Below, one piece after another: positions 1-64,000 of a stretch of 64,000 nt of DNA. Position 1 is the stretch's first letter; every line of letters starts with the position of its first letter. Position numbers and translations under genes: made by a program. The DNA is from Arachidicoccus terrestris (GTDB lineage: Bacteria; Bacteroidota; Bacteroidia; Chitinophagales; Chitinophagaceae). The notes under the pieces were generated by a model. It was not told the DNA's origin and searched no databases. It saw only the letters and a program-made list of their open reading frames with translations. The stretch is taken from NCBI RefSeq assembly GCF_020042345.1, contig NZ_CP083387.1, positions 3,720,001 through 3,784,000 of the forward strand. The letters run 5' to 3'.

Positions 1-440
1 TTGACGCTGTTTGGTATATCAAAAATAAAACTGATAAGACACATGTTCTGATGCTGACTGTTTTTGAGGAGCGGGAGAAGATCTTTCAATCGCTTTGCGC
101 TGGCGCATCGGGATATATGTTGAAAAGCACTCCACTGAAAGAGATTAAGGCGGGTATCAGTGATATTCTAAACGGAGGAGCTGCCATGTCCCCAAAGATA
201 GCTATGCAGGTTATCAGTTATTTTAATAAACGAAAGCAGGTGGGAATTGTAGAAGCAGAAAAGCTGACCGCCAGGGAAATTGAGATCCTCTCTTACCTCG
301 AACAGGGGCTGTCCAACAAAGCGATTGCCGATCAGATGCATTTATCGGTAGATACGGTGAAATTCCACATTAAAAATATATACCTGAAACTGCAGGTCAG
401 CAGCCGGGGTGAATTAATTGCTAAATACAAGCAGTTCTAG
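1..440 (+). CDS. NarL/LuxR-family response regulator (5' end outside window)
   Basis: The reading frame is open from base 3, so the start lies before the window and only about 145 C-terminal residues are seen. The visible part begins inside a receiver domain: a strand ending in MLTVFEE, then GASGYMLKST with the conserved Lys of response regulators. After a linker comes a LuxR-type helix-turn-helix with LTAREIEILSYLEQGLSNK and the recognition helix SVDTVKFHIKNIY. This is the usual two-domain layout of NarL-type regulators that are phosphorylated by a histidine kinase and bind inverted repeats. The phosphoacceptor Asp is outside the window. A palindrome resembling paired NarL heptamers lies 91 bases downstream; that this protein binds it is inference. 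Confidence 0.9.
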   Translation, partial: DAVWYIKNKTDKTHVLMLTVFEEREKIFQSLCAGASGYMLKSTPLKEIKAGISDILNGGAAMSPKIAMQVISYFNKRKQVGIVEAEKLTAREIEILSYLEQGLSNKAIADQMHLSVDTVKFHIKNIYLKLQVSSRGELIAKYKQF

Positions 441-530
441 ACACCGGACGTTGATTACCTGTTTATGAATACCGCAGGATAATTGCCTATCTTCCTGTTC
501 CATTTGATAGATGTGGGGGCGTGCTAAAAT

Positions 531-546
531 CTACCCAATTGGGTAG
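531..546. promoter_or_regulatory. Perfect 16-bp palindrome CTACCCAATTGGGTAG
   Basis: The two half sites TACCCAA/TTGGGTA are perfectly symmetric. It lies about 60 bases before the beta-helix protein start at 608. At a fixed distance follow AAGATTAT (558-565) and TTTCTTTG (569-576), one mismatch from the Bacteroidota -7 consensus TAnnTTTG. The same arrangement recurs at 2949. The half site resembles the TACYYMT heptamer bound by NarL proteins, so a regulator operator overlapping the -33 region is likely, but the binding protein is unknown. Confidence 0.6.
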
Positions 547-607
547 GAGGATTCTTTAAGATTATGATTTTCTTTGTGATATTCAATCATTTAGCTAAAT
601 CATCGAC

Positions 608-1300
608 ATGAAGAGGAATTTATTTTTATGCCTAGTGCTCCTTTTATTTTGCTTTGCCGCAAATGCTAAATTTAATAAGAATAATAACGATACCCGAAAG
701 GCTTCGCCAGCGCTTTTGCCGTTTACCATCAACTGGAAAACGATGGCTGACAAAGCAACTATTACTATTCCGGAAGACCTTCATAGGAACAAGTATTATT
801 ATTCTGGAAGGTGGGGAAATGGCAGTGATTTATCCGGTGGAAAAGGAAGATCTGCCCACCACTATGCGGAATTTACAAATGTTACCAGTCGTTTACCCGC
901 CACTCGCTTGGTTGCTAGGGCAGATTTTTTGGCAACGATTGAACCGGACAGCAAAGGTATTGTCTATGTAGATAGTGCCGTTGTTATACCCGGGGATGGA
1001 AGTAGCTGGGAAAGTGCATTACAATTTTTATCAGATGCAATAAGCGCTGCCCGTGTCAATACAGAGATTACTGAGATTCATGTTGCTGAAGGTACTTATT
1101 ATCCCGGTGGCTTACAGACGAATACGAAGCGTGATACAGCCTTTATACTGGACAGGGGAGGCATTAAGCTGCTAGGTGGATTTCCTAATGGCGGAGGTGA
1201 CAGGAACTATGCGGCGAATCCGGTTGTTCTAAGCGGAGATATTAATAACCCTAAGGATACCTTTGACAATATATTGTATTATGTATATTCAGAATATTGA
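608..1300 (+). CDS. Secreted beta-helix surface protein, 5' fragment of a frameshifted gene
   Basis: The first 230 codons begin with a clear Sec signal peptide (residues 1-20, hydrophobic run ending FAANA). Residues 118-215 read like the start of a right-handed parallel beta-helix protein: IVYVDSAVVIPGDGSSWESA, then IHVAEGTYYPG, then VVLSGDI. This is the pattern of DUF1565/pectate-lyase-like repeat proteins in Bacteroidota. The frame stops at 1300, but the protein clearly continues in the next forward frame (entry 1281-2900). A single extra base between about 1262 and 1284 would explain the break. Either the gene is inactivated or the base is a sequence error. No slippery heptamer for programmed frameshifting is apparent. 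Confidence 0.7.
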   Translation: MKRNLFLCLVLLLFCFAANAKFNKNNNDTRKASPALLPFTINWKTMADKATITIPEDLHRNKYYYSGRWGNGSDLSGGKGRSAHHYAEFTNVTSRLPATRLVARADFLATIEPDSKGIVYVDSAVVIPGDGSSWESALQFLSDAISAARVNTEITEIHVAEGTYYPGGLQTNTKRDTAFILDRGGIKLLGGFPNGGGDRNYAANPVVLSGDINNPKDTFDNILYYVYSEY

Positions 1301-2900
1301 CAAAACTGCTGATAGTCTAATTGTAGATGGCTTTACCATTACAAAGGCCAATACGTCGTTATATCAATACGGCAGGGTGCCGGGAGGGCTGAGTATAAGT
1401 GATGCCTATGATAACACACTTATCCGGAGCTGTCGTTTCTTAGAGAATTATTCGCTACTTGGGGCTGCTATGATGATTTGGGGAACGAAAGGGGCTGGGA
1501 TCTCCTCTCTAGCCTCCCCACAAATTATCAACTGTGAATTTTCCGGGAATGCGGATGTTTTCCTGATCGATGATAATTCGGAGTTTTTGCTGTTGCCAGG
1601 TGTGATTTCTAATTTTCAGGCGGCTCCGTTTTTCAGTAACTGCATCTTTACAAACAATAAAACCTTTTATGGAGGTGTAATTGTGAATACGAGCTCATAT
1701 CCGGTCATTTATAATTCTGATTTTAGTAGAAATACAGCCTGGGGAATAAGTGTTTCCAGAGTCATGCAGGATAGTCACATGATCCTTATTAATTGTAAAA
1801 TAACTGATAACACGAATATTAAACTGCCAGACGGTGTTTGGGATGATGAAGTGTCGAGGGGCTTGTTAAGCTTCTTTGATAATAATATTCTATCCTGTGA
1901 AGGAAATTCATCTTTACGCCTGATCAATACGACAATTGCAGGCAACAAGTCTTTAATCTCTGCTGATGCTGATAAAAATCTGATTATTAATTCCGACAAT
2001 TCCCGTTTTTATATGACGAACTCTATTATTTGGGGCAATGGCTCCAACAGTATTTTAGATACGTTGGGCATGCCTTCCAAAATTTCCTATAGCTTGATCC
2101 AGGGGAAAAGCGCAGATGCGACCAACCATAATCTGGAAGGTGTCGGTGTAGGGGATATTTTTGCAGACTCGGCTGGCGCAGACTATCGCCTTTCTGTAAA
2201 CAGCCCGGTGATTGATGCAGGATTATCCGACTCATTATTAGATGTCATCGCGCTTTATACCAATAATGATCCTGCAGGAGGACTGGATCTTGCTGCGGGT
2301 ACCCGGATTCAGGGCTCAAATGTCGATCTGGGAGCTTATGAGTCTGCCGGAGATGCCTTAGCGGTAGAGATGGGGGCATTAAAAGGCAAACTTAGTCATG
2401 ACGGGCATGCCATCCTGAGCTGGATGACATATACAGAGGTACAGAATAAAGGGTTTCAGTTACAGGTATCATTGGACGGTATCATATTTCGTGATCTGGT
2501 ATTTATTCCTTCACTGGCTTCAGGTGGCAACAGCAATGCTCGTATTTCGTATTATTTTGATGCCGGTGCTATGTCTGATGTCAAGTATTACAGGGTGATG
2601 CAAGTTGACCTCAACGGTCGCCGGAAGCAGTCTAACATCGTAATGCTGGAAGATATCCTATCATTTCAATTGAAAGCTTACCCTAATCCGGTGCATAACA
2701 CACTGCATATTCAGGTGGAAGGGAAAATGGCCGGCCATGCCAGAATCCTGATGATCGATTTTTCTGGAAAACTGGTACACCGGGAAAGCCTGGAAGGACC
2801 AGATACGACAATCGATATGCAAAGATTTGCCGGCGGGGTCTATTTGGTGAGATATCTGGATGATACGCGGAGCTCCATTATTAAGGTAAAAAAGAAGTAA
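1281..2900 (+). CDS. Beta-helix surface protein with type IX secretion C-terminal domain, 3' fragment of a frameshifted gene
   Basis: This frame continues the gene that starts at 608; ATG 1281 is only the first Met available and has no signal peptide. The early part (SLIVDGFTITKAN) is a beta-helix coil motif, followed by repeated short strands such as LIRSCRFLENYS, IINCEFSGN, FSNCIFTNN and NTTIAGN, and ending near DLGAYES. A fibronectin-like module follows (GFQLQVSLDG, YYRVMQVD), then a type IX sorting domain from AYPNPVHNTLHIQVEG to the C-terminus with GGVYLVRYLD and a Lys-rich end. The intact product would be about 760 residues and exported through the T9SS to the cell surface. Its ligand is unknown. 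Confidence 0.75.
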   Translation: MYIQNIDKTADSLIVDGFTITKANTSLYQYGRVPGGLSISDAYDNTLIRSCRFLENYSLLGAAMMIWGTKGAGISSLASPQIINCEFSGNADVFLIDDNSEFLLLPGVISNFQAAPFFSNCIFTNNKTFYGGVIVNTSSYPVIYNSDFSRNTAWGISVSRVMQDSHMILINCKITDNTNIKLPDGVWDDEVSRGLLSFFDNNILSCEGNSSLRLINTTIAGNKSLISADADKNLIINSDNSRFYMTNSIIWGNGSNSILDTLGMPSKISYSLIQGKSADATNHNLEGVGVGDIFADSAGADYRLSVNSPVIDAGLSDSLLDVIALYTNNDPAGGLDLAAGTRIQGSNVDLGAYESAGDALAVEMGALKGKLSHDGHAILSWMTYTEVQNKGFQLQVSLDGIIFRDLVFIPSLASGGNSNARISYYFDAGAMSDVKYYRVMQVDLNGRRKQSNIVMLEDILSFQLKAYPNPVHNTLHIQVEGKMAGHARILMIDFSGKLVHRESLEGPDTTIDMQRFAGGVYLVRYLDDTRSSIIKVKKK

Positions 2901-2948
2901 ATATGGATAGCAGCTGTTGTTGTCTTAATTATATTAAGAAAATAAAAA

Positions 2949-2964
2949 CTACCCATTTGGGTAG
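2949..2964. promoter_or_regulatory. Second palindromic element CTACCCATTTGGGTAG
   Basis: It has the same half sites as 531-546 with one central change. AAGATTAT lies 26 bases from its start (27 in the first copy), and TTTCCTTT follows 21 bases after its end. There is no protein gene immediately downstream, so the module would drive a transcript through the hairpin region up to about 3300. It was recognised by comparing the two regions; function is inferred. Confidence 0.5.
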
Positions 2965-2984
2965 GTGTTTTTGGAAGATTATTG

Positions 2985-3300
2985 GTTTCCTTTACGTTGT
3001 GATTCCTTTTGAGTATTTCTTGGGACACAAGCGCTTGTGACTGACTATTTTAGTTGTTTGGTGCTTCAATGCCAGGGGCTTAGAAGGGTAGCTCACCCCT
3101 GGCATACCAAAATAAGACTTGATTTATTATGGTGATAAATTTTTAAGTTGATATAGCCAGAACAAACAGACTGCATTGAGATAAGCGATAAATGGGGATT
3201 TAAACGGGTCGCAACCAGATTTCGGTTCCTTTCCAGGAAAGCGAATTGTGTCAGTGGTCAGGGTAGGGGCTTTAAGGGTAGTCCTTACCCTGATTTTTTA
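2985..3300 (+). ncRNA. Candidate structured non-coding transcript between beta-helix gene and B12 riboswitch
   Basis: This stretch has no credible ORF on either strand. It contains a 14-bp perfect palindrome CACAAGCGCTTGTG (3026-3039) and a hairpin with a 10-bp perfect stem (3069-3078 with 3096-3105). A second related hairpin (3258-3293) is followed by T residues. The two hairpins share the core AGGGGCTT-n2-AAGGGTAG (from 3074 and 3265). A promoter-like module lies just upstream (2949-2993). An RNA gene is a reasonable reading, but the elements could instead be intergenic repeats or a long 3' region. It does not match an RNA family I recognise. Confidence 0.3.
3258..3299 (+). terminator. Hairpin with T tract, likely intrinsic terminator
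   Basis: TCAGGGTA (3258-3265) pairs with TACCCTGA (3286-3293) and is followed by TTTTTTA. It ends the candidate transcript before the cobalamin riboswitch promoter at 3354. Confidence 0.55.
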
Positions 3301-3353
3301 TTCGGGGCGATCAGTGAAACCAATAAATCTCTAAAAGAGAAGTAAATTTCATT

Positions 3354-3361
3354 TACCTTTG
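3354..3361 (+). promoter_or_regulatory. Promoter -7 element TACCTTTG of the cobalamin operon
   Basis: It matches the Bacteroidota -7 consensus TAnnTTTG exactly. It lies directly before the riboswitch, so transcription should start near 3368. No clear TTTG -33 box is visible at the usual distance. Confidence 0.6.
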
Positions 3362-3369
3362 CGGCGATA

Positions 3370-3540
3370 TCGGTTTTTGCTTCGGCAAAATTAAAAGGGA
3401 AGTTGGTGCAAATCCAACGCTATCCCCGTAGCTGTGAGCTTTCAGATGATAATAGTTGTCTGTTTTCCGGATGAAACCACTGCCGGCACTTGTTGGTGGG
3501 AAGGAGACGGTATAAAGCAAGCCAGAAGACCTGCCTATAT
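3370..3540 (+). promoter_or_regulatory. Cobalamin (AdoCbl-type) riboswitch
   Basis: The landmarks of the B12 riboswitch appear in order: a closing stem near 3370-3390, then GGGAAGTTGGTGCAAATCC (3398-3416), then CCCCGTAGCTGT (3424-3435). Next come the variable stem, CCACTGCC (3477-3484) and TTGGTGGGAAGGAGACGG (3492-3509). AGCAAGCCAGAAGACCTGCC (3517-3536) closes the element. It sits in the leader of the TonB-dependent receptor gene. In this family, bound cobalamin represses expression of the downstream uptake genes. The gap from the aptamer to the ATG at 3695 leaves room for an expression platform, although I see no obvious terminator, so translational control is possible. Confidence 0.9.
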
Positions 3541-3694
3541 CAATTATATTTAGCTAAAATGGACTTTCGGGTGAAAGGTCTGCAGCAATTGTCATTCTGC
3601 GAAACGGCTGGTGTTGACACATCCGGGGTTTCGTGGTATTTGTGCAATAAAGTTGTTGCCTGTTCTCCTGTTTTTCCGGTTACTGATCTCACAA

Positions 3695-5818
3695 ATGCGT
3701 GTATCTGTGAATTTTGTTGTTTCAAAAACCGTATATTGGTTGGGCATTTGCTGCCTGATGATTCTATCATTACTCCAGACTAACTTCACTCAAGCCCAAA
3801 ATGGCATTCAAGAGCGCGTGCCAATAAAAAAACAAGTGACTAAAAAAGATACGGCCCGTCCTGGTGAGGATGGCATACATTCTCTACAAGAGGTGAAGGT
3901 TCATACTGCCATATTACCACAAATTCTGACCTCTATAGATCCGGTTCAAATAATGACAAGAAAGCGCTCTGCATGGCAAGACGGTTTGAGTGTATCGGAC
4001 ATGATCCGTTATTTTTCTGGCACACAATTAAAGGACTATGGCGGCGTGGGTGGACTTAAGACCGTCAATATCAGGAGCTTAGGGACCAGACATACAGCGG
4101 TGCTATTAGATGGACTGCCACTTGAAAACGCACAGAATGGTCAGGTCGATTTAGGGCGTTATCCGTTAAATGACTTGGGAAGTATTTCCTTATATAAAAA
4201 TCAAAACAGCCAGATTTTTCAGCCGGCAACGGCATTTGCCAGCAGCAATGCTATCTATCTGGAAACAAGAACGGATGATTTGGATAGCAGCCGACAATCA
4301 AAGGGCAGCATTTCATTACAAACGGGTTCTTTTGGCCTAGTAGGTGTTTCGACTCATGGAGCTGCTAAATGGGGTAAGAACTGGCAACTGCAGGGCAGTG
4401 TTTCGGGGTTATCGACGAAAGGAGATTATCCCTTTACTTATACAAATGGTGTATATGATACTACATTAAGAAGAGATAACGGAGATGTGGAAAGGTTTCA
4501 GGGCCGGATAGGATTGTATGGGCAATTCGCAGACAGCAGTAAGGTTTCCATTACCCTATATGGCTTCAGAAGGCAAATGGGGCTGCCGGGCGCTATTGTC
4601 AGCAATAAGTTTTCGAATAGAGAACGTCAGGATGAATCGGACTATTATTTCCACACATCCTACCTGAAACCCATTGGCTTAAAAGATAAGCTCCGGCTTC
4701 AGATTAAATATGACAGGAGTTATCTCCGTTACAGTAACCCGGATATTAATAAACTTTATCTTGAAGATAGTGATACTATCAAAAAGCCCCTTACCAATCA
4801 TTACAGACAGGCATCCTATTTCTTCTCTGCCGCAAACCTCTATCAATTAGCCAAAAATTGGGATATAGATGTTTCAGCTGACATGCATTATAATCACCTG
4901 AATATGGATCTGACCGGAACGGAAAATCCATCCAGATGGACGGGATACGCGGCAGTAGCCAGTCACTTTGAATCAGAGCGAATACAGTTGGCTGGTAATC
5001 TTTTATATACAGCTGTATATGATCATCGACAAATGCATCATGACTGGTTATCTCAACGCAAGAAGCTATCTCCGTCAATTAGCGCGAGTTGGCGGCCGTT
5101 CTCGACAAACACAATTAAGCTAAGAGCCTTTTATAAGAAAAGTTTTCAGATGCCGACTTTTAATGATTTATACCTGACCCAGTATAATAAGACCGAGCTT
5201 CGTCCCGAACACAGTGTGCAGTATAATCTGGGCGCTTATTATTTTAAAAGCTGGCGGGGGGTGTTAAGCTCCTTATTGTTGGAAACGGATATCTATTATA
5301 ATGAAGTCAAAGATAAAATTGTAGCGATTCCCACCACCAGTCTTTTTAGATGGCAAATGACGAATTTGGGGCTGGCAAAAATAACAGGACTGGATTTTAC
5401 AGCCAAAACCTCGTGGGCATTTGCAGGCTGGAATATGCTGGCTGCTTTGCAATATACCTATCAAAATGCAATAGATTACACGGATCCCGGTTCTATCACC
5501 TATAAAAACAGACTGCCTTACATACCCCGACATAGCGGTTCGTTCACACTGGGTGCAAGTAATGAACATTTTGGATTTCATTACAGCTTTATTTATGATG
5601 GGGAACGTTATAGCGGACGATTTAACAGTCTGGTAAGTTATGTCCCCGCCTGGTATACACATGATCTGTCCGTCAGCTATAGCTGGCCGGTGAAGCAAGG
5701 TGTAAAAGGTACGATATTGTTTTCCCTGGATAATGTGTTAGACCAGCATTATGATGTGATAGAGAATTATCCGATGCCGGGGAGAAATTTTAAAACAAGT
5801 TTACAAATTGAGTTTTGA
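3695..5818 (+). CDS. btuB: TonB-dependent outer-membrane cobalamin receptor (BtuB-like)
   Basis: An outer-membrane gated barrel that imports vitamin B12 using TonB energy. I chose ATG 3695 because it gives a normal signal peptide ending FTQAQ; the frame is open upstream from GTG 3611, but that adds an atypical N-terminus. A plug domain (about residues 65-190) has LQEVKVHTA, VNIRSLGTRHTAVLLDGLP and GSISLYKNQNSQIF. The rest is beta-barrel, ending NFKTSLQIEF with the terminal Phe typical of barrels. There is no CarboxypepD-like N-terminal extension, so it is a BtuB type rather than a SusC type. The substrate call rests on the riboswitch upstream and the BtuG-like lipoproteins downstream. The stop codon overlaps the next start (TGATG). 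Confidence 0.88.
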   Translation: MRVSVNFVVSKTVYWLGICCLMILSLLQTNFTQAQNGIQERVPIKKQVTKKDTARPGEDGIHSLQEVKVHTAILPQILTSIDPVQIMTRKRSAWQDGLSVSDMIRYFSGTQLKDYGGVGGLKTVNIRSLGTRHTAVLLDGLPLENAQNGQVDLGRYPLNDLGSISLYKNQNSQIFQPATAFASSNAIYLETRTDDLDSSRQSKGSISLQTGSFGLVGVSTHGAAKWGKNWQLQGSVSGLSTKGDYPFTYTNGVYDTTLRRDNGDVERFQGRIGLYGQFADSSKVSITLYGFRRQMGLPGAIVSNKFSNRERQDESDYYFHTSYLKPIGLKDKLRLQIKYDRSYLRYSNPDINKLYLEDSDTIKKPLTNHYRQASYFFSAANLYQLAKNWDIDVSADMHYNHLNMDLTGTENPSRWTGYAAVASHFESERIQLAGNLLYTAVYDHRQMHHDWLSQRKKLSPSISASWRPFSTNTIKLRAFYKKSFQMPTFNDLYLTQYNKTELRPEHSVQYNLGAYYFKSWRGVLSSLLLETDIYYNEVKDKIVAIPTTSLFRWQMTNLGLAKITGLDFTAKTSWAFAGWNMLAALQYTYQNAIDYTDPGSITYKNRLPYIPRHSGSFTLGASNEHFGFHYSFIYDGERYSGRFNSLVSYVPAWYTHDLSVSYSWPVKQGVKGTILFSLDNVLDQHYDVIENYPMPGRNFKTSLQIEF

Positions 5819-6963
5819 TGATGAAACAATACTGTACCCCAATATCCATTTTATGCACTGTGACCACCCTTCTATTATTTGCAGGATGCCGGAAAGAAAT
5901 AGGCGTTATTCCTCCCAAAACTACGCAGGTAATGCCAGCGGGTAGTTATGGTGAGGGTACTGACTTCTATTTGCTCAATGAAGGCAATATGGGTAGCAAT
6001 CATTGCAGCCTGGACTACTTTAATCACCAGCAGGGAACTTATGCGCTCAACATCTATGAGAGCGTCAATCCGGCTGCCACATTAGGTCTGGGAGATGTAG
6101 GTAACGATATACAGATTTATGGCGGAAAGCTATACATAGTCGTCAATGGGTCAGATAAAGTAGAGGTGCTGGATAAAACCACTGCAGTGAAGCTCTGCCA
6201 GATATCCATTGACAACTGTAGGCATCTCGCTTTCTGGAATAAAAAGGTGCTTATCACTTCGTATGATGGGTTTGTTGGTGTCGTAGATACTTCCAGACTT
6301 CAGAATGGCGCTGGTACAGTATTCTTAGACAGCCAGATTGCGGTAGGGCGTGAACCTGAAGGATTGGCTGTTGCAGGAGATCAGTTATATGTGGCTAACA
6401 GTGGCGGGTACAGCCCACCCCTTTATGATAATACTGTATCCGTGATTGACCTATCTTCACAAACTGTTACTAAGCATATTCAGTTAGGTGTCAATCTCAA
6501 TGATGTACAAAAAGATGATTATGGACATATCATCGTCAGCGCCAGGGGGGACTATGGGGCAACCGCTCCCAGCTTTTTTATACTCAATGCGGTGACAGGT
6601 GCTCAGATAAAACATGTGGAAATTCCTATAGAGAACTTTACCATTAAAGACAGCCTGATGTATTATTTTACCTCATCATATAATCTTCAGGGGCAGCAGC
6701 AGGCAGTTACCTATGAAACCTTTAACCTAAGAACACTCACTTCTACCGACAATAGTTTTCTGTCCAGAGAAGCGTCAGCTAAAATAAAATCACCCTATGC
6801 TTTGGCTGTGGATCCGAATGGAGATAAGATACTCATATCTGATGCCGGTGATCACACAAGCCCGGGTTCTTTATATTGGATCAGCACAGATGGCGCTATA
6901 GACTGGCAGGTACAGACTGGCGAGGTGCCTGGACACATAGCTTTTTTGCAATACACAAATTAA
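5818..6963 (+). CDS. BtuG-like surface lipoprotein, YncE/DUF5074-type beta-propeller
   Basis: Predicted lipoprotein of 381 residues with a lipobox at LLLFAGC. After it come repeated propeller blades: FYLLNEGNMGSNHCSLDYF, GNDIQIYGGKLYIVVNGSDK, EPEGLAVAGDQLYVANSGG and SPYALAVDPNGDKILISDAG. In Bacteroides, the BtuG family of such propellers binds cobalamin with very high affinity and caps BtuB. The position immediately after a B12-regulated BtuB-like gene, with overlapping stop and start, supports the same role here. Direct cobalamin binding is inferred. ATG 5818 and ATG 5821 are both possible starts. Confidence 0.8.
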   Translation: MMKQYCTPISILCTVTTLLLFAGCRKEIGVIPPKTTQVMPAGSYGEGTDFYLLNEGNMGSNHCSLDYFNHQQGTYALNIYESVNPAATLGLGDVGNDIQIYGGKLYIVVNGSDKVEVLDKTTAVKLCQISIDNCRHLAFWNKKVLITSYDGFVGVVDTSRLQNGAGTVFLDSQIAVGREPEGLAVAGDQLYVANSGGYSPPLYDNTVSVIDLSSQTVTKHIQLGVNLNDVQKDDYGHIIVSARGDYGATAPSFFILNAVTGAQIKHVEIPIENFTIKDSLMYYFTSSYNLQGQQQAVTYETFNLRTLTSTDNSFLSREASAKIKSPYALAVDPNGDKILISDAGDHTSPGSLYWISTDGAIDWQVQTGEVPGHIAFLQYTN

Positions 6964-6972
6964 ATATACAAT

Positions 6973-7860
6973 ATGGTAAGAAAAAAAAAGTGGATACTGA
7001 TCGCTGGCCTTATGCTGGTTTTGTATGCAACTTCCTGCAGTAAGGATGATCGTTCGACTGAGCCGGGAAAAGAAAACAATCAACCTATCCGTGAGATTAC
7101 AACTGCAAGTAGTGCTTATGCGGATACGGTATTTAGCTTTATGCCGGCACCTGGACAATTTATCAATACGGATTATACAGATATAATTAAGGATTCTAAG
7201 GTGATACAAAATAAAGCAATTTCTCTGGGGGCCTGGGGTGGCCAGATTGTATTAGGCTTTGATCACACCGTTCTTAATAAAAAAGGAGATGATATTCAGG
7301 TGGAGGGAGCAGGTGCCGAAAACGCTGCAGAACCAGGTGTGGTCTGGGTTATGTATGATGCCAATGGTAACGGCCGGCCAGACGATACCTGGTATGAACT
7401 CAAAGGGAGCGCTTATGGTAAAGAAGGCTATGAAAAAAATTATAAGGTTACCTATTATAAACCCGATAGTAAATCTGCGGATGTTATGTGGGTGGACAAA
7501 TATAATGATACCGGTTACGTGAAATCCAATAAATATCATGATCAGTCCTATTATCCTTCCTGGATTACAGCAGACAGCTATACTTTAGAAGGGAGTCTTT
7601 TGCCTGATACAGGAATTGATGATACGAACCCAGCCTATATAACCAGTACACCTTTTGAATACGGATACGCAGATAATCATTCCGTTACGAATGGCGGTAA
7701 CCCTTTAGATATTATGAATGCCGTTGATGCAAAGGGAAATGCGATAGAATTAATTGGGATTGATTTTATAAAGATACAGACAGGCATTCAGAAAGATCTA
7801 GGATGGCTGGGAGAGCTTTCTACGGAAGTGAGCAGCGTCAGTGATCTTCATATGTTATAA
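6973..7860 (+). CDS. Cell-surface lipoprotein of the cobalamin operon, function unknown
   Basis: A 295-residue lipoprotein (lipobox LYATSC followed by SKDD, a pattern favouring surface export in Bacteroidota) that begins 9 bases after the preceding gene. An acidic loop, YDANGNGRPDDTWYELKG near residues 130-145, resembles a calcium-binding DxNxNG motif. The C-terminal half includes GGNPLDIMNAVDAKGNAIEL and IDFIKIQTG. Proteins of this type are usually annotated only as cell surface proteins and occur beside BtuB/BtuG genes in B12 loci. It may be an accessory cobalamin-binding or complex-stabilising subunit; that is inference from context. Confidence 0.65.
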   Translation: MVRKKKWILIAGLMLVLYATSCSKDDRSTEPGKENNQPIREITTASSAYADTVFSFMPAPGQFINTDYTDIIKDSKVIQNKAISLGAWGGQIVLGFDHTVLNKKGDDIQVEGAGAENAAEPGVVWVMYDANGNGRPDDTWYELKGSAYGKEGYEKNYKVTYYKPDSKSADVMWVDKYNDTGYVKSNKYHDQSYYPSWITADSYTLEGSLLPDTGIDDTNPAYITSTPFEYGYADNHSVTNGGNPLDIMNAVDAKGNAIELIGIDFIKIQTGIQKDLGWLGELSTEVSSVSDLHML

Positions 7861-7906
7861 TCAGATAATACACAAACAGAACAGTTTAATACATTAAAAA
7901 CAGAAA

Positions 7907-9025
7907 ATGATTCAGCAAATGCGAACAAAATTTACTTCAGCCTGGCTATTAAAGTGGAGCCCGAGATTATCCGTATTCATGTTGGCTATTTTTATAATTG
8001 TTTCATGTAGTAAAGATGATAAAACAATAACGGCTCCCGCAGGCCCTTATTCCAATGGGTTTTTTATCCTTAATGAAGGGTGGTTTGGTCATGACGCAAG
8101 CAGTGTGAGCTTTTATGCCTATGGTGCTGATACACTTCAACAGAAGGCCTTCGCTAAAGAAAATAATGGCAACTTCCCTGTGACAACATCGACTACACTC
8201 GAAGATGGACTGATCATTGGTGACAGATTGTATCTAATCGCCACGGCCGGGGGTTCGGTGATCGTTGCTGATCCAGCCACACTCAAACAGGTTGGGCAGC
8301 TCAGTTTGGACGGTGCTGATTTTAGGTCTATGGCTGCAATTGATGCTAATACTGCCGTAATCAGCAGCGGCAATAATATCTATACGGTTGATCTGGCGAG
8401 TCTGACGATCCATGCAGAACCGGTCTTTACCGGCAATAATATCAAAAAACTGTATGTTAGCGGGGATTATCTGATCGCAAGCAATGACAAAGGGGTCGAT
8501 ATCATTGAGATGAGTGACTGGAAATCGATCGTACATTACAATGGTCCTACTGAAGGTTACGTAAAAACACCCGACGGAATGATATACGGAGCTGGTGGTA
8601 ATATTCTGGTGAGTATTGATGCAACTACGCAAGATACCACGCAGATCACACTGGAACAACCTATCTGGAGTAATGATTTCGCTTATAATGCGCCAAGCCT
8701 TGTGAGTTCTTCAAAAGAAAATGCAGTTTTCTATATTGCAAAGCCGAATGAGGGGTTTGCGGGAACCAGTATCTACAAATATGTAAAAGGCAGCCCGCAT
8801 TCCCTGAACACTCCATTTGTTACACTACCTACAGGCGAGACTTTTTATGGAGCGGGCCTGTTCTATGACAAGAAAAGTGATCAGATCGTGACTTGCTCAA
8901 TTACTGGGTATACGCAAACAGATAAGAATTTCCTTCGTTTTTATAATGCCTCTACAGGTGAATTAGTTAAGACGATCGAGTATGGCCATGTTTATTTTCC
9001 GTCCAATGTAGTATTTTACAATTAG
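7907..9025 (+). CDS. Second BtuG-like DUF5074/YncE-type propeller lipoprotein
   Basis: A 372-residue predicted lipoprotein with hydrophobic segment FMLAIFIIVSC followed by SKDDK. Its mature start FFILNEGWFGHDASSVSFY parallels the start of the propeller at 5818, and blades such as EDGLIIGDRLYLIATAGGS and MIYGAGGNILVSID repeat through it. It is a diverged paralogue two genes downstream in the same B12 operon. It may bind a different corrinoid, or act as a second lid or scavenger. ATG 7907 was chosen; ATG 7919 is an alternative. A terminator-like hairpin follows at 9191. Confidence 0.75.
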   Translation: MIQQMRTKFTSAWLLKWSPRLSVFMLAIFIIVSCSKDDKTITAPAGPYSNGFFILNEGWFGHDASSVSFYAYGADTLQQKAFAKENNGNFPVTTSTTLEDGLIIGDRLYLIATAGGSVIVADPATLKQVGQLSLDGADFRSMAAIDANTAVISSGNNIYTVDLASLTIHAEPVFTGNNIKKLYVSGDYLIASNDKGVDIIEMSDWKSIVHYNGPTEGYVKTPDGMIYGAGGNILVSIDATTQDTTQITLEQPIWSNDFAYNAPSLVSSSKENAVFYIAKPNEGFAGTSIYKYVKGSPHSLNTPFVTLPTGETFYGAGLFYDKKSDQIVTCSITGYTQTDKNFLRFYNASTGELVKTIEYGHVYFPSNVVFYN

Positions 9026-9190
9026 CCGATCTGATATGGAGCAATGCTGTATCTGTAGATCATTCGACAGCATTGTTGTGCCAATTTAGTCAAGTGATTC
9101 AGAGCTGTGCCACCGGCAGATATATTTTGTGTTTTACCTCTGCCGTTGAGTAATAGAAGTCAAGATATTTTCTGAATAACCCTTATTGTT

Positions 9191-9227
9191 AAAAAGCCAC
9201 TCAAGATTATTTCCTGAGTGGCTTTTT
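9191..9227. terminator. Bidirectional intrinsic terminator
   Basis: AAAAAGCCACTCA (9191-9203) pairs perfectly over 13 bp with TGAGTGGCTTTTT (9215-9227). It lies between the convergent B12 operon and alcohol dehydrogenase gene and can serve both. The rest of the 287-base gap holds nothing recognisable. Confidence 0.85.
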
Positions 9228-9312
9228 GGTGTTCAGCTCAATGGTGAAAACCTTATTCCCTTAATTCTGTCTTATTATAAGGCAGAATTTAATTTATTGT
9301 ATATTGCGTAAC

Positions 9313-10350
9313 TTATATCGTTGCCATATCAATAACGAATCTATAGCGTACGTCGCTCTTTAAAACTCTTTCGTAGGCCTGGTTGACATAACTGATGTCG
9401 ATGACTTCAACATCAGAAGTGATCTGGTGCTCGGCGCAAAAATCCAGCATTTCCTGGGTCTCGGGTATGCCTCCGATAGAAGAACCGGTAATGGCTCTAT
9501 TCAAAGATAACCCGCTTAATTTTAGTCCCCCTGGAGGAAGCCCGACACAGATATGTACGCCGTTATCTTTTAATAAAGACATATACCAGTCGTAATCATG
9601 CGGCGCTGAAACTGTATCAATGATAAAATCAAAATACCGTTTGAGTGGTTTAACCTGTTCATTATCTTGGGTGTTACAAAATTTATGGGCGCCCAATCTG
9701 TGTGCATCCTGTTTTTTATTCTCTGACCGGCTCAGCAGCGTTACTTCCGCGCCCAGTGCTACTGCAAATTTTACAGCCATGTGACCCAGGCCACCCAGCC
9801 CCAATACGCCGACTTTGTGCCCTTTGCCGATACCCCATTTTTTAATTGGCGAGTAAGTGGTGATACCTGCACAAAGTAAAGGAGCCACACCTTTCAGATT
9901 CAGGCTCTTTGGTACGCTCAATACAAAATCCTTATTACAGACAATCTTATTAGAATAACCACCATAGGTCGGCGTTTTCCTATCCCTTTCCACAGAGTTA
10001 TAGGTCCAGACAGTCTGGCCTTTCTCACAAAACTGTTCATGCCCGCTTTTGCAGCTGGGACACTCATGGCAGCTATCTACCATACAGCCAATCCCCACAA
10101 GGTCGCCTGCCTTGAATTTACCGGCATTTTCACCGGCAGTAACCACGCGTCCAACAATCTCATGGCCCGGAACCATCGGGTAGATACCCGGGCGCCATTC
10201 ACTTCTGACCTGATGAATATCTGAATGACAAATGCCACAATACAGAATATCAATTTCGACGTCGTCCGGACCAACTGCTCTGCGCTCAAAGTCCCAGGGA
10301 ATAAGCGGGTCTTGTTGATTATGGGCGGCGTATCCTTTAACAGGTATCAT
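9313..10350 (-). CDS. Zinc-dependent NAD(P) alcohol dehydrogenase (YahK/cinnamyl-type)
   Basis: A 345-residue medium-chain dehydrogenase/reductase that interconverts alcohols and aldehydes. The catalytic zinc site is visible as YCGICHSDIH (Cys near 38) and GHEIVGRV. The structural zinc loop has four Cys in CHECPSCKSGHEQFC. The Rossmann motif is GLGGLGHMAVKFA. Length and motif order fit the YahK/CAD subfamily, which generally uses NADPH and acts on broad aldehydes. It is monocistronic or co-transcribed with the upstream M3 peptidase gene (34-base gap). The physiological substrate cannot be read from sequence. Confidence 0.9.
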   Translation of the reverse strand: MIPVKGYAAHNQQDPLIPWDFERRAVGPDDVEIDILYCGICHSDIHQVRSEWRPGIYPMVPGHEIVGRVVTAGENAGKFKAGDLVGIGCMVDSCHECPSCKSGHEQFCEKGQTVWTYNSVERDRKTPTYGGYSNKIVCNKDFVLSVPKSLNLKGVAPLLCAGITTYSPIKKWGIGKGHKVGVLGLGGLGHMAVKFAVALGAEVTLLSRSENKKQDAHRLGAHKFCNTQDNEQVKPLKRYFDFIIDTVSAPHDYDWYMSLLKDNGVHICVGLPPGGLKLSGLSLNRAITGSSIGGIPETQEMLDFCAEHQITSDVEVIDISYVNQAYERVLKSDVRYRFVIDMATI

Positions 10351-10384
10351 AATTTACTCAGTTTAAGATTTAAAAGTTCATTTT

Positions 10385-12118
10385 TTAATCGACCAACTCC
10401 TGCATCTGTCCATGCACAAAATCCATCAGTTTTTTTATGTGGGCAGGAGAAAGGTCAAATTTAAGACCTGCTGATTCAAAAAGCTCCGGAAGTGTTCTGG
10501 TGCCTCCCAGGCTTAATGCTTTTATATAATTGTTCAGGGCTTGTTTTGGGTGCTGCTGATATTGCATCCACATGCCAATGGCACCTAATTGAGCAATGCC
10601 ATATTCAATATAATAGAACGGCACCTCGAAAAGGTGTAACTGACGTTGCCAGCTACAAGCACGGAACTTTTCCAATCCTTCCTGATCAACAACAGGGGAG
10701 GAGAACTCATTGAGTATACGCAGCCAGTTTGCTTCTCTTTCTTTTTCGGTGTGCCTGGGGTTTTCATACACCCAATGCTGGAACTTGTCAATAATGGCAA
10801 TCCATGGAAATATGGTAATGACTCTTTCAAGTTGGTGGATTTTTGCCCTGCGCAACTCCTCTGTATCTTTAAAATATACATCCCAGTGGTCCATAGTGAA
10901 TAGCTCCATGGACATGGAAGCTACTTCTGCTATTTCCATGGGATATTCTTTAAAAGCGCTCAACTCAAGAGGATGTGCCAGAAAAGAATGGATGGCGTGG
11001 CCACCCTCATGTACCATAGTGGTCACATCACTCATCTGACCTGCGGCATTCATAAATATAAACGGAGCGCCACTTTCCGACAAGGGGCAGTTGTATCCAC
11101 CGGGGGCTTTTCCTTTTCTGCTTTCCAGGTCAAAATGTTTTAGTTCATCCATTTTTCGGAGGCAGGCGGAAAAAAACGGGTTCAATGCTTCAAAACAGGC
11201 TTCTGTTTTGGATAGCAGTTCTTTGCCTGAGGTAAAAGGATGTAGCGGTTGCGTGCCGGCAGGTTCGGCTTCCAGGTCCCAGGGCCTGAGTTCTTCCAGG
11301 CTTAATTTCTGTTTTTTATAGCTATTGATCTGATCCACGAGTGGCAATACATGTAATTTTACAGCTTCATGGAACTGAAAGCAGTCTTCTTTTGTATAAT
11401 CAAAACGGCCTAATTCTGCAAATTTATAATCGCGATAGTTTTCAAACCCGGCATTTTCGGCGATCTGTTGTCTTTTTTGGACGAGCTCGGTAAATAGTTT
11501 GTTGAAAGCATCTTTATCCTGTAATCTTCTGTTCTGGACTTTCAAATAAACATCTTTTCTGAGCATTCTATCCGGATTTTCCAGGAATTTAGCCGCTTGC
11601 TGTAGCGTATACTCTTTACCATTCACTTCAACGGTCATTTTGCCGGCGATGGTGCCGTATTGTTGCTGCAAAACACTTAATTCTGCCTGGATAGGAATAT
11701 TCTCCTGGCGGAATAGCTCAATACTTCTGCGTACACTTCTGAGATAGGTATGATAAAGCTGTTGATCCAGCTGGTCAACATAGGCAGATTGCACCAGCTT
11801 TTTGTTGAGCAGGTCTGCATAAGGCTGGAGCTTAGGCTGTATTTCCATACAGAAGTATGTAAAGGCGTCTTCCAGTGCTTTATTATTTGTATCACAAGTC
11901 ATTTTAATCTGACGCCAGCAGGCGTCCTCGCTGACCACGGCTTCAAGTTCACTTACATCTTTTAACCATTTTTCCAGATCGTTTTTACTGTTAATGGGAC
12001 GCTCAGCCAGATCCTGGTAATAAGGCTCCAGAGACGCCCAGGTGCTAATCGCAAAATCCGTTGGGACAAAATTTCTGGACAGTTTCTGGATATCGGCAGT
12101 CGGAATCACATTTGCCAT
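10385..12118 (-). CDS. M3 family oligoendopeptidase (PepF-like)
   Basis: A 577-residue cytosolic zinc metallopeptidase expected to cut short peptides. The zinc motif is HEGGHAIH near residue 368, preceded by SDVTTMV. The next helix supplies the third ligand in EIAEVASMSMELF. There is no signal peptide. The length and the C-terminal segment EYGIAQLGAIGMWMQY match PepF/M3B enzymes. ATG 12118 follows a normal intergenic region. It lies in the same direction as, and just before, the alcohol dehydrogenase gene. Confidence 0.9.
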   Translation of the reverse strand: MANVIPTADIQKLSRNFVPTDFAISTWASLEPYYQDLAERPINSKNDLEKWLKDVSELEAVVSEDACWRQIKMTCDTNNKALEDAFTYFCMEIQPKLQPYADLLNKKLVQSAYVDQLDQQLYHTYLRSVRRSIELFRQENIPIQAELSVLQQQYGTIAGKMTVEVNGKEYTLQQAAKFLENPDRMLRKDVYLKVQNRRLQDKDAFNKLFTELVQKRQQIAENAGFENYRDYKFAELGRFDYTKEDCFQFHEAVKLHVLPLVDQINSYKKQKLSLEELRPWDLEAEPAGTQPLHPFTSGKELLSKTEACFEALNPFFSACLRKMDELKHFDLESRKGKAPGGYNCPLSESGAPFIFMNAAGQMSDVTTMVHEGGHAIHSFLAHPLELSAFKEYPMEIAEVASMSMELFTMDHWDVYFKDTEELRRAKIHQLERVITIFPWIAIIDKFQHWVYENPRHTEKEREANWLRILNEFSSPVVDQEGLEKFRACSWQRQLHLFEVPFYYIEYGIAQLGAIGMWMQYQQHPKQALNNYIKALSLGGTRTLPELFESAGLKFDLSPAHIKKLMDFVHGQMQELVD

Positions 12119-12222
12119 ACGTATTTAATCGTTTAATTGTTATATAATTACTACACGGCTGAACATTGATAATCAGGTTGTTATTGATATGTTGTAGGAG
12201 CCATGTATGCCAAAATTACCAC

Positions 12223-12263
12223 AAAAAAAGCGCAAGTAAAAGGTTTTAACCTTTTGCTTGCGC
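12223..12263 (-). terminator. Intrinsic terminator of the DUF5606 gene
   Basis: GCGCAAGTAAAAGGTT (from 12230) pairs with AACCTTTTGCTTGCGC (to 12263), with one mismatch. Read on the minus strand, the stem is followed by seven T residues. Confidence 0.8.
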
Positions 12264-12301
12264 TCGATCGTTTTTGCCAGACCGGCTCAAACCCATCCGG
12301 A

Positions 12302-12880
12302 CTATTTTTCTTCCTTATCTTTTTTCTTAGGAGCCGCTTTCTTTTTAGGTTTGGCCGAAGTTGCTTTTTCGTCCTTTCCTTCCACAGCTGCCTTCGCTTT
12401 TTTAGTAGCCGCCTTTTTGGGTACTTTTGCTTTTTTGTCTTCAGCAGGTTGTTCTGCTATGTCATCAGGAGCAGTTTCCGATACTGCAACATTTTCTTCT
12501 GAATCTTCCAGATTGATGCCATTATCGGTTAGAATGTTGTACCAACGGACCATTTTTTTCATATCACTGGTATAGACTCTTTCAAAATCTATATCTGGAT
12601 AAACTTCGGTAAAATAAGCTTTTACTGCGGCAATATCTTTATAATCCGGAATAGGCCTGCCAGCATTCTTCATCGCTTTGAACACTTCCACCAGATTAAC
12701 GTTTTCGCGGACGGTATATACTTCAATGCTTTCCAAATGGGAAAAATGATGACTCCTGGAAGAGGCAAACTTAGTGGTTTTATCCTCCAGCGAACGAACG
12801 ATGGCACCATCAGCCTTACTGCCGATCAATTCAAAAAGACCGCCTAATCCGGTGACAGAGATAATTTTGTTGTATTCCAT
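12302..12880 (-). CDS. DUF5606 domain protein with Lys/Ala-rich tail
   Basis: A 192-residue cytosolic protein. Residues 1-130 form the conserved DUF5606 domain of Bacteroidota (starts MEYNKIISVTGLGGLFELIG; later YVYTV-type strands and MKKMVRWYNIL). An acidic linker follows, and then a low-complexity tail of about 45 residues rich in Lys and Ala (KKAATKKAKAA, KPKKKAAPKKKDKE), like histone H1-type tails. The domain has no firm biochemical function known to me. The tail suggests contact with nucleic acid or another polyanion. It has its own terminator downstream. Confidence 0.85.
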   Translation of the reverse strand: MEYNKIISVTGLGGLFELIGSKADGAIVRSLEDKTTKFASSRSHHFSHLESIEVYTVRENVNLVEVFKAMKNAGRPIPDYKDIAAVKAYFTEVYPDIDFERVYTSDMKKMVRWYNILTDNGINLEDSEENVAVSETAPDDIAEQPAEDKKAKVPKKAATKKAKAAVEGKDEKATSAKPKKKAAPKKKDKEEK

Positions 12881-13077
12881 TTGATAGTTTGATTTAAGGC
12901 TGCGAAAATACTCAGTATCGGGTAGAAAGCCAAATTTACAGGAAGATCTCCCATTTTTGGCTATAATTAACTGTGTTTGAGCTAATCAACGGTTCCTTTG
13001 TAAAAAAAGGGAGATAAAAACAATAAATATTGCCGATTTTGCCATTGATTCAAGTCGAAATCTGTCTTGATTCGTGA

Positions 13078-15258
<2,181 letters not shown>

Positions 15259-15266
15259 AAATTACT

Positions 15267-15950
15267 ATGGGAAAACGTATGCCTATTAAGGTCATTATAA
15301 CAGGTGCTACCGGTATGGTAGGTGAAGGCGTACTGAATGCCTGTCTGAAAAGTGCGGAGGTGGAATCAGTATTGGTCGTTACCAGGAGGGCCACCGGTGT
15401 TAGGCATCCCAAACTAAAGGAATTGATTCATCACAATTTTTTTGATTTTTCGCCCATTGCTTCAGAACTGGACGGGTATGATGCCTGTTACTTCTGTTTA
15501 GGTGTAACCTCGCTGCGCAAAACGGAAAAGGCCTACTTCAAATTGACACATACACTCACTTTACAGTTTGCTAAAACGCTGTGTCTGGTGAATCAGAATA
15601 TGACTTTTTGTTACGTGTCGGGAAAGGGAACAGACAATACAGAAACAGGGCGGATCATGTGGGCCAGGGTCAAAGGGAAAACGGAAAATGATCTCAACCG
15701 GTTGCCTTTTGCGAAAGTTTTTTCTTTTCGACCGGGTTTTATAAAGCCAACTGCAGGTAATCAGCATACACAACCGTTCTACAAGTATGTGACCTGGTTA
15801 TTTCCTTTAGGCAGAAAGTTTTTCCCCGGGTCTTTTTGTAAACTGGAGGAGTTGAGTCAGGCAATGCTCAGTACAGCTTCCAACCCTGAAAAAAGAGGTA
15901 TTTATGAAGTTGGGGATATACAAAAAAGCGCGATGGAAACCATTACCTGA
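15267..15950 (+). CDS. Small NAD(P)-binding Rossmann protein (atypical SDR/HTATIP2-like)
   Basis: A 227-residue protein with the N-terminal dinucleotide-binding motif ITGATGMVGEGVL and downstream Rossmann strands (ACYFCLGVTS, TFCYVSGKG). The usual YxxxK catalytic pair of short-chain dehydrogenases is not evident, as in NAD(P)-binding regulatory or epimerase-like members. It follows ligA by only 8 bases and is probably co-transcribed, although a link to DNA repair is not implied by the sequence. Its convergent neighbour begins 28 bases away. The substrate is unknown. Confidence 0.75.
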   Translation: MGKRMPIKVIITGATGMVGEGVLNACLKSAEVESVLVVTRRATGVRHPKLKELIHHNFFDFSPIASELDGYDACYFCLGVTSLRKTEKAYFKLTHTLTLQFAKTLCLVNQNMTFCYVSGKGTDNTETGRIMWARVKGKTENDLNRLPFAKVFSFRPGFIKPTAGNQHTQPFYKYVTWLFPLGRKFFPGSFCKLEELSQAMLSTASNPEKRGIYEVGDIQKSAMETIT

Positions 15951-15978
15951 CATTGTATCCTGTTAGTTTCCGTTTTGC

Positions 15979-17109
15979 CTATGTCTCGCTTTCGTTTTTA
16001 TCTTTATATTCCTTTTTTTCTGCTAAAGGAACGGCTCCTGTCTGGGCGGCTATGCCTGTTTTTAATGCTTCCCGTTTCTTATATTCACTTCTATATTTAC
16101 TGCCCGCACCATACTCAAACTTGTATATCTGGCATAGCAACAGAAAATAAGCAATCATCAGCGGTCCGAAGATCAAGCCCATTAACCCAAACAGCTGGAG
16201 ACCCAGGATCACGCCAAATACGGTGATCAGCGGGTGGACGTCTCCAAACTTTTTCATGAGTGCAAATCTGAGCACATTGTCACTATTGGAAACCACGACG
16301 GCGCAATAGGCCGTTAAGCCCAATCCCATGCCGATCTCTCCATTGGCCATTGTGATAATACAGATGGGTATCCAAACAATCATGGTACCTACTACCGGAA
16401 TGATGGATGCCGCTCCGGTGAGCAGACCCCAGAATATAAATTCTTTGATCCCGAAAATCCAGTATCCTAAAATAGCCAGTAATGCCTGACAGAGGGCCAG
16501 TACAGGAATGCCAATCGCGTTGGACACAACCATGTTTCTGGTCTCCTGCCATAACGTGGATTTATTTTCTTCACTTAGCGGAAGAAAAGATTCCAGTTTT
16601 TCTTCCATCTTTCTACCGCCCATTAACATAAAATAAAAGATAAAGAACGCGACTGCCAGATTAGATACGACCGAAGCCGTCGCATTGAGTATTTGCGGGA
16701 TATAGGCTGCCAATTTCTTGAAGTTCGTGAGGATTGTCGCATTTGAAATATCCAGTGAAGGGAAATGGGTTTTAAGTAGATCGATGGTATGGGTTAATTT
16801 ACCCGTTATAGTAGGAGCCTGTTCTATGGCCTGATTAATTCGGGGAATCAATACTTTTATCACGGAAAAGATCGGAAAAACCACCAGTATGATACTGCCC
16901 ATAATCAGTAATAATGCAGCTGCCCATTTTTTCCATTTCTTTTGCTCTATAAGTTTGTAATACCAGTTTCGATATAACACATAAAGGGTAATGGCGCCAA
17001 AAAAACCGGGTAGAAAGTACTTGAGTTGCACAATGATCTCAATGCCGATGAACGTAATCAGGATCAGAAGGACAATCTGTTTGATCAAACTTGTACTTAT
17101 TTTTTCCAT
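15979..17109 (-). CDS. AI-2E family transporter (PerM-like membrane protein)
   Basis: A 376-residue inner-membrane protein with paired N-terminal helices (IVLLILITFIGIEIIVQL, then GAITLYVLY). A long soluble segment with amphipathic helices follows (residues 85-140), and then several C-terminal helices including IPVVGTMIVWIPICIITM and VFGVILGLQLFGLMGLIFGP. This is the layout of the AI-2E/PerM family. Members export or exchange varied small molecules; the name comes from TqsA and does not prove AI-2 transport. The C-terminus is charged (KKREALKTG, EKKEYKDKNE). Confidence 0.85.
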   Translation of the reverse strand: MEKISTSLIKQIVLLILITFIGIEIIVQLKYFLPGFFGAITLYVLYRNWYYKLIEQKKWKKWAAALLLIMGSIILVVFPIFSVIKVLIPRINQAIEQAPTITGKLTHTIDLLKTHFPSLDISNATILTNFKKLAAYIPQILNATASVVSNLAVAFFIFYFMLMGGRKMEEKLESFLPLSEENKSTLWQETRNMVVSNAIGIPVLALCQALLAILGYWIFGIKEFIFWGLLTGAASIIPVVGTMIVWIPICIITMANGEIGMGLGLTAYCAVVVSNSDNVLRFALMKKFGDVHPLITVFGVILGLQLFGLMGLIFGPLMIAYFLLLCQIYKFEYGAGSKYRSEYKKREALKTGIAAQTGAVPLAEKKEYKDKNESET

Positions 17110-18758
<1,649 letters not shown>

Positions 18759-18782
18759 TTCCACAGAATATTCTATATCTTT

Positions 18783-18828
18783 AACCCGGCTGTACGCTTT
18801 TTATAAAAGATTTACAGCCGGGTTTTTA
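18783..18828 (+). terminator. Intrinsic terminator of enolase
   Basis: AACCCGGCTGTA (18783-18794) pairs perfectly over 12 bp with TACAGCCGGGTT (18813-18824), followed by TTTT. Confidence 0.9.
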
Positions 18829-18889
18829 TGTGCTGTTATATTTATATATAACAGCATTATTGAAAGTAAACACTAAAGATACAGATCGG

Positions 18890-21853
18890 ATGAGCCGTTA
18901 CCAGCTACAATTTCTTCTTCTCTTGTTGCTCACGATCAGGACTTTTCCTCTTCAGGCCCAGCTGTTTGGAGGGAATCCCCCTAAGATAAAATGGCGCCAG
19001 CTTAAAACAGATTCTGTCGATATTATTTATCCTGTAAGGTTTGATACACTGGCTTTTAGGGTAGCGGCCGTTATTGAGCGGCTACAAAAAACAAGGGAGT
19101 ATTCTCTGGGCGGGAAGCTAGAGAACATACCGGTCGTCTTACAAACACAGACAACTAATAGTAATGGATATGTAGGGCTTGGGCCTTATCGAAGTGAATT
19201 TTATCTTTCCACTCCAATGGATGCAATGGAATTGGGCGGAATGGATTGGACAACGACATTAACCCTGCATGAATATCGTCATGTTATTCAGTATAATAAT
19301 ATCAACAGAGGCATTATCCGAACGGTCGATTGGCTGTTGGGTGATAATGCCAGGTCGCTAATGAGTGATATGGCTGTGCCCAATTGGTTTTTTGAGGGGG
19401 ATGCTGTATTTAATGAAACAATTCATAGCCGCCAGGGCAGGGGGAGGTTACCTCGCTTTTTAAATGCGTACGCTTTACTGGATAAAGATGGTAGGCATTA
19501 TAACTACCAACAACTGCGCAACGGCTCCTATAAAGATTATCTCCCTGGCCATTATCAGTTAGGCTATTTGCTGGTTTCCTATGGGTATAGGCGCTATGGG
19601 CCTGCGTTTTGGGGAAAAGTGATACATGAGGCAGCTAGCTATAAGGGAATATTCTACCCCTTCCAAAAGGCGATTTATAGTATTGCGGGTATTTCTTTTA
19701 AAGACTTCAGGGAGGCCGCATTTAAAGAATATATAGCGCATTATCAAAATTTGCCCTGGATGGTGCAGGGTAGCAAACGCCAACCCAATTCCTCTTTAAG
19801 GCAACTCTCTCATTTGTCAGATAAAGAAGTTATCGACTATTTATATCCCTATCCGGCCATCCTGGATGGTGAATCAGGTACTATCGTATTGAAAAACCCC
19901 CGTAAGTCAATCAGTCGATTTGTCTGGCTACATAAAGGCAAGGAGAGAAATCTGGGCCAGGCACCCATTTCCAGAAATGCATATTTTGGATATAATTCCG
20001 GGAGAGTAATCTATACAAGATTCCAGGCAGATCCCAGATGGGGTTACAGAGAATATAGCGATCTGGAAGTACTGGATATTCACAGTGGCAAACGTTTGAG
20101 ACTCACTCATAAACGCCGCTTTTTTACACCAGATATTTCCAGTGACGGCAAGATGGTAGCTGCTAGTGAGTTACGGGCAAATGGTCATTCAGCTATTGTC
20201 CTGTTAGACGGCTCCGGTGGGATTTTGGCTACATGGAAGGCTCCCAAAGGAATAATTTATAATTATCCAAAATTCTTTGCCCTGAATGGTGACAGTAGTG
20301 GCGCGCTCTTATTTTTGATCCGTGATGCCGCTGGGAGAATGGGTATCGGATATGTTCACTTGCTACACAAGAAAAACAAAGGAGGGTATGGCGTTTCCTA
20401 TCCAGCAACGGCCACCGCCACGGACACTATTCACCCAATACTGTCCTTAAGCGGGCAATTACTTGGATTTCCGGTTGTGCGGGGAGATAAGTTGTATTAC
20501 ACCCGTGTGACGCCCGGTAATACGGCGGTCAGTCCTTATACCGCCCTGATGGAAATCAATTTGACAGATATAGTTAAAGATACTGCGGTAAGTCCGGTAA
20601 TGGTTGGTAAATCTCTAAGGGATGTTTATCAGGGTTACGGAATAAATACGGGCGAGAATATCGCCAGCCTGCAGACCGCTAATGGTTACGGCATTTTCCG
20701 GTGGGACGGCAATCTGGCAAACAGCAATGACGGCCAGAGGGATATCGCAACTGGTATTTTTGATGCTCATTTACCACTTACAGGACATCGACTTTTAGAT
20801 ACCTGGACTGACTCGATAACGGCTGGTGGATTTATTACCTATGGCCATTCAGTTAAAAAATACCCATTGCTCAGTCATCCTTTTCATTTTCATAGCTTGC
20901 AGCCAAACATTGATGATCCGGTTTATAGCCTGGATTTGCTAGGCCAGAACACGCTTAATACGGTTCAGACGAAACTATCATATAGTTATAACCGTGTAAG
21001 CCAGATGAGTGCTGTCGGCGGTGATCTTGCTCTGGGTGCCTGGTATTTGCAGCCATATGTACATATGGATTACAGTTGGGATCACCGGGCTGCAGATAGA
21101 AAGGGCAATCAGTACTTTTATAAAGAACTTACCAGGCAGATTGGGTTGCAGCTACCGTTAAACTTTACAGGTGGCAGATGGCGACGCAGTTTATATTTAT
21201 CAACGGCATTAAGCCAAAGCAATCTCTACTGGAATGAGGATATGCCGGCTTCCGGCCCAGTTTTAAAGAAGATCAGGTATTTATATAGCCGGCTGCAGCT
21301 TTCAGTCTACGGTCGACAGTCTATACAACAATTATATCCTGGAATCGGGTTTTACAATTATACAGAGATGAATACACCACTGGACAGCAAAGGAGCCAGG
21401 CAGTGGATGAGTAGCGCAACGATCTATTTACCGGGCTTACTGCCCACACATAGCCTTCGTTGGAATCTGGCCTATCAGCATAGGGATACTGCAGGCGCTT
21501 ATGGGTATAATAGCCGGTTTCCTTTTTCCAGAGGTTATGTCCGGCCCTCTTATGCAACTATGTGGAAGTTTGGAGCAGATTATGATTTGCCGGTCTGGTA
21601 CCCTGATTTTGGATTTGCCGGTCTGGCTTATTTCTTTAGAATCAGGGCTAATCTCTACTATGATCAGAGCTTAGGCTTTGACAATACTAAAAGACGTAAC
21701 GGATTTGGATCTGTGGGAGCGGCTCTATTCGCGGATATGAATATAGGTAATCAATATCCGGTTACAATAGGATTGCGCTACAACCACTTATTAAATCAAG
21801 ATTATCGGGAGCAAAACAATTGGGAGCTGATCTTGCCTATCCGGCTATTTTAA
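18890..21853 (+). CDS. Large secreted protein: HEYRH zincin-like domain, propeller segment and C-terminal barrel-like region
   Basis: ATG 18890 gives a clean signal peptide (LLLLLLTIRTFPLQAQ); the upstream open frame adds an unlikely N-terminus. The 987-residue product starts with a peptidase-MA-like domain. HEYRH (His127, Glu128, His131) lies in TLTLHEYRHVIQYNN, and WFFEGDAV near 168 could give the third zinc ligand. A middle region has TolB-like propeller strands (LEVLDIHSGKRLRLTHKRRF, ISSDGKMVAASELR). The last third alternates short aromatic-rich strands and ends NNWELILPIRLF with a terminal Phe, as outer-membrane barrels do. It is probably anchored in the outer membrane. Substrate unknown. 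Confidence 0.7.
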   Translation: MSRYQLQFLLLLLLTIRTFPLQAQLFGGNPPKIKWRQLKTDSVDIIYPVRFDTLAFRVAAVIERLQKTREYSLGGKLENIPVVLQTQTTNSNGYVGLGPYRSEFYLSTPMDAMELGGMDWTTTLTLHEYRHVIQYNNINRGIIRTVDWLLGDNARSLMSDMAVPNWFFEGDAVFNETIHSRQGRGRLPRFLNAYALLDKDGRHYNYQQLRNGSYKDYLPGHYQLGYLLVSYGYRRYGPAFWGKVIHEAASYKGIFYPFQKAIYSIAGISFKDFREAAFKEYIAHYQNLPWMVQGSKRQPNSSLRQLSHLSDKEVIDYLYPYPAILDGESGTIVLKNPRKSISRFVWLHKGKERNLGQAPISRNAYFGYNSGRVIYTRFQADPRWGYREYSDLEVLDIHSGKRLRLTHKRRFFTPDISSDGKMVAASELRANGHSAIVLLDGSGGILATWKAPKGIIYNYPKFFALNGDSSGALLFLIRDAAGRMGIGYVHLLHKKNKGGYGVSYPATATATDTIHPILSLSGQLLGFPVVRGDKLYYTRVTPGNTAVSPYTALMEINLTDIVKDTAVSPVMVGKSLRDVYQGYGINTGENIASLQTANGYGIFRWDGNLANSNDGQRDIATGIFDAHLPLTGHRLLDTWTDSITAGGFITYGHSVKKYPLLSHPFHFHSLQPNIDDPVYSLDLLGQNTLNTVQTKLSYSYNRVSQMSAVGGDLALGAWYLQPYVHMDYSWDHRAADRKGNQYFYKELTRQIGLQLPLNFTGGRWRRSLYLSTALSQSNLYWNEDMPASGPVLKKIRYLYSRLQLSVYGRQSIQQLYPGIGFYNYTEMNTPLDSKGARQWMSSATIYLPGLLPTHSLRWNLAYQHRDTAGAYGYNSRFPFSRGYVRPSYATMWKFGADYDLPVWYPDFGFAGLAYFFRIRANLYYDQSLGFDNTKRRNGFGSVGAALFADMNIGNQYPVTIGLRYNHLLNQDYREQNNWELILPIRLF

Positions 21854-21854
21854 G

Positions 21855-21886
21855 AAAAAAAGAGCGTCCTCAACATAAGGACGCTC
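21855..21886 (-). terminator. Intrinsic terminator of the minus-strand protease gene
   Basis: GAGCGTCCT (21862-21870) pairs with AGGACGCTC (21878-21886). On the minus strand the stem is followed by seven T residues. It may also stop readthrough from the convergent plus-strand gene. Confidence 0.8.
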
Positions 21887-21916
21887 CCGAAATCTTCCTG
21901 TTTAATTGAAAGTCGA

Positions 21917-23017
21917 TTAGTTGTATGCTTTGACGTTATACACGTATTGTTGTAGAGATTTAAGCTGATTTTCTCTGTTCATACCTTTCAGATTACGGCT
22001 GCCATTCAGTACGGCAGCATTGACTGCGCTGGTATCCTTATCGTTCCATGATTCAAGAGACTGAACAATCTCCTTTGATTTGATGGCAAAGGTGACACCT
22101 TGTGCATTCGCTTCCCGGGTACTTAAAATGCCGATAATATCTCCATATCGATTAAAAACTGGCCCCCCTGAGTTACCAGGGTTTGCCAATAATGAGATCT
22201 GCACAGTGGAAGTGTCACCATCAAAACCGGAAACGGCACTCAGATATCCTTTGTTATAGGTGATGTCATTGCGGGGATACCCCAATGTAAAAACCTCCGC
22301 TCCCAGATTTACACTGGTGCTTTTCAGATCATAGGGGAGCGTTTTGACGGGCTCATAATCGCTGTCGGTGATTTTCAATACTGCCAGATCTTTTGCATGA
22401 TCAACGTAGACAATAGAGGTCTTAAATTCCTGGCCATCAGCGTTGGCTACCACTGCGCTGCTACCTTTCAATACATGTGCATTAGTCAATAGATAACCCT
22501 TTCCGTCAATCATAAAGGCAGATCCCCCGCTTTTTACGACAGCGCCTTCCGGCAACTTGGTAGCCTCCTTGATCTGTGTATACTGATAATCCTGTGTCTT
22601 TTTCAATTGTTCAATATCCCGGCTTAAAAGCTCAATTGTCTGTCGGCTGGCCGGGCCGAAAGTGGAGATCACGCCGCTGATAATAAGTGCCGTAAGGCCT
22701 GCAATGCAGGCCGCAATTGCGGTTGTCTTTTTATAACGATGCCAGAGTTGTCTGATCTTGCCTTTCGAGATCTTTTTTTGATCCTCAGCGATGGCACCTT
22801 TCTCCAGCAAATGGTCATGTGTACTGCTCAACTGAGTCATCAGTTTTTGGCGTTCTGCAAATTCTGCCATCTTGCCCATAAATATCTTATGGGTAACGAC
22901 CATCTGATCCAGTTCCGGATTATCCTGGCGCATTTGCTCAAAATAGGCTTTTTCCTCAGGAAGCATTTCGTCGTTGAAGTAACGCTCCAGACTCTCTATT
23001 AATAATTGTTCACTCAT
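21917..23017 (-). CDS. Membrane-anchored trypsin-like protease with anti-sigma-like N-terminus
   Basis: ATG 23017 (MSEQLLIESLERYFNDEML) was chosen over the upstream open frame because it starts 7 bases after the sigma gene ends. Residues 1-60 are Glu-rich and resemble the cytoplasmic N-terminal domain of Bacteroidota anti-sigma factors (EEKAYFEQMR, DNPELDQ). A single membrane helix spans about 98-120. A short coiled segment (QTIELLSRDIEQLKKT) leads to a periplasmic S1C/HtrA-like protease with a complete triad: His181 in LTNAHV, Asp210 in AKDLAVL, Ser283 in PGNSGGPV. No PDZ domain follows. It probably controls the co-transcribed ECF sigma factor; that coupling is inference. Confidence 0.85.
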   Translation of the reverse strand: MSEQLLIESLERYFNDEMLPEEKAYFEQMRQDNPELDQMVVTHKIFMGKMAEFAERQKLMTQLSSTHDHLLEKGAIAEDQKKISKGKIRQLWHRYKKTTAIAACIAGLTALIISGVISTFGPASRQTIELLSRDIEQLKKTQDYQYTQIKEATKLPEGAVVKSGGSAFMIDGKGYLLTNAHVLKGSSAVVANADGQEFKTSIVYVDHAKDLAVLKITDSDYEPVKTLPYDLKSTSVNLGAEVFTLGYPRNDITYNKGYLSAVSGFDGDTSTVQISLLANPGNSGGPVFNRYGDIIGILSTREANAQGVTFAIKSKEIVQSLESWNDKDTSAVNAAVLNGSRNLKGMNRENQLKSLQQYVYNVKAYN

Positions 23018-23024
23018 TATTATC

Positions 23025-23591
23025 TTATTTTGAATATTGCGCAAAAAATAACTTTTTAAGACGCATCAAACATTTATATTTCTGATTTTTGGCATTATCA
23101 GTATTCGTATAGCCAAAAATCTCCACTAAATCCGACATCGACTTTTTCTGTATATAAAAGGCCTCCAACAGGCTTTTACAAGGTTCTCCCAGTTTCGCAA
23201 AGGCGGACTCCATTACTTCAAACTCCTCATCTTTCTTTTCAGCCATTTCGAGGTCTTCTTCTACAGGAATAACTGGTTCCAGTAAACTTAACTCGGTATT
23301 GCTGACAAAAAGACCGTGATGCTTTAACTTCTTGAGCCATAGCCTTTTAGAAATAGCGTAGAGATAGGTTCTAAGTTGACAGGTCAGTTGGAAGTCGCTT
23401 TTACGGGCTTTTTCGTATAATATCACCATCGCTTCCTGAAAAACATCCCTTGCGTCATCATAAGAGCCATTATTATTGAGAACCAGGGCCTGAATCAGGC
23501 TAAAATTACCGGCATAAATGGTCTGGATGGCCTTTGTGTCATTTTCCGCCAGTCCCCTTAATAATTGTTGTTCTCTCTGATCTGAATTCAC
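23025..23591 (-). CDS. ECF-type RNA polymerase sigma factor
   Basis: A 188-residue sigma-70 family protein. Region 2 includes GSYDDARDVFQEAMVILYEK, region 4 is near CKSLLEAFYIQKKSMSDLVEIF, and the basic end is KYKCLMRLKKLFF. An acidic linker (EEDLEMAEKKDEEFEVME) separates the two. The start is GTG 23591; no ATG is nearby in frame. It is the first gene of a pair with the anti-sigma-like protease (7-base gap). A candidate ECF promoter sits immediately upstream and is shared in sequence with the divergent lipoprotein gene, suggesting autoregulation. The predicted leader would be very short. Confidence 0.88.
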   Translation of the reverse strand: MNSDQREQQLLRGLAENDTKAIQTIYAGNFSLIQALVLNNNGSYDDARDVFQEAMVILYEKARKSDFQLTCQLRTYLYAISKRLWLKKLKHHGLFVSNTELSLLEPVIPVEEDLEMAEKKDEEFEVMESAFAKLGEPCKSLLEAFYIQKKSMSDLVEIFGYTNTDNAKNQKYKCLMRLKKLFFAQYSK

Positions 23592-23602
23592 CCGGTCTTC
23601 TT

Positions 23603-23632
23603 TTAATACTTAAATGTGCCTAAAAGTAACCC
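23603..23632 (-). promoter_or_regulatory. Candidate ECF promoter of the sigma factor gene
   Basis: On the minus strand GGGTTAC (23632-23626) and GTATTAA (23609-23603) are separated by 16 bases. The same two boxes occur on the other strand before the lipoprotein gene (23677-23705). Confidence 0.5.
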
Positions 23633-23676
23633 AATTTTAAGCCGAAATATAATTTTTTAGAAAAAATAAAATTTCT

Positions 23677-23705
23677 GGGTTACCTTTTTCTTATTTGGGT
23701 ATCAA
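23677..23705 (+). promoter_or_regulatory. Candidate ECF promoter of the Ala-rich lipoprotein gene
   Basis: GGGTTAC (23677-23683) and GTATCAA (23699-23705) are separated by 15 bases, about 38 bases before the ATG. This matches the divergent sigma promoter in both boxes. Confidence 0.5.
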
Positions 23706-23743
23706 TAACTGAAAATTAAAACAAAAATTAAATTAGAAACAAG

Positions 23744-23983
23744 ATGAAAAAGTTATTATTTGTTGCTGTATTAGGTTTAGGTTTATCTTTTGCTGCTTGC
23801 GGTGGTGCTAACACTGACGCTGCTGCTAGTGCAGATTCTTTAGCTAACGCAACTACAGAAACTATCGATTCTACAGCTAATGCTGCAGTTGATTCTGTTG
23901 GTGCTGCTGCTGATTCTGCTAAAGCAGATGTAAACGCTGCTGCTGATTCAGTTAAAGCTGCTGCTGATGCTGCTACTAAATAA
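23744..23983 (+). CDS. Small Ala-rich helical lipoprotein
   Basis: A 79-residue lipoprotein with lipobox FAAC (Cys19). The mature part is almost entirely Ala, Asp, Ser, Thr, Val and Lys with a repeating AADS-type unit: Asp-Ser pairs at 31, 42, 50, 57 and 68. That predicts a long amphipathic helix anchored to a membrane, in the manner of Lpp-like or LEA-like proteins. Codon choice is very uniform (nearly all Ala codons GCT or GCA), unlike its neighbours, which suggests high expression. It is divergent from the ECF sigma gene and probably its target. Function unknown. Confidence 0.85.
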   Translation: MKKLLFVAVLGLGLSFAACGGANTDAAASADSLANATTETIDSTANAAVDSVGAAADSAKADVNAAADSVKAAADAATK

Positions 23984-24013
23984 TTTTAGTAGAATTTAAT
24001 ACAGAATAAGCGT

Positions 24014-24049
24014 AAAAGGAGTTAATCCGATTTGTTTTAACTCCTTTTT
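24014..24049 (+). terminator. Intrinsic terminator of the lipoprotein gene
   Basis: AAAAGGAGTTAA (24014-24025) pairs over 12 bp with TTAACTCCTTTT (24037-24048), followed by one more T (24049). Confidence 0.85.
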
Positions 24050-24186
24050 CTTTATCTGGCGACTAATAGTATGATTTTGTGGTCGCGGAGACGAATTTGA
24101 CTTATTGCAGAATTATTATAGACTGATAATAAGGTGTTTTCTTTGAAAACATTCAAGATTTTTCATATGGCAAGCAATCGTTAGAG

Positions 24187-24217
24187 GCCGTCCTTAGTCT
24201 TAGGGAGGGCTTTTTTT
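24187..24217 (+). terminator. Orphan terminator-like hairpin
   Basis: GCCGTCCTTA (24187-24196) pairs with TAGGGAGGGC (24201-24210), with one mismatch and one wobble, followed by seven T residues. The preceding lipoprotein already has a terminator at 24014. This one may therefore end a short RNA from about 24050-24186, where I see no ORF and only a weak TTTCTTTG box (24138-24145). Confidence 0.55.
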
Positions 24218-24389
24218 GTAGCACAAACTGTCTGTTTTTGTTGAATGGTATATAAAAACTAACAATTGTTTTCATGAAAATAAAAAAAAATTTGTGGGTA
24301 AGTAATATGTACGTAACTTTGACCCCGATAATAATTAAAAAAAAAGTATATAAAAAATACCTAATAACTATTCAGAGAGAACAGGCACC

Positions 24390-24476
24390 ATGGCAAAAAA
24401 ATCCTTTACATTTTATTTCTGCTTTTTTCAGTTTTTTTATTTTAGAAAAACAAGGGCTGGTGTTGTGCAACTTTAA
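24390..24476 (+). CDS. Phenylalanine-rich leader peptide (pheL-like) of the aromatic operon
   Basis: ATG 24390 to TAA 24476 encodes 28 residues. Residues 6-18 contain eight Phe and two Tyr (FTFYFCFFQFFYF); the rest is MAKKS before and a basic tail after. A terminator hairpin follows 22 bases after the stop, and prephenate dehydratase starts at 24558. This is the classical layout of transcription attenuation by Phe supply: ribosomes stall on UUU/UUC codons when charged tRNA-Phe is scarce. A purine-rich AGAGAGAA lies about 10 bases before the ATG. The longer open frame overlapping it in another phase lacks these features. Confidence 0.8.
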   Translation: MAKKSFTFYFCFFQFFYFRKTRAGVVQL

Positions 24477-24498
24477 TCATCTTAAACATATATAACCC

Positions 24499-24527
24499 AT
24501 CCCGATCTTCTAGGCATCGGGATTTTT
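24499..24527 (+). terminator. Attenuator terminator before pheA
   Basis: ATCCCGAT (24499-24506) pairs with ATCGGGAT (24515-24522), followed by TTTTT. An alternative pairing of GGGCTGG (24454-24460, just after the Phe run) with CCATCCC (24497-24503) would block this stem, as expected of an antiterminator. The alternative pairing is inferred by eye. Confidence 0.75.
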
Positions 24528-24557
24528 GTTTTACACAGAATATATTACAATACAACT

Positions 24558-25412
24558 ATGGAATCTCGCAAAGGTAATACTGCTCCCAAAAAAATAGCCA
24601 TACAAGGCTATGAGGGTAGCTTCCACCAGGAAGCAGCCCAATATTATTACGGTAAACAAGTAGAAGTTATTGCTTGTGACACCTTCCGTGACGTCGTTAA
24701 AATAGCCTCTGATAAGAAGACTAGCGACGGAGGAATTATGGCCATTGAAAACACCATAGCCGGCAGTATTTTACCCAACTATAACTTATTGCAGAAAAGT
24801 AAGCTTAAAATTGTGGGTGAGGTTTACCTGATGATTCGTCAAAACCTAATGGTGAGTATCGGTGTTCCTTTGGAAGATATTAAAGAAGTACACTCTCATC
24901 CGATGGCTATTCAGCAATGTTTTAAATTTTTGGATGAGCACAATTGGAAATTAGTGGAGACGGAAGATACAGCACTCAGTGCCCGTAAACTTAGTAAAAG
25001 TAAGAGTCCGCACGTTGCAGTTATTGCGAGCCGCCTGGCTGCGGAGATCTATGATTTGGAGCTGATCGCCCCTAATATCCATACACTTAAAAATAACTAT
25101 ACACGGTTTTTAATCCTTAACAGAGAAGAAGACGTCGTGGATATTCCGGATGCAAATAAGGCATCTATTTATTTTCATACGGATAATTCAAAGGGTAGTC
25201 TGGCCAAAGTACTCAATAAGATCAATGAAGTAGATATTAATTTGAGCAAATTGCAGAGTTTTCCCATTCCGGGCAGTGACTGGAAGTATAGCTTCCATGC
25301 AGATATGGAATTTGACAGCAGAGATAAATTTGAATTGGCATTAGAGCTGATTCGTCCGTTGACAGAAGAGCTCCGCATAAATGGAATTTACAGAAAAGGC
25401 AAGACAATATAA
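24558..25412 (+). CDS. pheA: Prephenate dehydratase
   Basis: Converts prephenate to phenylpyruvate, the committed step to Phe. The 284-residue protein is a monofunctional dehydratase without a chorismate mutase domain. It starts KKIAIQGYEGSFHQEAA and has the active-site motif NNYTRFLIL (catalytic Thr) near 195. A C-terminal ACT domain (KGSLAKVLNKINEVDINLSK, then ESFPIPG-like QSFPIPGSDW) normally gives Phe feedback inhibition. Chorismate mutase activity is supplied by the fusion at 29278. It is the first gene behind the Phe leader. Confidence 0.95.
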   Translation: MESRKGNTAPKKIAIQGYEGSFHQEAAQYYYGKQVEVIACDTFRDVVKIASDKKTSDGGIMAIENTIAGSILPNYNLLQKSKLKIVGEVYLMIRQNLMVSIGVPLEDIKEVHSHPMAIQQCFKFLDEHNWKLVETEDTALSARKLSKSKSPHVAVIASRLAAEIYDLELIAPNIHTLKNNYTRFLILNREEDVVDIPDANKASIYFHTDNSKGSLAKVLNKINEVDINLSKLQSFPIPGSDWKYSFHADMEFDSRDKFELALELIRPLTEELRINGIYRKGKTI

Positions 25413-25424
25413 GTAATCATTTTT

Positions 25425-26591
25425 ATGAGTCAGGTAGCGAATAGATTAGCAGGAATACAGGAATACTATTTTTCAAAAAAATTAAGGGAAATAGAGCAGC
25501 TGAATAATGAAGGCAAACGTATTATTAACCTGGGCATTGGCAGCCCTGATCTGCCTCCCGACCCGAGTGTAATAGCTGTTTTAGAGGATGAGTCGCGCAA
25601 GCCGGATGTACATGGATATCAGTCATATAAAGGGGCACCTCCGTATAGGAAGGCCATCTCCGATTGGTATAGTAAATGGTACGGTGTGCAGGTCGATCCT
25701 AATAAAGAAGTGTTACCGCTTATGGGATCTAAGGAGGGTATTATGCATATCTGCATGACTTATCTGAACCCGGGCGATCAGGTATTAGTCCCCAATCCCG
25801 GTTACCCAACCTATGCCAGTAATGTAGCATTGACTGGAGCGGTTTCAGTTACCTATGCACTGACAGAAGAAAATGACTGGGAGCCTGATTTTGGCCAGCT
25901 TGAAAAGCAGGATTTGTCCAAAGTCAAGCTCATGTTTGTTAATTATCCGGGGATGCCGACGGGAAAAGCCGCCAGCAAGGTACTTTTTGAGAAGTTGGTG
26001 GATTTTGCGAGAAGGCATAAAATATTATTGGTGCATGATAACCCGTATAGTTTTATTTTAAATCAAAAGCCGATCAGCCTGTTGAGTATTCCTGGTGCAT
26101 TGGAGGTCGCTATTGAACTCAATTCCCTGAGCAAGTCCCATAATATGGCCGGCTGGAGACTGGGGATGCTTCTGGGAGCCGAGCAGCGTATCCTGGAAAT
26201 TCTGCGGTTTAAAAGCAATATGGATAGCGGCATGTTCCTGCCTTTACAACTGGCCGGTGCAAAAGCACTATCATTAGGTAGGCAGTGGCATGATCAGGTA
26301 AATGAAGTGTACAGTGCAAGAAGAAAAAAAGTGGAAGAACTGCTGGATTTGTTGGCTTGCGAGTATAGCAAAAGCCAGGTAGGCCTGTTTATGTGGGCCA
26401 GCATCCCGTCCCGATACAGGGATGGCTACGAACTGGCGGATGAAGTACTGTATGGTGCGAACGTTTTTATCACACCAGGCGGCATATTCGGTTCAGAAGG
26501 GAACAGATACATACGTATCAGCCTGTGTGGGGACATTAGCCGGTTTGAAGAGGCTATTGGAAGAGTAAAAGAAATGCAGGGTAAGAGATAG
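25425..26591 (+). CDS. PLP-dependent class I/II aminotransferase
   Basis: A 388-residue fold-type I aminotransferase, probably converting phenylpyruvate and 4-hydroxyphenylpyruvate to Phe and Tyr, given that it lies between pheA and tyrA. Motifs are NPGYPTYASN in the substrate/cofactor region, NYPGMPTGK (where most relatives have NPxNPTG) and the Schiff-base Lys237 in SLSKSHNMAGWRLG. C-terminal FGSEGNRYIRISLC carries the carboxylate-binding Arg. It resembles the DapL/AspC-like groups common in Bacteroidota; substrate preference is inferred from position only. It starts 12 bases after pheA. Confidence 0.88.
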   Translation: MSQVANRLAGIQEYYFSKKLREIEQLNNEGKRIINLGIGSPDLPPDPSVIAVLEDESRKPDVHGYQSYKGAPPYRKAISDWYSKWYGVQVDPNKEVLPLMGSKEGIMHICMTYLNPGDQVLVPNPGYPTYASNVALTGAVSVTYALTEENDWEPDFGQLEKQDLSKVKLMFVNYPGMPTGKAASKVLFEKLVDFARRHKILLVHDNPYSFILNQKPISLLSIPGALEVAIELNSLSKSHNMAGWRLGMLLGAEQRILEILRFKSNMDSGMFLPLQLAGAKALSLGRQWHDQVNEVYSARRKKVEELLDLLACEYSKSQVGLFMWASIPSRYRDGYELADEVLYGANVFITPGGIFGSEGNRYIRISLCGDISRFEEAIGRVKEMQGKR

Positions 26592-26605
26592 GTGAACTAA
26601 ATAAA

Positions 26606-27472
26606 ATGAAACAAAGAAATTTAACGACAACTATAATCGGATTGGGGCTTATCGGCGGTACCATGGCCTGGGCTTTGAGAGACCACGAGTTGAGTGGACG
26701 TATTATAGGTGTTGATGATAACCCTTTACACAGTAAAAGGGCGCTGGAACTTGGAATAGTTGATGAAATCCTTCCGCTGGAAAAAGCCGTTGCGGCAGCT
26801 GACCTGCTTTTTCTGGCCATTCCGGTAACCAGTGCGGCAGCATTATTGCCAGTTATATTGGATCAGACGGATAAGCAGGTTATTACGGATGTAGGTTCTA
26901 CAAAAAGAGGGCTGGTGACGGCTGCCGAAGGACATCGTAAAAGAGGGCGTTATGTACCGGCGCATCCCATGTGGGGTACTGAATTCAGTGGCCCCGACGC
27001 TGCTTCCCGAAATGTGCTGGAGGGTGTTGTAAATATAATTTGTGACCCGCAGGACAGCGATAAAGACGCATTGGCCTTAGTTGAAAATATATTGAAAGAA
27101 CTGGGCATGCGAATTGTCTATATGGATAGCCTGAGTCACGATACACACTTGGCTTATGTATCTCATATTTCTCATATTTCCAGTTTTGCCCTGGCCAACA
27201 CCGTTTTGGAAAAGGAAAAAGAGGAAGAGACGATCTTTAATCTGGCAAGTTCAGGATTTGAGAGTACGGTCAGGCTCGCTAAAAGTAATAGTGATACATG
27301 GGTGCCTGTATTCAAGCAAAATAAAGAAAATGTGCTGGATGTGTTAAACGAATATATCTCGCAATTAAGGAAATTTAAATCATCGCTGGAAAAAGAGAAC
27401 TGGGATTATTTAAATGAACTTATTGAGTCCTCTAATAAGATTAGAAAGGTTCTGGATAAAAAACAGCAATAA
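26606..27472 (+). CDS. tyrA: Prephenate dehydrogenase
   Basis: Oxidatively decarboxylates prephenate to 4-hydroxyphenylpyruvate on the Tyr branch. The 288-residue protein opens with an NAD(P) motif, IIGLGLIGGTMAWAL. It then has DVGSTKRGLV and HPMWGTEFSG, which contains the prephenate-binding His, and HLAYVSHISHISSFAL in the helical dimer domain. There is no ACT or mutase domain. It begins 14 bases after the aminotransferase and is surely in the same transcript. Confidence 0.95.
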   Translation: MKQRNLTTTIIGLGLIGGTMAWALRDHELSGRIIGVDDNPLHSKRALELGIVDEILPLEKAVAAADLLFLAIPVTSAAALLPVILDQTDKQVITDVGSTKRGLVTAAEGHRKRGRYVPAHPMWGTEFSGPDAASRNVLEGVVNIICDPQDSDKDALALVENILKELGMRIVYMDSLSHDTHLAYVSHISHISSFALANTVLEKEKEEETIFNLASSGFESTVRLAKSNSDTWVPVFKQNKENVLDVLNEYISQLRKFKSSLEKENWDYLNELIESSNKIRKVLDKKQQ

Positions 27473-27533
27473 CAAAAGCGTAAACAAGTCGCAGGCTTCA
27501 GTGAAGAAGGCTGCGCAATTTTAAATACATATA

Positions 27534-29225
27534 ATGATTACATTTGAACAACTGGGACTGGATGATCGTTTGGTAAAGGCTACCAGCGAATTAGGATACA
27601 TCCACCCAACGCCAATACAGGAAAAGGCGATTCCGGTATTACTTGGCGGCACAAGAGATCTGATCGGTCTGGCACAGACCGGAACAGGTAAAACAGCAGC
27701 ATTTTCCTTACCGCTGCTCAGTATTATTAAGGAGGATAAGAAATATCCGCAGGCCCTTATTGTTTGTCCTACGCGTGAGCTATGCTTGCAAATTGTAAAG
27801 GAGATTGTCGGATTTAAAAAATTCATGAAAGAGATCAGTGTCGTGGCTGTTTATGGAGGAGCTTCCATTAGTTTACAGATTCGCGATATTAAAAGAGGGG
27901 TGCAGATTATTGTTGCGACTCCGGGAAGGCTTATTGATCTGATCGAAAGAAAGGCAGTGAACCTGGAAAAAATTCAATACGTTGTACTGGATGAAGCCGA
28001 TGAAATGCTAAACATGGGCTTCCAGGACGATATTGAGTTTATCCTGAAAAACACGCCCATCAGGGAAAGTACCTGGCTGTTCAGTGCCACGATGCCACCA
28101 GCCATACGCAAGGTGTCCAAAAAATATATGGATAATCCGGAAGAGATCACTGTCGGTAAGGCTAATACGGTCAATACAAATATTGATCACCAGTATTACG
28201 TGACTTCTGCGCAGCACCGTTATGAAACTTTAAAACGGCTGATAGATTTTAACCCGGGTATATACGGAATCATCTTTACCCGTACCAAGGCAGATGCCCA
28301 GCAGATTGCTGAAAAATTAACCCGCGAAGGATACGATATCGATGCTTTGCATGGCGATCTGACACAACCACAACGGGACCGTGTCATGAAGCAGTTCAGA
28401 GACCGGAGTCTGCAGCTCCTGATTGCTACAGATGTAGCGGCCAGAGGGATTGATGTAAAAGAAATTACACACGTTATCAATTATGAACTACCGGATGACG
28501 TAGAAGTATATACACATAGAAGCGGCCGTACTGGCCGCGCTGGTTCTACCGGTATCTGTATCAGTATTATTCATTCCAGGGAAAGCTATCGCTTGAAGCA
28601 GATTCAGAAAATTGTACAGGCCCCTTTCAATAAATTGGAAATCCCATCCGGAAAAGATGTATGCCGCAAACAGTTTTTCTATTTTATGGACCGGCTGCTG
28701 AAAGCAGATGTGTCTCATGGAGATTATGAATCCTATGTGCCTATGCTGGAAGAGAAGTTTTCCGATATTTCTAAGGAAGAAGTTTTAAAAAGGGTAGCGG
28801 CACTGGAATTTGACCGGTTTTTGCAATATTATGAAAATGCGGGTGACTTGAATGTGCGGGCTAATGATAACAAAGGCGATAGAAGAGACAGACAGTCGGG
28901 TGGCAGTGGTAGAGACAGAGATCGTAGTGATCGTGGCAGCCGTAATGGAAGAAGAGACAGCCGCGATTTTCAAGGAGACACAACAAGACTCTTTATTAAT
29001 ATTGGCACAAAAGACGGCTTTTATAAAGCCAGCTTCCTGCAGTTCATTCTGGATATGAGTGACCTTAGAAAGGATGTATTGGGGCGCATTGATATGAAAG
29101 AAATGAACTCATGGGTGGAGATCGATAAAAGAGCAGCGGTGCAAATGATCCGCTCTCTGGATGGCAAAAAGTTCAAAGGGCGTAAGATCCGTATGAATGA
29201 TGCAGAAACAGGTGGTCGCCGTTAA
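27534..29225 (+). CDS. DEAD-box RNA helicase with C-terminal RNA-binding domain
   Basis: An ATP-dependent RNA helicase of the DeaD/CsdA-DbpA type (563 residues) with all motifs: AQTGTGKT, PTRELCLQ, DEAD in VLDEADEMLNMGF, SATMP and HRSGRTGRAG. A basic Arg/Gly/Asp-rich linker (RDRDRSDRGSRNGRRDSRD) leads to a DbpA-like RNA-binding domain (RLFINIGTKDGFY to GRKIRMNDAE). Likely roles are ribosome assembly or cold-shock RNA remodelling. It sits within the aromatic gene cluster, 61 bases after tyrA and 52 bases before DAHP synthase, in the same direction. Confidence 0.95.
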   Translation: MITFEQLGLDDRLVKATSELGYIHPTPIQEKAIPVLLGGTRDLIGLAQTGTGKTAAFSLPLLSIIKEDKKYPQALIVCPTRELCLQIVKEIVGFKKFMKEISVVAVYGGASISLQIRDIKRGVQIIVATPGRLIDLIERKAVNLEKIQYVVLDEADEMLNMGFQDDIEFILKNTPIRESTWLFSATMPPAIRKVSKKYMDNPEEITVGKANTVNTNIDHQYYVTSAQHRYETLKRLIDFNPGIYGIIFTRTKADAQQIAEKLTREGYDIDALHGDLTQPQRDRVMKQFRDRSLQLLIATDVAARGIDVKEITHVINYELPDDVEVYTHRSGRTGRAGSTGICISIIHSRESYRLKQIQKIVQAPFNKLEIPSGKDVCRKQFFYFMDRLLKADVSHGDYESYVPMLEEKFSDISKEEVLKRVAALEFDRFLQYYENAGDLNVRANDNKGDRRDRQSGGSGRDRDRSDRGSRNGRRDSRDFQGDTTRLFINIGTKDGFYKASFLQFILDMSDLRKDVLGRIDMKEMNSWVEIDKRAAVQMIRSLDGKKFKGRKIRMNDAETGGRR

Positions 29226-29277
29226 TCAAGAACAACAACTTAAAACAAACATTAATCATCATTAATCATTTTGTAAA

Positions 29278-30366
29278 ATGGAAACAGCAAACATTGCAGC
29301 AAAAAAAGAACAGGTTATGCAAGTGCTGAAAAAGCGTCCGCTGATCATCTCCGGACCTTGCAGTGCAGAGACAGAAGAACAGGTGATGGCCACGGCTTTG
29401 GGATTGAAACAAACAGGCAAAGTGGATATCATACGGGCGGGTATATGGAAACCAAGGACGCGCCCGGGTAGTTTTGAAGGTATTGGAACAAAAGGGCTGC
29501 CCTGGTTGCAGGCAGCTAAGGCTGCGACCGGCTTATTGACTGCCGTAGAGGTAGCTACCCCCAAACAGGCAGAAGATGCCTTACACTTTGGCGTAGATAT
29601 CTTATGGCTGGGAGCCAGAACTACAGTCAATCCATTTAGCGTGCAAGATCTGGCCGATGCGCTGCGCGGGGTAGATGTACCCGTGTTGATTAAAAATCCA
29701 ATCAATCCCGATCTGGAACTTTGGACAGGTGCCGTTGAACGTATTGACCGTGCCGGGATTAAAGATATAGGCCTGATTCACCGCGGTTTTGCTTCTTATG
29801 GTAATAGCGAATACCGTAATGCGCCGATGTGGCATCTGGCTATCGAGATGAAACGTCGCTATCCCGAGTTGTTGTTTATCAATGATCCTTCACATATCTG
29901 TGGTCGTCGTGATAATCTGGTCGCTGTAGCACAGGAAGCGATTGATCTGGATTATGACGGTTTGATCATTGAATCTCATATTGATCCGGATAAAGCCTGG
30001 AGTGATGCGAAACAGCAGGTGACACCTGAAAGACTGGGCGCTATGCTGGATGAGATCGTGTGGCGCAAAGAAACCGTTCATGCGACCGATCATGCCACTC
30101 TGGAGAAATATCGTCAGCAGATCAATCACCTCGATGATGAAATGATCCAGCTGATCGGCCAGCGTATGAAAGTCGCTGATCTGATCGGTAAGTATAAAAA
30201 GGAAAATGGTATTACCATTTTGCAAACGAATCGCTGGAACGAGATCCTGGAGAAGGCCGTTATTAAAGGTGAGAAAAAAGGACTCAGCAAAGAGTTTATC
30301 ACGAAGTATTTTGACGCCATTCATATGGAGAGCATCGCACATCAAAATAAAATAATGAACGATTAA
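29278..30366 (+). CDS. Bifunctional DAHP synthase / chorismate mutase
   Basis: The N-terminal 265 residues form a KDO8P-synthase-like DAHP synthase: PLIISGPCSAETEEQV, RAGIWKPRTRPGSFEG, WLGARTTVNPF, IHRGFASY and DPSHICGRR. It condenses PEP and erythrose 4-phosphate to begin the shikimate pathway. The C-terminal 85 residues (KYRQQINHLDDEMIQLIGQR to the end) are an AroQ-type chorismate mutase, which makes prephenate for PheA and TyrA. The fusion couples first and branch-point steps; in related enzymes prephenate or chorismate feedback acts through the mutase domain. No N-terminal ACT domain is present. Confidence 0.95.
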   Translation: METANIAAKKEQVMQVLKKRPLIISGPCSAETEEQVMATALGLKQTGKVDIIRAGIWKPRTRPGSFEGIGTKGLPWLQAAKAATGLLTAVEVATPKQAEDALHFGVDILWLGARTTVNPFSVQDLADALRGVDVPVLIKNPINPDLELWTGAVERIDRAGIKDIGLIHRGFASYGNSEYRNAPMWHLAIEMKRRYPELLFINDPSHICGRRDNLVAVAQEAIDLDYDGLIIESHIDPDKAWSDAKQQVTPERLGAMLDEIVWRKETVHATDHATLEKYRQQINHLDDEMIQLIGQRMKVADLIGKYKKENGITILQTNRWNEILEKAVIKGEKKGLSKEFITKYFDAIHMESIAHQNKIMND

Positions 30367-30471
30367 TGGTGCTGCATTAACCTGTAATTGCTGTAATGCC
30401 TGCAAAGCAACCTTATCCTCCGGCAAAGACCGGAGGGTAGGTGTGGCTTACTGGCCTTTAAAGAAAAGACC

Positions 30472-31512
30472 TTGAAAAAGACAATTAAATTTAGTTCAGG
30501 CAGCACTGTCTTCCATTTTGACAGTAGTCTGGAAGTTCTGGGAAAGCTGGTGGATAAAAGCACCACCTATATCATTACTGATGATAATGTCTATCATTAC
30601 TATCAGAAGAGGTTAAAGGGGTGGAACGTCCTGCTGATTAAGGCAGGCGAAGCCTTTAAAAATATGGACGCTGTACAGCAACTGACTGGCCAGCTGATCG
30701 AAGCCGGTGCTGATAGAAGATCCACTATTATTGGCATGGGGGGCGGCGTGGTTACTGACATTGCAGGGTTTGTGGCTTCAATTTATTTAAGAGGTGTAGA
30801 CTTTGGATTTATTCCCACTTCTGTTTTAGCCATGGTAGATGCGTCTATTGGCGGCAAAAACGGGGTAGATGTGGGGGTCTTTAAAAACATGGTCGGGAAT
30901 ATCCGTCAACCTCGTTTTTTGTTGTATGACTATAGCCTTCTAAAAACCCTGCCCGATAATGAGTGGATAGGCGGGTTTGCAGAGATAATTAAACATGCCT
31001 GCATCAAAGATGCGGCCATGTTCAAGTTTCTGGAGGAACACTCTTTGAAGGAATATAAAAAGAAGCCTGCACTCTTGAGTGAGTTGATCCAGCGCAATGT
31101 GCTGATTAAAGCTAAAGTGGTACAGAAAGATGAAACTGAACAGGGTGATAGAAAATTGCTTAATTTTGGACATACCCTGGGTCATGCCATTGAAAACACT
31201 TATCAACTCCCGCATGGAGAAGCTGTATCTATCGGCATGGTTGTCGCTGCCTACCTATCTAAAGCCATTCTTGATTTTAAAGAATCGGAAAGGATCGTAA
31301 AACTAGTAAAAGCTTATGGTTTACCTGCTTATTATGATTATGACGCTCAGGACGCGCTGATGAAAATGCGCTCAGATAAAAAACGTGTGAAGGACCAGAT
31401 CCATTTCGTGCTTTTAGAAAAGATCGGTAAGGCTGTTTATCAACCGCTGTCCATGGATCAGATCGCTAGCGTGGTAGAAACAATGGGCGGTTCAGTAACC
31501 TTATCCAAATAA
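30472..31512 (+). CDS. aroB: 3-Dehydroquinate synthase
   Basis: Cyclises DAHP to 3-dehydroquinate with catalytic NAD and a divalent metal. The 346-residue protein has the NAD loop GMGGGVVTDIAGFVASIYLR and PTSVLAMVDASIGGK. Metal ligands come from GFAEIIKHA, FGHTLGHAIE and LPHGEAVSIGM. The start appears to be TTG 30472; no ATG lies in frame close by, and homologues begin at about this position. A 105-base spacer from the preceding gene holds a small hairpin, CCTCCGG/CCGGAGG (30417-30436), without a T tract. Confidence 0.95.
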   Translation: MKKTIKFSSGSTVFHFDSSLEVLGKLVDKSTTYIITDDNVYHYYQKRLKGWNVLLIKAGEAFKNMDAVQQLTGQLIEAGADRRSTIIGMGGGVVTDIAGFVASIYLRGVDFGFIPTSVLAMVDASIGGKNGVDVGVFKNMVGNIRQPRFLLYDYSLLKTLPDNEWIGGFAEIIKHACIKDAAMFKFLEEHSLKEYKKKPALLSELIQRNVLIKAKVVQKDETEQGDRKLLNFGHTLGHAIENTYQLPHGEAVSIGMVVAAYLSKAILDFKESERIVKLVKAYGLPAYYDYDAQDALMKMRSDKKRVKDQIHFVLLEKIGKAVYQPLSMDQIASVVETMGGSVTLSK

Positions 31513-31524
31513 TATATAAGAAAC

Positions 31525-32856
31525 ATGATTTTTGAAAGTATAGAGATTCCATATTCAGTAATCATTCATCCCGGGAAAGTACATGGTGAGATCACTGCTC
31601 CTGCTTCCAAGAGTTCGATGCAGCGGGCAGCTGCGGCTGCGCTTGTCAGCGGTGGTATATCCCTGATTGAAAATCCCGGAATATCCAATGATGACCAGGC
31701 TTCCGTAGGTGTGATAGAAGCGTTGGGGGCATTGGTAGAGATAGAGCCGACGGGTGCTTTAAAAGTGGATGCCACCCATTTGAGTGAAGGTTCTGCAAGA
31801 GATACAGAGGTACATTTCGGAGAAAGCGGTCTTGGAATCAGAATGTTTACTTCTATTGCCGCCCTGCGTCCAGGCAAGATCCGAATCGAGGGGCAGGGCA
31901 GCCTCAGGACTCGCCCGATGGATTTTTTTGATGAGACCTTACCTAAATTAGGTGTTACGGTCAAATCCAATCAGGGCAAATTGCCTTTAGAGATCAAAGG
32001 GCCATTAACGCCAAAAGACATTACCATTGATGGCTCATTAAGTTCTCAGTTTCTGACTGGTTTATTACTGGCTTACGCTGCAGCTGATGCTTCTGATGTG
32101 ACGATCTCGGTGACCGATCTGAAAAGCCGGCCGTATGTGGATCTTACCTTAAAGGTCATGGCTGATTTTGGTCTTAAAATACCTGTTAATCACAATTATG
32201 AGCGCTTTTATTTTGAAAAAGCCGTGCATGCAAAAGGAACAGACCCGACTACATATCAGGTAGAAGGTGACTGGAGCGGCGGCGCCTTTCTGCTGGTTGG
32301 GGGTGCGATCAGGGGACCGGTTACCGTGAAGGGACTGGATACTCAGTCGACTCAAGCGGATAAGGCTATATTGCAGGCGCTGACCGATACCGGTTGCCAG
32401 TTGTCTGTGGCTGAGGACCGGATTGAAATCGGTCCTATGGCGGCAGGCGGCCCACTTAAAGCTTTCCATTTTGATGCAACGGATTGCCCCGATTTATTTC
32501 CACCGTTGGTAGCACTGGCAGCTTATTGCGCAGGTAGGACCGTGATAGAGGGCGTGTCAAGACTCGCTCATAAAGAAAGTAATCGTGCATTGACATTGCA
32601 GGATGAGTTTGCAAAATTCGGTGTAAAGATTGAGCTACAGGATGACCTGATGATCATTGAAGGAAATAACAATGGTCAGTTGTCAGGTGACATCACCACG
32701 CATTCCCGGCATGACCACCGCATCGCGATGGCGGCAGCTATTGCCGCCTTGGGCGCTGCGGGACCAGTGCAGATCGATGAAGCACCAGCCGTGAAAAAGT
32801 CTTATCCTAATTTCTACCGCCACCTTGAGCAATTAGGTGTAACTTTAAGTTATTAA
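31525..32856 (+). CDS. aroA: 3-Phosphoshikimate 1-carboxyvinyltransferase (EPSP synthase)
   Basis: Transfers enolpyruvyl from PEP to shikimate 3-phosphate. The 443-residue protein shows KVHGEITAPASKSSMQRAA for phosphate and shikimate binding, FGESGLGIRMFTSIAAL, GSLSSQFLTGLLLA and DCPDLFPPLVALAA. It ends with SRHDHRIAMAAAIAALG. In Escherichia coli the equivalent of GESG is GNAG; the Glu-Ser-Gly form is found in several Bacteroidota, so this loop may alter inhibitor sensitivity (inference). It begins 12 bases after aroB. Confidence 0.95.
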   Translation: MIFESIEIPYSVIIHPGKVHGEITAPASKSSMQRAAAAALVSGGISLIENPGISNDDQASVGVIEALGALVEIEPTGALKVDATHLSEGSARDTEVHFGESGLGIRMFTSIAALRPGKIRIEGQGSLRTRPMDFFDETLPKLGVTVKSNQGKLPLEIKGPLTPKDITIDGSLSSQFLTGLLLAYAAADASDVTISVTDLKSRPYVDLTLKVMADFGLKIPVNHNYERFYFEKAVHAKGTDPTTYQVEGDWSGGAFLLVGGAIRGPVTVKGLDTQSTQADKAILQALTDTGCQLSVAEDRIEIGPMAAGGPLKAFHFDATDCPDLFPPLVALAAYCAGRTVIEGVSRLAHKESNRALTLQDEFAKFGVKIELQDDLMIIEGNNNGQLSGDITTHSRHDHRIAMAAAIAALGAAGPVQIDEAPAVKKSYPNFYRHLEQLGVTLSY

Positions 32857-32895
32857 TTTTCAATATCAATATTCGGGATCGTAAAAAATCGGATT

Positions 32896-33513
32896 ATGTT
32901 GCAAAGCAAAAAGATAAGGGCTATTTTTACAGACATCGGAGGAGTACTGCTTAATAATGGATGGGACAGACATAAAAGAGCATTAGCGGTGGAAAAGTTC
33001 AGTCTGGACGCGGAGGAGCTGAATGAGAGGCATCATCTGACATTTGATACGTATGAAGAAGGCAAGATTACCCTGGATCAGTATCTGGACCGGGTCATTT
33101 TCTACACCTCCAGGGATTTTACCAGAGAGGATTTCAAAACCTTTATGTACGGACTCTCTGAACCTTTTGAAGATATGATCGAACTGATGAAGAGCCTTAA
33201 AAAACAGCACCAGCTGCATATCGCGGTGGTCAGTAACGAGGGGCGGGAATTAAATGATCATAGGATCCGGCACTTTGGCCTCAATACTTTTGTTGATGCT
33301 TTTATTTCTTCCAGTTTTGTACATATCCGTAAACCGGATGAAGACATTTTCAAACTGGCGCTGGATATTTCGCAGATGAAGCCGGAAGAAGTGGTCTTTA
33401 TCGATGATCGGCCTATGTTCGTACAGGTAGCGGGTTTACTGGGGATTAAAGGTATTATACATAAGCACTATGAGAACACGAAGAGTGAATTGGAGGCCCT
33501 GTTGGCTGGTTAG
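32896..33513 (+). CDS. HAD-superfamily hydrolase (subfamily IA)
   Basis: A 205-residue phosphatase-like protein between aroA and aroC. The nucleophile motif is FTDIGGVLLNNGWD, with Gly rather than Asp at the +2 position, as in the FDLGGV subgroup. Further motifs are VVSNEGRELN (motif II), a Lys in HIRKPDEDIF (motif III) and FIDDRPMFV (motif IV). A helical cap lies between residues 25 and 90. The substrate is unknown. Its position could be accidental or reflect housekeeping of a phosphorylated intermediate. Confidence 0.88.
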   Translation: MLQSKKIRAIFTDIGGVLLNNGWDRHKRALAVEKFSLDAEELNERHHLTFDTYEEGKITLDQYLDRVIFYTSRDFTREDFKTFMYGLSEPFEDMIELMKSLKKQHQLHIAVVSNEGRELNDHRIRHFGLNTFVDAFISSSFVHIRKPDEDIFKLALDISQMKPEEVVFIDDRPMFVQVAGLLGIKGIIHKHYENTKSELEALLAG

Positions 33514-33552
33514 CCTTTTTAAGACGTAACTTTAAATAATATTATAGATAGC

Positions 33553-34554
33553 ATGAATGGATTTGGCAGATTATACAGACTTCATATATTCGGGGAATCC
33601 CATGGCGCATCGGTAGGAATCAATATTGATGGCGTGCCCGCAGGGCTGCCACTGAGAGTAGAGGATTTTATGCCCGACATGGAAAGGCGGAAAGGCGGGA
33701 AACAAAAGGGAGCGACTCCCAGGCAAGAAGCTGATATGCCTATTTTTAAAAGCGGGCTTTTTAATGGATATGCAACAGGGGCACCTATCACCATCTTATT
33801 TGAGAACAATAATACACGCTCCGAAGACTATCAGAAACATCGTTCCCATCCACGGCCAGGGCATGCTGATTTCGTAGCACATGAGAAATTCGGCGGGTTC
33901 GAGGATTTCAGAGGTGGTGGAAGTTTTAGTGCCAGGCTCACTGCTGGTATTGTTGCAGCGGGCGTGATTGCAAAAAAAATACTGGGATCCGGAATAAATA
34001 TTCGGGCGGAGGTTACAGAAATCGGAGGTAGTAAAGATATAGAGGCTGGTCTGGAAGCAGCCATTGCAAAGAAAGACAGTGTCGGGGCAATTATTGAGTG
34101 CCGGGTCACCGGCCTGCCTGTTGGGCTGGGCGAACCCTTCTTTGACAGCGTGGAATCAGAGCTGGCTCATGCGGCGATGGCGATCCCCGCCGTCAGAGGG
34201 GTGGAGTTCGGTACCGGATTTGCGGCTGCTGCGATGTTTGGCCTGGAGCACAATGATGCCATTATAGATATACAGGGCACAACCCGTACCAATCATGCCG
34301 GAGGAGTGGTAGGCGGCATTACCAATGGCAATGAGTTGATTTACAGAATTGCCGTAAAACCTACGTCGTCTACACCGCAGGTCCAAAATACCCTGAACTG
34401 GGAAACCGGGAAAGTTGACGATTTTTCTGTTAAAGGCAGGCATGACCTTTGCGTTGGCCTGCGGGCACCGGTAATTCTGGAAGCTATGACGGCTATTGTA
34501 CTTGTGGACCTGATGATGCTTGCCGGTAAAGTGGATCGGATCTGGAAGGGGTGA
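33553..34554 (+). CDS. aroC: Chorismate synthase
   Basis: Eliminates phosphate from EPSP to give chorismate, needing reduced FMN. The 333-residue protein starts MNGFGRLYRLHIFGESHGAS. It includes RRKGGKQKGATPRQEAD, the FMN/EPSP-site segment RPGHADFVAHEKFGGFEDF, RGGGSFSARLTAG and VVGGITNGNELIYRIAVKPT, and ends with LVDLMMLAG. It is slightly shorter than the common 350-390 residues but no core motif is missing. It is the last gene of the aromatic cluster. The dehydroquinase, shikimate dehydrogenase and shikimate kinase genes are not in this window. Confidence 0.95.
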   Translation: MNGFGRLYRLHIFGESHGASVGINIDGVPAGLPLRVEDFMPDMERRKGGKQKGATPRQEADMPIFKSGLFNGYATGAPITILFENNNTRSEDYQKHRSHPRPGHADFVAHEKFGGFEDFRGGGSFSARLTAGIVAAGVIAKKILGSGINIRAEVTEIGGSKDIEAGLEAAIAKKDSVGAIIECRVTGLPVGLGEPFFDSVESELAHAAMAIPAVRGVEFGTGFAAAAMFGLEHNDAIIDIQGTTRTNHAGGVVGGITNGNELIYRIAVKPTSSTPQVQNTLNWETGKVDDFSVKGRHDLCVGLRAPVILEAMTAIVLVDLMMLAGKVDRIWKG

Positions 34555-34626
34555 GAATGGCGTGATGTCGTCCGATTTTCAGTATTAGGTTGAAAAAGGC
34601 TATTTTTAGCCTCAAATAGACCGACA

Positions 34627-36675
34627 ATGCAAAAATTGACTTTTTCAAAATATTTTCTATATGGCACAGTGTCGATTATGGCAAGCTGTGCCATTTTTGT
34701 TTCCTGTCAGACTGCAGAGAGTGAGCATGCAGATATCCTGGCCCGGCACATTGACACGACTGTCCGGCCACAAGATGATTTTTTCGATTTTGCCAACGGA
34801 GGCTGGATCAAGAAAAACCCGATCCCTGCAGCTTATAAGAGTTGGGGGATTGGTAACGAAGTGCAGGACGATCTGTTTAAAAGACTAAAAAAGATTAATG
34901 AAAATGCAGTACAACAGCCAGGTCAAGGCATTTCTGCGAAAATTGCTGCTTTTTACGCCAGTGGCATGGATACAGTGGCACTTGCTAAACAGAGCATTGC
35001 CGTGCTGACGCCAGAACTGTCGCTTATTGACTCAATGGAGACTACCGCTGATCTGGTGAAAGTCAGTGGCCGTCTATCAAAAGAAGGCGTAAGTAACTTA
35101 CTGGGGGCCTTTATAGGGCAGGATGATATGAATAGCAGTAAGATGGCTGTGTTGTTCGCACAGGGAGGACTGGGGCTCCCTAACCGGGATTATTATCTTA
35201 AAAATGATGCACGCACACGTAAAATAAGAACAAGTTACATCGGCCACATCGGCAAAATGCTGGTGCTGTCGGGAATGGATAAGCAAAGTGCTGAAGCGGC
35301 GGCTAAAACTGTTTATGATATCGAAAAGCAATTAGCGACTGCAAGCAGATCTCTGGAAGATCTACGGGATCCCTATAAAAATTACCATAAGTTTGCTGTC
35401 AGTACTTTAGACAGACGATATACTCATTTTAATTATAGTACATGGCTGGAAAATGCGGGTATTCCGGCAGATTCTCTTATCATCGGACAGCCGGAGTTTT
35501 TTAAGGAACTGGACGAACTGATGGTCTCTGTTCCTGTTCATGACTGGCGTTTATATATGAAATGGCATTTGATCCATCGCCTGGGTCAGTATGTCAACCT
35601 GAATTTTGAACAGGAAACGTTTAATTTTTATGGAAAAATCATGGACGGCCTTAAAGAGCAAAAACCTCGCTGGCGTCGGGTGTTGGAGGCAGAAGAACAC
35701 TGCATGGGGGAGGCGTTAGGGCAGCTATTCGTCAAAGCTTACTTCCCAGCAGTGGCGAAACAACGCTATACGCACTTAGTGGAAGATATCCGCTCTGCAT
35801 TAAAGGGTCGGATTGAACAATTAGACTGGATGAGCGACACAACTAAAAAGAAGGCTTTATATAAACTCAGCCGAATGACAGCGAAGGTAGGTTACCCGGA
35901 TAAGTGGAAGGACTTCTCCGGCATGGAAATTACCCGACAGCCCTATGTTAAAAATATATTAGCTTCAAATCGCTGGTGGCATAATTATCAGGTAGCTAAA
36001 CTGGGAAAGCCAGTGGATCGCTCCGAATGGCAAATGACCCCGCAAACCTATAATGCTTATTATAATCCGGCCAATAATGAAATCGTTCTGCCGGCGGGCA
36101 TTTTTACCGTGCCGGGCAAAAGGGATGATGAGTTGGATGATGCGATCGTATATGGATATGCCGGCGCTTCTACTATCGGCCATGAGATTACGCATGGATT
36201 TGATGATCAGGGCAGGCTTTACGATGCGAAGGGTAATCTCAGTGATTGGTGGACGCCCGAGGATGCGGCCAACTTTAAACAACGGGCATCGGTTATGGTC
36301 CGGCAGTTTAACAGTTATATGCCGGTGGATAGCCTGCATATTAATGGTGAGGCAACGTTGGGAGAAAATATTGCTGATCTGGGCGGTATTCTTCTTGGTT
36401 GGGAAGCATTTAAGAAGACGGCTGCCTATAAATCAGGGAAAAAAATAGGCGGGTTCGCACCGGCCGAACGGTTTTTTATGGGCTATGCCCTTGGCTGGCT
36501 GTATAGTATCCGCCCAGAGACATTGGCTCAACGCTTATTGACCGATGTGCATGCGCCTGCCAAGTATCGGGTAAACGGGCCATTTTCAGACGTTGACGCA
36601 TTTTATGAGACCTTCAACGTGGAGCCCGGAGATAAGATGTATATTGCACCAAAGGATCGGGTTCGTATATGGTAA
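34627..36675 (+). CDS. M13 family zinc metallopeptidase lipoprotein (neprilysin/PepO-like)
   Basis: A 682-residue exported endopeptidase. The N-terminus is a lipoprotein signal with VSC near residue 27. The M13 N-terminal domain begins PQDDFFDFANGGWIKKNPIP. The catalytic zinc site is HEITH (His519, Glu520, His523) in STIGHEITHGFDDQGRLYD, and the third ligand is in GENIADLGG. RPETLAQRLLTDVHAP near the end is typical of the family. Expected to degrade peptides in the periplasm or at the outer membrane. Confidence 0.94.
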   Translation: MQKLTFSKYFLYGTVSIMASCAIFVSCQTAESEHADILARHIDTTVRPQDDFFDFANGGWIKKNPIPAAYKSWGIGNEVQDDLFKRLKKINENAVQQPGQGISAKIAAFYASGMDTVALAKQSIAVLTPELSLIDSMETTADLVKVSGRLSKEGVSNLLGAFIGQDDMNSSKMAVLFAQGGLGLPNRDYYLKNDARTRKIRTSYIGHIGKMLVLSGMDKQSAEAAAKTVYDIEKQLATASRSLEDLRDPYKNYHKFAVSTLDRRYTHFNYSTWLENAGIPADSLIIGQPEFFKELDELMVSVPVHDWRLYMKWHLIHRLGQYVNLNFEQETFNFYGKIMDGLKEQKPRWRRVLEAEEHCMGEALGQLFVKAYFPAVAKQRYTHLVEDIRSALKGRIEQLDWMSDTTKKKALYKLSRMTAKVGYPDKWKDFSGMEITRQPYVKNILASNRWWHNYQVAKLGKPVDRSEWQMTPQTYNAYYNPANNEIVLPAGIFTVPGKRDDELDDAIVYGYAGASTIGHEITHGFDDQGRLYDAKGNLSDWWTPEDAANFKQRASVMVRQFNSYMPVDSLHINGEATLGENIADLGGILLGWEAFKKTAAYKSGKKIGGFAPAERFFMGYALGWLYSIRPETLAQRLLTDVHAPAKYRVNGPFSDVDAFYETFNVEPGDKMYIAPKDRVRIW

Positions 36676-36724
36676 TATTTTTGCCAGTCCATCAGGAATC
36701 CGGTATTTTGCACCGGTAATCCTT

Positions 36725-37735
36725 ATGCAATCATTAAAAATTGATTTTCAAGTGCATTCATTTACTGAATTAACGAATTTATTTTGCCAGCAGTTTAAGG
36801 AGCCGCAGTTTCCAGCGGAGCCTGGCGGGCTATATGAACCTGCCAGTTATTTTTTAGGGATCGGGGGTAAAAGAATCCGGCCAGTCGCGTGTCTGATGGG
36901 CAATGAGCTATTTGGTGATATTCAAGAAGACTCATGGCGGATTGCCAGGGCTGTAGAACTCTTTCATAATTTTACATTGATGCACGATGATATTATGGAC
37001 AAGGCCAGTCTTAGACGGGGGCAGACTACCGTGCATATACGTAATGGAGAAAATACGGCTATTCTGAGTGGCGATGTCATGCTGGTACAGGCATACAGCT
37101 GTCTGGAGGAGCTCTCGGGCAATTATATTCATTGGATATTGAAGCTTTTTAATCAGACAGCCAGAGAAGTCTGCGAAGGACAACAATACGATATGGACTA
37201 TGAATCCCGGGATAAAGTTACGTTAGAAGAATATATCCGTATGATCAGACTCAAAACCTCTGTATTGCTCGCAGCCAGTTTAAAAATGGGGGCTATTGTG
37301 GGTGGGGCGACCCGCCATAATTGTGATCGGCTTTATGGCTTTGGTAAAAACTTAGGGATTGCCTTTCAGCTGCAGGACGATTATTTGGACTGTTTTGGGG
37401 ATCCTGAAAAATTTGGCAAACAGCCGGGGGGGGACATCTTGAGAAATAAAAAGACCTGCCTGTTAATAAAGGCCGGAGAACTGGCGACAGCCGGAGATAT
37501 AGACAAACTGAAGCATTTGTTGGCCGTTCAGCCTGCGAATAAAACCGAGGAAGAGCAAAAGGTGGCCGGTGTACTGGATATTTATAGGAGGACAGGAGTA
37601 GATAATTTTACCCGGGAATTGATTGCTGATTATGCCAAACGGGCTATGCAGCATTTAGAAGAAGTCGTTGTGGTCAATTCCCGCAAGCAACCCTTACAGG
37701 ATCTGGCAGATTATCTGTTGCATCGGGAATATTGA
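36725..37735 (+). CDS. Polyprenyl diphosphate synthase
   Basis: Elongates allylic diphosphates with isopentenyl diphosphate. ATG 36725 (MQSLKIDFQVHSF) was preferred because the longer open frame overlaps the peptidase gene by 83 bases. The 336-residue protein has GGKRIRPVACLM, the first Asp-rich motif LMHDDIMD (Asp88-Asp92) with RRGQTTVH, and the second LQDDYLDCFG (Asp218). The first motif is the compact DDxxD form rather than the DDxxxxD of bacterial FPP synthases, suggesting a different or longer product, for example a quinone side chain. Chain length is not determinable here. Confidence 0.92.
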   Translation: MQSLKIDFQVHSFTELTNLFCQQFKEPQFPAEPGGLYEPASYFLGIGGKRIRPVACLMGNELFGDIQEDSWRIARAVELFHNFTLMHDDIMDKASLRRGQTTVHIRNGENTAILSGDVMLVQAYSCLEELSGNYIHWILKLFNQTAREVCEGQQYDMDYESRDKVTLEEYIRMIRLKTSVLLAASLKMGAIVGGATRHNCDRLYGFGKNLGIAFQLQDDYLDCFGDPEKFGKQPGGDILRNKKTCLLIKAGELATAGDIDKLKHLLAVQPANKTEEEQKVAGVLDIYRRTGVDNFTRELIADYAKRAMQHLEEVVVVNSRKQPLQDLADYLLHREY

Positions 37736-37809
37736 TGACAAGCAGGATTGCTTTCAGACAGCCACTCGCTGAATACTAATGCATTAGTGTAGATACAATT
37801 ATAACAACT

Positions 37810-39486
37810 ATGAGTCAGCCATTATTTAGAAAAAAGTCAATTGAAACAATTCAAAAGGAATATGACCGCGGCCAGGAAGATGGCCAGCCCATGAACCTGA
37901 AAAAAGTACTGACGGTCAGAGATCTGACTTTTATGGGAGTGGCTGCCGTCATCGGTGCCGGTATCTTTTCAACGATTGGTAAAGCGGCTTTTGAAGGAGG
38001 GCCTGGGGTAATTTTTCTGTTTTTGATTACGGCCGTGACCTGCGGGTTTACAGCACTTTGTTATGCGGAGTTTGCTTCTCGGGTGCCTGTATCGGGGAGT
38101 GCCTATACCTATTCTTATGTAACCTTTGGTGAACTCATTGCCTGGGTGATCGGGTGGGCGCTGATCCTGGAATACGCGATTGGAAATATTGTAGTGGCAA
38201 TTTCCTGGAGTGCTTATTTTAATAATCTACTCATCGGCATGCATATCCATTTGCCGGACTGGCTGACAATTGGCTATCAGACGGCCAAAATAAAATATGA
38301 CAGTGCCGTAGCAGCGGGGCTTCCATTGGATGACTTAGTCTATAGTCATGCACCAGCCCTTGGACCGCTTAAGTTTATTATTAATTTACCTGCTTTTTTG
38401 ATCGTCGTGATCATCACCATTTTGGCCTATATCGGAATCTCTGAAAGTAAAAAGAGTGCCAATTTCATGGTGGGCTTAAAACTTGTTTTGTTAGCTTTTA
38501 TTGTAATTTTTGGTTTTTACCTGATTGTTTCAGATGGTACAACGGACAACTGGTCGCCTTTTTTACCTAATGGGATGGAAGGCGTTTTAAGGGGTGTTTC
38601 ATCTGTGTTCTTTGCTTATATCGGCTTCGATGCGATCTCTACAACCGCTGAAGAGTGTAAGAACCCCAGAAGGGATATGCCTAAAGGGATGCTGTATTCG
38701 CTTTTGATCTGCACAGTGATTTATATCCTGGTGGCTCTGGTTATAACCGGCTTGGTTAATTATAAAGAATTTGAAGGTGTCGCTGATCCATTGGCCTATG
38801 TGTTCAATAAAATCAATATGCCGAAAGTCGGCTTGATTATAGCCGTGAGTGCTGTAGCTGCTTCTACCAGTGTATTACTGGTATTCCAGATCGGCCAACC
38901 AAGAATTTGGATGAGTATGAGTCGTGACGGATTGTTACCCAAGCGTTTTGCTAAAGTGAGCAAGCGGTATAAGACGCCAGCATTCGCCACGCTGATAACC
39001 GGTCTGTTGGTCGGAATCCCGACTCTATTTATTGATGACCTGTTAATGACCGATTTGACCAGTATCGGAACGCTCTTCGCTTTTGTGCTGGTTTGCAGTG
39101 GCGTTTTGGCACTTCCGAAGATCAATAAGGCAAAAGACCAGTTCAAGCTGCCATACATTAATGCCAGGTATTTGATTCCCTTGTTCGTTACTATATTTAT
39201 TTATTTTTTCCGCAGCCGTTTAATGGCGGCTTTTGAAAACCTGAGCACTGAGTCCTATGAAGAAATCCTTTTTATTTTGTTTATCGTTGTAGCAGTTATC
39301 GCAGCAGTTCTTAGCTTTGTAAAACGCTACTCCCTTATACCCGTATTGGGTACACTCTGCTGTCTTTATTTAATGATTACCATTCCGGCAAAAAGCTGGC
39401 TGGTATTCTTTGGGTGGATGGCTATGGGGTTACTGGTTTATTTTGCTTATGGGTATAGGCACAGTCGTCTTAGGAAAAACGCTTAA
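37810..39486 (+). CDS. Amino acid permease, APC superfamily (cationic amino acid transporter-like)
   Basis: A 558-residue inner-membrane transporter with about 12-14 helices. The first helix carries the substrate loop VAAVIGAGIFSTIGKAA. Helix 2-3 has SGSAYTYSYVTFGELIAWVI, and FFAYIGFDAISTTAEE is the conserved helix 6 motif. RIWMSMSRDGLLP follows. These are features of the CAT/YfnA group, which moves amino acids, often with protons. Substrate is not certain. Confidence 0.92.
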   Translation: MSQPLFRKKSIETIQKEYDRGQEDGQPMNLKKVLTVRDLTFMGVAAVIGAGIFSTIGKAAFEGGPGVIFLFLITAVTCGFTALCYAEFASRVPVSGSAYTYSYVTFGELIAWVIGWALILEYAIGNIVVAISWSAYFNNLLIGMHIHLPDWLTIGYQTAKIKYDSAVAAGLPLDDLVYSHAPALGPLKFIINLPAFLIVVIITILAYIGISESKKSANFMVGLKLVLLAFIVIFGFYLIVSDGTTDNWSPFLPNGMEGVLRGVSSVFFAYIGFDAISTTAEECKNPRRDMPKGMLYSLLICTVIYILVALVITGLVNYKEFEGVADPLAYVFNKINMPKVGLIIAVSAVAASTSVLLVFQIGQPRIWMSMSRDGLLPKRFAKVSKRYKTPAFATLITGLLVGIPTLFIDDLLMTDLTSIGTLFAFVLVCSGVLALPKINKAKDQFKLPYINARYLIPLFVTIFIYFFRSRLMAAFENLSTESYEEILFILFIVVAVIAAVLSFVKRYSLIPVLGTLCCLYLMITIPAKSWLVFFGWMAMGLLVYFAYGYRHSRLRKNA

Positions 39487-39516
39487 AATGCTTATTTCTC
39501 AGATAATCTTAATCTA

Positions 39517-39771
39517 TTACCGCAGCGCCTTTTCCTGCCCTATAAACAAATAGAGTAATGGTCCGAGCATGGGGAGAATAATAATCAGTGTCATCCATAT
39601 TTTCTTACCATTACCTGCATAAGTTTTTGGCAGAATATCACGCAGACAATAGAGCATAAAAGCTAAGGGTATTACACCAAAAAAGATGATAAGGGGCAGG
39701 ATGGAATGAGGGTTTTGTTGTGTTGCGGTAGCTGCTGCATCGCTACTTTTCTGAATTTGTATAAGAAACAT
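39517..39771 (-). CDS. Small PLDc_N-type membrane protein
   Basis: An 84-residue protein with two hydrophobic helices (SILPLIIFFGVIPLAFMLYC and IWMTLIIILPMLGPLLYLFI) and the ending GPLLYLFIGQEK. This matches the N-terminal two-helix module of cardiolipin synthase-like proteins (PLDc_N), here as a stand-alone protein without phospholipase D domains. It is convergent with the permease gene and lies 24 bases after murB in the same direction. Function unknown. Confidence 0.75.
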   Translation of the reverse strand: MFLIQIQKSSDAAATATQQNPHSILPLIIFFGVIPLAFMLYCLRDILPKTYAGNGKKIWMTLIIILPMLGPLLYLFIGQEKALR

Positions 39772-39795
39772 GGCACTATAATAAACTACAGGTGA

Positions 39796-40830
39796 TTAAA
39801 TAATATTGACTTCTCTTTCCAGTGCGATTCCAAACTTGTTTTCTACACTATTGATAATACGTTCCGAAAGTGCGTAAATCTCAGCCCCGGTGGCATGACC
39901 GTAGTTGACCAATACAAGAGCTTGACGAGCGTGTACACCGGCGTCTCCATCTCGATACCCTTTCCAGCCACAGGCTTCAATCAACCATCCGGCGGCGACT
40001 TTGATCTGTTCATTACTTCCTATACCAGTTAAAGGGTAGCCTGGGAGTGTTGGGTGCTCCATTTTAAGCTTTTCAAACTGAGCGATGGGGATACTGGGAT
40101 TTTTAAAAAAACTACCTGCATTACCGATCTGTTTGGGATCGGGTAGCTTACTTCGTCGAATACGTATCACTGCTTCAGATACTTCTTTTATGGTTGGCGT
40201 AGTCGTATTAACAGCAATGCCAGCCTTTTCCAGCTCCTCACGGATCGCACCATATTCCAGATGCAATATAGGTTTTTTGAGTAAGCGATAGGTAACATTT
40301 AATATGATATACTTCCCCTTTAGTTCAGTTTTAAAAATACTCTCACGGTATCCGAACTGACAGTCTTCTCTGGAAAAGGTATGCAAGGTCTGGTCGCTTA
40401 TGCGCATGGCTTCCAACTGATAGAAGACATCCTTTATTTCTACGCCGTAGGCGCCGATATTCTGCATGGGAGAGGCTCCTGCCAGCCCGGGTATCAGGCT
40501 AAGATTTTCCAGACCGGCGTAACCATGATCTACGCAGTATTGTACAAAAGGGTGCCACGGCTCACCGGCTGCGACCTTAAGATAATAATATTGATCATCT
40601 GCTCTAAGCAGCTCGATGCCTTTGAGATTGTTTTTAAGGATCAGACCCGCAAAATCATTTGTAAACAAAATATTGCTACCGCCTCCCAGGATAATTTTAT
40701 GCTCATGCTGATTGTCTCTGAGTAAAGCAGCCAGTGTCTGCACATCCCCGAAAGCCGCAAAACGGCTGGCTCTGGCAGCGATACCAAAAGTATTATAGGG
40801 CTGAATACTGTAATTTTTCTTTATCTGCAT
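39796..40830 (-). CDS. murB: UDP-N-acetylenolpyruvoylglucosamine reductase
   Basis: Reduces UDP-GlcNAc-enolpyruvate to UDP-MurNAc in peptidoglycan synthesis, using FAD and NADPH. ATG 40830 (MQIKKNYSIQPYNTFGI) replaces a TTG four codons upstream. Motifs: GGGSNILFTNDFAGLILKN for FAD, SPMQNIGAYGVEI, the proton-donor Ser in NAGSFFKNP, and a C-terminal catalytic segment GDAGVHARQALVLVN. At 344 residues it is a type I MurB with the extra loop. Confidence 0.95.
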   Translation of the reverse strand: MQIKKNYSIQPYNTFGIAARASRFAAFGDVQTLAALLRDNQHEHKIILGGGSNILFTNDFAGLILKNNLKGIELLRADDQYYYLKVAAGEPWHPFVQYCVDHGYAGLENLSLIPGLAGASPMQNIGAYGVEIKDVFYQLEAMRISDQTLHTFSREDCQFGYRESIFKTELKGKYIILNVTYRLLKKPILHLEYGAIREELEKAGIAVNTTTPTIKEVSEAVIRIRRSKLPDPKQIGNAGSFFKNPSIPIAQFEKLKMEHPTLPGYPLTGIGSNEQIKVAAGWLIEACGWKGYRDGDAGVHARQALVLVNYGHATGAEIYALSERIINSVENKFGIALEREVNII

Positions 40831-40862
40831 ATTGAAAACCAAAAAAGCTGTGAGGCGGCATT

Positions 40863-42950
40863 TTAATTAATGAAATACCACCAGACGCCCAGACGGAGCC
40901 ATAGCGCCTGACCCGGCATATTGGGGTTAACGTAATTATAATGGTTAAAGCCAAAAGTATTGTTACTATAATCCAGGGTATTCAGATTCGCTAACTCTCC
41001 AAAGAAGCGAAAACGTTTGATTCTGAAATTGACATAAAAAGAAATGTCGGGCCGGTTATTGATCTGTTGCTCATCCTGGTAATAGAACTGACCGGTAAAT
41101 GGCGAATAAGCCGATGCTTTATATGGAGATACGTATCTGACATCAATTCCGGTTGCCAGGTAAAGGTTTTTATAGAAATGCCCCTCAAAGGCGATCCTGT
41201 TTCTTAAAAGCAGTAAGGGTAGATTCAGCGGAGCTTCACCTGCTCGTTGTTGAACATCGGCATCTACATACCAATGAAAGAATTTTCCCAGTCTGGTATG
41301 TTTTTGGGCACCGACTTGCAATATGTTAAACAGGCTACTAGACTGTGCTGCTGTGAACACATCTTTAAAGTAGGTGTAATTCGTTACAAAGTAATAATTT
41401 CCTGTCAGACTCAGCCCCATAGAAGGTAGATAATACCGTGCATAGGCGCGGGAGATATTTTCTTTATTCAGGTTACTGACGCCAATCACCGGGAAATCGG
41501 AATGAGGATTATAGGTCACTTTGGAATCATCCGTCGTGAATCCTCCTTCATTACCGGCATTATAAATAAATGATGGCGTTCGGTTGACGTTCTGAAAGCC
41601 CAGTTCAAGGCCGCCAAGCTTTTCCCCGAAATCTCTTCTTAGACTGGCCTGGGCATTATAATCGCCTGCATAGTTGCCTGCGACATAGAAATTACCTGCC
41701 AGTTGAATATCCCATTTATTATTTTTTGAACGGTTCCGGTATTCTGCGCCGACAAAGATATTGCTGTAACTGAGTTTATAGTTTTCTCCTAATCTCCCGT
41801 TGAGTAACTGCAGATCCGCATGAAGCTTCAGGAATTGATTTTTATTTTTTTTATCAGGATACGTGTAGATGGCAAACTGATTGGTGAGGTCCTTCCATTT
41901 GTCCTCAAATAATATCGTGTCTGTCGGAACAATAAAATTGTAGTAATTGAGATAATCGTCAGAAGTGGGATTATAGTCATGATAGTTATAACCATGGGTC
42001 GAATAGGAAATGGCATGTTCAAACCGAATGCGGGGATAGAACATGTAATAGGTAATTGTATCCTGGACAACGGAATCTTTCTGGCCAAAATCATAAGATT
42101 GTCTCAGGTACAGCGTGATATCATTAAATGTATTGCCGGTAATAACACTGGCATTAAAAGGGTTGCTGGTCGTCGTATTGCTGTTGCCTAGTTTTACGCC
42201 GGCTTCAAATGGATTTCCCAATGATAAATCGCTCAATTGATCCGGATTTACCAGGCCGCCATTCGTAGCGGTTTTAAGACTGTTGCGAATAAAGATCAGA
42301 TTGGAAGAATATCTTTTGTTGGTGCTTTGAACAGAAATATTTGCCCGCAGGTTACTATTGGCATTGTTCTGATTTTTAAAAGCACCCGGCGCATTCAGTA
42401 GGCGGTATTCAAACGTGAAATTAACATTGCGGTTTCGATTCTGCGTGTGCAGCAGGTCTATATACTGTTCGCCCCGGCCGCCCAGCATATACCCCAGTTC
42501 AGAATAAGGGCGGGTAGATGTAAAATAACGGGTATTCTTTAGTGTGAATCTTGCATAATCCATGCCGTGCATACCCTCATCCCAGCCCGGCTGCATATAG
42601 GGCGAAAAGAGCAAAGACTGCGCGGGCGAGCCTATGTTACCCAAATCATTGTAAGTGTAGGGTAGCTGGAGCCGGGTATTGAAATCATTGATTGAACTAT
42701 CCATATGATGATCCAGAGTGGAATCAAAATACCGGTAGCTAATTGTAATAGAATCTTCGTACTTATCACGCCTTTTTAGTGAGTCATTGCCACTTTGATT
42801 GGGGGCTATGGGGCGACCCTGATTGTCGGTTTGATAAGTCTGGGTCTGGTCAGTCTGGGTCTGGTCAGTGACCTGCGCTTTCAATACACCCACGGAGATT
42901 ACCAGGGTGAGCAACATGGAAAGTATATAGATCTTTCTGTTTATCTGCAT
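40863..42950 (-). CDS. Putative outer-membrane porin (Porin_10-like)
   Basis: A 695-residue protein from ATG 42950 with a signal peptide ending VGVLKAQ. A Gln/Thr/Asp-rich N-terminal linker contains a duplicated DQTQT unit. The body alternates polar and aromatic residues as beta-strands (RYSSNLIFIRNSL, SFYVNFRIKRFRFFGELANL) and ends WLRLGVWWYFIN. It matches the large putative porin family of Bacteroidota (Porin_10). It probably forms a barrel of unknown selectivity. The upstream open frame adds 20 residues without a signal peptide and was not used. Confidence 0.8.
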   Translation of the reverse strand: MQINRKIYILSMLLTLVISVGVLKAQVTDQTQTDQTQTYQTDNQGRPIAPNQSGNDSLKRRDKYEDSITISYRYFDSTLDHHMDSSINDFNTRLQLPYTYNDLGNIGSPAQSLLFSPYMQPGWDEGMHGMDYARFTLKNTRYFTSTRPYSELGYMLGGRGEQYIDLLHTQNRNRNVNFTFEYRLLNAPGAFKNQNNANSNLRANISVQSTNKRYSSNLIFIRNSLKTATNGGLVNPDQLSDLSLGNPFEAGVKLGNSNTTTSNPFNASVITGNTFNDITLYLRQSYDFGQKDSVVQDTITYYMFYPRIRFEHAISYSTHGYNYHDYNPTSDDYLNYYNFIVPTDTILFEDKWKDLTNQFAIYTYPDKKNKNQFLKLHADLQLLNGRLGENYKLSYSNIFVGAEYRNRSKNNKWDIQLAGNFYVAGNYAGDYNAQASLRRDFGEKLGGLELGFQNVNRTPSFIYNAGNEGGFTTDDSKVTYNPHSDFPVIGVSNLNKENISRAYARYYLPSMGLSLTGNYYFVTNYTYFKDVFTAAQSSSLFNILQVGAQKHTRLGKFFHWYVDADVQQRAGEAPLNLPLLLLRNRIAFEGHFYKNLYLATGIDVRYVSPYKASAYSPFTGQFYYQDEQQINNRPDISFYVNFRIKRFRFFGELANLNTLDYSNNTFGFNHYNYVNPNMPGQALWLRLGVWWYFIN
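42838..42867 (+). repeat. 15-bp tandem duplication in porin linker
   Basis: GTCTGGGTCTGGTCA occurs twice in direct succession. On the minus strand it encodes the repeated DQTQT in the linker just after the signal peptide. The in-frame unit keeps the gene open, so copy number could vary without damage. Confidence 0.85.
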
Positions 42951-43013
42951 GAATGAGTCATAAATCTTTAATGGAACAGACAGGCTCCTGCCTACTGTTT
43001 TTTTCGCCAAGAA

Positions 43014-44303
43014 CTATACGGATAGCTCATCATATTCCTGCCCCAGCCAGGTCTGTTTTTTGGAGGGCAACAAAATGATCCTGAGTGTTGAGTCATTAGT
43101 GAAATAGCTGATCATCCAGTTCAGGAATACCAATAATTTATTGCGAACGCCCAAAATTAACATCAGATGCAGAAACATCCATATTAACCAGGCCAATCTT
43201 CCGTGAAAATGTAATTTGGGCAGGTCTACCACAGCTTTGCGTTTGCCAATGGTGGCCATTGTTCCCGGATTCTTATAGGTAAAAGGCGTTACCGGCTTAT
43301 TTTTCAATAGGTTCTTGAAATGCCTGGCAAGGTGCTCTGCCTGTTTATTGGCAACATGAGCCAGTTGCGGGTGTCCATGGGGCCAGTCTTTGGTCTCCAT
43401 ATAAGAAATGTCTCCAATCGCATAGACGTCGCTCAGGTCTTTTACCTGGTGCAATTCATCTACTATAATCCGGTTACCCCTTGTGATACTTTCTTTGGGA
43501 ATCCCCGCCGGAACATTCCCTATGACACCAGCCGCCCAGATAAGCGTTTTACATGGAATACTTGTGCCGTTTTCAAGAGAAACGGTATCACCATCATAAT
43601 CTGTGACATGGATATCTGTCTGGATATGTATGCCCATTTCTTCCAGATAGCGTCTGGAATTTTTCTGGGACTGCTCGCTCATGGAAGACAGGGTGCTGGG
43701 GCTGCCTTCGATCAGATTGATGCGCAGATTACTGAAATCGATCAGGGGGTAATCCTTAGGGAGAACTTTGGATTTCATTTCGGCCAGTGCACCGGCGAGT
43801 TCAACACCGGTAGGGCCGCCGCCTACGATCGTAATATTATTGTAAGCCTCTTTGTCTTCAGGTGTCCTGGCTGAAAGGGACGCTTCAAAGTTTAACAAGA
43901 TCTTGTTGCGCAGGGCAATGGCTTGATTGGTGGATTTCATCGGGAATGCATTCTGCTCAATATTTTTATTGCCAAAATAATTATTGGTGCAGCCGGTAGC
44001 AATGACCAGATAATCATAGTCATAGATATTATGGCGGGTAAATACTTTCTTAGCCCGTGTATCAATCTGACGAATCATACCTACCCGTACATTGACATTT
44101 CTTTTACCCTGAAAGATTCGTCTGAGCGGAAAGGAAATTGCCGTAGCTTCCAGTCGGGCCGACGCCACCTGATAGAACAGTGGCTGGAACTGGTGAAAGT
44201 TATGAATATCAATGATGGTAATCTGGTAATCTGTATTATGCAGCTTTCTGGCTAGTTTGAGACCGGCGAATCCCGCTCCGATTATAACAATTTTTTTCTG
44301 CAT
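43014..44303 (-). CDS. Type II NADH dehydrogenase (NDH-2)
   Basis: A 429-residue FAD enzyme that feeds electrons from NADH to quinone without pumping protons. The FAD motif is VIIGAGFAGLKLARKL and the NAD motif TIVGGGPTGVELAGAL. Further landmarks are YLVIATGCTNNYFG, FHQFQPLFYQVASA, WAAGVIGNVPAG and DVYAIGDIS. The C-terminal amphipathic/hydrophobic segment WLIWMFLHLMLILGVRN would bind the inner membrane. It is 63 bases upstream of the porin start in the same direction. Confidence 0.9.
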   Translation of the reverse strand: MQKKIVIIGAGFAGLKLARKLHNTDYQITIIDIHNFHQFQPLFYQVASARLEATAISFPLRRIFQGKRNVNVRVGMIRQIDTRAKKVFTRHNIYDYDYLVIATGCTNNYFGNKNIEQNAFPMKSTNQAIALRNKILLNFEASLSARTPEDKEAYNNITIVGGGPTGVELAGALAEMKSKVLPKDYPLIDFSNLRINLIEGSPSTLSSMSEQSQKNSRRYLEEMGIHIQTDIHVTDYDGDTVSLENGTSIPCKTLIWAAGVIGNVPAGIPKESITRGNRIIVDELHQVKDLSDVYAIGDISYMETKDWPHGHPQLAHVANKQAEHLARHFKNLLKNKPVTPFTYKNPGTMATIGKRKAVVDLPKLHFHGRLAWLIWMFLHLMLILGVRNKLLVFLNWMISYFTNDSTLRIILLPSKKQTWLGQEYDELSV

Positions 44304-44390
44304 ATGTATACACTTTAATTTCCCGTGAATAGAATCTGATTACAGCCTGCAATTTACCCTATCTACGGCAATTAATGTATAACAGTTCAG

Positions 44391-44750
44391 CTAAATTTGT
44401 CCCAGACGCATGCGGATCACAACAAAAGCAAGTATAATCACCATGATGATAACGACAATGGCCACCACAAACCAGAATAAATGTCCGGTGTCCACAGGCC
44501 CCTTTTTTCTGCCCGCACCTGTTTTTTTCTGTATAGACCGGTTAATCCGGTTGGTATGATTATAGATCTCACGGGTAGAGCTAAATTTGCCCAATCCTTC
44601 CATTGCATCCTTGTAAAAAGGATCATCCTTGTTTGGCGGTCCATCGTCACCCTGGGCCATGTCACTGCCAGGCGCATTCAATTGTTCTTGCAGCCATCGC
44701 TCCAGTTCCTTTTTACCGGCCTGAGGTGATATTTTCTTAGGATCCGCCAT
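44391..44750 (-). CDS. Single-pass membrane protein partner of ECF sigma factor (unknown)
   Basis: A 119-residue protein overlapping the end of the preceding sigma factor gene by 14 bases. The N-terminal 85 residues are hydrophilic (ELERWLQEQLNAP, then YNHTNRINRSIQKK). One strong helix follows, FWFVVAIVVIIMVIILAFVV, and a very short basic tail. The arrangement suits a minimal anti-sigma or membrane tether whose cytoplasmic part holds the sigma factor, but no known anti-sigma domain is recognised. Confidence 0.7.
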   Translation of the reverse strand: MADPKKISPQAGKKELERWLQEQLNAPGSDMAQGDDGPPNKDDPFYKDAMEGLGKFSSTREIYNHTNRINRSIQKKTGAGRKKGPVDTGHLFWFVVAIVVIIMVIILAFVVIRMRLGQI

Positions 44751-45312
44751 GGGGAGGAAGATTTTTGATCATATAATTTTTGAGATTTCTTTTGCCGTTT
44801 TGAATATAACTTTTTACCTGATCTCCATTATACCCGGTTTTTACAGAGATTTCCTGATAGGAATGGTTCTCCAGATAATAAAGGGAGATACAGGTTCTTT
44901 GCTCCTTATTGAGCAGTTCCAGAGCGGACTGCATCTGATCCAGCTGGCTTTCCCGATCCTGGATATTATCGAGTTCACTTTCTGAGCTAATTTCCAAGAG
45001 CTCTTCTTTCAGTTCTTCCATCCGGCTATGCTTTTGCCCTCTGATATGCATCAGACAATGGTTTTTAGCTACCGTATAAAGCCAATTTTTAAAATTAGTA
45101 ATTTTGTGTCGGCTGACCGTCTGTAATACGTGAAAAAATATTTGTTGGGTGGCATCTTTTGCTTCTTCAGGGTCGTTCAAATACTTCATGGCGACCCCTA
45201 AAACCAGTACTGTATAGCGCTGAAGTAAGATTCCCAGCCAATAATTATCCTGACTCTGCATATATTTGCTGAGCAGAAAGTCATCATTGTATTTTTGATG
45301 GATTGGACTCAA
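44737..45312 (-). CDS. ECF-type sigma-70 family factor
   Basis: A 191-residue sigma factor. Region 2 includes LGVAMKYLNDPEEAKDATQQ and NFKNWLYTVAKNHCLMHIR. Region 4 includes LNKEQRTCISLYYLENHSYQ and EISVKTGYNGDQVKSYIQNG. The start is probably TTG 45312, because region 2 homology begins near residue 10; ATG 45261 would cut into it. The next gene overlaps by 14 bases and likely encodes its partner. The promoter region shared with the divergent NlpC/P60 gene does not contain the GGGTTAC/GTAT boxes seen at 23.6 kb. Confidence 0.88.
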   Translation of the reverse strand: MSPIHQKYNDDFLLSKYMQSQDNYWLGILLQRYTVLVLGVAMKYLNDPEEAKDATQQIFFHVLQTVSRHKITNFKNWLYTVAKNHCLMHIRGQKHSRMEELKEELLEISSESELDNIQDRESQLDQMQSALELLNKEQRTCISLYYLENHSYQEISVKTGYNGDQVKSYIQNGKRNLKNYMIKNLPPHGGS

Positions 45313-45434
45313 ATAGGGAACGGTTTTGTATTTAGATGCATTCTTGCCCAGAATTCCATAACGGTAAAGGGTAATGAGGTGCTTGTGATCAGGCTAAAAT
45401 TAGCCAATTATTATTAATTATTAGTGAGAAAAGT

Positions 45435-46187
45435 ATGTTTCACGTTATTGGTATAACACCCGTTGCGCCGATCCGGCTAGAACCCTCTCATCGTTCTGAG
45501 ATGGTGAGTCAGCTGCTATTTGGGGAAATGGCTGAATTACTGAATCGCGATGGCGATTTTCTTCAGGTACGCACGGTTTATGACCAGTATGTTGGATGGA
45601 TACAGGCAAATCAAGTCACGGATGTATTGGAGAGTTGGCTGGAGAAGTCTAAAACAGAGGGATATATAGATCAGGTCACAACTATTGAAGTGGCAGGTCA
45701 GCCCATGGTGGTATATCCGGGGACGCCGGTCTGGCGCAGTGATACACTGGCAGGTATCCCGGTGGACTATGGAGCGGTTTCTCCGGTAAAGCCTAAGCGT
45801 AGATCCAGAAAAAACCTTCAGGAAGCGACCTTAACCTATATGAACACTTCTTATTTATGGGGCGGTAAAACGGTAGCAGGAACAGATTGTAGCGGATTTG
45901 TACAACAAGTTTATAAACTTTTCGGAACCGATTTGCCCAGGGATGCCTATCTTCAGGCGGAAGTAGGTGAGGTCGTTGGCTTTCTGGAGGAATCAAGGCC
46001 CGGTGACCTGGCTTTTTTTGACAATGCCGAAGGGCGTATCACACATGTGGGTATCTTATTGGGACCTAATAAGATTATACATGCCTCCGGGCAAGTTAGA
46101 ATTGATATGATCGATTCACAGGGCATCAAACAAAAGGTTAGCCGGCAACGAACGCATTTTCTAAGAATTATCAAAAGAGTGTGGTAG
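45435..46187 (+). CDS. NlpC/P60 cysteine peptidase with N-terminal SH3-like domain
   Basis: A 250-residue peptidoglycan endopeptidase. Residues 8-70 form a bacterial SH3-like domain (VAPIRLEPSHRSEMVSQLLF, YVGWIQANQV) that usually binds cell-wall peptide. The C-terminal C40 domain has the catalytic triad Cys152 in AGTDCSGFVQQVY, His204 in ITHVGILLG and His216 in IIHASG. There is no evident signal peptide, so it may be exported by another route or act on recycled wall fragments in the cytoplasm, as some Bacteroidota homologues do. Confidence 0.9.
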   Translation: MFHVIGITPVAPIRLEPSHRSEMVSQLLFGEMAELLNRDGDFLQVRTVYDQYVGWIQANQVTDVLESWLEKSKTEGYIDQVTTIEVAGQPMVVYPGTPVWRSDTLAGIPVDYGAVSPVKPKRRSRKNLQEATLTYMNTSYLWGGKTVAGTDCSGFVQQVYKLFGTDLPRDAYLQAEVGEVVGFLEESRPGDLAFFDNAEGRITHVGILLGPNKIIHASGQVRIDMIDSQGIKQKVSRQRTHFLRIIKRVW

Positions 46188-46190
46188 AAG

Positions 46191-46222
46191 TTTGGCTGCT
46201 AAATATTTTCTCCTTATCTTTG
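46191..46222 (+). promoter_or_regulatory. Consensus Bacteroidota promoter of tRNA-fMet
   Basis: TTTG (46191-46194), a 20-base spacer, then TATCTTTG (46215-46222), an exact match to TAnnTTTG. The -33 box overlaps the bases just after the preceding gene. Confidence 0.75.
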
Positions 46223-46310
46223 CAACCCGTTTGGGAAACACGGTTATTCTTTCCCAGATGCGCGATAAAAACATTCAGGGAGTTTACTCCATTATTGATA
46301 AAGATTATAT

Positions 46311-46382
<72 letters not shown>

Positions 46383-46396
46383 CAGCTGAAAGGCGA

Positions 46397-46426
46397 AAAG
46401 CTCCACAATTTTGTGGGGCTTTTTTT
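46397..46426 (+). terminator. Intrinsic terminator after tRNA-fMet
   Basis: AAAAGCTCCACA (46397-46408) pairs with TGTGGGGCTTTT (46412-46423), with one G-T wobble, followed by more T residues. Confidence 0.85.
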
Positions 46427-46474
46427 GTCGCTGCGGATCAGGTATGACGTTTTTTTCATTCAGCATTAAAATTC

Positions 46475-46482
46475 TACCTTTG
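46475..46482 (+). promoter_or_regulatory. Promoter -7 element TACCTTTG of era
   Basis: Exact TAnnTTTG match 39 bases before the era start; a TTTT stretch stands where the -33 TTTG would be (46451-46454). Confidence 0.6.
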
Positions 46483-46521
46483 CATTTGGTACGGATTCAT
46501 TTTTTTGTTTAAATACCCTTC

Positions 46522-47394
46522 ATGAAATCTGGGTTTGTTAATATTTTCGGAAAGCCAAATGCGGGGAAAAGTACCCTGCTAAATGCCCTCTTGGGGGAAA
46601 AACTGGCTATTGTATCCAGTAAGGTACAAACTACTCGGCACAGAATTAAAGGTTTCTTGAATAAAAAGGATGTCTACCAGATCATTTTGTCCGATACGCC
46701 AGGCATCATCGAGCCTAAGTATAAATTGCATCAGAAAATGATGGGTAATGTTAAAAGTGCCCTGGAAGATGCAGATGTTGCCGTATTGCTGGTGGATATA
46801 CAAGATGACTGGGATGAGTGTGCGAAACTTTTCACTTCCCTTCGCCTAAAAGTTCCTTGTATCATCGCCATCAACAAAATCGACAAGGCCAATCCGGACA
46901 ATGTAAAGGCGGCTAAAGCTTTTTTTGGCACGCTGCCTTATTGCAGGAACGTTGTTACACTGAGTGCCCTTAATCAGAAAATCTTTGAGAAACTAATCCA
47001 GGCTATTGTAGCGTTATTGCCGGAGGGTATGCCGTTTTATGACGAGGATGAGATGACCGATTTACCTACCAAATTTTTTGTGGGTGAGCTTATACGGGAA
47101 AAGATCTATTTGCTTTTCGGTGATGAGATTCCTTATCACGCGGCTGTCCTGGTTAATGCTTTCAAAGAGAAAACGACATTGATCAAAATACAGGCCGATA
47201 TCATTGTGCAAAGAGAAACCCAGAAGATGATCCTTATAGGAGAGAAGGGGTCGATGATCAAAAAAATCGGTACACTGGCCCGGGAAGATATCGAGAAATT
47301 CCTGGAACAAAAGGTTTTTCTGGAGCTTTTTGTTAAAGTGCGCCCTAAATGGCGGGAAAGTGATGCTCAGCTAAAAGAATACGGTTATAATTAA
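46522..47394 (+). CDS. era: GTPase Era
   Basis: An essential GTPase that helps 30S subunit maturation by binding 16S rRNA. The 290-residue protein has G1 FGKPNAGKSTLLNAL, G3 DTPGI and G4 INKID. The C-terminal KH domain (RETQKMILIGEKGSMIKKIG) is followed by the conserved ending FVKVRPKWRESDAQL. Its own promoter is close. The other ribosome GTPase, Der, lies 77 bases downstream. Confidence 0.97.
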   Translation: MKSGFVNIFGKPNAGKSTLLNALLGEKLAIVSSKVQTTRHRIKGFLNKKDVYQIILSDTPGIIEPKYKLHQKMMGNVKSALEDADVAVLLVDIQDDWDECAKLFTSLRLKVPCIIAINKIDKANPDNVKAAKAFFGTLPYCRNVVTLSALNQKIFEKLIQAIVALLPEGMPFYDEDEMTDLPTKFFVGELIREKIYLLFGDEIPYHAAVLVNAFKEKTTLIKIQADIIVQRETQKMILIGEKGSMIKKIGTLAREDIEKFLEQKVFLELFVKVRPKWRESDAQLKEYGYN

Positions 47395-47471
47395 TTAAGA
47401 ATAAAAGTACAGGTAATTACCGGAACAGGCCATGATGGCTGTCCTGATTGATCCACATTAATGAAATATTT

Positions 47472-48785
47472 ATGAGTTATACAGTAGCGATAGTAGGTCG
47501 GCCCAATGTAGGTAAGAGTACGTTTTTCAACCGCCTGCTGGAAGAAAGAAAAGCAATAGTGGATGATGTCAGCGGTGTGACCAGGGATCGCCAGTATGGT
47601 GTGACGGAATGGAATGGCCGTTCTTTTAACGTTATTGACACCGGTGGCTTTGTCCATGGCTCAGAAGATGTATTTGAAATCGAGATTTGCAAGCAAGTCA
47701 AAACAGCGATCGATGAGGCTGATGTAATCATTTTTATGACAGATGCAGCAACGGGGATCACTGATCTGGATGACGCAATGGCTAATATGTTGCGAAGAAC
47801 AACTAAGCCCGTATTAGTAGCGGTGAATAAGGTAGATAATAATAACCGGTATTTAGAAGCAACTGAGTTTTATATACTGGGTTTTGAAAAGGTATTTTTT
47901 ATCAGTTCAATAAGCGGTAGTGGTACTGGTGAGTTACTGGATGCTGTAACTGAACTAATGCCGGAAGAAACAGAAAGCTCCGTAGAAAATACAGATCTGC
48001 CTAAAATTGCCATTATAGGACAACCCAATGTCGGGAAATCGTCTCTGTTAAATGCGCTGACCGGTCAGGAAAGAACCATTGTCAGTGATATTGCAGGTAC
48101 GACCAGGGATACGATCCATACCCATTATAATCTCTTTCAGAAAGAGTTTATTTTGATCGATACCGCAGGTATTCGTAAAAAAAACAAGGAAAAGGATGAT
48201 CTGGAATTTTATTCAGTCATCCGGGCGATCAAAGCAATGGATGAGGCTGATACCTGTCTGCTCTTATTGGATGCGGAAAAAGGCATCACCGCGCAAGATA
48301 TCAATATATTTTCACTGGCCGCCAGAAAGGGAAAGGGTATCACCTTGCTAGTTAATAAATGGGACCTGATCGAAGACAAAGCTACTAATACAGCCAGAGA
48401 CTATGAAAAGGAGTTGAAAAAACGTATTGCACCGTTTAATGATATTCCTATCGTGTTTATCTCCGCAAAGGAAAAAACAAGGATCTTTAAGGCAATTGAA
48501 ATAGCCTTGGAAGTCTGTGAGAATAAAAAGCAGCGTATTGCAACCAGTAAACTCAACGACGTGATGTTAAAGGCGATTGAGGCCTATCATGCACCGGTCG
48601 TAAGGGGTAATTCTATTAAGATCAAATATGTGATGCAATTGCCCACTCATGTCCCCTCTTTTGCCTTTTTTGCCAATTATCCGGACGATATTAAGACGCC
48701 CTATAAAAATTACTTAGAAAACCAGTTAAGGAGCCATTTTAACTTTAAGGGCGTACCCGTCCGAATTTTCTTCCGTAAAAAATAA
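47472..48785 (+). CDS. der: Ribosome assembly GTPase Der (EngA)
   Basis: A double-GTPase needed for 50S assembly. ATG 47472 starts directly at the first G domain (MSYTVAIVGRPNVGKSTFFN), so the eight upstream codons of the open frame are not used. The second G domain begins IAIIGQPNVGKSSLLNAL with DTAGIRKK. The C-terminal KH-like domain includes VVRGNSIKIKYVMQLPTHVP, and the protein ends GVPVRIFFRKK. At 437 residues it is the expected size. Likely co-transcribed with era. Confidence 0.97.
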   Translation: MSYTVAIVGRPNVGKSTFFNRLLEERKAIVDDVSGVTRDRQYGVTEWNGRSFNVIDTGGFVHGSEDVFEIEICKQVKTAIDEADVIIFMTDAATGITDLDDAMANMLRRTTKPVLVAVNKVDNNNRYLEATEFYILGFEKVFFISSISGSGTGELLDAVTELMPEETESSVENTDLPKIAIIGQPNVGKSSLLNALTGQERTIVSDIAGTTRDTIHTHYNLFQKEFILIDTAGIRKKNKEKDDLEFYSVIRAIKAMDEADTCLLLLDAEKGITAQDINIFSLAARKGKGITLLVNKWDLIEDKATNTARDYEKELKKRIAPFNDIPIVFISAKEKTRIFKAIEIALEVCENKKQRIATSKLNDVMLKAIEAYHAPVVRGNSIKIKYVMQLPTHVPSFAFFANYPDDIKTPYKNYLENQLRSHFNFKGVPVRIFFRKK

Positions 48786-48822
48786 GCCTATCGTACGAGT
48801 GCTGCAAGATAAATAAGTAAGC

Positions 48823-48860
48823 ACCCTGCTTTATCCTTTACCAGATAAGCAGGGGTTATT
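48823..48860. terminator. Possible terminator between convergent der and LtaS-like genes
   Basis: CCCTGCTT (from 48824) pairs with AAGCAGGG (to 48854), around an inner TATC/GATA helix. The T tract is weak. Confidence 0.4.
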
Positions 48861-48881
48861 GTTTGAACAAAAAGTTCAATA

Positions 48882-50873
48882 TTAGTGAAGTTTATTATTG
48901 AGAATCATGTACTTATCCGTCTGATAAATAGCATTGATCAGTAGCTCGTAATGCTTTTTTACAGAATCGGCCAGTTTTACGGGCTGATTATTGAACATAT
49001 TAAACGCCTTTGGTTTTTGCTGACGGTCTACGTCATAAAAATAATACAGCGAATCCTGCATCAGCCCGATAGTGATATTGCTGGGATCATATATAAAGAC
49101 GCCATTATGGTCCGGATGAGCCCTCATATGCGGGCTCATCAGATCACGGCCCATAGTGGTGTTTTTGTAAGGTAGCCTGGCCAATCCCGCGATAGTAGGC
49201 AACACATCTGCCTGAGAGGCATAACTATTGATCTGCTCCGGACGGATAAGTCCGGGCGCATAAAATAACAAAGGAACATGCATATTTACCAGTGAGCCAT
49301 TGGTCCAGGCATCCGGATAGTATTTGGAAGCGTCTCCTTTTGTACCATGATCTCCGACAAAGACAAAGATCGTGTTCTTGAAGTAGGGTTGCTTTTTAGC
49401 TGCCTCAATAAAATGGCGGTAACAATAATCAGTATAACGAAAGGCGTTCAGTTCTGCCAGACTGGTAAAGCCATTCTCCAGGATCTCCTTTTGTGAGTAG
49501 TGAACCAGCTTAAAGTTGTCTTTATCATCTTCAGGAATGGTATAAGGACGATGATTATCAGCGGTCTGAATGATCGCAAAAAAAGGCTTGGTGGCTTTTG
49601 AGAAGTCCTGGTTTGCCCTTTCAAAAATGTGTCTGTCACTGACGCCCCAGACGTTTATTTTAGGGGCGTCATAATCGGGCTGTTCGATGGTTTCCAGACC
49701 AGGAATATTATTTTCAAGCACGCCCCGGATATTTGCCCAGCTTAAGCTACCGCCGATATAATAACTTTTATCATAGTTTTTAAAAGCATTGATAATGGTA
49801 TGCTGATTAACGGCTCCCGGATTTCGGCTGGAAGTAGAATTTCTTTCAACGTCGGGAATACCTGTGATGATTGCCCATACACCTCTGGCCGTACCAACGG
49901 ATGGTGAAAAACATCTGGTAAAGAATAGACCCTGTTTAGACAGTGAGTCAAAATAAGGCGTGGGATTAAGCGTATTGCCTGACATGGAGCTCTTTACATA
50001 GCTAAAGGATTCGCAGATGACTAGCACGACGTTGGGAGGGTTAACAGCCGGGGTATCCGGCGTAATAATTCTTTCAAAGTTCAGCTTATTTTGATCCGGC
50101 TGTTTGATATCCAGGAAATCCACCATTAAGGGATAACTTTTTTTTACCGCCTCCTTGTTATAGGTGATGCTGGCATGTTGCAAGGTGCTAAAAAAAGACT
50201 GAAAGGGATTCAGCGCCATATTCGAGGCGTAATCACTACCCAAGGTAAATGCATCGCTCCAACGCAAAGGGTATTGCCCCAGGCGGCCAAAAATAAAAAA
50301 GGCAAGCAGCAGAAAATAAACGATACCGACAGTGATACGCCTGGACTTAGTCACCTGGTCACCCGCTCTTTTGTTAACCCAACGGTAAGTCAGACGGATA
50401 AACCAATGCAGTAAAAAGGTTCCGATGATTAGTGTAAATAAGATCCAGAAGACAGGATATGTTTCCATAACCATCCCGAAAGAAGCGTCTTCCTGCAGGT
50501 ACTCGAGCACACTGGCGTTGAGACTGGCGCCTAAATATGCGAAATAGGCGAATCCTGCAATGTACATAAAAACAAAAAGAAATGTGAAAATGCCCCAATA
50601 AATAAAGGCCGTTTTCTTGCCCTTTGCTTTTTTAAACGGATGTAAGGCCGGTAGCAGCGATAAAAGAAAGCCTACCAATGCGGCTACGCTGACGATACGC
50701 AAATCATATCGAAGACCAAGCCAGAATGCCTTGCCCATGGGGTGGTCGATATCCAGAGCCGGTTTTGGGAAAATGTTCATTTCAATGATACGCAAAAGGG
50801 ACATTAGAACTATAAAAAATATGCTAATTATCAATAACCATTGGATAGAACTTGGTATTTTTATGCGCTTCAT
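48882..50873 (-). CDS. LTA synthase/MdoB-like membrane sulfatase-fold phosphotransferase
   Basis: A 663-residue inner-membrane enzyme. Five helices occupy about residues 10-190 (for example WLLIISIFFIVLMSLL and AALVGFLLSLLPAL). An extracytoplasmic alkaline-phosphatase-fold domain follows with the metal site VLVICESFSYVK, the catalytic Thr in SPSVGTARGVWAI, and FVFVGDHGTKGD. Relatives transfer phosphoglycerol (LtaS, MdoB/OpgB) or phosphoethanolamine. In a Gram-negative Bacteroidota, lipoteichoic acid is not expected, so the acceptor is probably a glycan or lipid of the envelope; this is inference. Confidence 0.88.
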   Translation of the reverse strand: MKRIKIPSSIQWLLIISIFFIVLMSLLRIIEMNIFPKPALDIDHPMGKAFWLGLRYDLRIVSVAALVGFLLSLLPALHPFKKAKGKKTAFIYWGIFTFLFVFMYIAGFAYFAYLGASLNASVLEYLQEDASFGMVMETYPVFWILFTLIIGTFLLHWFIRLTYRWVNKRAGDQVTKSRRITVGIVYFLLLAFFIFGRLGQYPLRWSDAFTLGSDYASNMALNPFQSFFSTLQHASITYNKEAVKKSYPLMVDFLDIKQPDQNKLNFERIITPDTPAVNPPNVVLVICESFSYVKSSMSGNTLNPTPYFDSLSKQGLFFTRCFSPSVGTARGVWAIITGIPDVERNSTSSRNPGAVNQHTIINAFKNYDKSYYIGGSLSWANIRGVLENNIPGLETIEQPDYDAPKINVWGVSDRHIFERANQDFSKATKPFFAIIQTADNHRPYTIPEDDKDNFKLVHYSQKEILENGFTSLAELNAFRYTDYCYRHFIEAAKKQPYFKNTIFVFVGDHGTKGDASKYYPDAWTNGSLVNMHVPLLFYAPGLIRPEQINSYASQADVLPTIAGLARLPYKNTTMGRDLMSPHMRAHPDHNGVFIYDPSNITIGLMQDSLYYFYDVDRQQKPKAFNMFNNQPVKLADSVKKHYELLINAIYQTDKYMILNNKLH

Positions 50874-50924
50874 GAGCTGATTTTTGGCTCCAAAAGTAAT
50901 AAAATTTTAAACCTTGGCTTATAA

Positions 50925-51542
50925 ATGATATTTTCCTATTTCGAAAATTTTGATAAATATCTTTTTTTAAAAATAAATACGGTCTGGACCAGCCCTGTTC
51001 TGGATAGTATCCTTCCCTGGTGGCGGGATAAAAATACCTGGATTCCCCTATATATCTTCCTGGGGCTGTTTATCTTTATTAATTTCGGCAAAAAAGCGCT
51101 ACCCTGGTTTCTGTTTGTACTGGCTACAGCGGCACTCATGGATCAGATCAGCAGCCATTTTCTAAAAGAGTATTTTGATCGGGTGCGACCCTGTAATGAT
51201 GTGGTGATGCGGCTTAAAGAAAGATTTCTGGTAAGGCATCGTCCGCAGAGTGGTAGCTTCCCTTCCTCTCATGCCTGCAATCATTTTGCGCTGGGCTTGT
51301 TTTTTCTGTTGACACTCAAAAGGTATTTTGGTAAATGGGCCTGGCTGTTTATTTTTTGGGCAGCGACAATCTGTTATGGGCAGATCTATGTAGGGGTACA
51401 TTATCCGACAGATGTTATTGCCGGCGCCATTATCGGCTCTTTGGTGGGGCTCGGTATGTATGGATTATTTACCCGTTTTTTTAAAATGCCTGATCCGCCT
51501 GGACATGAAAGAACACTCAGCAAACAAGTATCCAGATTATGA
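50925..51542 (+). CDS. PAP2-family phosphatase
   Basis: A 205-residue membrane phosphatase with five or six helices and the three PAP2 signature blocks: KEYFDRVRPC, GSFPSSHACNHF and VGVHYPTDVIAGAI, which carry the Arg, Ser-His and catalytic His. Such proteins dephosphorylate undecaprenyl diphosphate, phosphatidic acid or similar lipids. It may work with the divergent LtaS-like gene, 51 bases away, in envelope lipid metabolism. It overlaps rlmH by four bases (ATGA). Confidence 0.92.
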   Translation: MIFSYFENFDKYLFLKINTVWTSPVLDSILPWWRDKNTWIPLYIFLGLFIFINFGKKALPWFLFVLATAALMDQISSHFLKEYFDRVRPCNDVVMRLKERFLVRHRPQSGSFPSSHACNHFALGLFFLLTLKRYFGKWAWLFIFWAATICYGQIYVGVHYPTDVIAGAIIGSLVGLGMYGLFTRFFKMPDPPGHERTLSKQVSRL

Positions 51543-52012
51543 AAATTCAATTATGGTCTGTTGGGAAACCGCATGACCGCCAGCTATCTGCCAGTATTGA
51601 AGAATTTACGGTCCGGCTCCGAAAATATTATCCGGCCGAATGGTTTATTATTGCCCCGCCGAAGCATGCGGCATCCTTACAGATAGCCGATCTGAAAAAA
51701 CAGGAAGGAGAGCTCGTTTTAAATCAGTTGCAAGCAACAGACTTTCTGGTATTATTGGACGAAAAAGGGAAAATGCTCAGTTCTATTGATCTGGCTGCGT
51801 TTATTGAACAAAGAGCCACGGAAAGTACCAAAAGGATTGTATTTTTGATCGGCGGTGCCTTTGGCGTAGATGAGCCGGTCAGAAAAAGAGCCCAGATGGT
51901 CTGGAGCCTCTCCAAACTGGTTTTTCCGCATATGCTCGTCCGGCTGATTTTGGCGGAGCAGCTCTATAGAGCCTGCAGTATTATTCGGGGAGAAAAATAT
52001 CATCACATCTAA
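51539..52012 (+). CDS. rlmH: 23S rRNA (pseudouridine-1915 N3)-methyltransferase RlmH
   Basis: A 157-residue SPOUT methyltransferase acting on assembled 70S ribosomes. It starts MKIQLWSVGKPHD. The trefoil-knot SAM site is FLIGGAFGVDEPVRKRA, and the ending LAEQLYRACSIIRGEKYHH is diagnostic. It is the standard family length and is translationally coupled to the PAP2 gene through the ATGA overlap. Confidence 0.97.
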   Translation: MKIQLWSVGKPHDRQLSASIEEFTVRLRKYYPAEWFIIAPPKHAASLQIADLKKQEGELVLNQLQATDFLVLLDEKGKMLSSIDLAAFIEQRATESTKRIVFLIGGAFGVDEPVRKRAQMVWSLSKLVFPHMLVRLILAEQLYRACSIIRGEKYHHI

Positions 52013-52053
52013 TTTAACTAGTTCTGGCCGCGCGCACCTGAAAAAATGAATTT

Positions 52054-52707
52054 ATGGAGCATTTAAGTGTTACCCTTGTTATCATAATTATTACTTGTAT
52101 TGTATCCTTTATGGCTTTTTCTAATGAAGCACTGATGGGAAAGCTGATTTTCTATCCGCCTGCCATCAGTGAGCAAGGTCAATGGTACCGGTTTTTCAGC
52201 TGTGGACTGATCCATGGAGATTTTGGTCATCTGGCCTTTAACATGTATGCCTTTTACACCTTCGGTGTCGTCGTAGAAGGAAATTTTGCTTATATATTTG
52301 GAAATGGATTTGGCAAACTACTATATCTGATACTGTACATAACAGCTTTATTGGTTTGTTTGTTGCCCACCTATGTAAAGAATAAGGATAACTATGCCTA
52401 TCAGAGTCTGGGCGCTTCCGGGGCTGTGTCGGCGATTGTATTTGTCAGTATTCTACTTATGCCGACCGCCGAGATAGGATTGATTTTTATTCCGTTTTTT
52501 AGCCTGCCTTCTTTTATTTTCGGAGTGATCTACCTGATTATCACTGCCTGGTTGGATAAAAGAGGCAGCTCAAGAATTAATCATTCTGCCCACTTGTATG
52601 GCGGACTGTACGGTATTGCTTTTCTGATCCTGGCCTGTCAGCTATTCTCTCATTTTAATGTATTGGCACAATTCATTTTGCAGGTACGCAGCTATTTTCA
52701 GATTTAA
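52054..52707 (+). CDS. Rhomboid-family intramembrane serine protease
   Basis: A 217-residue integral membrane protease with six helices. The catalytic dyad is Ser122 in LGASGAVSA and His180 in AHLYGGLYG. Helix 2 has the conserved HLAFNMYAFYTFG. It cuts transmembrane segments of other membrane proteins. Some Bacteroidota and Proteobacteria rhomboids process C-terminal sorting helices (rhombosortase), but here there is no specific link. It is the third gene of a plus-strand run after rlmH. Confidence 0.92.
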   Translation: MEHLSVTLVIIIITCIVSFMAFSNEALMGKLIFYPPAISEQGQWYRFFSCGLIHGDFGHLAFNMYAFYTFGVVVEGNFAYIFGNGFGKLLYLILYITALLVCLLPTYVKNKDNYAYQSLGASGAVSAIVFVSILLMPTAEIGLIFIPFFSLPSFIFGVIYLIITAWLDKRGSSRINHSAHLYGGLYGIAFLILACQLFSHFNVLAQFILQVRSYFQI

Positions 52708-52733
52708 AAAGCAGGCTTGATATGCATTCAGGA

Positions 52734-53135
52734 TCAGTCTGTTTCCCTGTTGAAGATAAAGGCGCGATCCATCTTTTCCATACCCAATTTGGGATAGTAC
52801 GCTACTGCGCTGGGAGCTGCCAGTAGCAAGAGCATACTTTGAGGGCCGATTTCGAGGCGGGTACGGCGCACAAGTTCTTTGCCGATTCCCTCATGTTGGT
52901 ATTCTTTACGGACCGCCAGGTCGGACAGGTAACAGCAGTAACAAAAGTCTGTCAGACTGCGGGCGATACCGACCAATTGGTCTCCATCCCAAGCACTTAC
53001 TGTCAGATCCGCTGCCTTAAACATGCTTTCAATCCGCTTCATATCACCGGTGGGGCGGTTGATGCCAGAACTATCAAATACTTCGATGATTGTGTCTATC
53101 GGAATTATCTTATTAATTGCGTAAATGATTGGCAT
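52734..53135 (-). CDS. GNAT-family N-acetyltransferase
   Basis: A 133-residue acetyltransferase. The acetyl-CoA loop is VRKEYQHEGIGKELVRRT, preceded by strand DLAV and followed by a C-terminal aromatic strand, VAYYPKLGMEKMD. The N-terminus (AINKIIPIDTIIEVFDSSGI) resembles the group annotated as aminoglycoside- or histone-acetyltransferase-like, but the substrate cannot be assigned. It is convergent with the rhomboid gene. Confidence 0.88.
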   Translation of the reverse strand: MPIIYAINKIIPIDTIIEVFDSSGINRPTGDMKRIESMFKAADLTVSAWDGDQLVGIARSLTDFCYCCYLSDLAVRKEYQHEGIGKELVRRTRLEIGPQSMLLLLAAPSAVAYYPKLGMEKMDRAFIFNRETD

Positions 53136-53271
53136 AGATAAAGGTTTAAATTAGTCATGAAATCTGACCAAAGTTACCTGATCCATTGGAAGAGCCAAGT
53201 TTATTTTAATAACGAATGTCTGTTTGCCGCAGGCATATTTTGAATGTTTTTTTGCTTGTTAGCCGTCTTTA

Positions 53272-53303
53272 TTTGTCTTTCCCGCAGATTGCGAGTAATT
53301 TTG
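53272..53303 (+). promoter_or_regulatory. Consensus promoter of hisF-hisIE
   Basis: TTTG (53272-53275), a 20-base spacer and TAATTTTG (53296-53303, exact TAnnTTTG), 16 bases before the hisF ATG. The spacing equals that of the tRNA-fMet promoter. It implies these two genes are transcribed independently of other his genes. Confidence 0.65.
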
Positions 53304-53319
53304 ATCACTTCTATTATTT

Positions 53320-54078
53320 ATGTTAACGAAAAGAATCATTCCCTGCCTGGATATCAAAGATGGCAGAACGGTGAAAGGTATTAATTTTGAAAGCCTTCGT
53401 GACGCCGGAGACCCGGTGGAACTCGGAAAGTTCTATGCCGATCAGGGTGCAGATGAACTGGTCTTTTTGGACATCACTGCAACGGTAGAAAAAAGAAAGA
53501 CGCTGAGGGAGTTAGTCAGTAAGATAGCCCGCCATATCAATATTCCTTTCACGGTTGGGGGGGGGATCAGTTCTGTTGAGGATGGCAAGATCCTCCTGGA
53601 CAACGGAGCTGACAAAACTTCGGTCAATTCGGCGGCGTTTAAACGGCCGGAACTGATCCAAGAACTGGCAGGCGCATTTGGGAGCCAGTGTGTCGTCTTG
53701 GCCATTGATACCAAAAAAGAGGCTGATGGTCATTGGTATGTTTATTTGAATGGAGGCAGGCTTAAAACAGATATCCGTTGTGAGGACTGGGCCAGAAAGG
53801 GAGTGGAATTAGGTGCAGGGGAGATATTGCTGACATCTATGAATAATGATGGAACGAAACAGGGGTTTGCACTGGATATTACAGAGACGCTGGCAACGAC
53901 ATTACCGGTTCCGGTTATCGCCAGCGGTGGTGGCGGGACTGTAGAGCACTTTATAGATGTCTTTGAGTCGGCGCATGCGGATGCGGCGCTGGCTGCCAGC
54001 ATTTTTCATTTTAGAGAAGTAGAAATCGGTGTTTTAAAACGGAAGCTGGCGGAAGCAGGAATCCCTGTCAGGCAATAA
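53320..54078 (+). CDS. hisF: Imidazole glycerol phosphate synthase cyclase subunit
   Basis: With HisH it converts PRFAR and glutamine-derived ammonia into IGP and AICAR. The 252-residue TIM barrel has catalytic Asp11 in [15 protein letters not shown] and Asp130 in [11 protein letters not shown]. Phosphate-binding motifs are [12 protein letters not shown] and [12 protein letters not shown]. No hisH or hisA lies in the window. Confidence 0.96.
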
Positions 54079-54111
54079 GAAAATAAATAATCAAGTGAAA
54101 AGATAAGAATA

Positions 54112-54726
54112 ATGGAAATCAATTATGCTAAATATCCGGACGGCCTGGTACCGGCTATTGTACAGGATAGCAAGACTGGAAAGGTATTGATGTTGGGCTT
54201 TATGAATGAAGAGGCGGTCGCCCAGACCAAAGCACTGGGCAAAGTGACCTTTTTCAGCAGGTCAAAGAACCGGCTGTGGACAAAAGGAGAAGAGAGCGAA
54301 AATTTTCTGATCCTAAAAGATATAAAAGTAGACTGCGACCAGGACACTTTATTGGTTAAAGCGGAGCCGTTAGGCCCAGTATGTCATACAGGTACAGATA
54401 CCTGTTGGGGCGAAAAAAATGAATGTGGTAGTTTTTTGGTTCAGTTGGAAAATATAATTCAGCAACGCAAAAACTCAGGTGACGAAAGATCCTATGTTGC
54501 CAGTTTATTTAAAAAAGGTATCAATAAAATTGCTCAGAAAGTCGGCGAGGAAGCGGTAGAAGTGGTGATCGAAGCTAAGGATAGTGATGAGTATCTTTTT
54601 TTAAACGAAAGTGCAGATCTCCTTTTTCACTACCTGATCCTACTCAATGCGAAAGGGTACAGACTGGAGGATGTCATGAAAGTGCTGCGCAGCCGCCATG
54701 AGACAAAAAAGGCTGATCAGAAATAG
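54112..54726 (+). CDS. hisI: Bifunctional phosphoribosyl-AMP cyclohydrolase / phosphoribosyl-ATP pyrophosphatase
   Basis: A HisI-HisE fusion catalysing steps 2 and 3 of histidine synthesis. Residues 1-110 are the cyclohydrolase (VLMLGFMNEEAVAQT, FFSRSKNRLWTKGEESEN, and metal-ligand Cys residues in DCDQDT and CHTGTDTCWG). Residues 115-204 are the pyrophosphatase (SYVASLFKKGINKIAQKVGE, EEAVEVVIEAKD, ESADLLFHYLILL). It follows hisF by 33 bases. Confidence 0.96.
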   Translation: MEINYAKYPDGLVPAIVQDSKTGKVLMLGFMNEEAVAQTKALGKVTFFSRSKNRLWTKGEESENFLILKDIKVDCDQDTLLVKAEPLGPVCHTGTDTCWGEKNECGSFLVQLENIIQQRKNSGDERSYVASLFKKGINKIAQKVGEEAVEVVIEAKDSDEYLFLNESADLLFHYLILLNAKGYRLEDVMKVLRSRHETKKADQK

Positions 54727-54815
54727 GCATTTAGCTGTCATATATCCATTATTGTGTAACAGGCATGATTTATGCCTGAAGGCAATGATCTTATTGGTTA
54801 TTATTTTTAATTTTC

Positions 54816-55745
54816 ATGAAGTATCAAAGTAAGCAGTTCCAGCAGCCGTTCATACGAAGATATCTCTATTTTATAGTAGTAGTAGTAATACTGTCGACTG
54901 TTATAAGTAGATCCCAGGCGCAGAATATGAATATGATGACGGAGCTTGATCAACCTGCTGAACTCGCCTGGTATAATCAGCATTTTGCCCTTCTGGAAGA
55001 CAGTGTAACGCATTATCAGGAAGCCATTAAGCAACCTCAGGTACCGGCCGAACGTAAACGTAATCTGGAGGCGTATGAGAAGGAGTTAGGCAGATATAGG
55101 ACAACCATGCGACAGTTTGTGGCCCTGCATCGTGCAGAAGATACGGCTGCAAAAGCGCTCCTGATCAGTTGTTTCAGAGAAATTGAGGTCAACCAGGATA
55201 CCTTAAGATCGATGGCTTCCCTGTTGACCGGTGCAGGGGCTGATAATACCTATGCACGGTATTTGGAGCAGGAGCTGCAGGGGAGGGCTAACGGTGAAGT
55301 CGGGAAGATTTTTATTGATTTTTCAATGCCGGATGACCATGGCAGAATGATCTCCACACAGCAGTATCGTGGTCACTACCTTTTGGTTAACTTCTGGGCA
55401 AGTTGGTGCGGCCCCTGCCGTGCAGAAATGCCTTCTTTTTTAGCTGTCTATCATCGGTTTAAGGATACTCTTTTAACAGTCATCGCTGTTAGTGTAGATA
55501 CGGATAAATCCTCCTGGCTGCGGGCTAAAAAGCAAGACGGAACGGATTGGCTGAATGTCTTTGATGACAAGGCCTGGAATAGCCCGGTCGTACGCAATTA
55601 TGCAGTTCACCGGATACCTCAGAATATTCTTATCGGGCCGGCCGGTCATATTGTCGCAAGGAATATCTCTGCACATGGGATCGAAAAGCTGCTGCATAGG
55701 GTACGGGTGAAGACACCTGCAGTAGCTGGTGCGCCTGTAAAATGA
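54816..55745 (+). CDS. Exported TlpA/ResA-like thioredoxin-fold protein
   Basis: A 309-residue periplasmic or membrane-anchored protein with N-terminal signal helix YLYFIVVVVILSTVISRSQAQ. Residues 40-160 are a helical domain resembling the DUF4369-type regions that precede such thioredoxins, although without clear motifs. The thioredoxin domain starts FIDFSMPDDHGRMI and has the redox site WASWCGPCRAEM (Cys198, Cys201), with cis-Pro in AVHRIPQNILIGPAG. Likely a thiol-disulfide reductase for periplasmic proteins or cytochrome maturation. Confidence 0.85.
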   Translation: MKYQSKQFQQPFIRRYLYFIVVVVILSTVISRSQAQNMNMMTELDQPAELAWYNQHFALLEDSVTHYQEAIKQPQVPAERKRNLEAYEKELGRYRTTMRQFVALHRAEDTAAKALLISCFREIEVNQDTLRSMASLLTGAGADNTYARYLEQELQGRANGEVGKIFIDFSMPDDHGRMISTQQYRGHYLLVNFWASWCGPCRAEMPSFLAVYHRFKDTLLTVIAVSVDTDKSSWLRAKKQDGTDWLNVFDDKAWNSPVVRNYAVHRIPQNILIGPAGHIVARNISAHGIEKLLHRVRVKTPAVAGAPVK

Positions 55746-55756
55746 TGAATATCCCT

Positions 55757-55764
55757 TATCTTCG
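55757..55764 (+). promoter_or_regulatory. Near-consensus promoter -7 element TATCTTCG of aspS
   Basis: One mismatch to TAnnTTTG, 23 bases before the aspS ATG. Confidence 0.4.
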
Positions 55765-55787
55765 CAATCCTAAAAAGAAATCATTTT

Positions 55788-57620
55788 ATGTATCGCTCAC
55801 ATACCTGCGGAGAATTAACACTATCTAATGTACAACAAGAAGTTACACTGTCTGGGTGGGTACAGACCATCCGGAAATTTGGTTCTATAACATTTGTGGA
55901 TCTAAGAGACCGCTATGGAATTACTCAGCTGCTTTTTGGTGAATCCTTGAATGAGCAGCTGGATAGCGCTCCACTCGGCCGTGAATTTGTCCTTCAGGTA
56001 AAAGGGAGGGTGGCTGAGCGTTCCAATAAAAATATGCAGATACCCACAGGTGAGATAGAGATCCTTGTGGAAAGTTTTTCAATTCTTAATAAATCGGCGG
56101 TGCCCCCCTTTACCATCCAGGATGATACAGACGGTGGAGAGGACCTTCGTATGAAGTATCGCTATCTGGATTTAAGAAGAAATGCCGTTAAAAAAAATCT
56201 ACAACTTCGTTATCAGGTAGGGCGTTCTGTCAGAAACTACCTGCATGAGCAGGAATTTATGGATATTGAAACGCCATTCTTGATTAAATCTACACCGGAA
56301 GGTGCAAGAGATTTTATTGTGCCTTCCCGTATGAATGAAGGAGAGTTCTATGCCTTACCTCAATCTCCACAGACTTTTAAACAGTTGCTGATGATTAGCG
56401 GTTATGATCGTTATTATCAGATCGTCAAGTGTTTTAGAGATGAAGATCTTAGAGCAGACCGGCAGCCGGAATTTACCCAGATTGACTGTGAAATGGCCTT
56501 TGTGGAACAAGAAGATGTACTTCAGATGTTTGAAGGCCTGATCCGGCGCGTATTTAAAGACGTCATTGCAAAAGAATATACAGAAGAAATTGTCCGCCTG
56601 AGCTGGGAAGAAGCTATGTGGCGCTATGGGAATGATAAGCCCGATATTCGTTTTGATATGGAACTGGCAAATCTGAAATTCCCTGCCCATACTTTTAGGG
56701 AGAAGTCTGCTATAACCGGTATTTTTGAAGGAGTGGATTTTAAAGTATTTAATGAAGCTGAGACGGTAATTGCCATCGCTGTGCCAGGCGCAGCCGGTTA
56801 TACGCGTAAAGAACTTGATGAATTGACTGCTTGGGTAAAAAGGCCGCAGATCGGTATGATGGGGTTGGTCTATGTCAAATGTCAGGAAGATGGCACTTAT
56901 AAAAGCAGCGTAGATAAGTTCTATGATAGAGCGCGACTGGAGAAGATCGCACTGGCGACTCGTGCGAAAGCCGGCGATTTGATCTTGATTCTCGCGGGCA
57001 AGGAAGAACGTACCCGTAAGGCAATCAGCGAGCTTCGCCTGGAAATGGGTAAGCGCCTGGGAATGCGTAAACCTGAAGAATATAAGCTACTCTGGGTATT
57101 GGATTTCCCGCTTTTTGAATATGCACCGGAAGAGAACAGGTGGGTGGCCAGGCATCATCCGTTTACGTCTCCAAAACCTGGTGACATTGATCGCATGATC
57201 GGAAATGATCCAAAGATCAGTGATCCGGAAAGGTATTTAGAACATCCTTATGCGAATATCAAGGCCAATGCTTATGATATGGTACTTAATGGTAACGAGA
57301 TCGGAGGCGGATCCATTCGCATATTCCAAAAAGAATTGCAGCAGAAAATGTTTGCTGCCCTGGGCATGGGTGAAAAGGAGCAGCAGGAAAAATTTGGGTT
57401 CTTATTGGGCGCATTCCAGTACGGTGCTCCCCCACACGGCGGCTTGGCCTTCGGGTTTGACAGGCTCTGTGCATTACTGGGCGGAAGTGAAAGCATCCGC
57501 GATTTTATCGCCTTCCCTAAAAACAACAGTGGTCGCGATGTGATGATCGATGCACCCTCCAGTGTTGATCAAAAGCAGCTCGATGAATTAAGGTTAAAGC
57601 TTGTTCCTTCTGATATTTAG
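55788..57620 (+). CDS. aspS: Aspartate-tRNA ligase
   Basis: Charges tRNA-Asp. The 610-residue class IIb synthetase has an OB-fold anticodon domain ([20 protein letters not shown]), motif 2 ([18 protein letters not shown]), the bacterial GAD insertion domain (about residues 285-420) and motif 3 ([16 protein letters not shown]). [14 protein letters not shown] is the aspartate-binding segment. The length and insertion identify the bacterial type. A very strong inverted repeat follows. Confidence 0.98.
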
Positions 57621-57650
57621 GGTGGCTAGTGCTCTTCAAAAAACTAAGTC

Positions 57651-57709
57651 ATATTCTATATGGAAAAATTCCTGTAGCAACGCTACAGGAATTTTTCCAT
57701 ATAGAATAT
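57651..57709. terminator. Long perfect hairpin, bidirectional terminator
   Basis: A 28-bp perfectly complementary inverted repeat (57651-57678 with 57682-57709) with a three-base AAC loop lies between convergent aspS and the cyclophilin gene. Inside each arm the GC part CCTGTAGC/GCTACAGG is flanked by runs of A and T (GGAAAAATTCC, then GGAATTTTTCC), so U-rich tails occur in both directions. It is much longer than the window's other terminators. Confidence 0.8.
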
Positions 57710-57717
57710 ATCGATGA

Positions 57718-58317
57718 TTATAACTTTTTAATATCGTAGATCGGAATCGGCGGATCAAAGGATTGATCTCTTGCTGGTTTATTATACAGCAACATCACGA
57801 TATCCATGCCGCGAACGACTCTGCCAAACGCCGCATATCCCAGGTGGTCCGGATTATTAGCACCACCCGAGTCATATCCCGGCTGGTCGCCAATGACAAT
57901 AAAAAACTCGGAATTGGCGGTGCCTGCAGCTTCTCTGGCCAGCGATACGGTACCGGTTTTATGAAGAATACCCGTTCTTTTGGTGGATTCATGAACGATA
58001 CCCTTTAAGGTTCGAAGTTTATCGGGTTTGGTTTGCCAGATACCCCCTTGAATCAGTTCTGCTTTTGGAGCATCAGATGCCTGATTGTCTGCATTCAGTA
58101 CCCGATAAAAGCTGGCATCTTTATATAAACCTTCCTTAACATAGGAGAGGAAAGCCTTACACGTTTCGGGTGCCCGGTCAGGATAAATCTCTACCTCAAT
58201 ATCACCCATTTTTGTTTCTATCAGCACATGTGGATGGGCATACTTTTTTCCGCAACTAAAAAATATGAGGGACAAGAGCATTGCAAAGATGCAAACGGGC
58301 ATTAATTTTTTAATCAT
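57718..58317 (-). CDS. Cyclophilin-type peptidyl-prolyl isomerase lipoprotein
   Basis: A 199-residue exported foldase with a lipoprotein signal (Cys22 in LIFFSCGKK). The cyclophilin domain is recognisable from VLIETKMGDIEVEIYPDRAP, FYRVL, ELIQGGIWQ, TVSLAREAAGTANSEFFIVI and YAAFGRVVRGMDIV. Gln in IQGG and Phe in FFIVI match active-site positions, while the Arg of the usual FHR motif appears in FYRVL. It has an insertion (KPDKLRTLKGIVHESTKRTG) relative to the short bacterial forms. Periplasmic protein folding is the likely role. Confidence 0.92.
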   Translation of the reverse strand: MIKKLMPVCIFAMLLSLIFFSCGKKYAHPHVLIETKMGDIEVEIYPDRAPETCKAFLSYVKEGLYKDASFYRVLNADNQASDAPKAELIQGGIWQTKPDKLRTLKGIVHESTKRTGILHKTGTVSLAREAAGTANSEFFIVIGDQPGYDSGGANNPDHLGYAAFGRVVRGMDIVMLLYNKPARDQSFDPPIPIYDIKKL

Positions 58318-58331
58318 TATCTATAGTTCGT

Positions 58332-60287
58332 TTATTTTAATACAATTGCTGCCAGTGCCGGTAAATGTACTTTAAGCCGGTAATGCTTTGTTTTTTTATC
58401 TAGTTCTTCCATTGGAATTTCAGTGTTATAAACGTCACCGGTTCCCCAGTAGTCTTGTTTATTAGAGTTGAAAATCTCTGACCACTTATTTTTACCAAAT
58501 AATTCCAGTTCCCAGTTCCAGTGGACTTCAGGACGCATATTTAAGATGATGACCAGATCATCTTTTGATTTAAGGCCTTTTCTTTTAAACACAATAACCG
58601 CTTGGTCTTCATGGTGCAGATCTGTCCATTCGAAGCCTGAAGGGTCGAACTGCTTTTCAAACAAAGCCCCCTCTCTGCGGTAAAGCAGGTTTAGGTCCGT
58701 AATGCATTTTTTCATGCCCTGATGACTGGGCCACATTAACAATGACCACGGGAGCTCTCTTTTGTAATTCCATTCCTCGGTTGCGGCGAATTCATTGCCC
58801 ATAAAAAGAAGTTTGGCACCTGGATGGCAGAACATATAAGTATAAAGTAACCGCAAATTGGCGAACTTTTGCCAATCATCCCCCGGCATTTTATAGATCA
58901 TAGGACTCTTGCCATGAACAACCTCGTCATGGCTTAACGGCAACATAAAGTTCTCATCATAATAATAAGCCATACTGAAGGTGAAATCATTTTGATGGTA
59001 AGGGCGGTGTACAGGTTCCCGGTGAAAATACTTGATAGTATCATGCATCCAACCCATCATCCATTTCATACCAAAGCCCATGCCGCCTTGATAAGTGGGC
59101 CGGCTGATCCCGGGCCAGTCGGTGGACTCCTCAGCGATGACCTGAATACTGGGAAAATCCCGATATAGGGTCTCATTAAGTAACTTGACGAAAGCAATCG
59201 CTTCTGTGTTGCCATTACCTCCGAATTCATTAGGCTCCCACTGACCTTCCTCTCTGCTATAGTCCAGGCGGAGTATGGAACTAACGGCATCTACCCTTAG
59301 ACCATCTGCATGAAATACGCCACACCAATAATGTGCACTGGAAAGCAGGAAACTACGCACTTCTCCTCGTGAATAGTTAAATATATAGGAGTTCCAGTCC
59401 GGATGATAGCCTTTTCTGGAGTCGGCATATTCGTATACATGGGAACCGTCAAAGCGGTAGAGGCCATGGGCATCTCTTGGAAAATGGGACGGAACCCAAT
59501 CTAAAATGACCCCGATTTGCTCGTTATGGAAGGCGTCAATGAGCTTCATAAAGTCCTCAGGTGTTCCAAAACGGCTCGTAGGGGCAAAATAGCCTATGCC
59601 TTGGTAGCCCCAGCTCCCGTCATAAGGGAATTCCATAACGGGGAGCAGCTCAACATGCGTGAATCCCATTTCTTTTATGTAGGGAACCAACAGATCGATC
59701 ATATTCAGATAACTGTTATAGCTTTCTTCATTATCTGGATCGGGACGCATCCAACTGCCTAAGTGGACTTCGTAGACCGAAAAAGGCGCATTCAGCTGAT
59801 TGACCTTCTTCCTTTTACGCATCCAATCACCGTCTGTCCAGGGATACTCAGGCTGATATGTTATCGTCGCCGTGAGTGGCCTTTTTTCCCAGAAACCGGC
59901 ATAAGGGTCACCTTTGTCCAGTACTTCTGATTCCGGTGTTATAATCCTGTATTTATAGAGCTCACCCATCCCCAGGTCTGGAATAAAGCCTTCCCAGATG
60001 CCGGAACTGTCCTGACGGACGATCAGCGGGTGAGTATCTGAATCCCATCCATTAAAATCACCAACAATGCGGACACTGGCAGCGTTCGGAGCCCAAACAG
60101 CGAAATAGCTGCCACGGGTACCCATTATCTCGATCTGATGATTACCCAGTAACCTGTGCATGCCGCAATGGATTCCTTGCTGGAATTGAGTAATATCCTC
60201 ATCTGTAAATAATGAATAGTTCCATACGGATTTACTGCTGTCCACAAAATAACGTTGTTCATATTTTGTTTTAGAAGGCGCGGGCAT
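58332..60287 (-). CDS. glgB: 1,4-alpha-glucan branching enzyme
   Basis: Introduces alpha-1,6 branches in glycogen. ATG 60287 (MPAPSKTKYEQRYF) is preferred to TTG 60299. The 651-residue protein has an N-terminal CBM48 (YFAVWAPNAASVRIVGDFNG) and a GH13 barrel. The barrel has the nucleophile Asp333 in DGLRVDAVSS, the acid Glu386 in VIAEESTDWPG and a transition-state Asp in PLSHDEVVHGK. A C-terminal beta domain (AVIVFKRKG) completes it. No glgA or glgC lies in this window. The gene starts 138 bases from the divergent GLPGLI gene. Confidence 0.96.
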   Translation of the reverse strand: MPAPSKTKYEQRYFVDSSKSVWNYSLFTDEDITQFQQGIHCGMHRLLGNHQIEIMGTRGSYFAVWAPNAASVRIVGDFNGWDSDTHPLIVRQDSSGIWEGFIPDLGMGELYKYRIITPESEVLDKGDPYAGFWEKRPLTATITYQPEYPWTDGDWMRKRKKVNQLNAPFSVYEVHLGSWMRPDPDNEESYNSYLNMIDLLVPYIKEMGFTHVELLPVMEFPYDGSWGYQGIGYFAPTSRFGTPEDFMKLIDAFHNEQIGVILDWVPSHFPRDAHGLYRFDGSHVYEYADSRKGYHPDWNSYIFNYSRGEVRSFLLSSAHYWCGVFHADGLRVDAVSSILRLDYSREEGQWEPNEFGGNGNTEAIAFVKLLNETLYRDFPSIQVIAEESTDWPGISRPTYQGGMGFGMKWMMGWMHDTIKYFHREPVHRPYHQNDFTFSMAYYYDENFMLPLSHDEVVHGKSPMIYKMPGDDWQKFANLRLLYTYMFCHPGAKLLFMGNEFAATEEWNYKRELPWSLLMWPSHQGMKKCITDLNLLYRREGALFEKQFDPSGFEWTDLHHEDQAVIVFKRKGLKSKDDLVIILNMRPEVHWNWELELFGKNKWSEIFNSNKQDYWGTGDVYNTEIPMEELDKKTKHYRLKVHLPALAAIVLK

Positions 60288-60425
60288 GGTGATTGTCAAT
60301 TTTTAAGCAATATACAACAATCTGCAGGAATAATATTCTTGCTATTAAGCTGATAATGCATTATTTTCACTTGCTGAAAGATCAGTGCAAATGATGGAAA
60401 ATACGTCTTTCAGCTTCCATAAAAT

Positions 60426-61106
60426 ATGTTTGACTATACATTCATATCGAAAATTTACCGCCTACTGCTGGTCGTCTTTATAGTAACTGGTGCAGGTCGT
60501 CATGTATTTGGCCAAAAAGAGATTGGAGACCTGACTTTACATTTTGAACTGACAGCAGGTAATAACCAGCATCTGGATTCTAATATGATTAAAACTGCCG
60601 CTAAAACATTGTATGTCAGAGGTGGAATGTCCCGTTCTACCATCCATTTTAATGGATTTTCCCAATCCATCATCTATAATCAAAATGGGGATAAGGCATT
60701 TGTACTCTATCATCTTAATGATCAGGATTATATGTCCGTACTCACCAAAGCGCAATGGAAAGACCAGTATAAGCGGTACAAAGGCATGAAAGTGAATATT
60801 CAAAAGGACGCGGCCTCCAAAAAAATTTTGGGTTATAGCTGCATTAAGGCTGTGGCCATTTTGAAAGATGGTACAGAAATCAATATGTATTACACACCGG
60901 AACTAAAAACAACTGTAGGAGACAATCCCTATGAATTCAAGGAAATCCCGGGCCTGATCCTGGAATATGAAGCGCAGGTGATGCACAAATACAAAATTAC
61001 TTTTACGGCGACCAAAATTGATTTTGGTCCGGTTCCTGCTTCTCGGTTTATTATACCTAAAGAGGGCTACAGGTTGCTGGATCCCAACAAATTAAAAGGG
61101 GAGTAA
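60426..61106 (+). CDS. GLPGLI family exported protein
   Basis: A 226-residue secreted protein with a signal helix (IYRLLLVVFIVTGAG, likely cleavage after VFGQ). The body is a GLPGLI-family domain, named for the motif that here reads EIPGLILEYEAQ. Neighbouring features are ILGYSCIKAVAILKDGTEI (the conserved YxCxKA segment) and YYTPEL. The family is widespread in Bacteroidota and of unknown function; members often sit near TonB receptors, but none is adjacent here. Confidence 0.88.
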   Translation: MFDYTFISKIYRLLLVVFIVTGAGRHVFGQKEIGDLTLHFELTAGNNQHLDSNMIKTAAKTLYVRGGMSRSTIHFNGFSQSIIYNQNGDKAFVLYHLNDQDYMSVLTKAQWKDQYKRYKGMKVNIQKDAASKKILGYSCIKAVAILKDGTEINMYYTPELKTTVGDNPYEFKEIPGLILEYEAQVMHKYKITFTATKIDFGPVPASRFIIPKEGYRLLDPNKLKGE

Positions 61107-61326
61107 TAAAGGTTAATATTGGAAAGGCTTACCCTTAAAGATAAATCTGCCAGCTCAAATCCGGTGGATGCGCTTAAAATAAATTGTTAGCAAAAATTAT
61201 CTCAATTGTTATTTTACTTCGTTCGTGCAGCTCAAAATACAAAATTGGCTACATTCACTGCCCACAAACTGGTCTAGTCAGTTATAGTGTGGTGTCGGGC
61301 TTATGTTTTTTATCAAAATCGATTTA

Positions 61327-63615
61327 ATGAAGCAATTCTTTTTAAGTGTATTAATCATGGGTTTATTCGGTCTGCAGTTACATGCGCAGATCGTTACGCA
61401 AGTAGATAATCCGGTCGACTATGTTAATCCATTGATGGGAACAGATTCAAAGTTTGAGCTCTCCAACGGGAATACCTATCCGGCCATCGGGCTTCCCTGG
61501 GGAATGAATATGTGGACTCCACAGACTGGAAAAATGGGCAGTGGCTGGCAATATACCTATGGTGCGGATAAAATCAACGGATTTAAGCAAACCCATCAGC
61601 CATCTCCCTGGATGAATGATTACGGCCAATTTTCGATCATGCCCACCACTGGTGGTATAAAAGTAAATCAAGAGGCAAGGGCAAGCTGGTTTTCACATAA
61701 GGCAGAAATTGTCAAACCTTATTACTATCAGGTTTTTTTAGCGGATGCGAATGTGACTACCGAACTGGCGCCTACAGAGCGCTCAGCGCAGTTTCAGATT
61801 ACTTATCCCAAAGGTGATAGTTCAGCCTTGGTGATTGACGCGTTTGACAGAGGTTCCTACATAAAAGTAATGCCTGAACAAAATAAAATTGTAGGATACA
61901 CTTCCAGATATTCTCGTGGTAAACTTAAAAATTTTAAAAATTATTTTGTTATCTATCTGGATAAGCCCATTAGCTTCGCTCAGATATATGACGATACGGT
62001 ATTGACCAGCGGAAATGAATTGCAGGCCAATCATGTGTTGGCTGTTGTTGGTTTTAAGACAAAAGAAGGTGAAAAAGTACATGCAAAAGTGGCTTCTTCT
62101 TTTATCAGCGCGGATCAGGCAGAACTGAATTTAAAAAGAGAACAGGGCCAGAAAAGCTTTGATCAGATAGTGAGAGATGGCAGAAAGGTCTGGAATGATC
62201 AGTTAGGTCGGATTAAAGCTGAAGGGGGAACTGTGGACCAAACCCGTACGTTTTACTCTTGTCTGTATCGCATGATGTTCTTTCCCAATAAACTCTATGA
62301 AATCAACGCACAGAATCAGCCCGTCCACTGGAGTCCATATACTGGAGAAGTTAAATCGGGATATATGTTTGGAGGTACTGGCTTCTGGGACACATTTAGG
62401 GCGTTGTATCCATTCCTGAGCCTTGTATTCCCGGATATTAATAAGGAAATGCAGCAAGGCCTTATCAATGATTTTAAAGAAGGAGGCTGGTTGCCCGAAT
62501 GGTCCAGCCCCGGGTATTCTAATATCATGCTGGGACAGAATTCTGCTTCAGTTGTCGCTGGTGCTTATCTGAAAGGGATCCGTGGCTATGATATCCAGAC
62601 CTTATATAAAGCGATTATTCACGGTGCACATAGCAAGGGGCCGGAGGCTTCTGGCCGTTTGGGCTTTGAAGATTATGACAAATATGGTTATATACCCAGC
62701 GATAGCAAGACAGGTAATAGTGTCGCACGTACGCTGGAATATGCTTATGATGATTATGCCATTTACGCATTGGGCAAGGCATTAGGAAGACCTAAAGTAG
62801 AGACAGATTTGTATAGAAAAAGAGCCATGAACTATAAGCATGTCTTTGATCCATCCACGAATTTTATGCGCGGTAAAAATAAAGACGGTTCTTTTGTTTC
62901 AGATTTTGATCCTTATAGCTGGAGCCGCGATTTTATTGAAGGTAATAGCTGGCATTATACCTGGTCTGTATTCCAGGACGTACAGGGGCTGATTGATCTG
63001 ATGGGCGGTAAAGAATTCTTTATTCAGAAGTTGGATTCGGTTTTTTCCGCACCACCACTCTTTGCTTCTGAAGGTAGGAAAGCCCGTGGTATGATCCATG
63101 AAATGCGGGAGATGCAGGTGATGCACATGGGGCAATACGCTCATGGTAACCAGCCGATTCAGCATATGATCTACTTATATAATTATGCAGGCGCTCCCTG
63201 GAAGGCACAGTATTGGGTAAGAGAAGCTATGAACAGATTATATCAACCTACGCCGGACGGTTATTGCGGTGATGAAGACAATGGACAGACCTCGGCCTGG
63301 TACGTGTTCTCGGCCATGGGATTCTATCCGGTATGCCCGGCTTCGACACAGTATGTTCTGGGTACGCCACTGTTCAAGAAAATGACTGTTCAACTGGAAA
63401 ATGGGAAATCCTTTGTAGTTAGTGCATCTGATAACAATGCGGACAATCGGTACATTGAAAGTATGACGGTAAATGGCAAGCCTTATACCAAGAATTATAT
63501 TTCACATAAGGATTTGCAACAAGGAGCTGTTATAAATGTGAAGATGGGCACTCATCCCAATAAGGAAAGGGGTATAAAAGATACGGACAGGCCATTCTCT
63601 CTTTCTATAGAGTAA
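61327..63615 (+). CDS. GH92-family alpha-mannosidase-like exported glycosidase
   Basis: A 762-residue exo-glycosidase of family GH92, typically calcium-dependent alpha-1,2/1,3-mannosidase. ATG 61327 gives a signal peptide (FFLSVLIMGLFGLQLHAQ). The N-terminal domain begins YVNPLMGTDSKFELSNGNTY, then GLPWGMNMWTPQTG and QTHQPSPWMNDYG. The catalytic domain has FGGTGFWDTFRALYP, and the active-site segment is GDEDNGQTSAWYVFSAMGFY. A C-terminal sheet follows (ADNRYIESMTVNGKPY). Probably periplasmic; used to trim mannose-containing glycans. Confidence 0.94.
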   Translation: MKQFFLSVLIMGLFGLQLHAQIVTQVDNPVDYVNPLMGTDSKFELSNGNTYPAIGLPWGMNMWTPQTGKMGSGWQYTYGADKINGFKQTHQPSPWMNDYGQFSIMPTTGGIKVNQEARASWFSHKAEIVKPYYYQVFLADANVTTELAPTERSAQFQITYPKGDSSALVIDAFDRGSYIKVMPEQNKIVGYTSRYSRGKLKNFKNYFVIYLDKPISFAQIYDDTVLTSGNELQANHVLAVVGFKTKEGEKVHAKVASSFISADQAELNLKREQGQKSFDQIVRDGRKVWNDQLGRIKAEGGTVDQTRTFYSCLYRMMFFPNKLYEINAQNQPVHWSPYTGEVKSGYMFGGTGFWDTFRALYPFLSLVFPDINKEMQQGLINDFKEGGWLPEWSSPGYSNIMLGQNSASVVAGAYLKGIRGYDIQTLYKAIIHGAHSKGPEASGRLGFEDYDKYGYIPSDSKTGNSVARTLEYAYDDYAIYALGKALGRPKVETDLYRKRAMNYKHVFDPSTNFMRGKNKDGSFVSDFDPYSWSRDFIEGNSWHYTWSVFQDVQGLIDLMGGKEFFIQKLDSVFSAPPLFASEGRKARGMIHEMREMQVMHMGQYAHGNQPIQHMIYLYNYAGAPWKAQYWVREAMNRLYQPTPDGYCGDEDNGQTSAWYVFSAMGFYPVCPASTQYVLGTPLFKKMTVQLENGKSFVVSASDNNADNRYIESMTVNGKPYTKNYISHKDLQQGAVINVKMGTHPNKERGIKDTDRPFSLSIE

Positions 63616-63758
63616 AAGCCTTTTTGCCAGTTTTAATGATGTATGCTTTTGCAGATGGAGCTGAAGTCGTCTCGCTGGAATATAAACGGTTTTCGTATAA
63701 TCATAAAAAAGCCCAGATCAGCATTGTATGACCAACATGTTCTTTTTATGGTCATCAG

Positions 63759-64000
63759 CTATTTTACAAATGAAAGTATAAGGAACATAAAATTAACCAT
63801 AAAATGCAGGATGAATCCGTACAAAAAACCGTATTTGATCCTTACATAGCCAAATCCAAATCCCATAATTATCTGCGGTAGTACAAATACAGGATAGGCC
63901 CAAAACAGGTTTGGATAAAGTGGGGAGAAGGTGGATATATGTATCAGCCCAAATAGGAAAGCTATTATACAGAATATAAATTTTCTGGTTTTTAAATCAA
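63759..64000 (-). CDS. CPBP-family intramembrane protease, C-terminal part (runs out of window)
   Basis: The minus strand is open from the window edge to a stop at 63759-63761, giving 80 codons. The translation contains FGLIHISTFSP, then VLPQIIMGFGFGYVRIKYG, then FLYGFILHFMVNFMF. These are the last conserved blocks of the CPBP (CAAX protease/bacteriocin-processing, Abi) family, with His in the FGLIH and ILHF motifs. The N-terminal EExxR motif would be beyond the edge. The product is a multi-helix membrane peptidase of unknown substrate. Confidence 0.75.
   Translation of the reverse strand, partial: DLKTRKFIFCIIAFLFGLIHISTFSPLYPNLFWAYPVFVLPQIIMGFGFGYVRIKYGFLYGFILHFMVNFMFLILSFVK

Follow-up and report, generated by a model that had tools for sequence, protein, structure and literature searches.

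In Arachidicoccus terrestris the gene for prephenate dehydratase (pheA) is preceded by a short open reading frame (ORF) rich in phenylalanine codons and by a hairpin followed by a T-run, and the question raised by this locus is whether these together form an attenuator, what such an attenuator would sense and how far along the aromatic gene cluster it would act. The locus was examined within a 64-kb stretch of DNA, referred to here as the window, and in the corresponding regions of other genomes. Judging from sequence comparison and folding calculations, the leader is very probably a ribosome-mediated transcription attenuator of pheA, and its control probably includes the neighbouring aminotransferase and tyrA genes.

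Layout of the leader region and downstream genes

The features of the region, all on the plus strand and numbered from the start of the window, are as follows.

24291-24321: predicted promoter of the Bacteroidota type, with TTTG (24291-24294), a 19-nt spacer and TAACTTTG (24314-24321)
24390-24476: leader ORF of 28 codons, ATG to TAA, encoding MAKKSFTFYFCFFQFFYFRKTRAGVVQL
24405-24443: sensing run, codons 6-18 of the leader ORF, with eight Phe and two Tyr codons in 13
24431-24451: small hairpin spanning the final Phe/Tyr codons and an A-rich segment that precedes strand A
24454-24467: antiterminator strand A, starting 10 nt past the Phe run
24491-24503: antiterminator 3′ strand, sharing 24499-24503 with the terminator 5′ arm
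24499-24532: intrinsic terminator, with arms 24499-24506 (ATCCCGAT) and 24516-24523 (ATCGGGAT), 8 bp, a 9-nt loop and a T-rich tail to 24532
24558-25412: pheA, prephenate dehydratase, the first structural gene (PF00800, E-value 6e-57)
25425-26591: class I/II aminotransferase gene, after a 12-nt gap from pheA
26606-27472: tyrA, prephenate dehydrogenase, after a 14-nt gap from the aminotransferase gene
27534-34554: possible remainder of the operon, coding for a DEAD helicase, DAHP synthase-chorismate mutase, aroB, aroA, a HAD hydrolase and aroC

A first-pass annotation of this DNA had described a 28-codon ORF with eight Phe and two Tyr codons in a 13-codon run. Its coordinates proved exact and the run is beyond chance, as no ATG or GTG ORF of 10-60 codons with eight Phe in 13 codons arose when the 380 bases preceding pheA were dinucleotide-shuffled 5000 times. 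Searches of Pfam and NCBIfam with the 28-aa leader peptide returned no families, a peptide so short being a poor query. The predicted promoter has its TAnnTTTG box 68 nt before the ATG and a TTG at a spacing of 19, as in leaders L002-L006. With the box at -12 to -5, the position given in passages of PMC9723704, transcription is predicted to start at about 24326, leaving a predicted 5′ UTR of about 64 nt.

The hairpin-T terminator that had been proposed between the leader and prephenate dehydratase was located at 24499-24532, its hairpin (24499-24523) having a predicted energy of -10.8 kcal/mol. A generic terminator scan misses it (the loop limit of the scan is 8, the loop here is 9). A second pairing put forward as its rival, of 24454-24460 (GGGCTGG) with 24497-24503 (CCATCCC), is borne out with six of seven pairs and one C-U mismatch, and RNAfold lengthens it to an interrupted helix of 24454-24467 with 24491-24503. 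Since positions 24499-24503 are common to both structures, antiterminator and terminator are mutually exclusive. The antiterminator of A. terrestris is weak, among the weakest of the set of leaders described below: the duplex of strand A with the terminator arm (strict arm) comes to -4.4 kcal/mol, a value that 36 of the 41 arms of other leaders would improve on if paired with this strand A. The fold of the whole leader has z = -1.72, with 8 of 200 shuffles as stable. The small hairpin at 24431-24451 is equalled in stability by 1 of 100 shuffles; it adjoins strand A and does not use it. Support for such a hairpin at the end of the Phe run is moderate across the set: in 26 of 66 leaders no more than 5 of 100 shuffles match its stability, and the mean z is -1.41.

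In the proposed mechanism, RNA polymerase would transcribe the leader while a ribosome, presumably coupled to it, translates the leader ORF. With ample charged Phe-tRNA, and probably Tyr-tRNA, the ribosome would read all 13 codons of the run, reach the stop codon and cover strand A (24454-24467), upon which the terminator hairpin would form and transcription would stop. When charging is low, the ribosome would stall in the run with its leading edge ending about at the start of strand A, which would then pair with 24491-24503, so that the terminator would be delayed and polymerase would enter pheA.

A leader ORF may also act on translation, by reinitiation or by exposure of the pheA start, instead of on transcription termination. 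Passages of PMC4833913 propose reinitiation at leader genes in several phyla and give a peak at 11-14 bp for the distance from leader to gene in Bacteroidetes. However, the leader stop and the pheA ATG are here 81 nt apart, with the terminator hairpin and its T-run in between, and relatives too have a hairpin and T-run after the leader; control of translation was rejected on this account as quite improbable. A metabolite-binding riboswitch, a T-box or a protein-binding leader, in which the ORF would be incidental, was rejected as well and is hardly credible, since an Rfam scan of the leader region gave no leader, T-box or riboswitch family at gathering score and the conserved part consists of the codon run and simple helices. 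With relaxed settings there were 12 weak Rfam matches, all far under their cut-offs, the sole leader type among them being Trp_leader (18.3 bits against 41).

The reach of transcription attenuation beyond tyrA can be judged from the genes that follow. These are separated by gaps of 12-105 nt in the series 27534-34554, and a simple, non-exhaustive scan found no plus-strand terminator-like sites in the gaps down to aroC. From this spacing and from the lack of terminator-like sites in the gaps, it is possible that attenuator control extends as far as aroC; three relatives, described below, have the leader in front of a DAHP synthase-like gene of such a cluster.

The window has other elements of note. 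A cobalamin riboswitch lies at 3354-3552 (Rfam, 99.6 bits). Upstream of the Phe leader promoter, the sequence at 24159-24217 consists of TTTTTCATATGGCAAGCAATCGTTAG followed by a hairpin, the sequence of which varies between copies, and a T-run. Of 40 genomes of the family, 27 contain a 19-mer (ATGGCAAGCAATCGTTAGA, with at most one mismatch), frequently in more than one copy and in some cases as a series with intervals of about 380-530 bp; the reversed control pattern had no match. The element reads as a five-codon ORF, MASNR plus stop, and in exact copies (with G five bases after CGT) a stop codon comes next in 53 of 54, with TAG, TAA and TGA all seen. In several copies a GATTGCTTG-like stretch, flanked by short complementary arms, lies upstream; by eye it is complementary to CAAGCAATC. 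The element at 24159-24217 matches no Rfam family at cut-off and looks like an undescribed small RNA family.

Conservation of the leader and covariation of its pairing

PheA was found in 35 of 59 relatives and in 258 of 296 genomes of the phylum that were searched for comparison, and the upstream regions of 94 pheA loci were examined, of which 54 were best search matches and 40 were chosen for diversity. A leader was called when a Phe/Tyr-rich ORF scored at least 9, a threshold fixed after the scores proved bimodal. A leader ORF lies within 380 bases of the PheA match at 69 of the 94 loci, and one was also found at L071, upstream of a fused gene. By kinship this comes to 65 of the 69 loci of the A. 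terrestris class, directly before pheA, and to 5 of the 25 outside it, the other 20 lacking the leader. Three further class loci from one family (L067, L072, L073) have it 3.6-4.0 kb upstream of pheA, before a DAHP synthase-like gene that is the first of an operon continuing through aroB-like and aroA-like genes to pheA (genes named by eye from translations). The leader thus stands at the head of the operon at 68 of the 69 class loci, and the remaining one, L029, has no leader within 6.7 kb.

A second set was made up of the best 80 of 532 PheA relatives with titled records (Chitinophagaceae and unclassified Bacteroidota assemblies), five of which repeat loci of the first set. Among these best 80, the closest PheA proteins are those of Arachidicoccus rhizosphaerae (97%) and A. 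ginsenosidivorans (95%). A leader is present in 79 of the 80, 77 being found by script and two (L204, L205) on translation; L209 has none, its translation having been checked. Two leader ORFs in series before pheA occur at four loci of the first set (L027, L030, L035, L036). The second ORF of L030 is Tyr-rich (MNCMGYTYYYFF...), and its tandem leaders could sense Phe and Tyr separately.

The substitutions within the sensing run respect its aromatic residues. Pairwise comparison of the 13-codon runs of L001, L002 and L003 gave eight silent differences, six of them in Phe codons, and seven replacements, which fall exclusively on spacer residues (T/N, C/E/G, Q/S); Phe and Tyr are never replaced, and all six differences in their codons (pairwise count) are silent. 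Among the nine distinct runs of family f24, aromatic residues vary silently or from one aromatic residue to another only (F/Y, F/W, W/Y), so that the runs compared hold no replacement of an aromatic by a non-aromatic codon. The best 13-residue windows of 74 leaders contain 387 Phe, 245 Tyr and 9 Trp, and since Tyr is so frequent beside Phe, the leader is of a Phe+Tyr type, its signal probably being the charging of Phe and/or Tyr. The element had been proposed as a phenylalanine attenuator; its Phe-rich leader stands, and Phe as the sole relevant codon does not, as Tyr counts too. The leader seems to be a joint sensor of Phe and Tyr, which fits a cluster holding both pheA and tyrA.

The hairpin that follows the leader was located by script in 70 of the 74 leaders, the script failing for L004, L065, L069 and L070 and giving a wrong terminator in four records (one of L035, two of L036, one of L055). 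The eight leaders without a correct terminator were excluded from the permutation and folding tests, leaving 66 for folding. Because a MAFFT alignment of 32 sequences put strand A one base off in several rows, pairs were not counted there and permutation and folding tests were used. The permutation test took one leader per distinct arm (n = 42). In these 42 the first base pairing with the terminator 5′ arm lies 3-18 nt past the end of the run, mostly 7-14, and the arm itself differs by lineage, examples being CCCGG, CCTGAT, CCTCAG and GGGAGTTCTC. The duplex of strand A with its own arm has a mean of -12.42 kcal/mol, against -9.27 ± 0.33 with permuted arms (0 of 10,000 permutations), and without the CCCGG arms the 25 remaining leaders give -11.25 against -8.03 ± 0.44 kcal/mol (again 0 of 10,000); as the sequences are related, these permutation counts overstate independence. 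A leader's own arm is its best partner in 12 of the 42 (median rank 5), being seldom top-ranked because the arms resemble one another. Judged from these sequences, strand A and the terminator 5′ arm change together across leaders. A pause signal for RNA polymerase was also considered as the conserved feature of strand A, but pairing alone can account for the conservation of the strand.

The first-pass annotation had suggested checking whether relatives keep the Phe codons and both helices, and they do: the leader is at 68 of 69 class loci, its aromatic codons are kept and strand A covaries. The same findings decide against reading the terminator as the end of an upstream transcript or small RNA, with the Phe-rich ORF a chance product of a T-rich stretch. 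The region is indeed T-rich, and taken singly five leaders of relatives (L028, L043, L044, L047, L064) are matched by 11 to 23 of 200 shuffles. Yet a chance ORF would hardly be found at nearly every class locus with aromatic codons kept in frame, covary between strand A and the arm, and stay at the operon head despite changed gene order, and an upstream transcript would already meet the other terminator-like hairpin, at about 24186-24217, which precedes the predicted promoter. A chance origin is exceedingly unlikely and was rejected.

Five genomes outside the class (L034, L038, L058, L063, L071) carry a Phe leader, with PheA proteins 43-57% identical to that of A. terrestris. In three of their families (f35, f38, f53) the other listed members have PheA at 32-38%. 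This difference suggests a possible joint transfer of pheA and its attenuator.

Predicted folding response to ribosome position

The response of the attenuator to the ribosome was approached by folding the RNA made up to the terminator 5′ arm, with the ribosome footprint masked, in the 66 leaders, and taking the fraction of the arm paired upstream. The mean fraction is 0.73 with the ribosome at the first Phe/Tyr codon, 0.66 at the last and 0.08 at the stop codon, and the difference between first and stop exceeds 0.3 in 64 of the 66 leaders and is never below -0.1. The A. terrestris leader gives 0.51, 0.50 and 0.00 respectively. Of 72 further leaders, taken from the second set, 71 show a difference above 0.3, and L177 is the one that does not switch in the calculation. 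With the same calculation the E. coli leaders pheL, trpL, hisL, thrL and leuL give 0.31-0.83 at the first codon and 0.00-0.07 at the stop, the difference exceeding 0.3 in four of the five; hisL is weak (0.31 at the first codon, 0.06 at the last His, 0.07 at the stop). That a stalled ribosome would free the antiterminator and a translating one would cover it, as the first-pass annotation had supposed, is accordingly what folding predicts in 64 of 66 leaders, and the E. coli controls agree. Part of the difference between stall and stop is geometric, because shuffled spacers still give 0.45 at the first Phe; in 40 of 66 leaders at most 1 of 20 spacer shuffles reaches the observed value. An earlier version of the test had no terminator for L011, L018 and L027, used a wrong hairpin for L008, L013 and L015, and gave weak z-scores for L003 (-0.7), L026 (-1.1) and L036 (-0.7 and -1.4).

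On full-length RNA the terminator of A. terrestris has a probability of 1.00 at every ribosome position tested. Over the 66 leaders the median is 0.99-1.00 with the ribosome stalled and 1.00 at the stop, and just 10 of them show an equilibrium shift above 0.3. With the finished terminator favoured at equilibrium in most leaders, these could switch only kinetically, and a kinetic switch is what the calculations suggest.

The folds also bear on the state of a leader that carries no ribosome. Enteric leaders have a 1:2 protector hairpin, which fits a terminator arm that is free without a ribosome, and in the five E. coli leaders the arm pairing without a ribosome is 0.00-0.26. In the 66 leaders it has a mean of 0.63, with at least 0.5 in 54, 0.3-0.5 in five and less than 0.3 in seven (L026, L028, L038, L039, L040, L071, L078), and in the second set it is at least 0.5 in 69 of 72 further leaders. 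These no-ribosome folds, a folding prediction only, point to the absence of a 1:2 protector hairpin. The leaders might then be two-state attenuators, a variant of the attenuator model with a default unlike that of enteric leaders, in which a stalled ribosome or no ribosome at all leaves the antiterminator in place and an untranslated leader reads through. Beside the pairing values, the position of the A. terrestris small hairpin, next to strand A and leaving it unused, agrees with such a default. The calculation is one of equilibrium folding of truncated RNA only, the A. terrestris leader is borderline at 0.50, and the twelve leaders below 0.5 depart from it, so that we give the two-state variant about an even chance of being right.

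Predicted leaderless starts, other amino acid leaders and known systems

Bacteroidota ribosomes mostly initiate without Shine-Dalgarno pairing. In the family of A. terrestris, 18 of 25 leaders from outside the genus have a TAnnTTTG box ending 4-9 nt before the start codon, against 0.22 such boxes expected in all from shuffled upstream regions of 24 leaders; 55 of 72 leaders of the second set have it. Among the ORFs of the window that encode 150 aa or more, taken from the first ATG on both strands and probably including some that are not genes, the count is 0 of 48. A box in this place, at -12 to -5, leaves a 5′ UTR of 0-5 nt. Taking all 74 leaders, the box lies within 10 nt in 21 and there is none within 90 nt in 34, a close box being rare outside the family. 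The Phe leaders of the A. terrestris genus are an exception, with the box 35-70 nt before the ATG. The Phe leader mRNA is thus predicted to be nearly leaderless in most relatives and not in A. terrestris. For F. psychrophilum, passages of PMC9723704 give 5.5% leaderless mRNAs.

Other amino acid leaders are present as well. A. terrestris has MFKKAHTHHHHFLFNG before hisG (L109) and MILNTVNIHWWWQCSKTSGPFEV before trpE (L116), with the box 5 and 4 nt before the ATG and predicted 5′ UTRs of 1 and 0 nt respectively, and both are candidate leaderless attenuators. His-rich leaders precede hisG at 11 of 11 loci and Trp-rich leaders precede trpE-type genes at 9 of 12 (L118 having scattered Trp); in the Trp leaders of the genus (L116, L117, L119) the script picked the wrong hairpin. 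Ile/Val-rich leaders with antiterminator-like pairing lie before ilvD at 6 of 12 loci (L122, L123, L124, L126, L129, L130), and the ilvD gene of A. terrestris has no leader within 1500 bases. A class-wide reading, which we offer tentatively and with more doubt than confidence, is that the attenuators of these Bacteroidota are often leaderless or nearly so and have two exclusive helices and no protector hairpin, that untranslated RNA would read through and only a finished leader would terminate, and that some lineages have two in series. If this is true, the first ribosome, beginning translation right at the 5′ end, could keep close behind the polymerase.

Leader-peptide attenuation requires a ribosome close behind RNA polymerase, and to our knowledge transcription-translation coupling in Bacteroidota is an open question. 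The conserved Phe/Tyr leader, together with the His and Trp leaders of the same genome and the Ile/Val leaders of relatives, offers a natural reporter for coupling and yields testable predictions on the default state. For a large group of environmental bacteria, it also adds a proposed regulator of the aromatic pathway.

The principle is textbook, and attenuation across bacteria was reportedly treated by Lopatovskaya et al. in 2010. Its spread and details in Bacteroidota are mostly undescribed, and the leaders may have variant features. The element had been called worth documenting in Bacteroidota; it is not a first report, as section 19 of PMC9723704 (2021) describes clues to leader-peptide attenuation before operons for amino acids in F. 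psychrophilum and names conserved 5′ elements that precede pheA and hisG in Flavobacteriaceae. For Chitinophagaceae or the class as a whole, no literature on a Phe leader peptide was found in a search mostly outside subscription journals. The f24 leaders (MSNNRFYFSNSFYFFF...) may be the same as the pheA element of Flavobacterium psychrophilum and other Flavobacteriaceae, the identity of f24 with Flavobacteriaceae being a guess. The text examined of PMC9723704 differs in giving no peptide, pairing or reach past that family for its element, and its supplement may hold more.

With respect to RNA families, the Bacteroid-trp RNA precedes trp genes. It is a candidate cis-regulatory RNA of Bacteroidetes (Rfam RF01692; listed in PMC2864571), and it has no match in the window at gathering score. 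With respect to leaderless starts, trpL of S. meliloti produces its leader peptide from an mRNA starting at the AUG (passages of PMC10117765), as predicted for most relatives and for the Trp leader of A. terrestris, and mycobacterial polycysteine ORFs (cited in PMC13236596) are likewise leaderless attenuator ORFs. However, these belong to other phyla and involve other amino acids, and the Phe leader of A. terrestris has its predicted 64-nt 5′ UTR. A further likeness, in arrangement, is to E. coli pheL/pheA, which also has a Phe-rich leader ORF and an intrinsic terminator before pheA, and in which the response to a stalled and a finished ribosome (0.83 and 0.00) has the same direction as in A. 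terrestris. The two differ in that no Rfam leader family matches the A. terrestris leader, that in the no-ribosome fold half of the terminator arm is paired in A. terrestris (0.50) and almost none of it in E. coli (0.05), and that the A. terrestris leader adds Tyr codons to its run, with tyrA lying downstream in the same direction.
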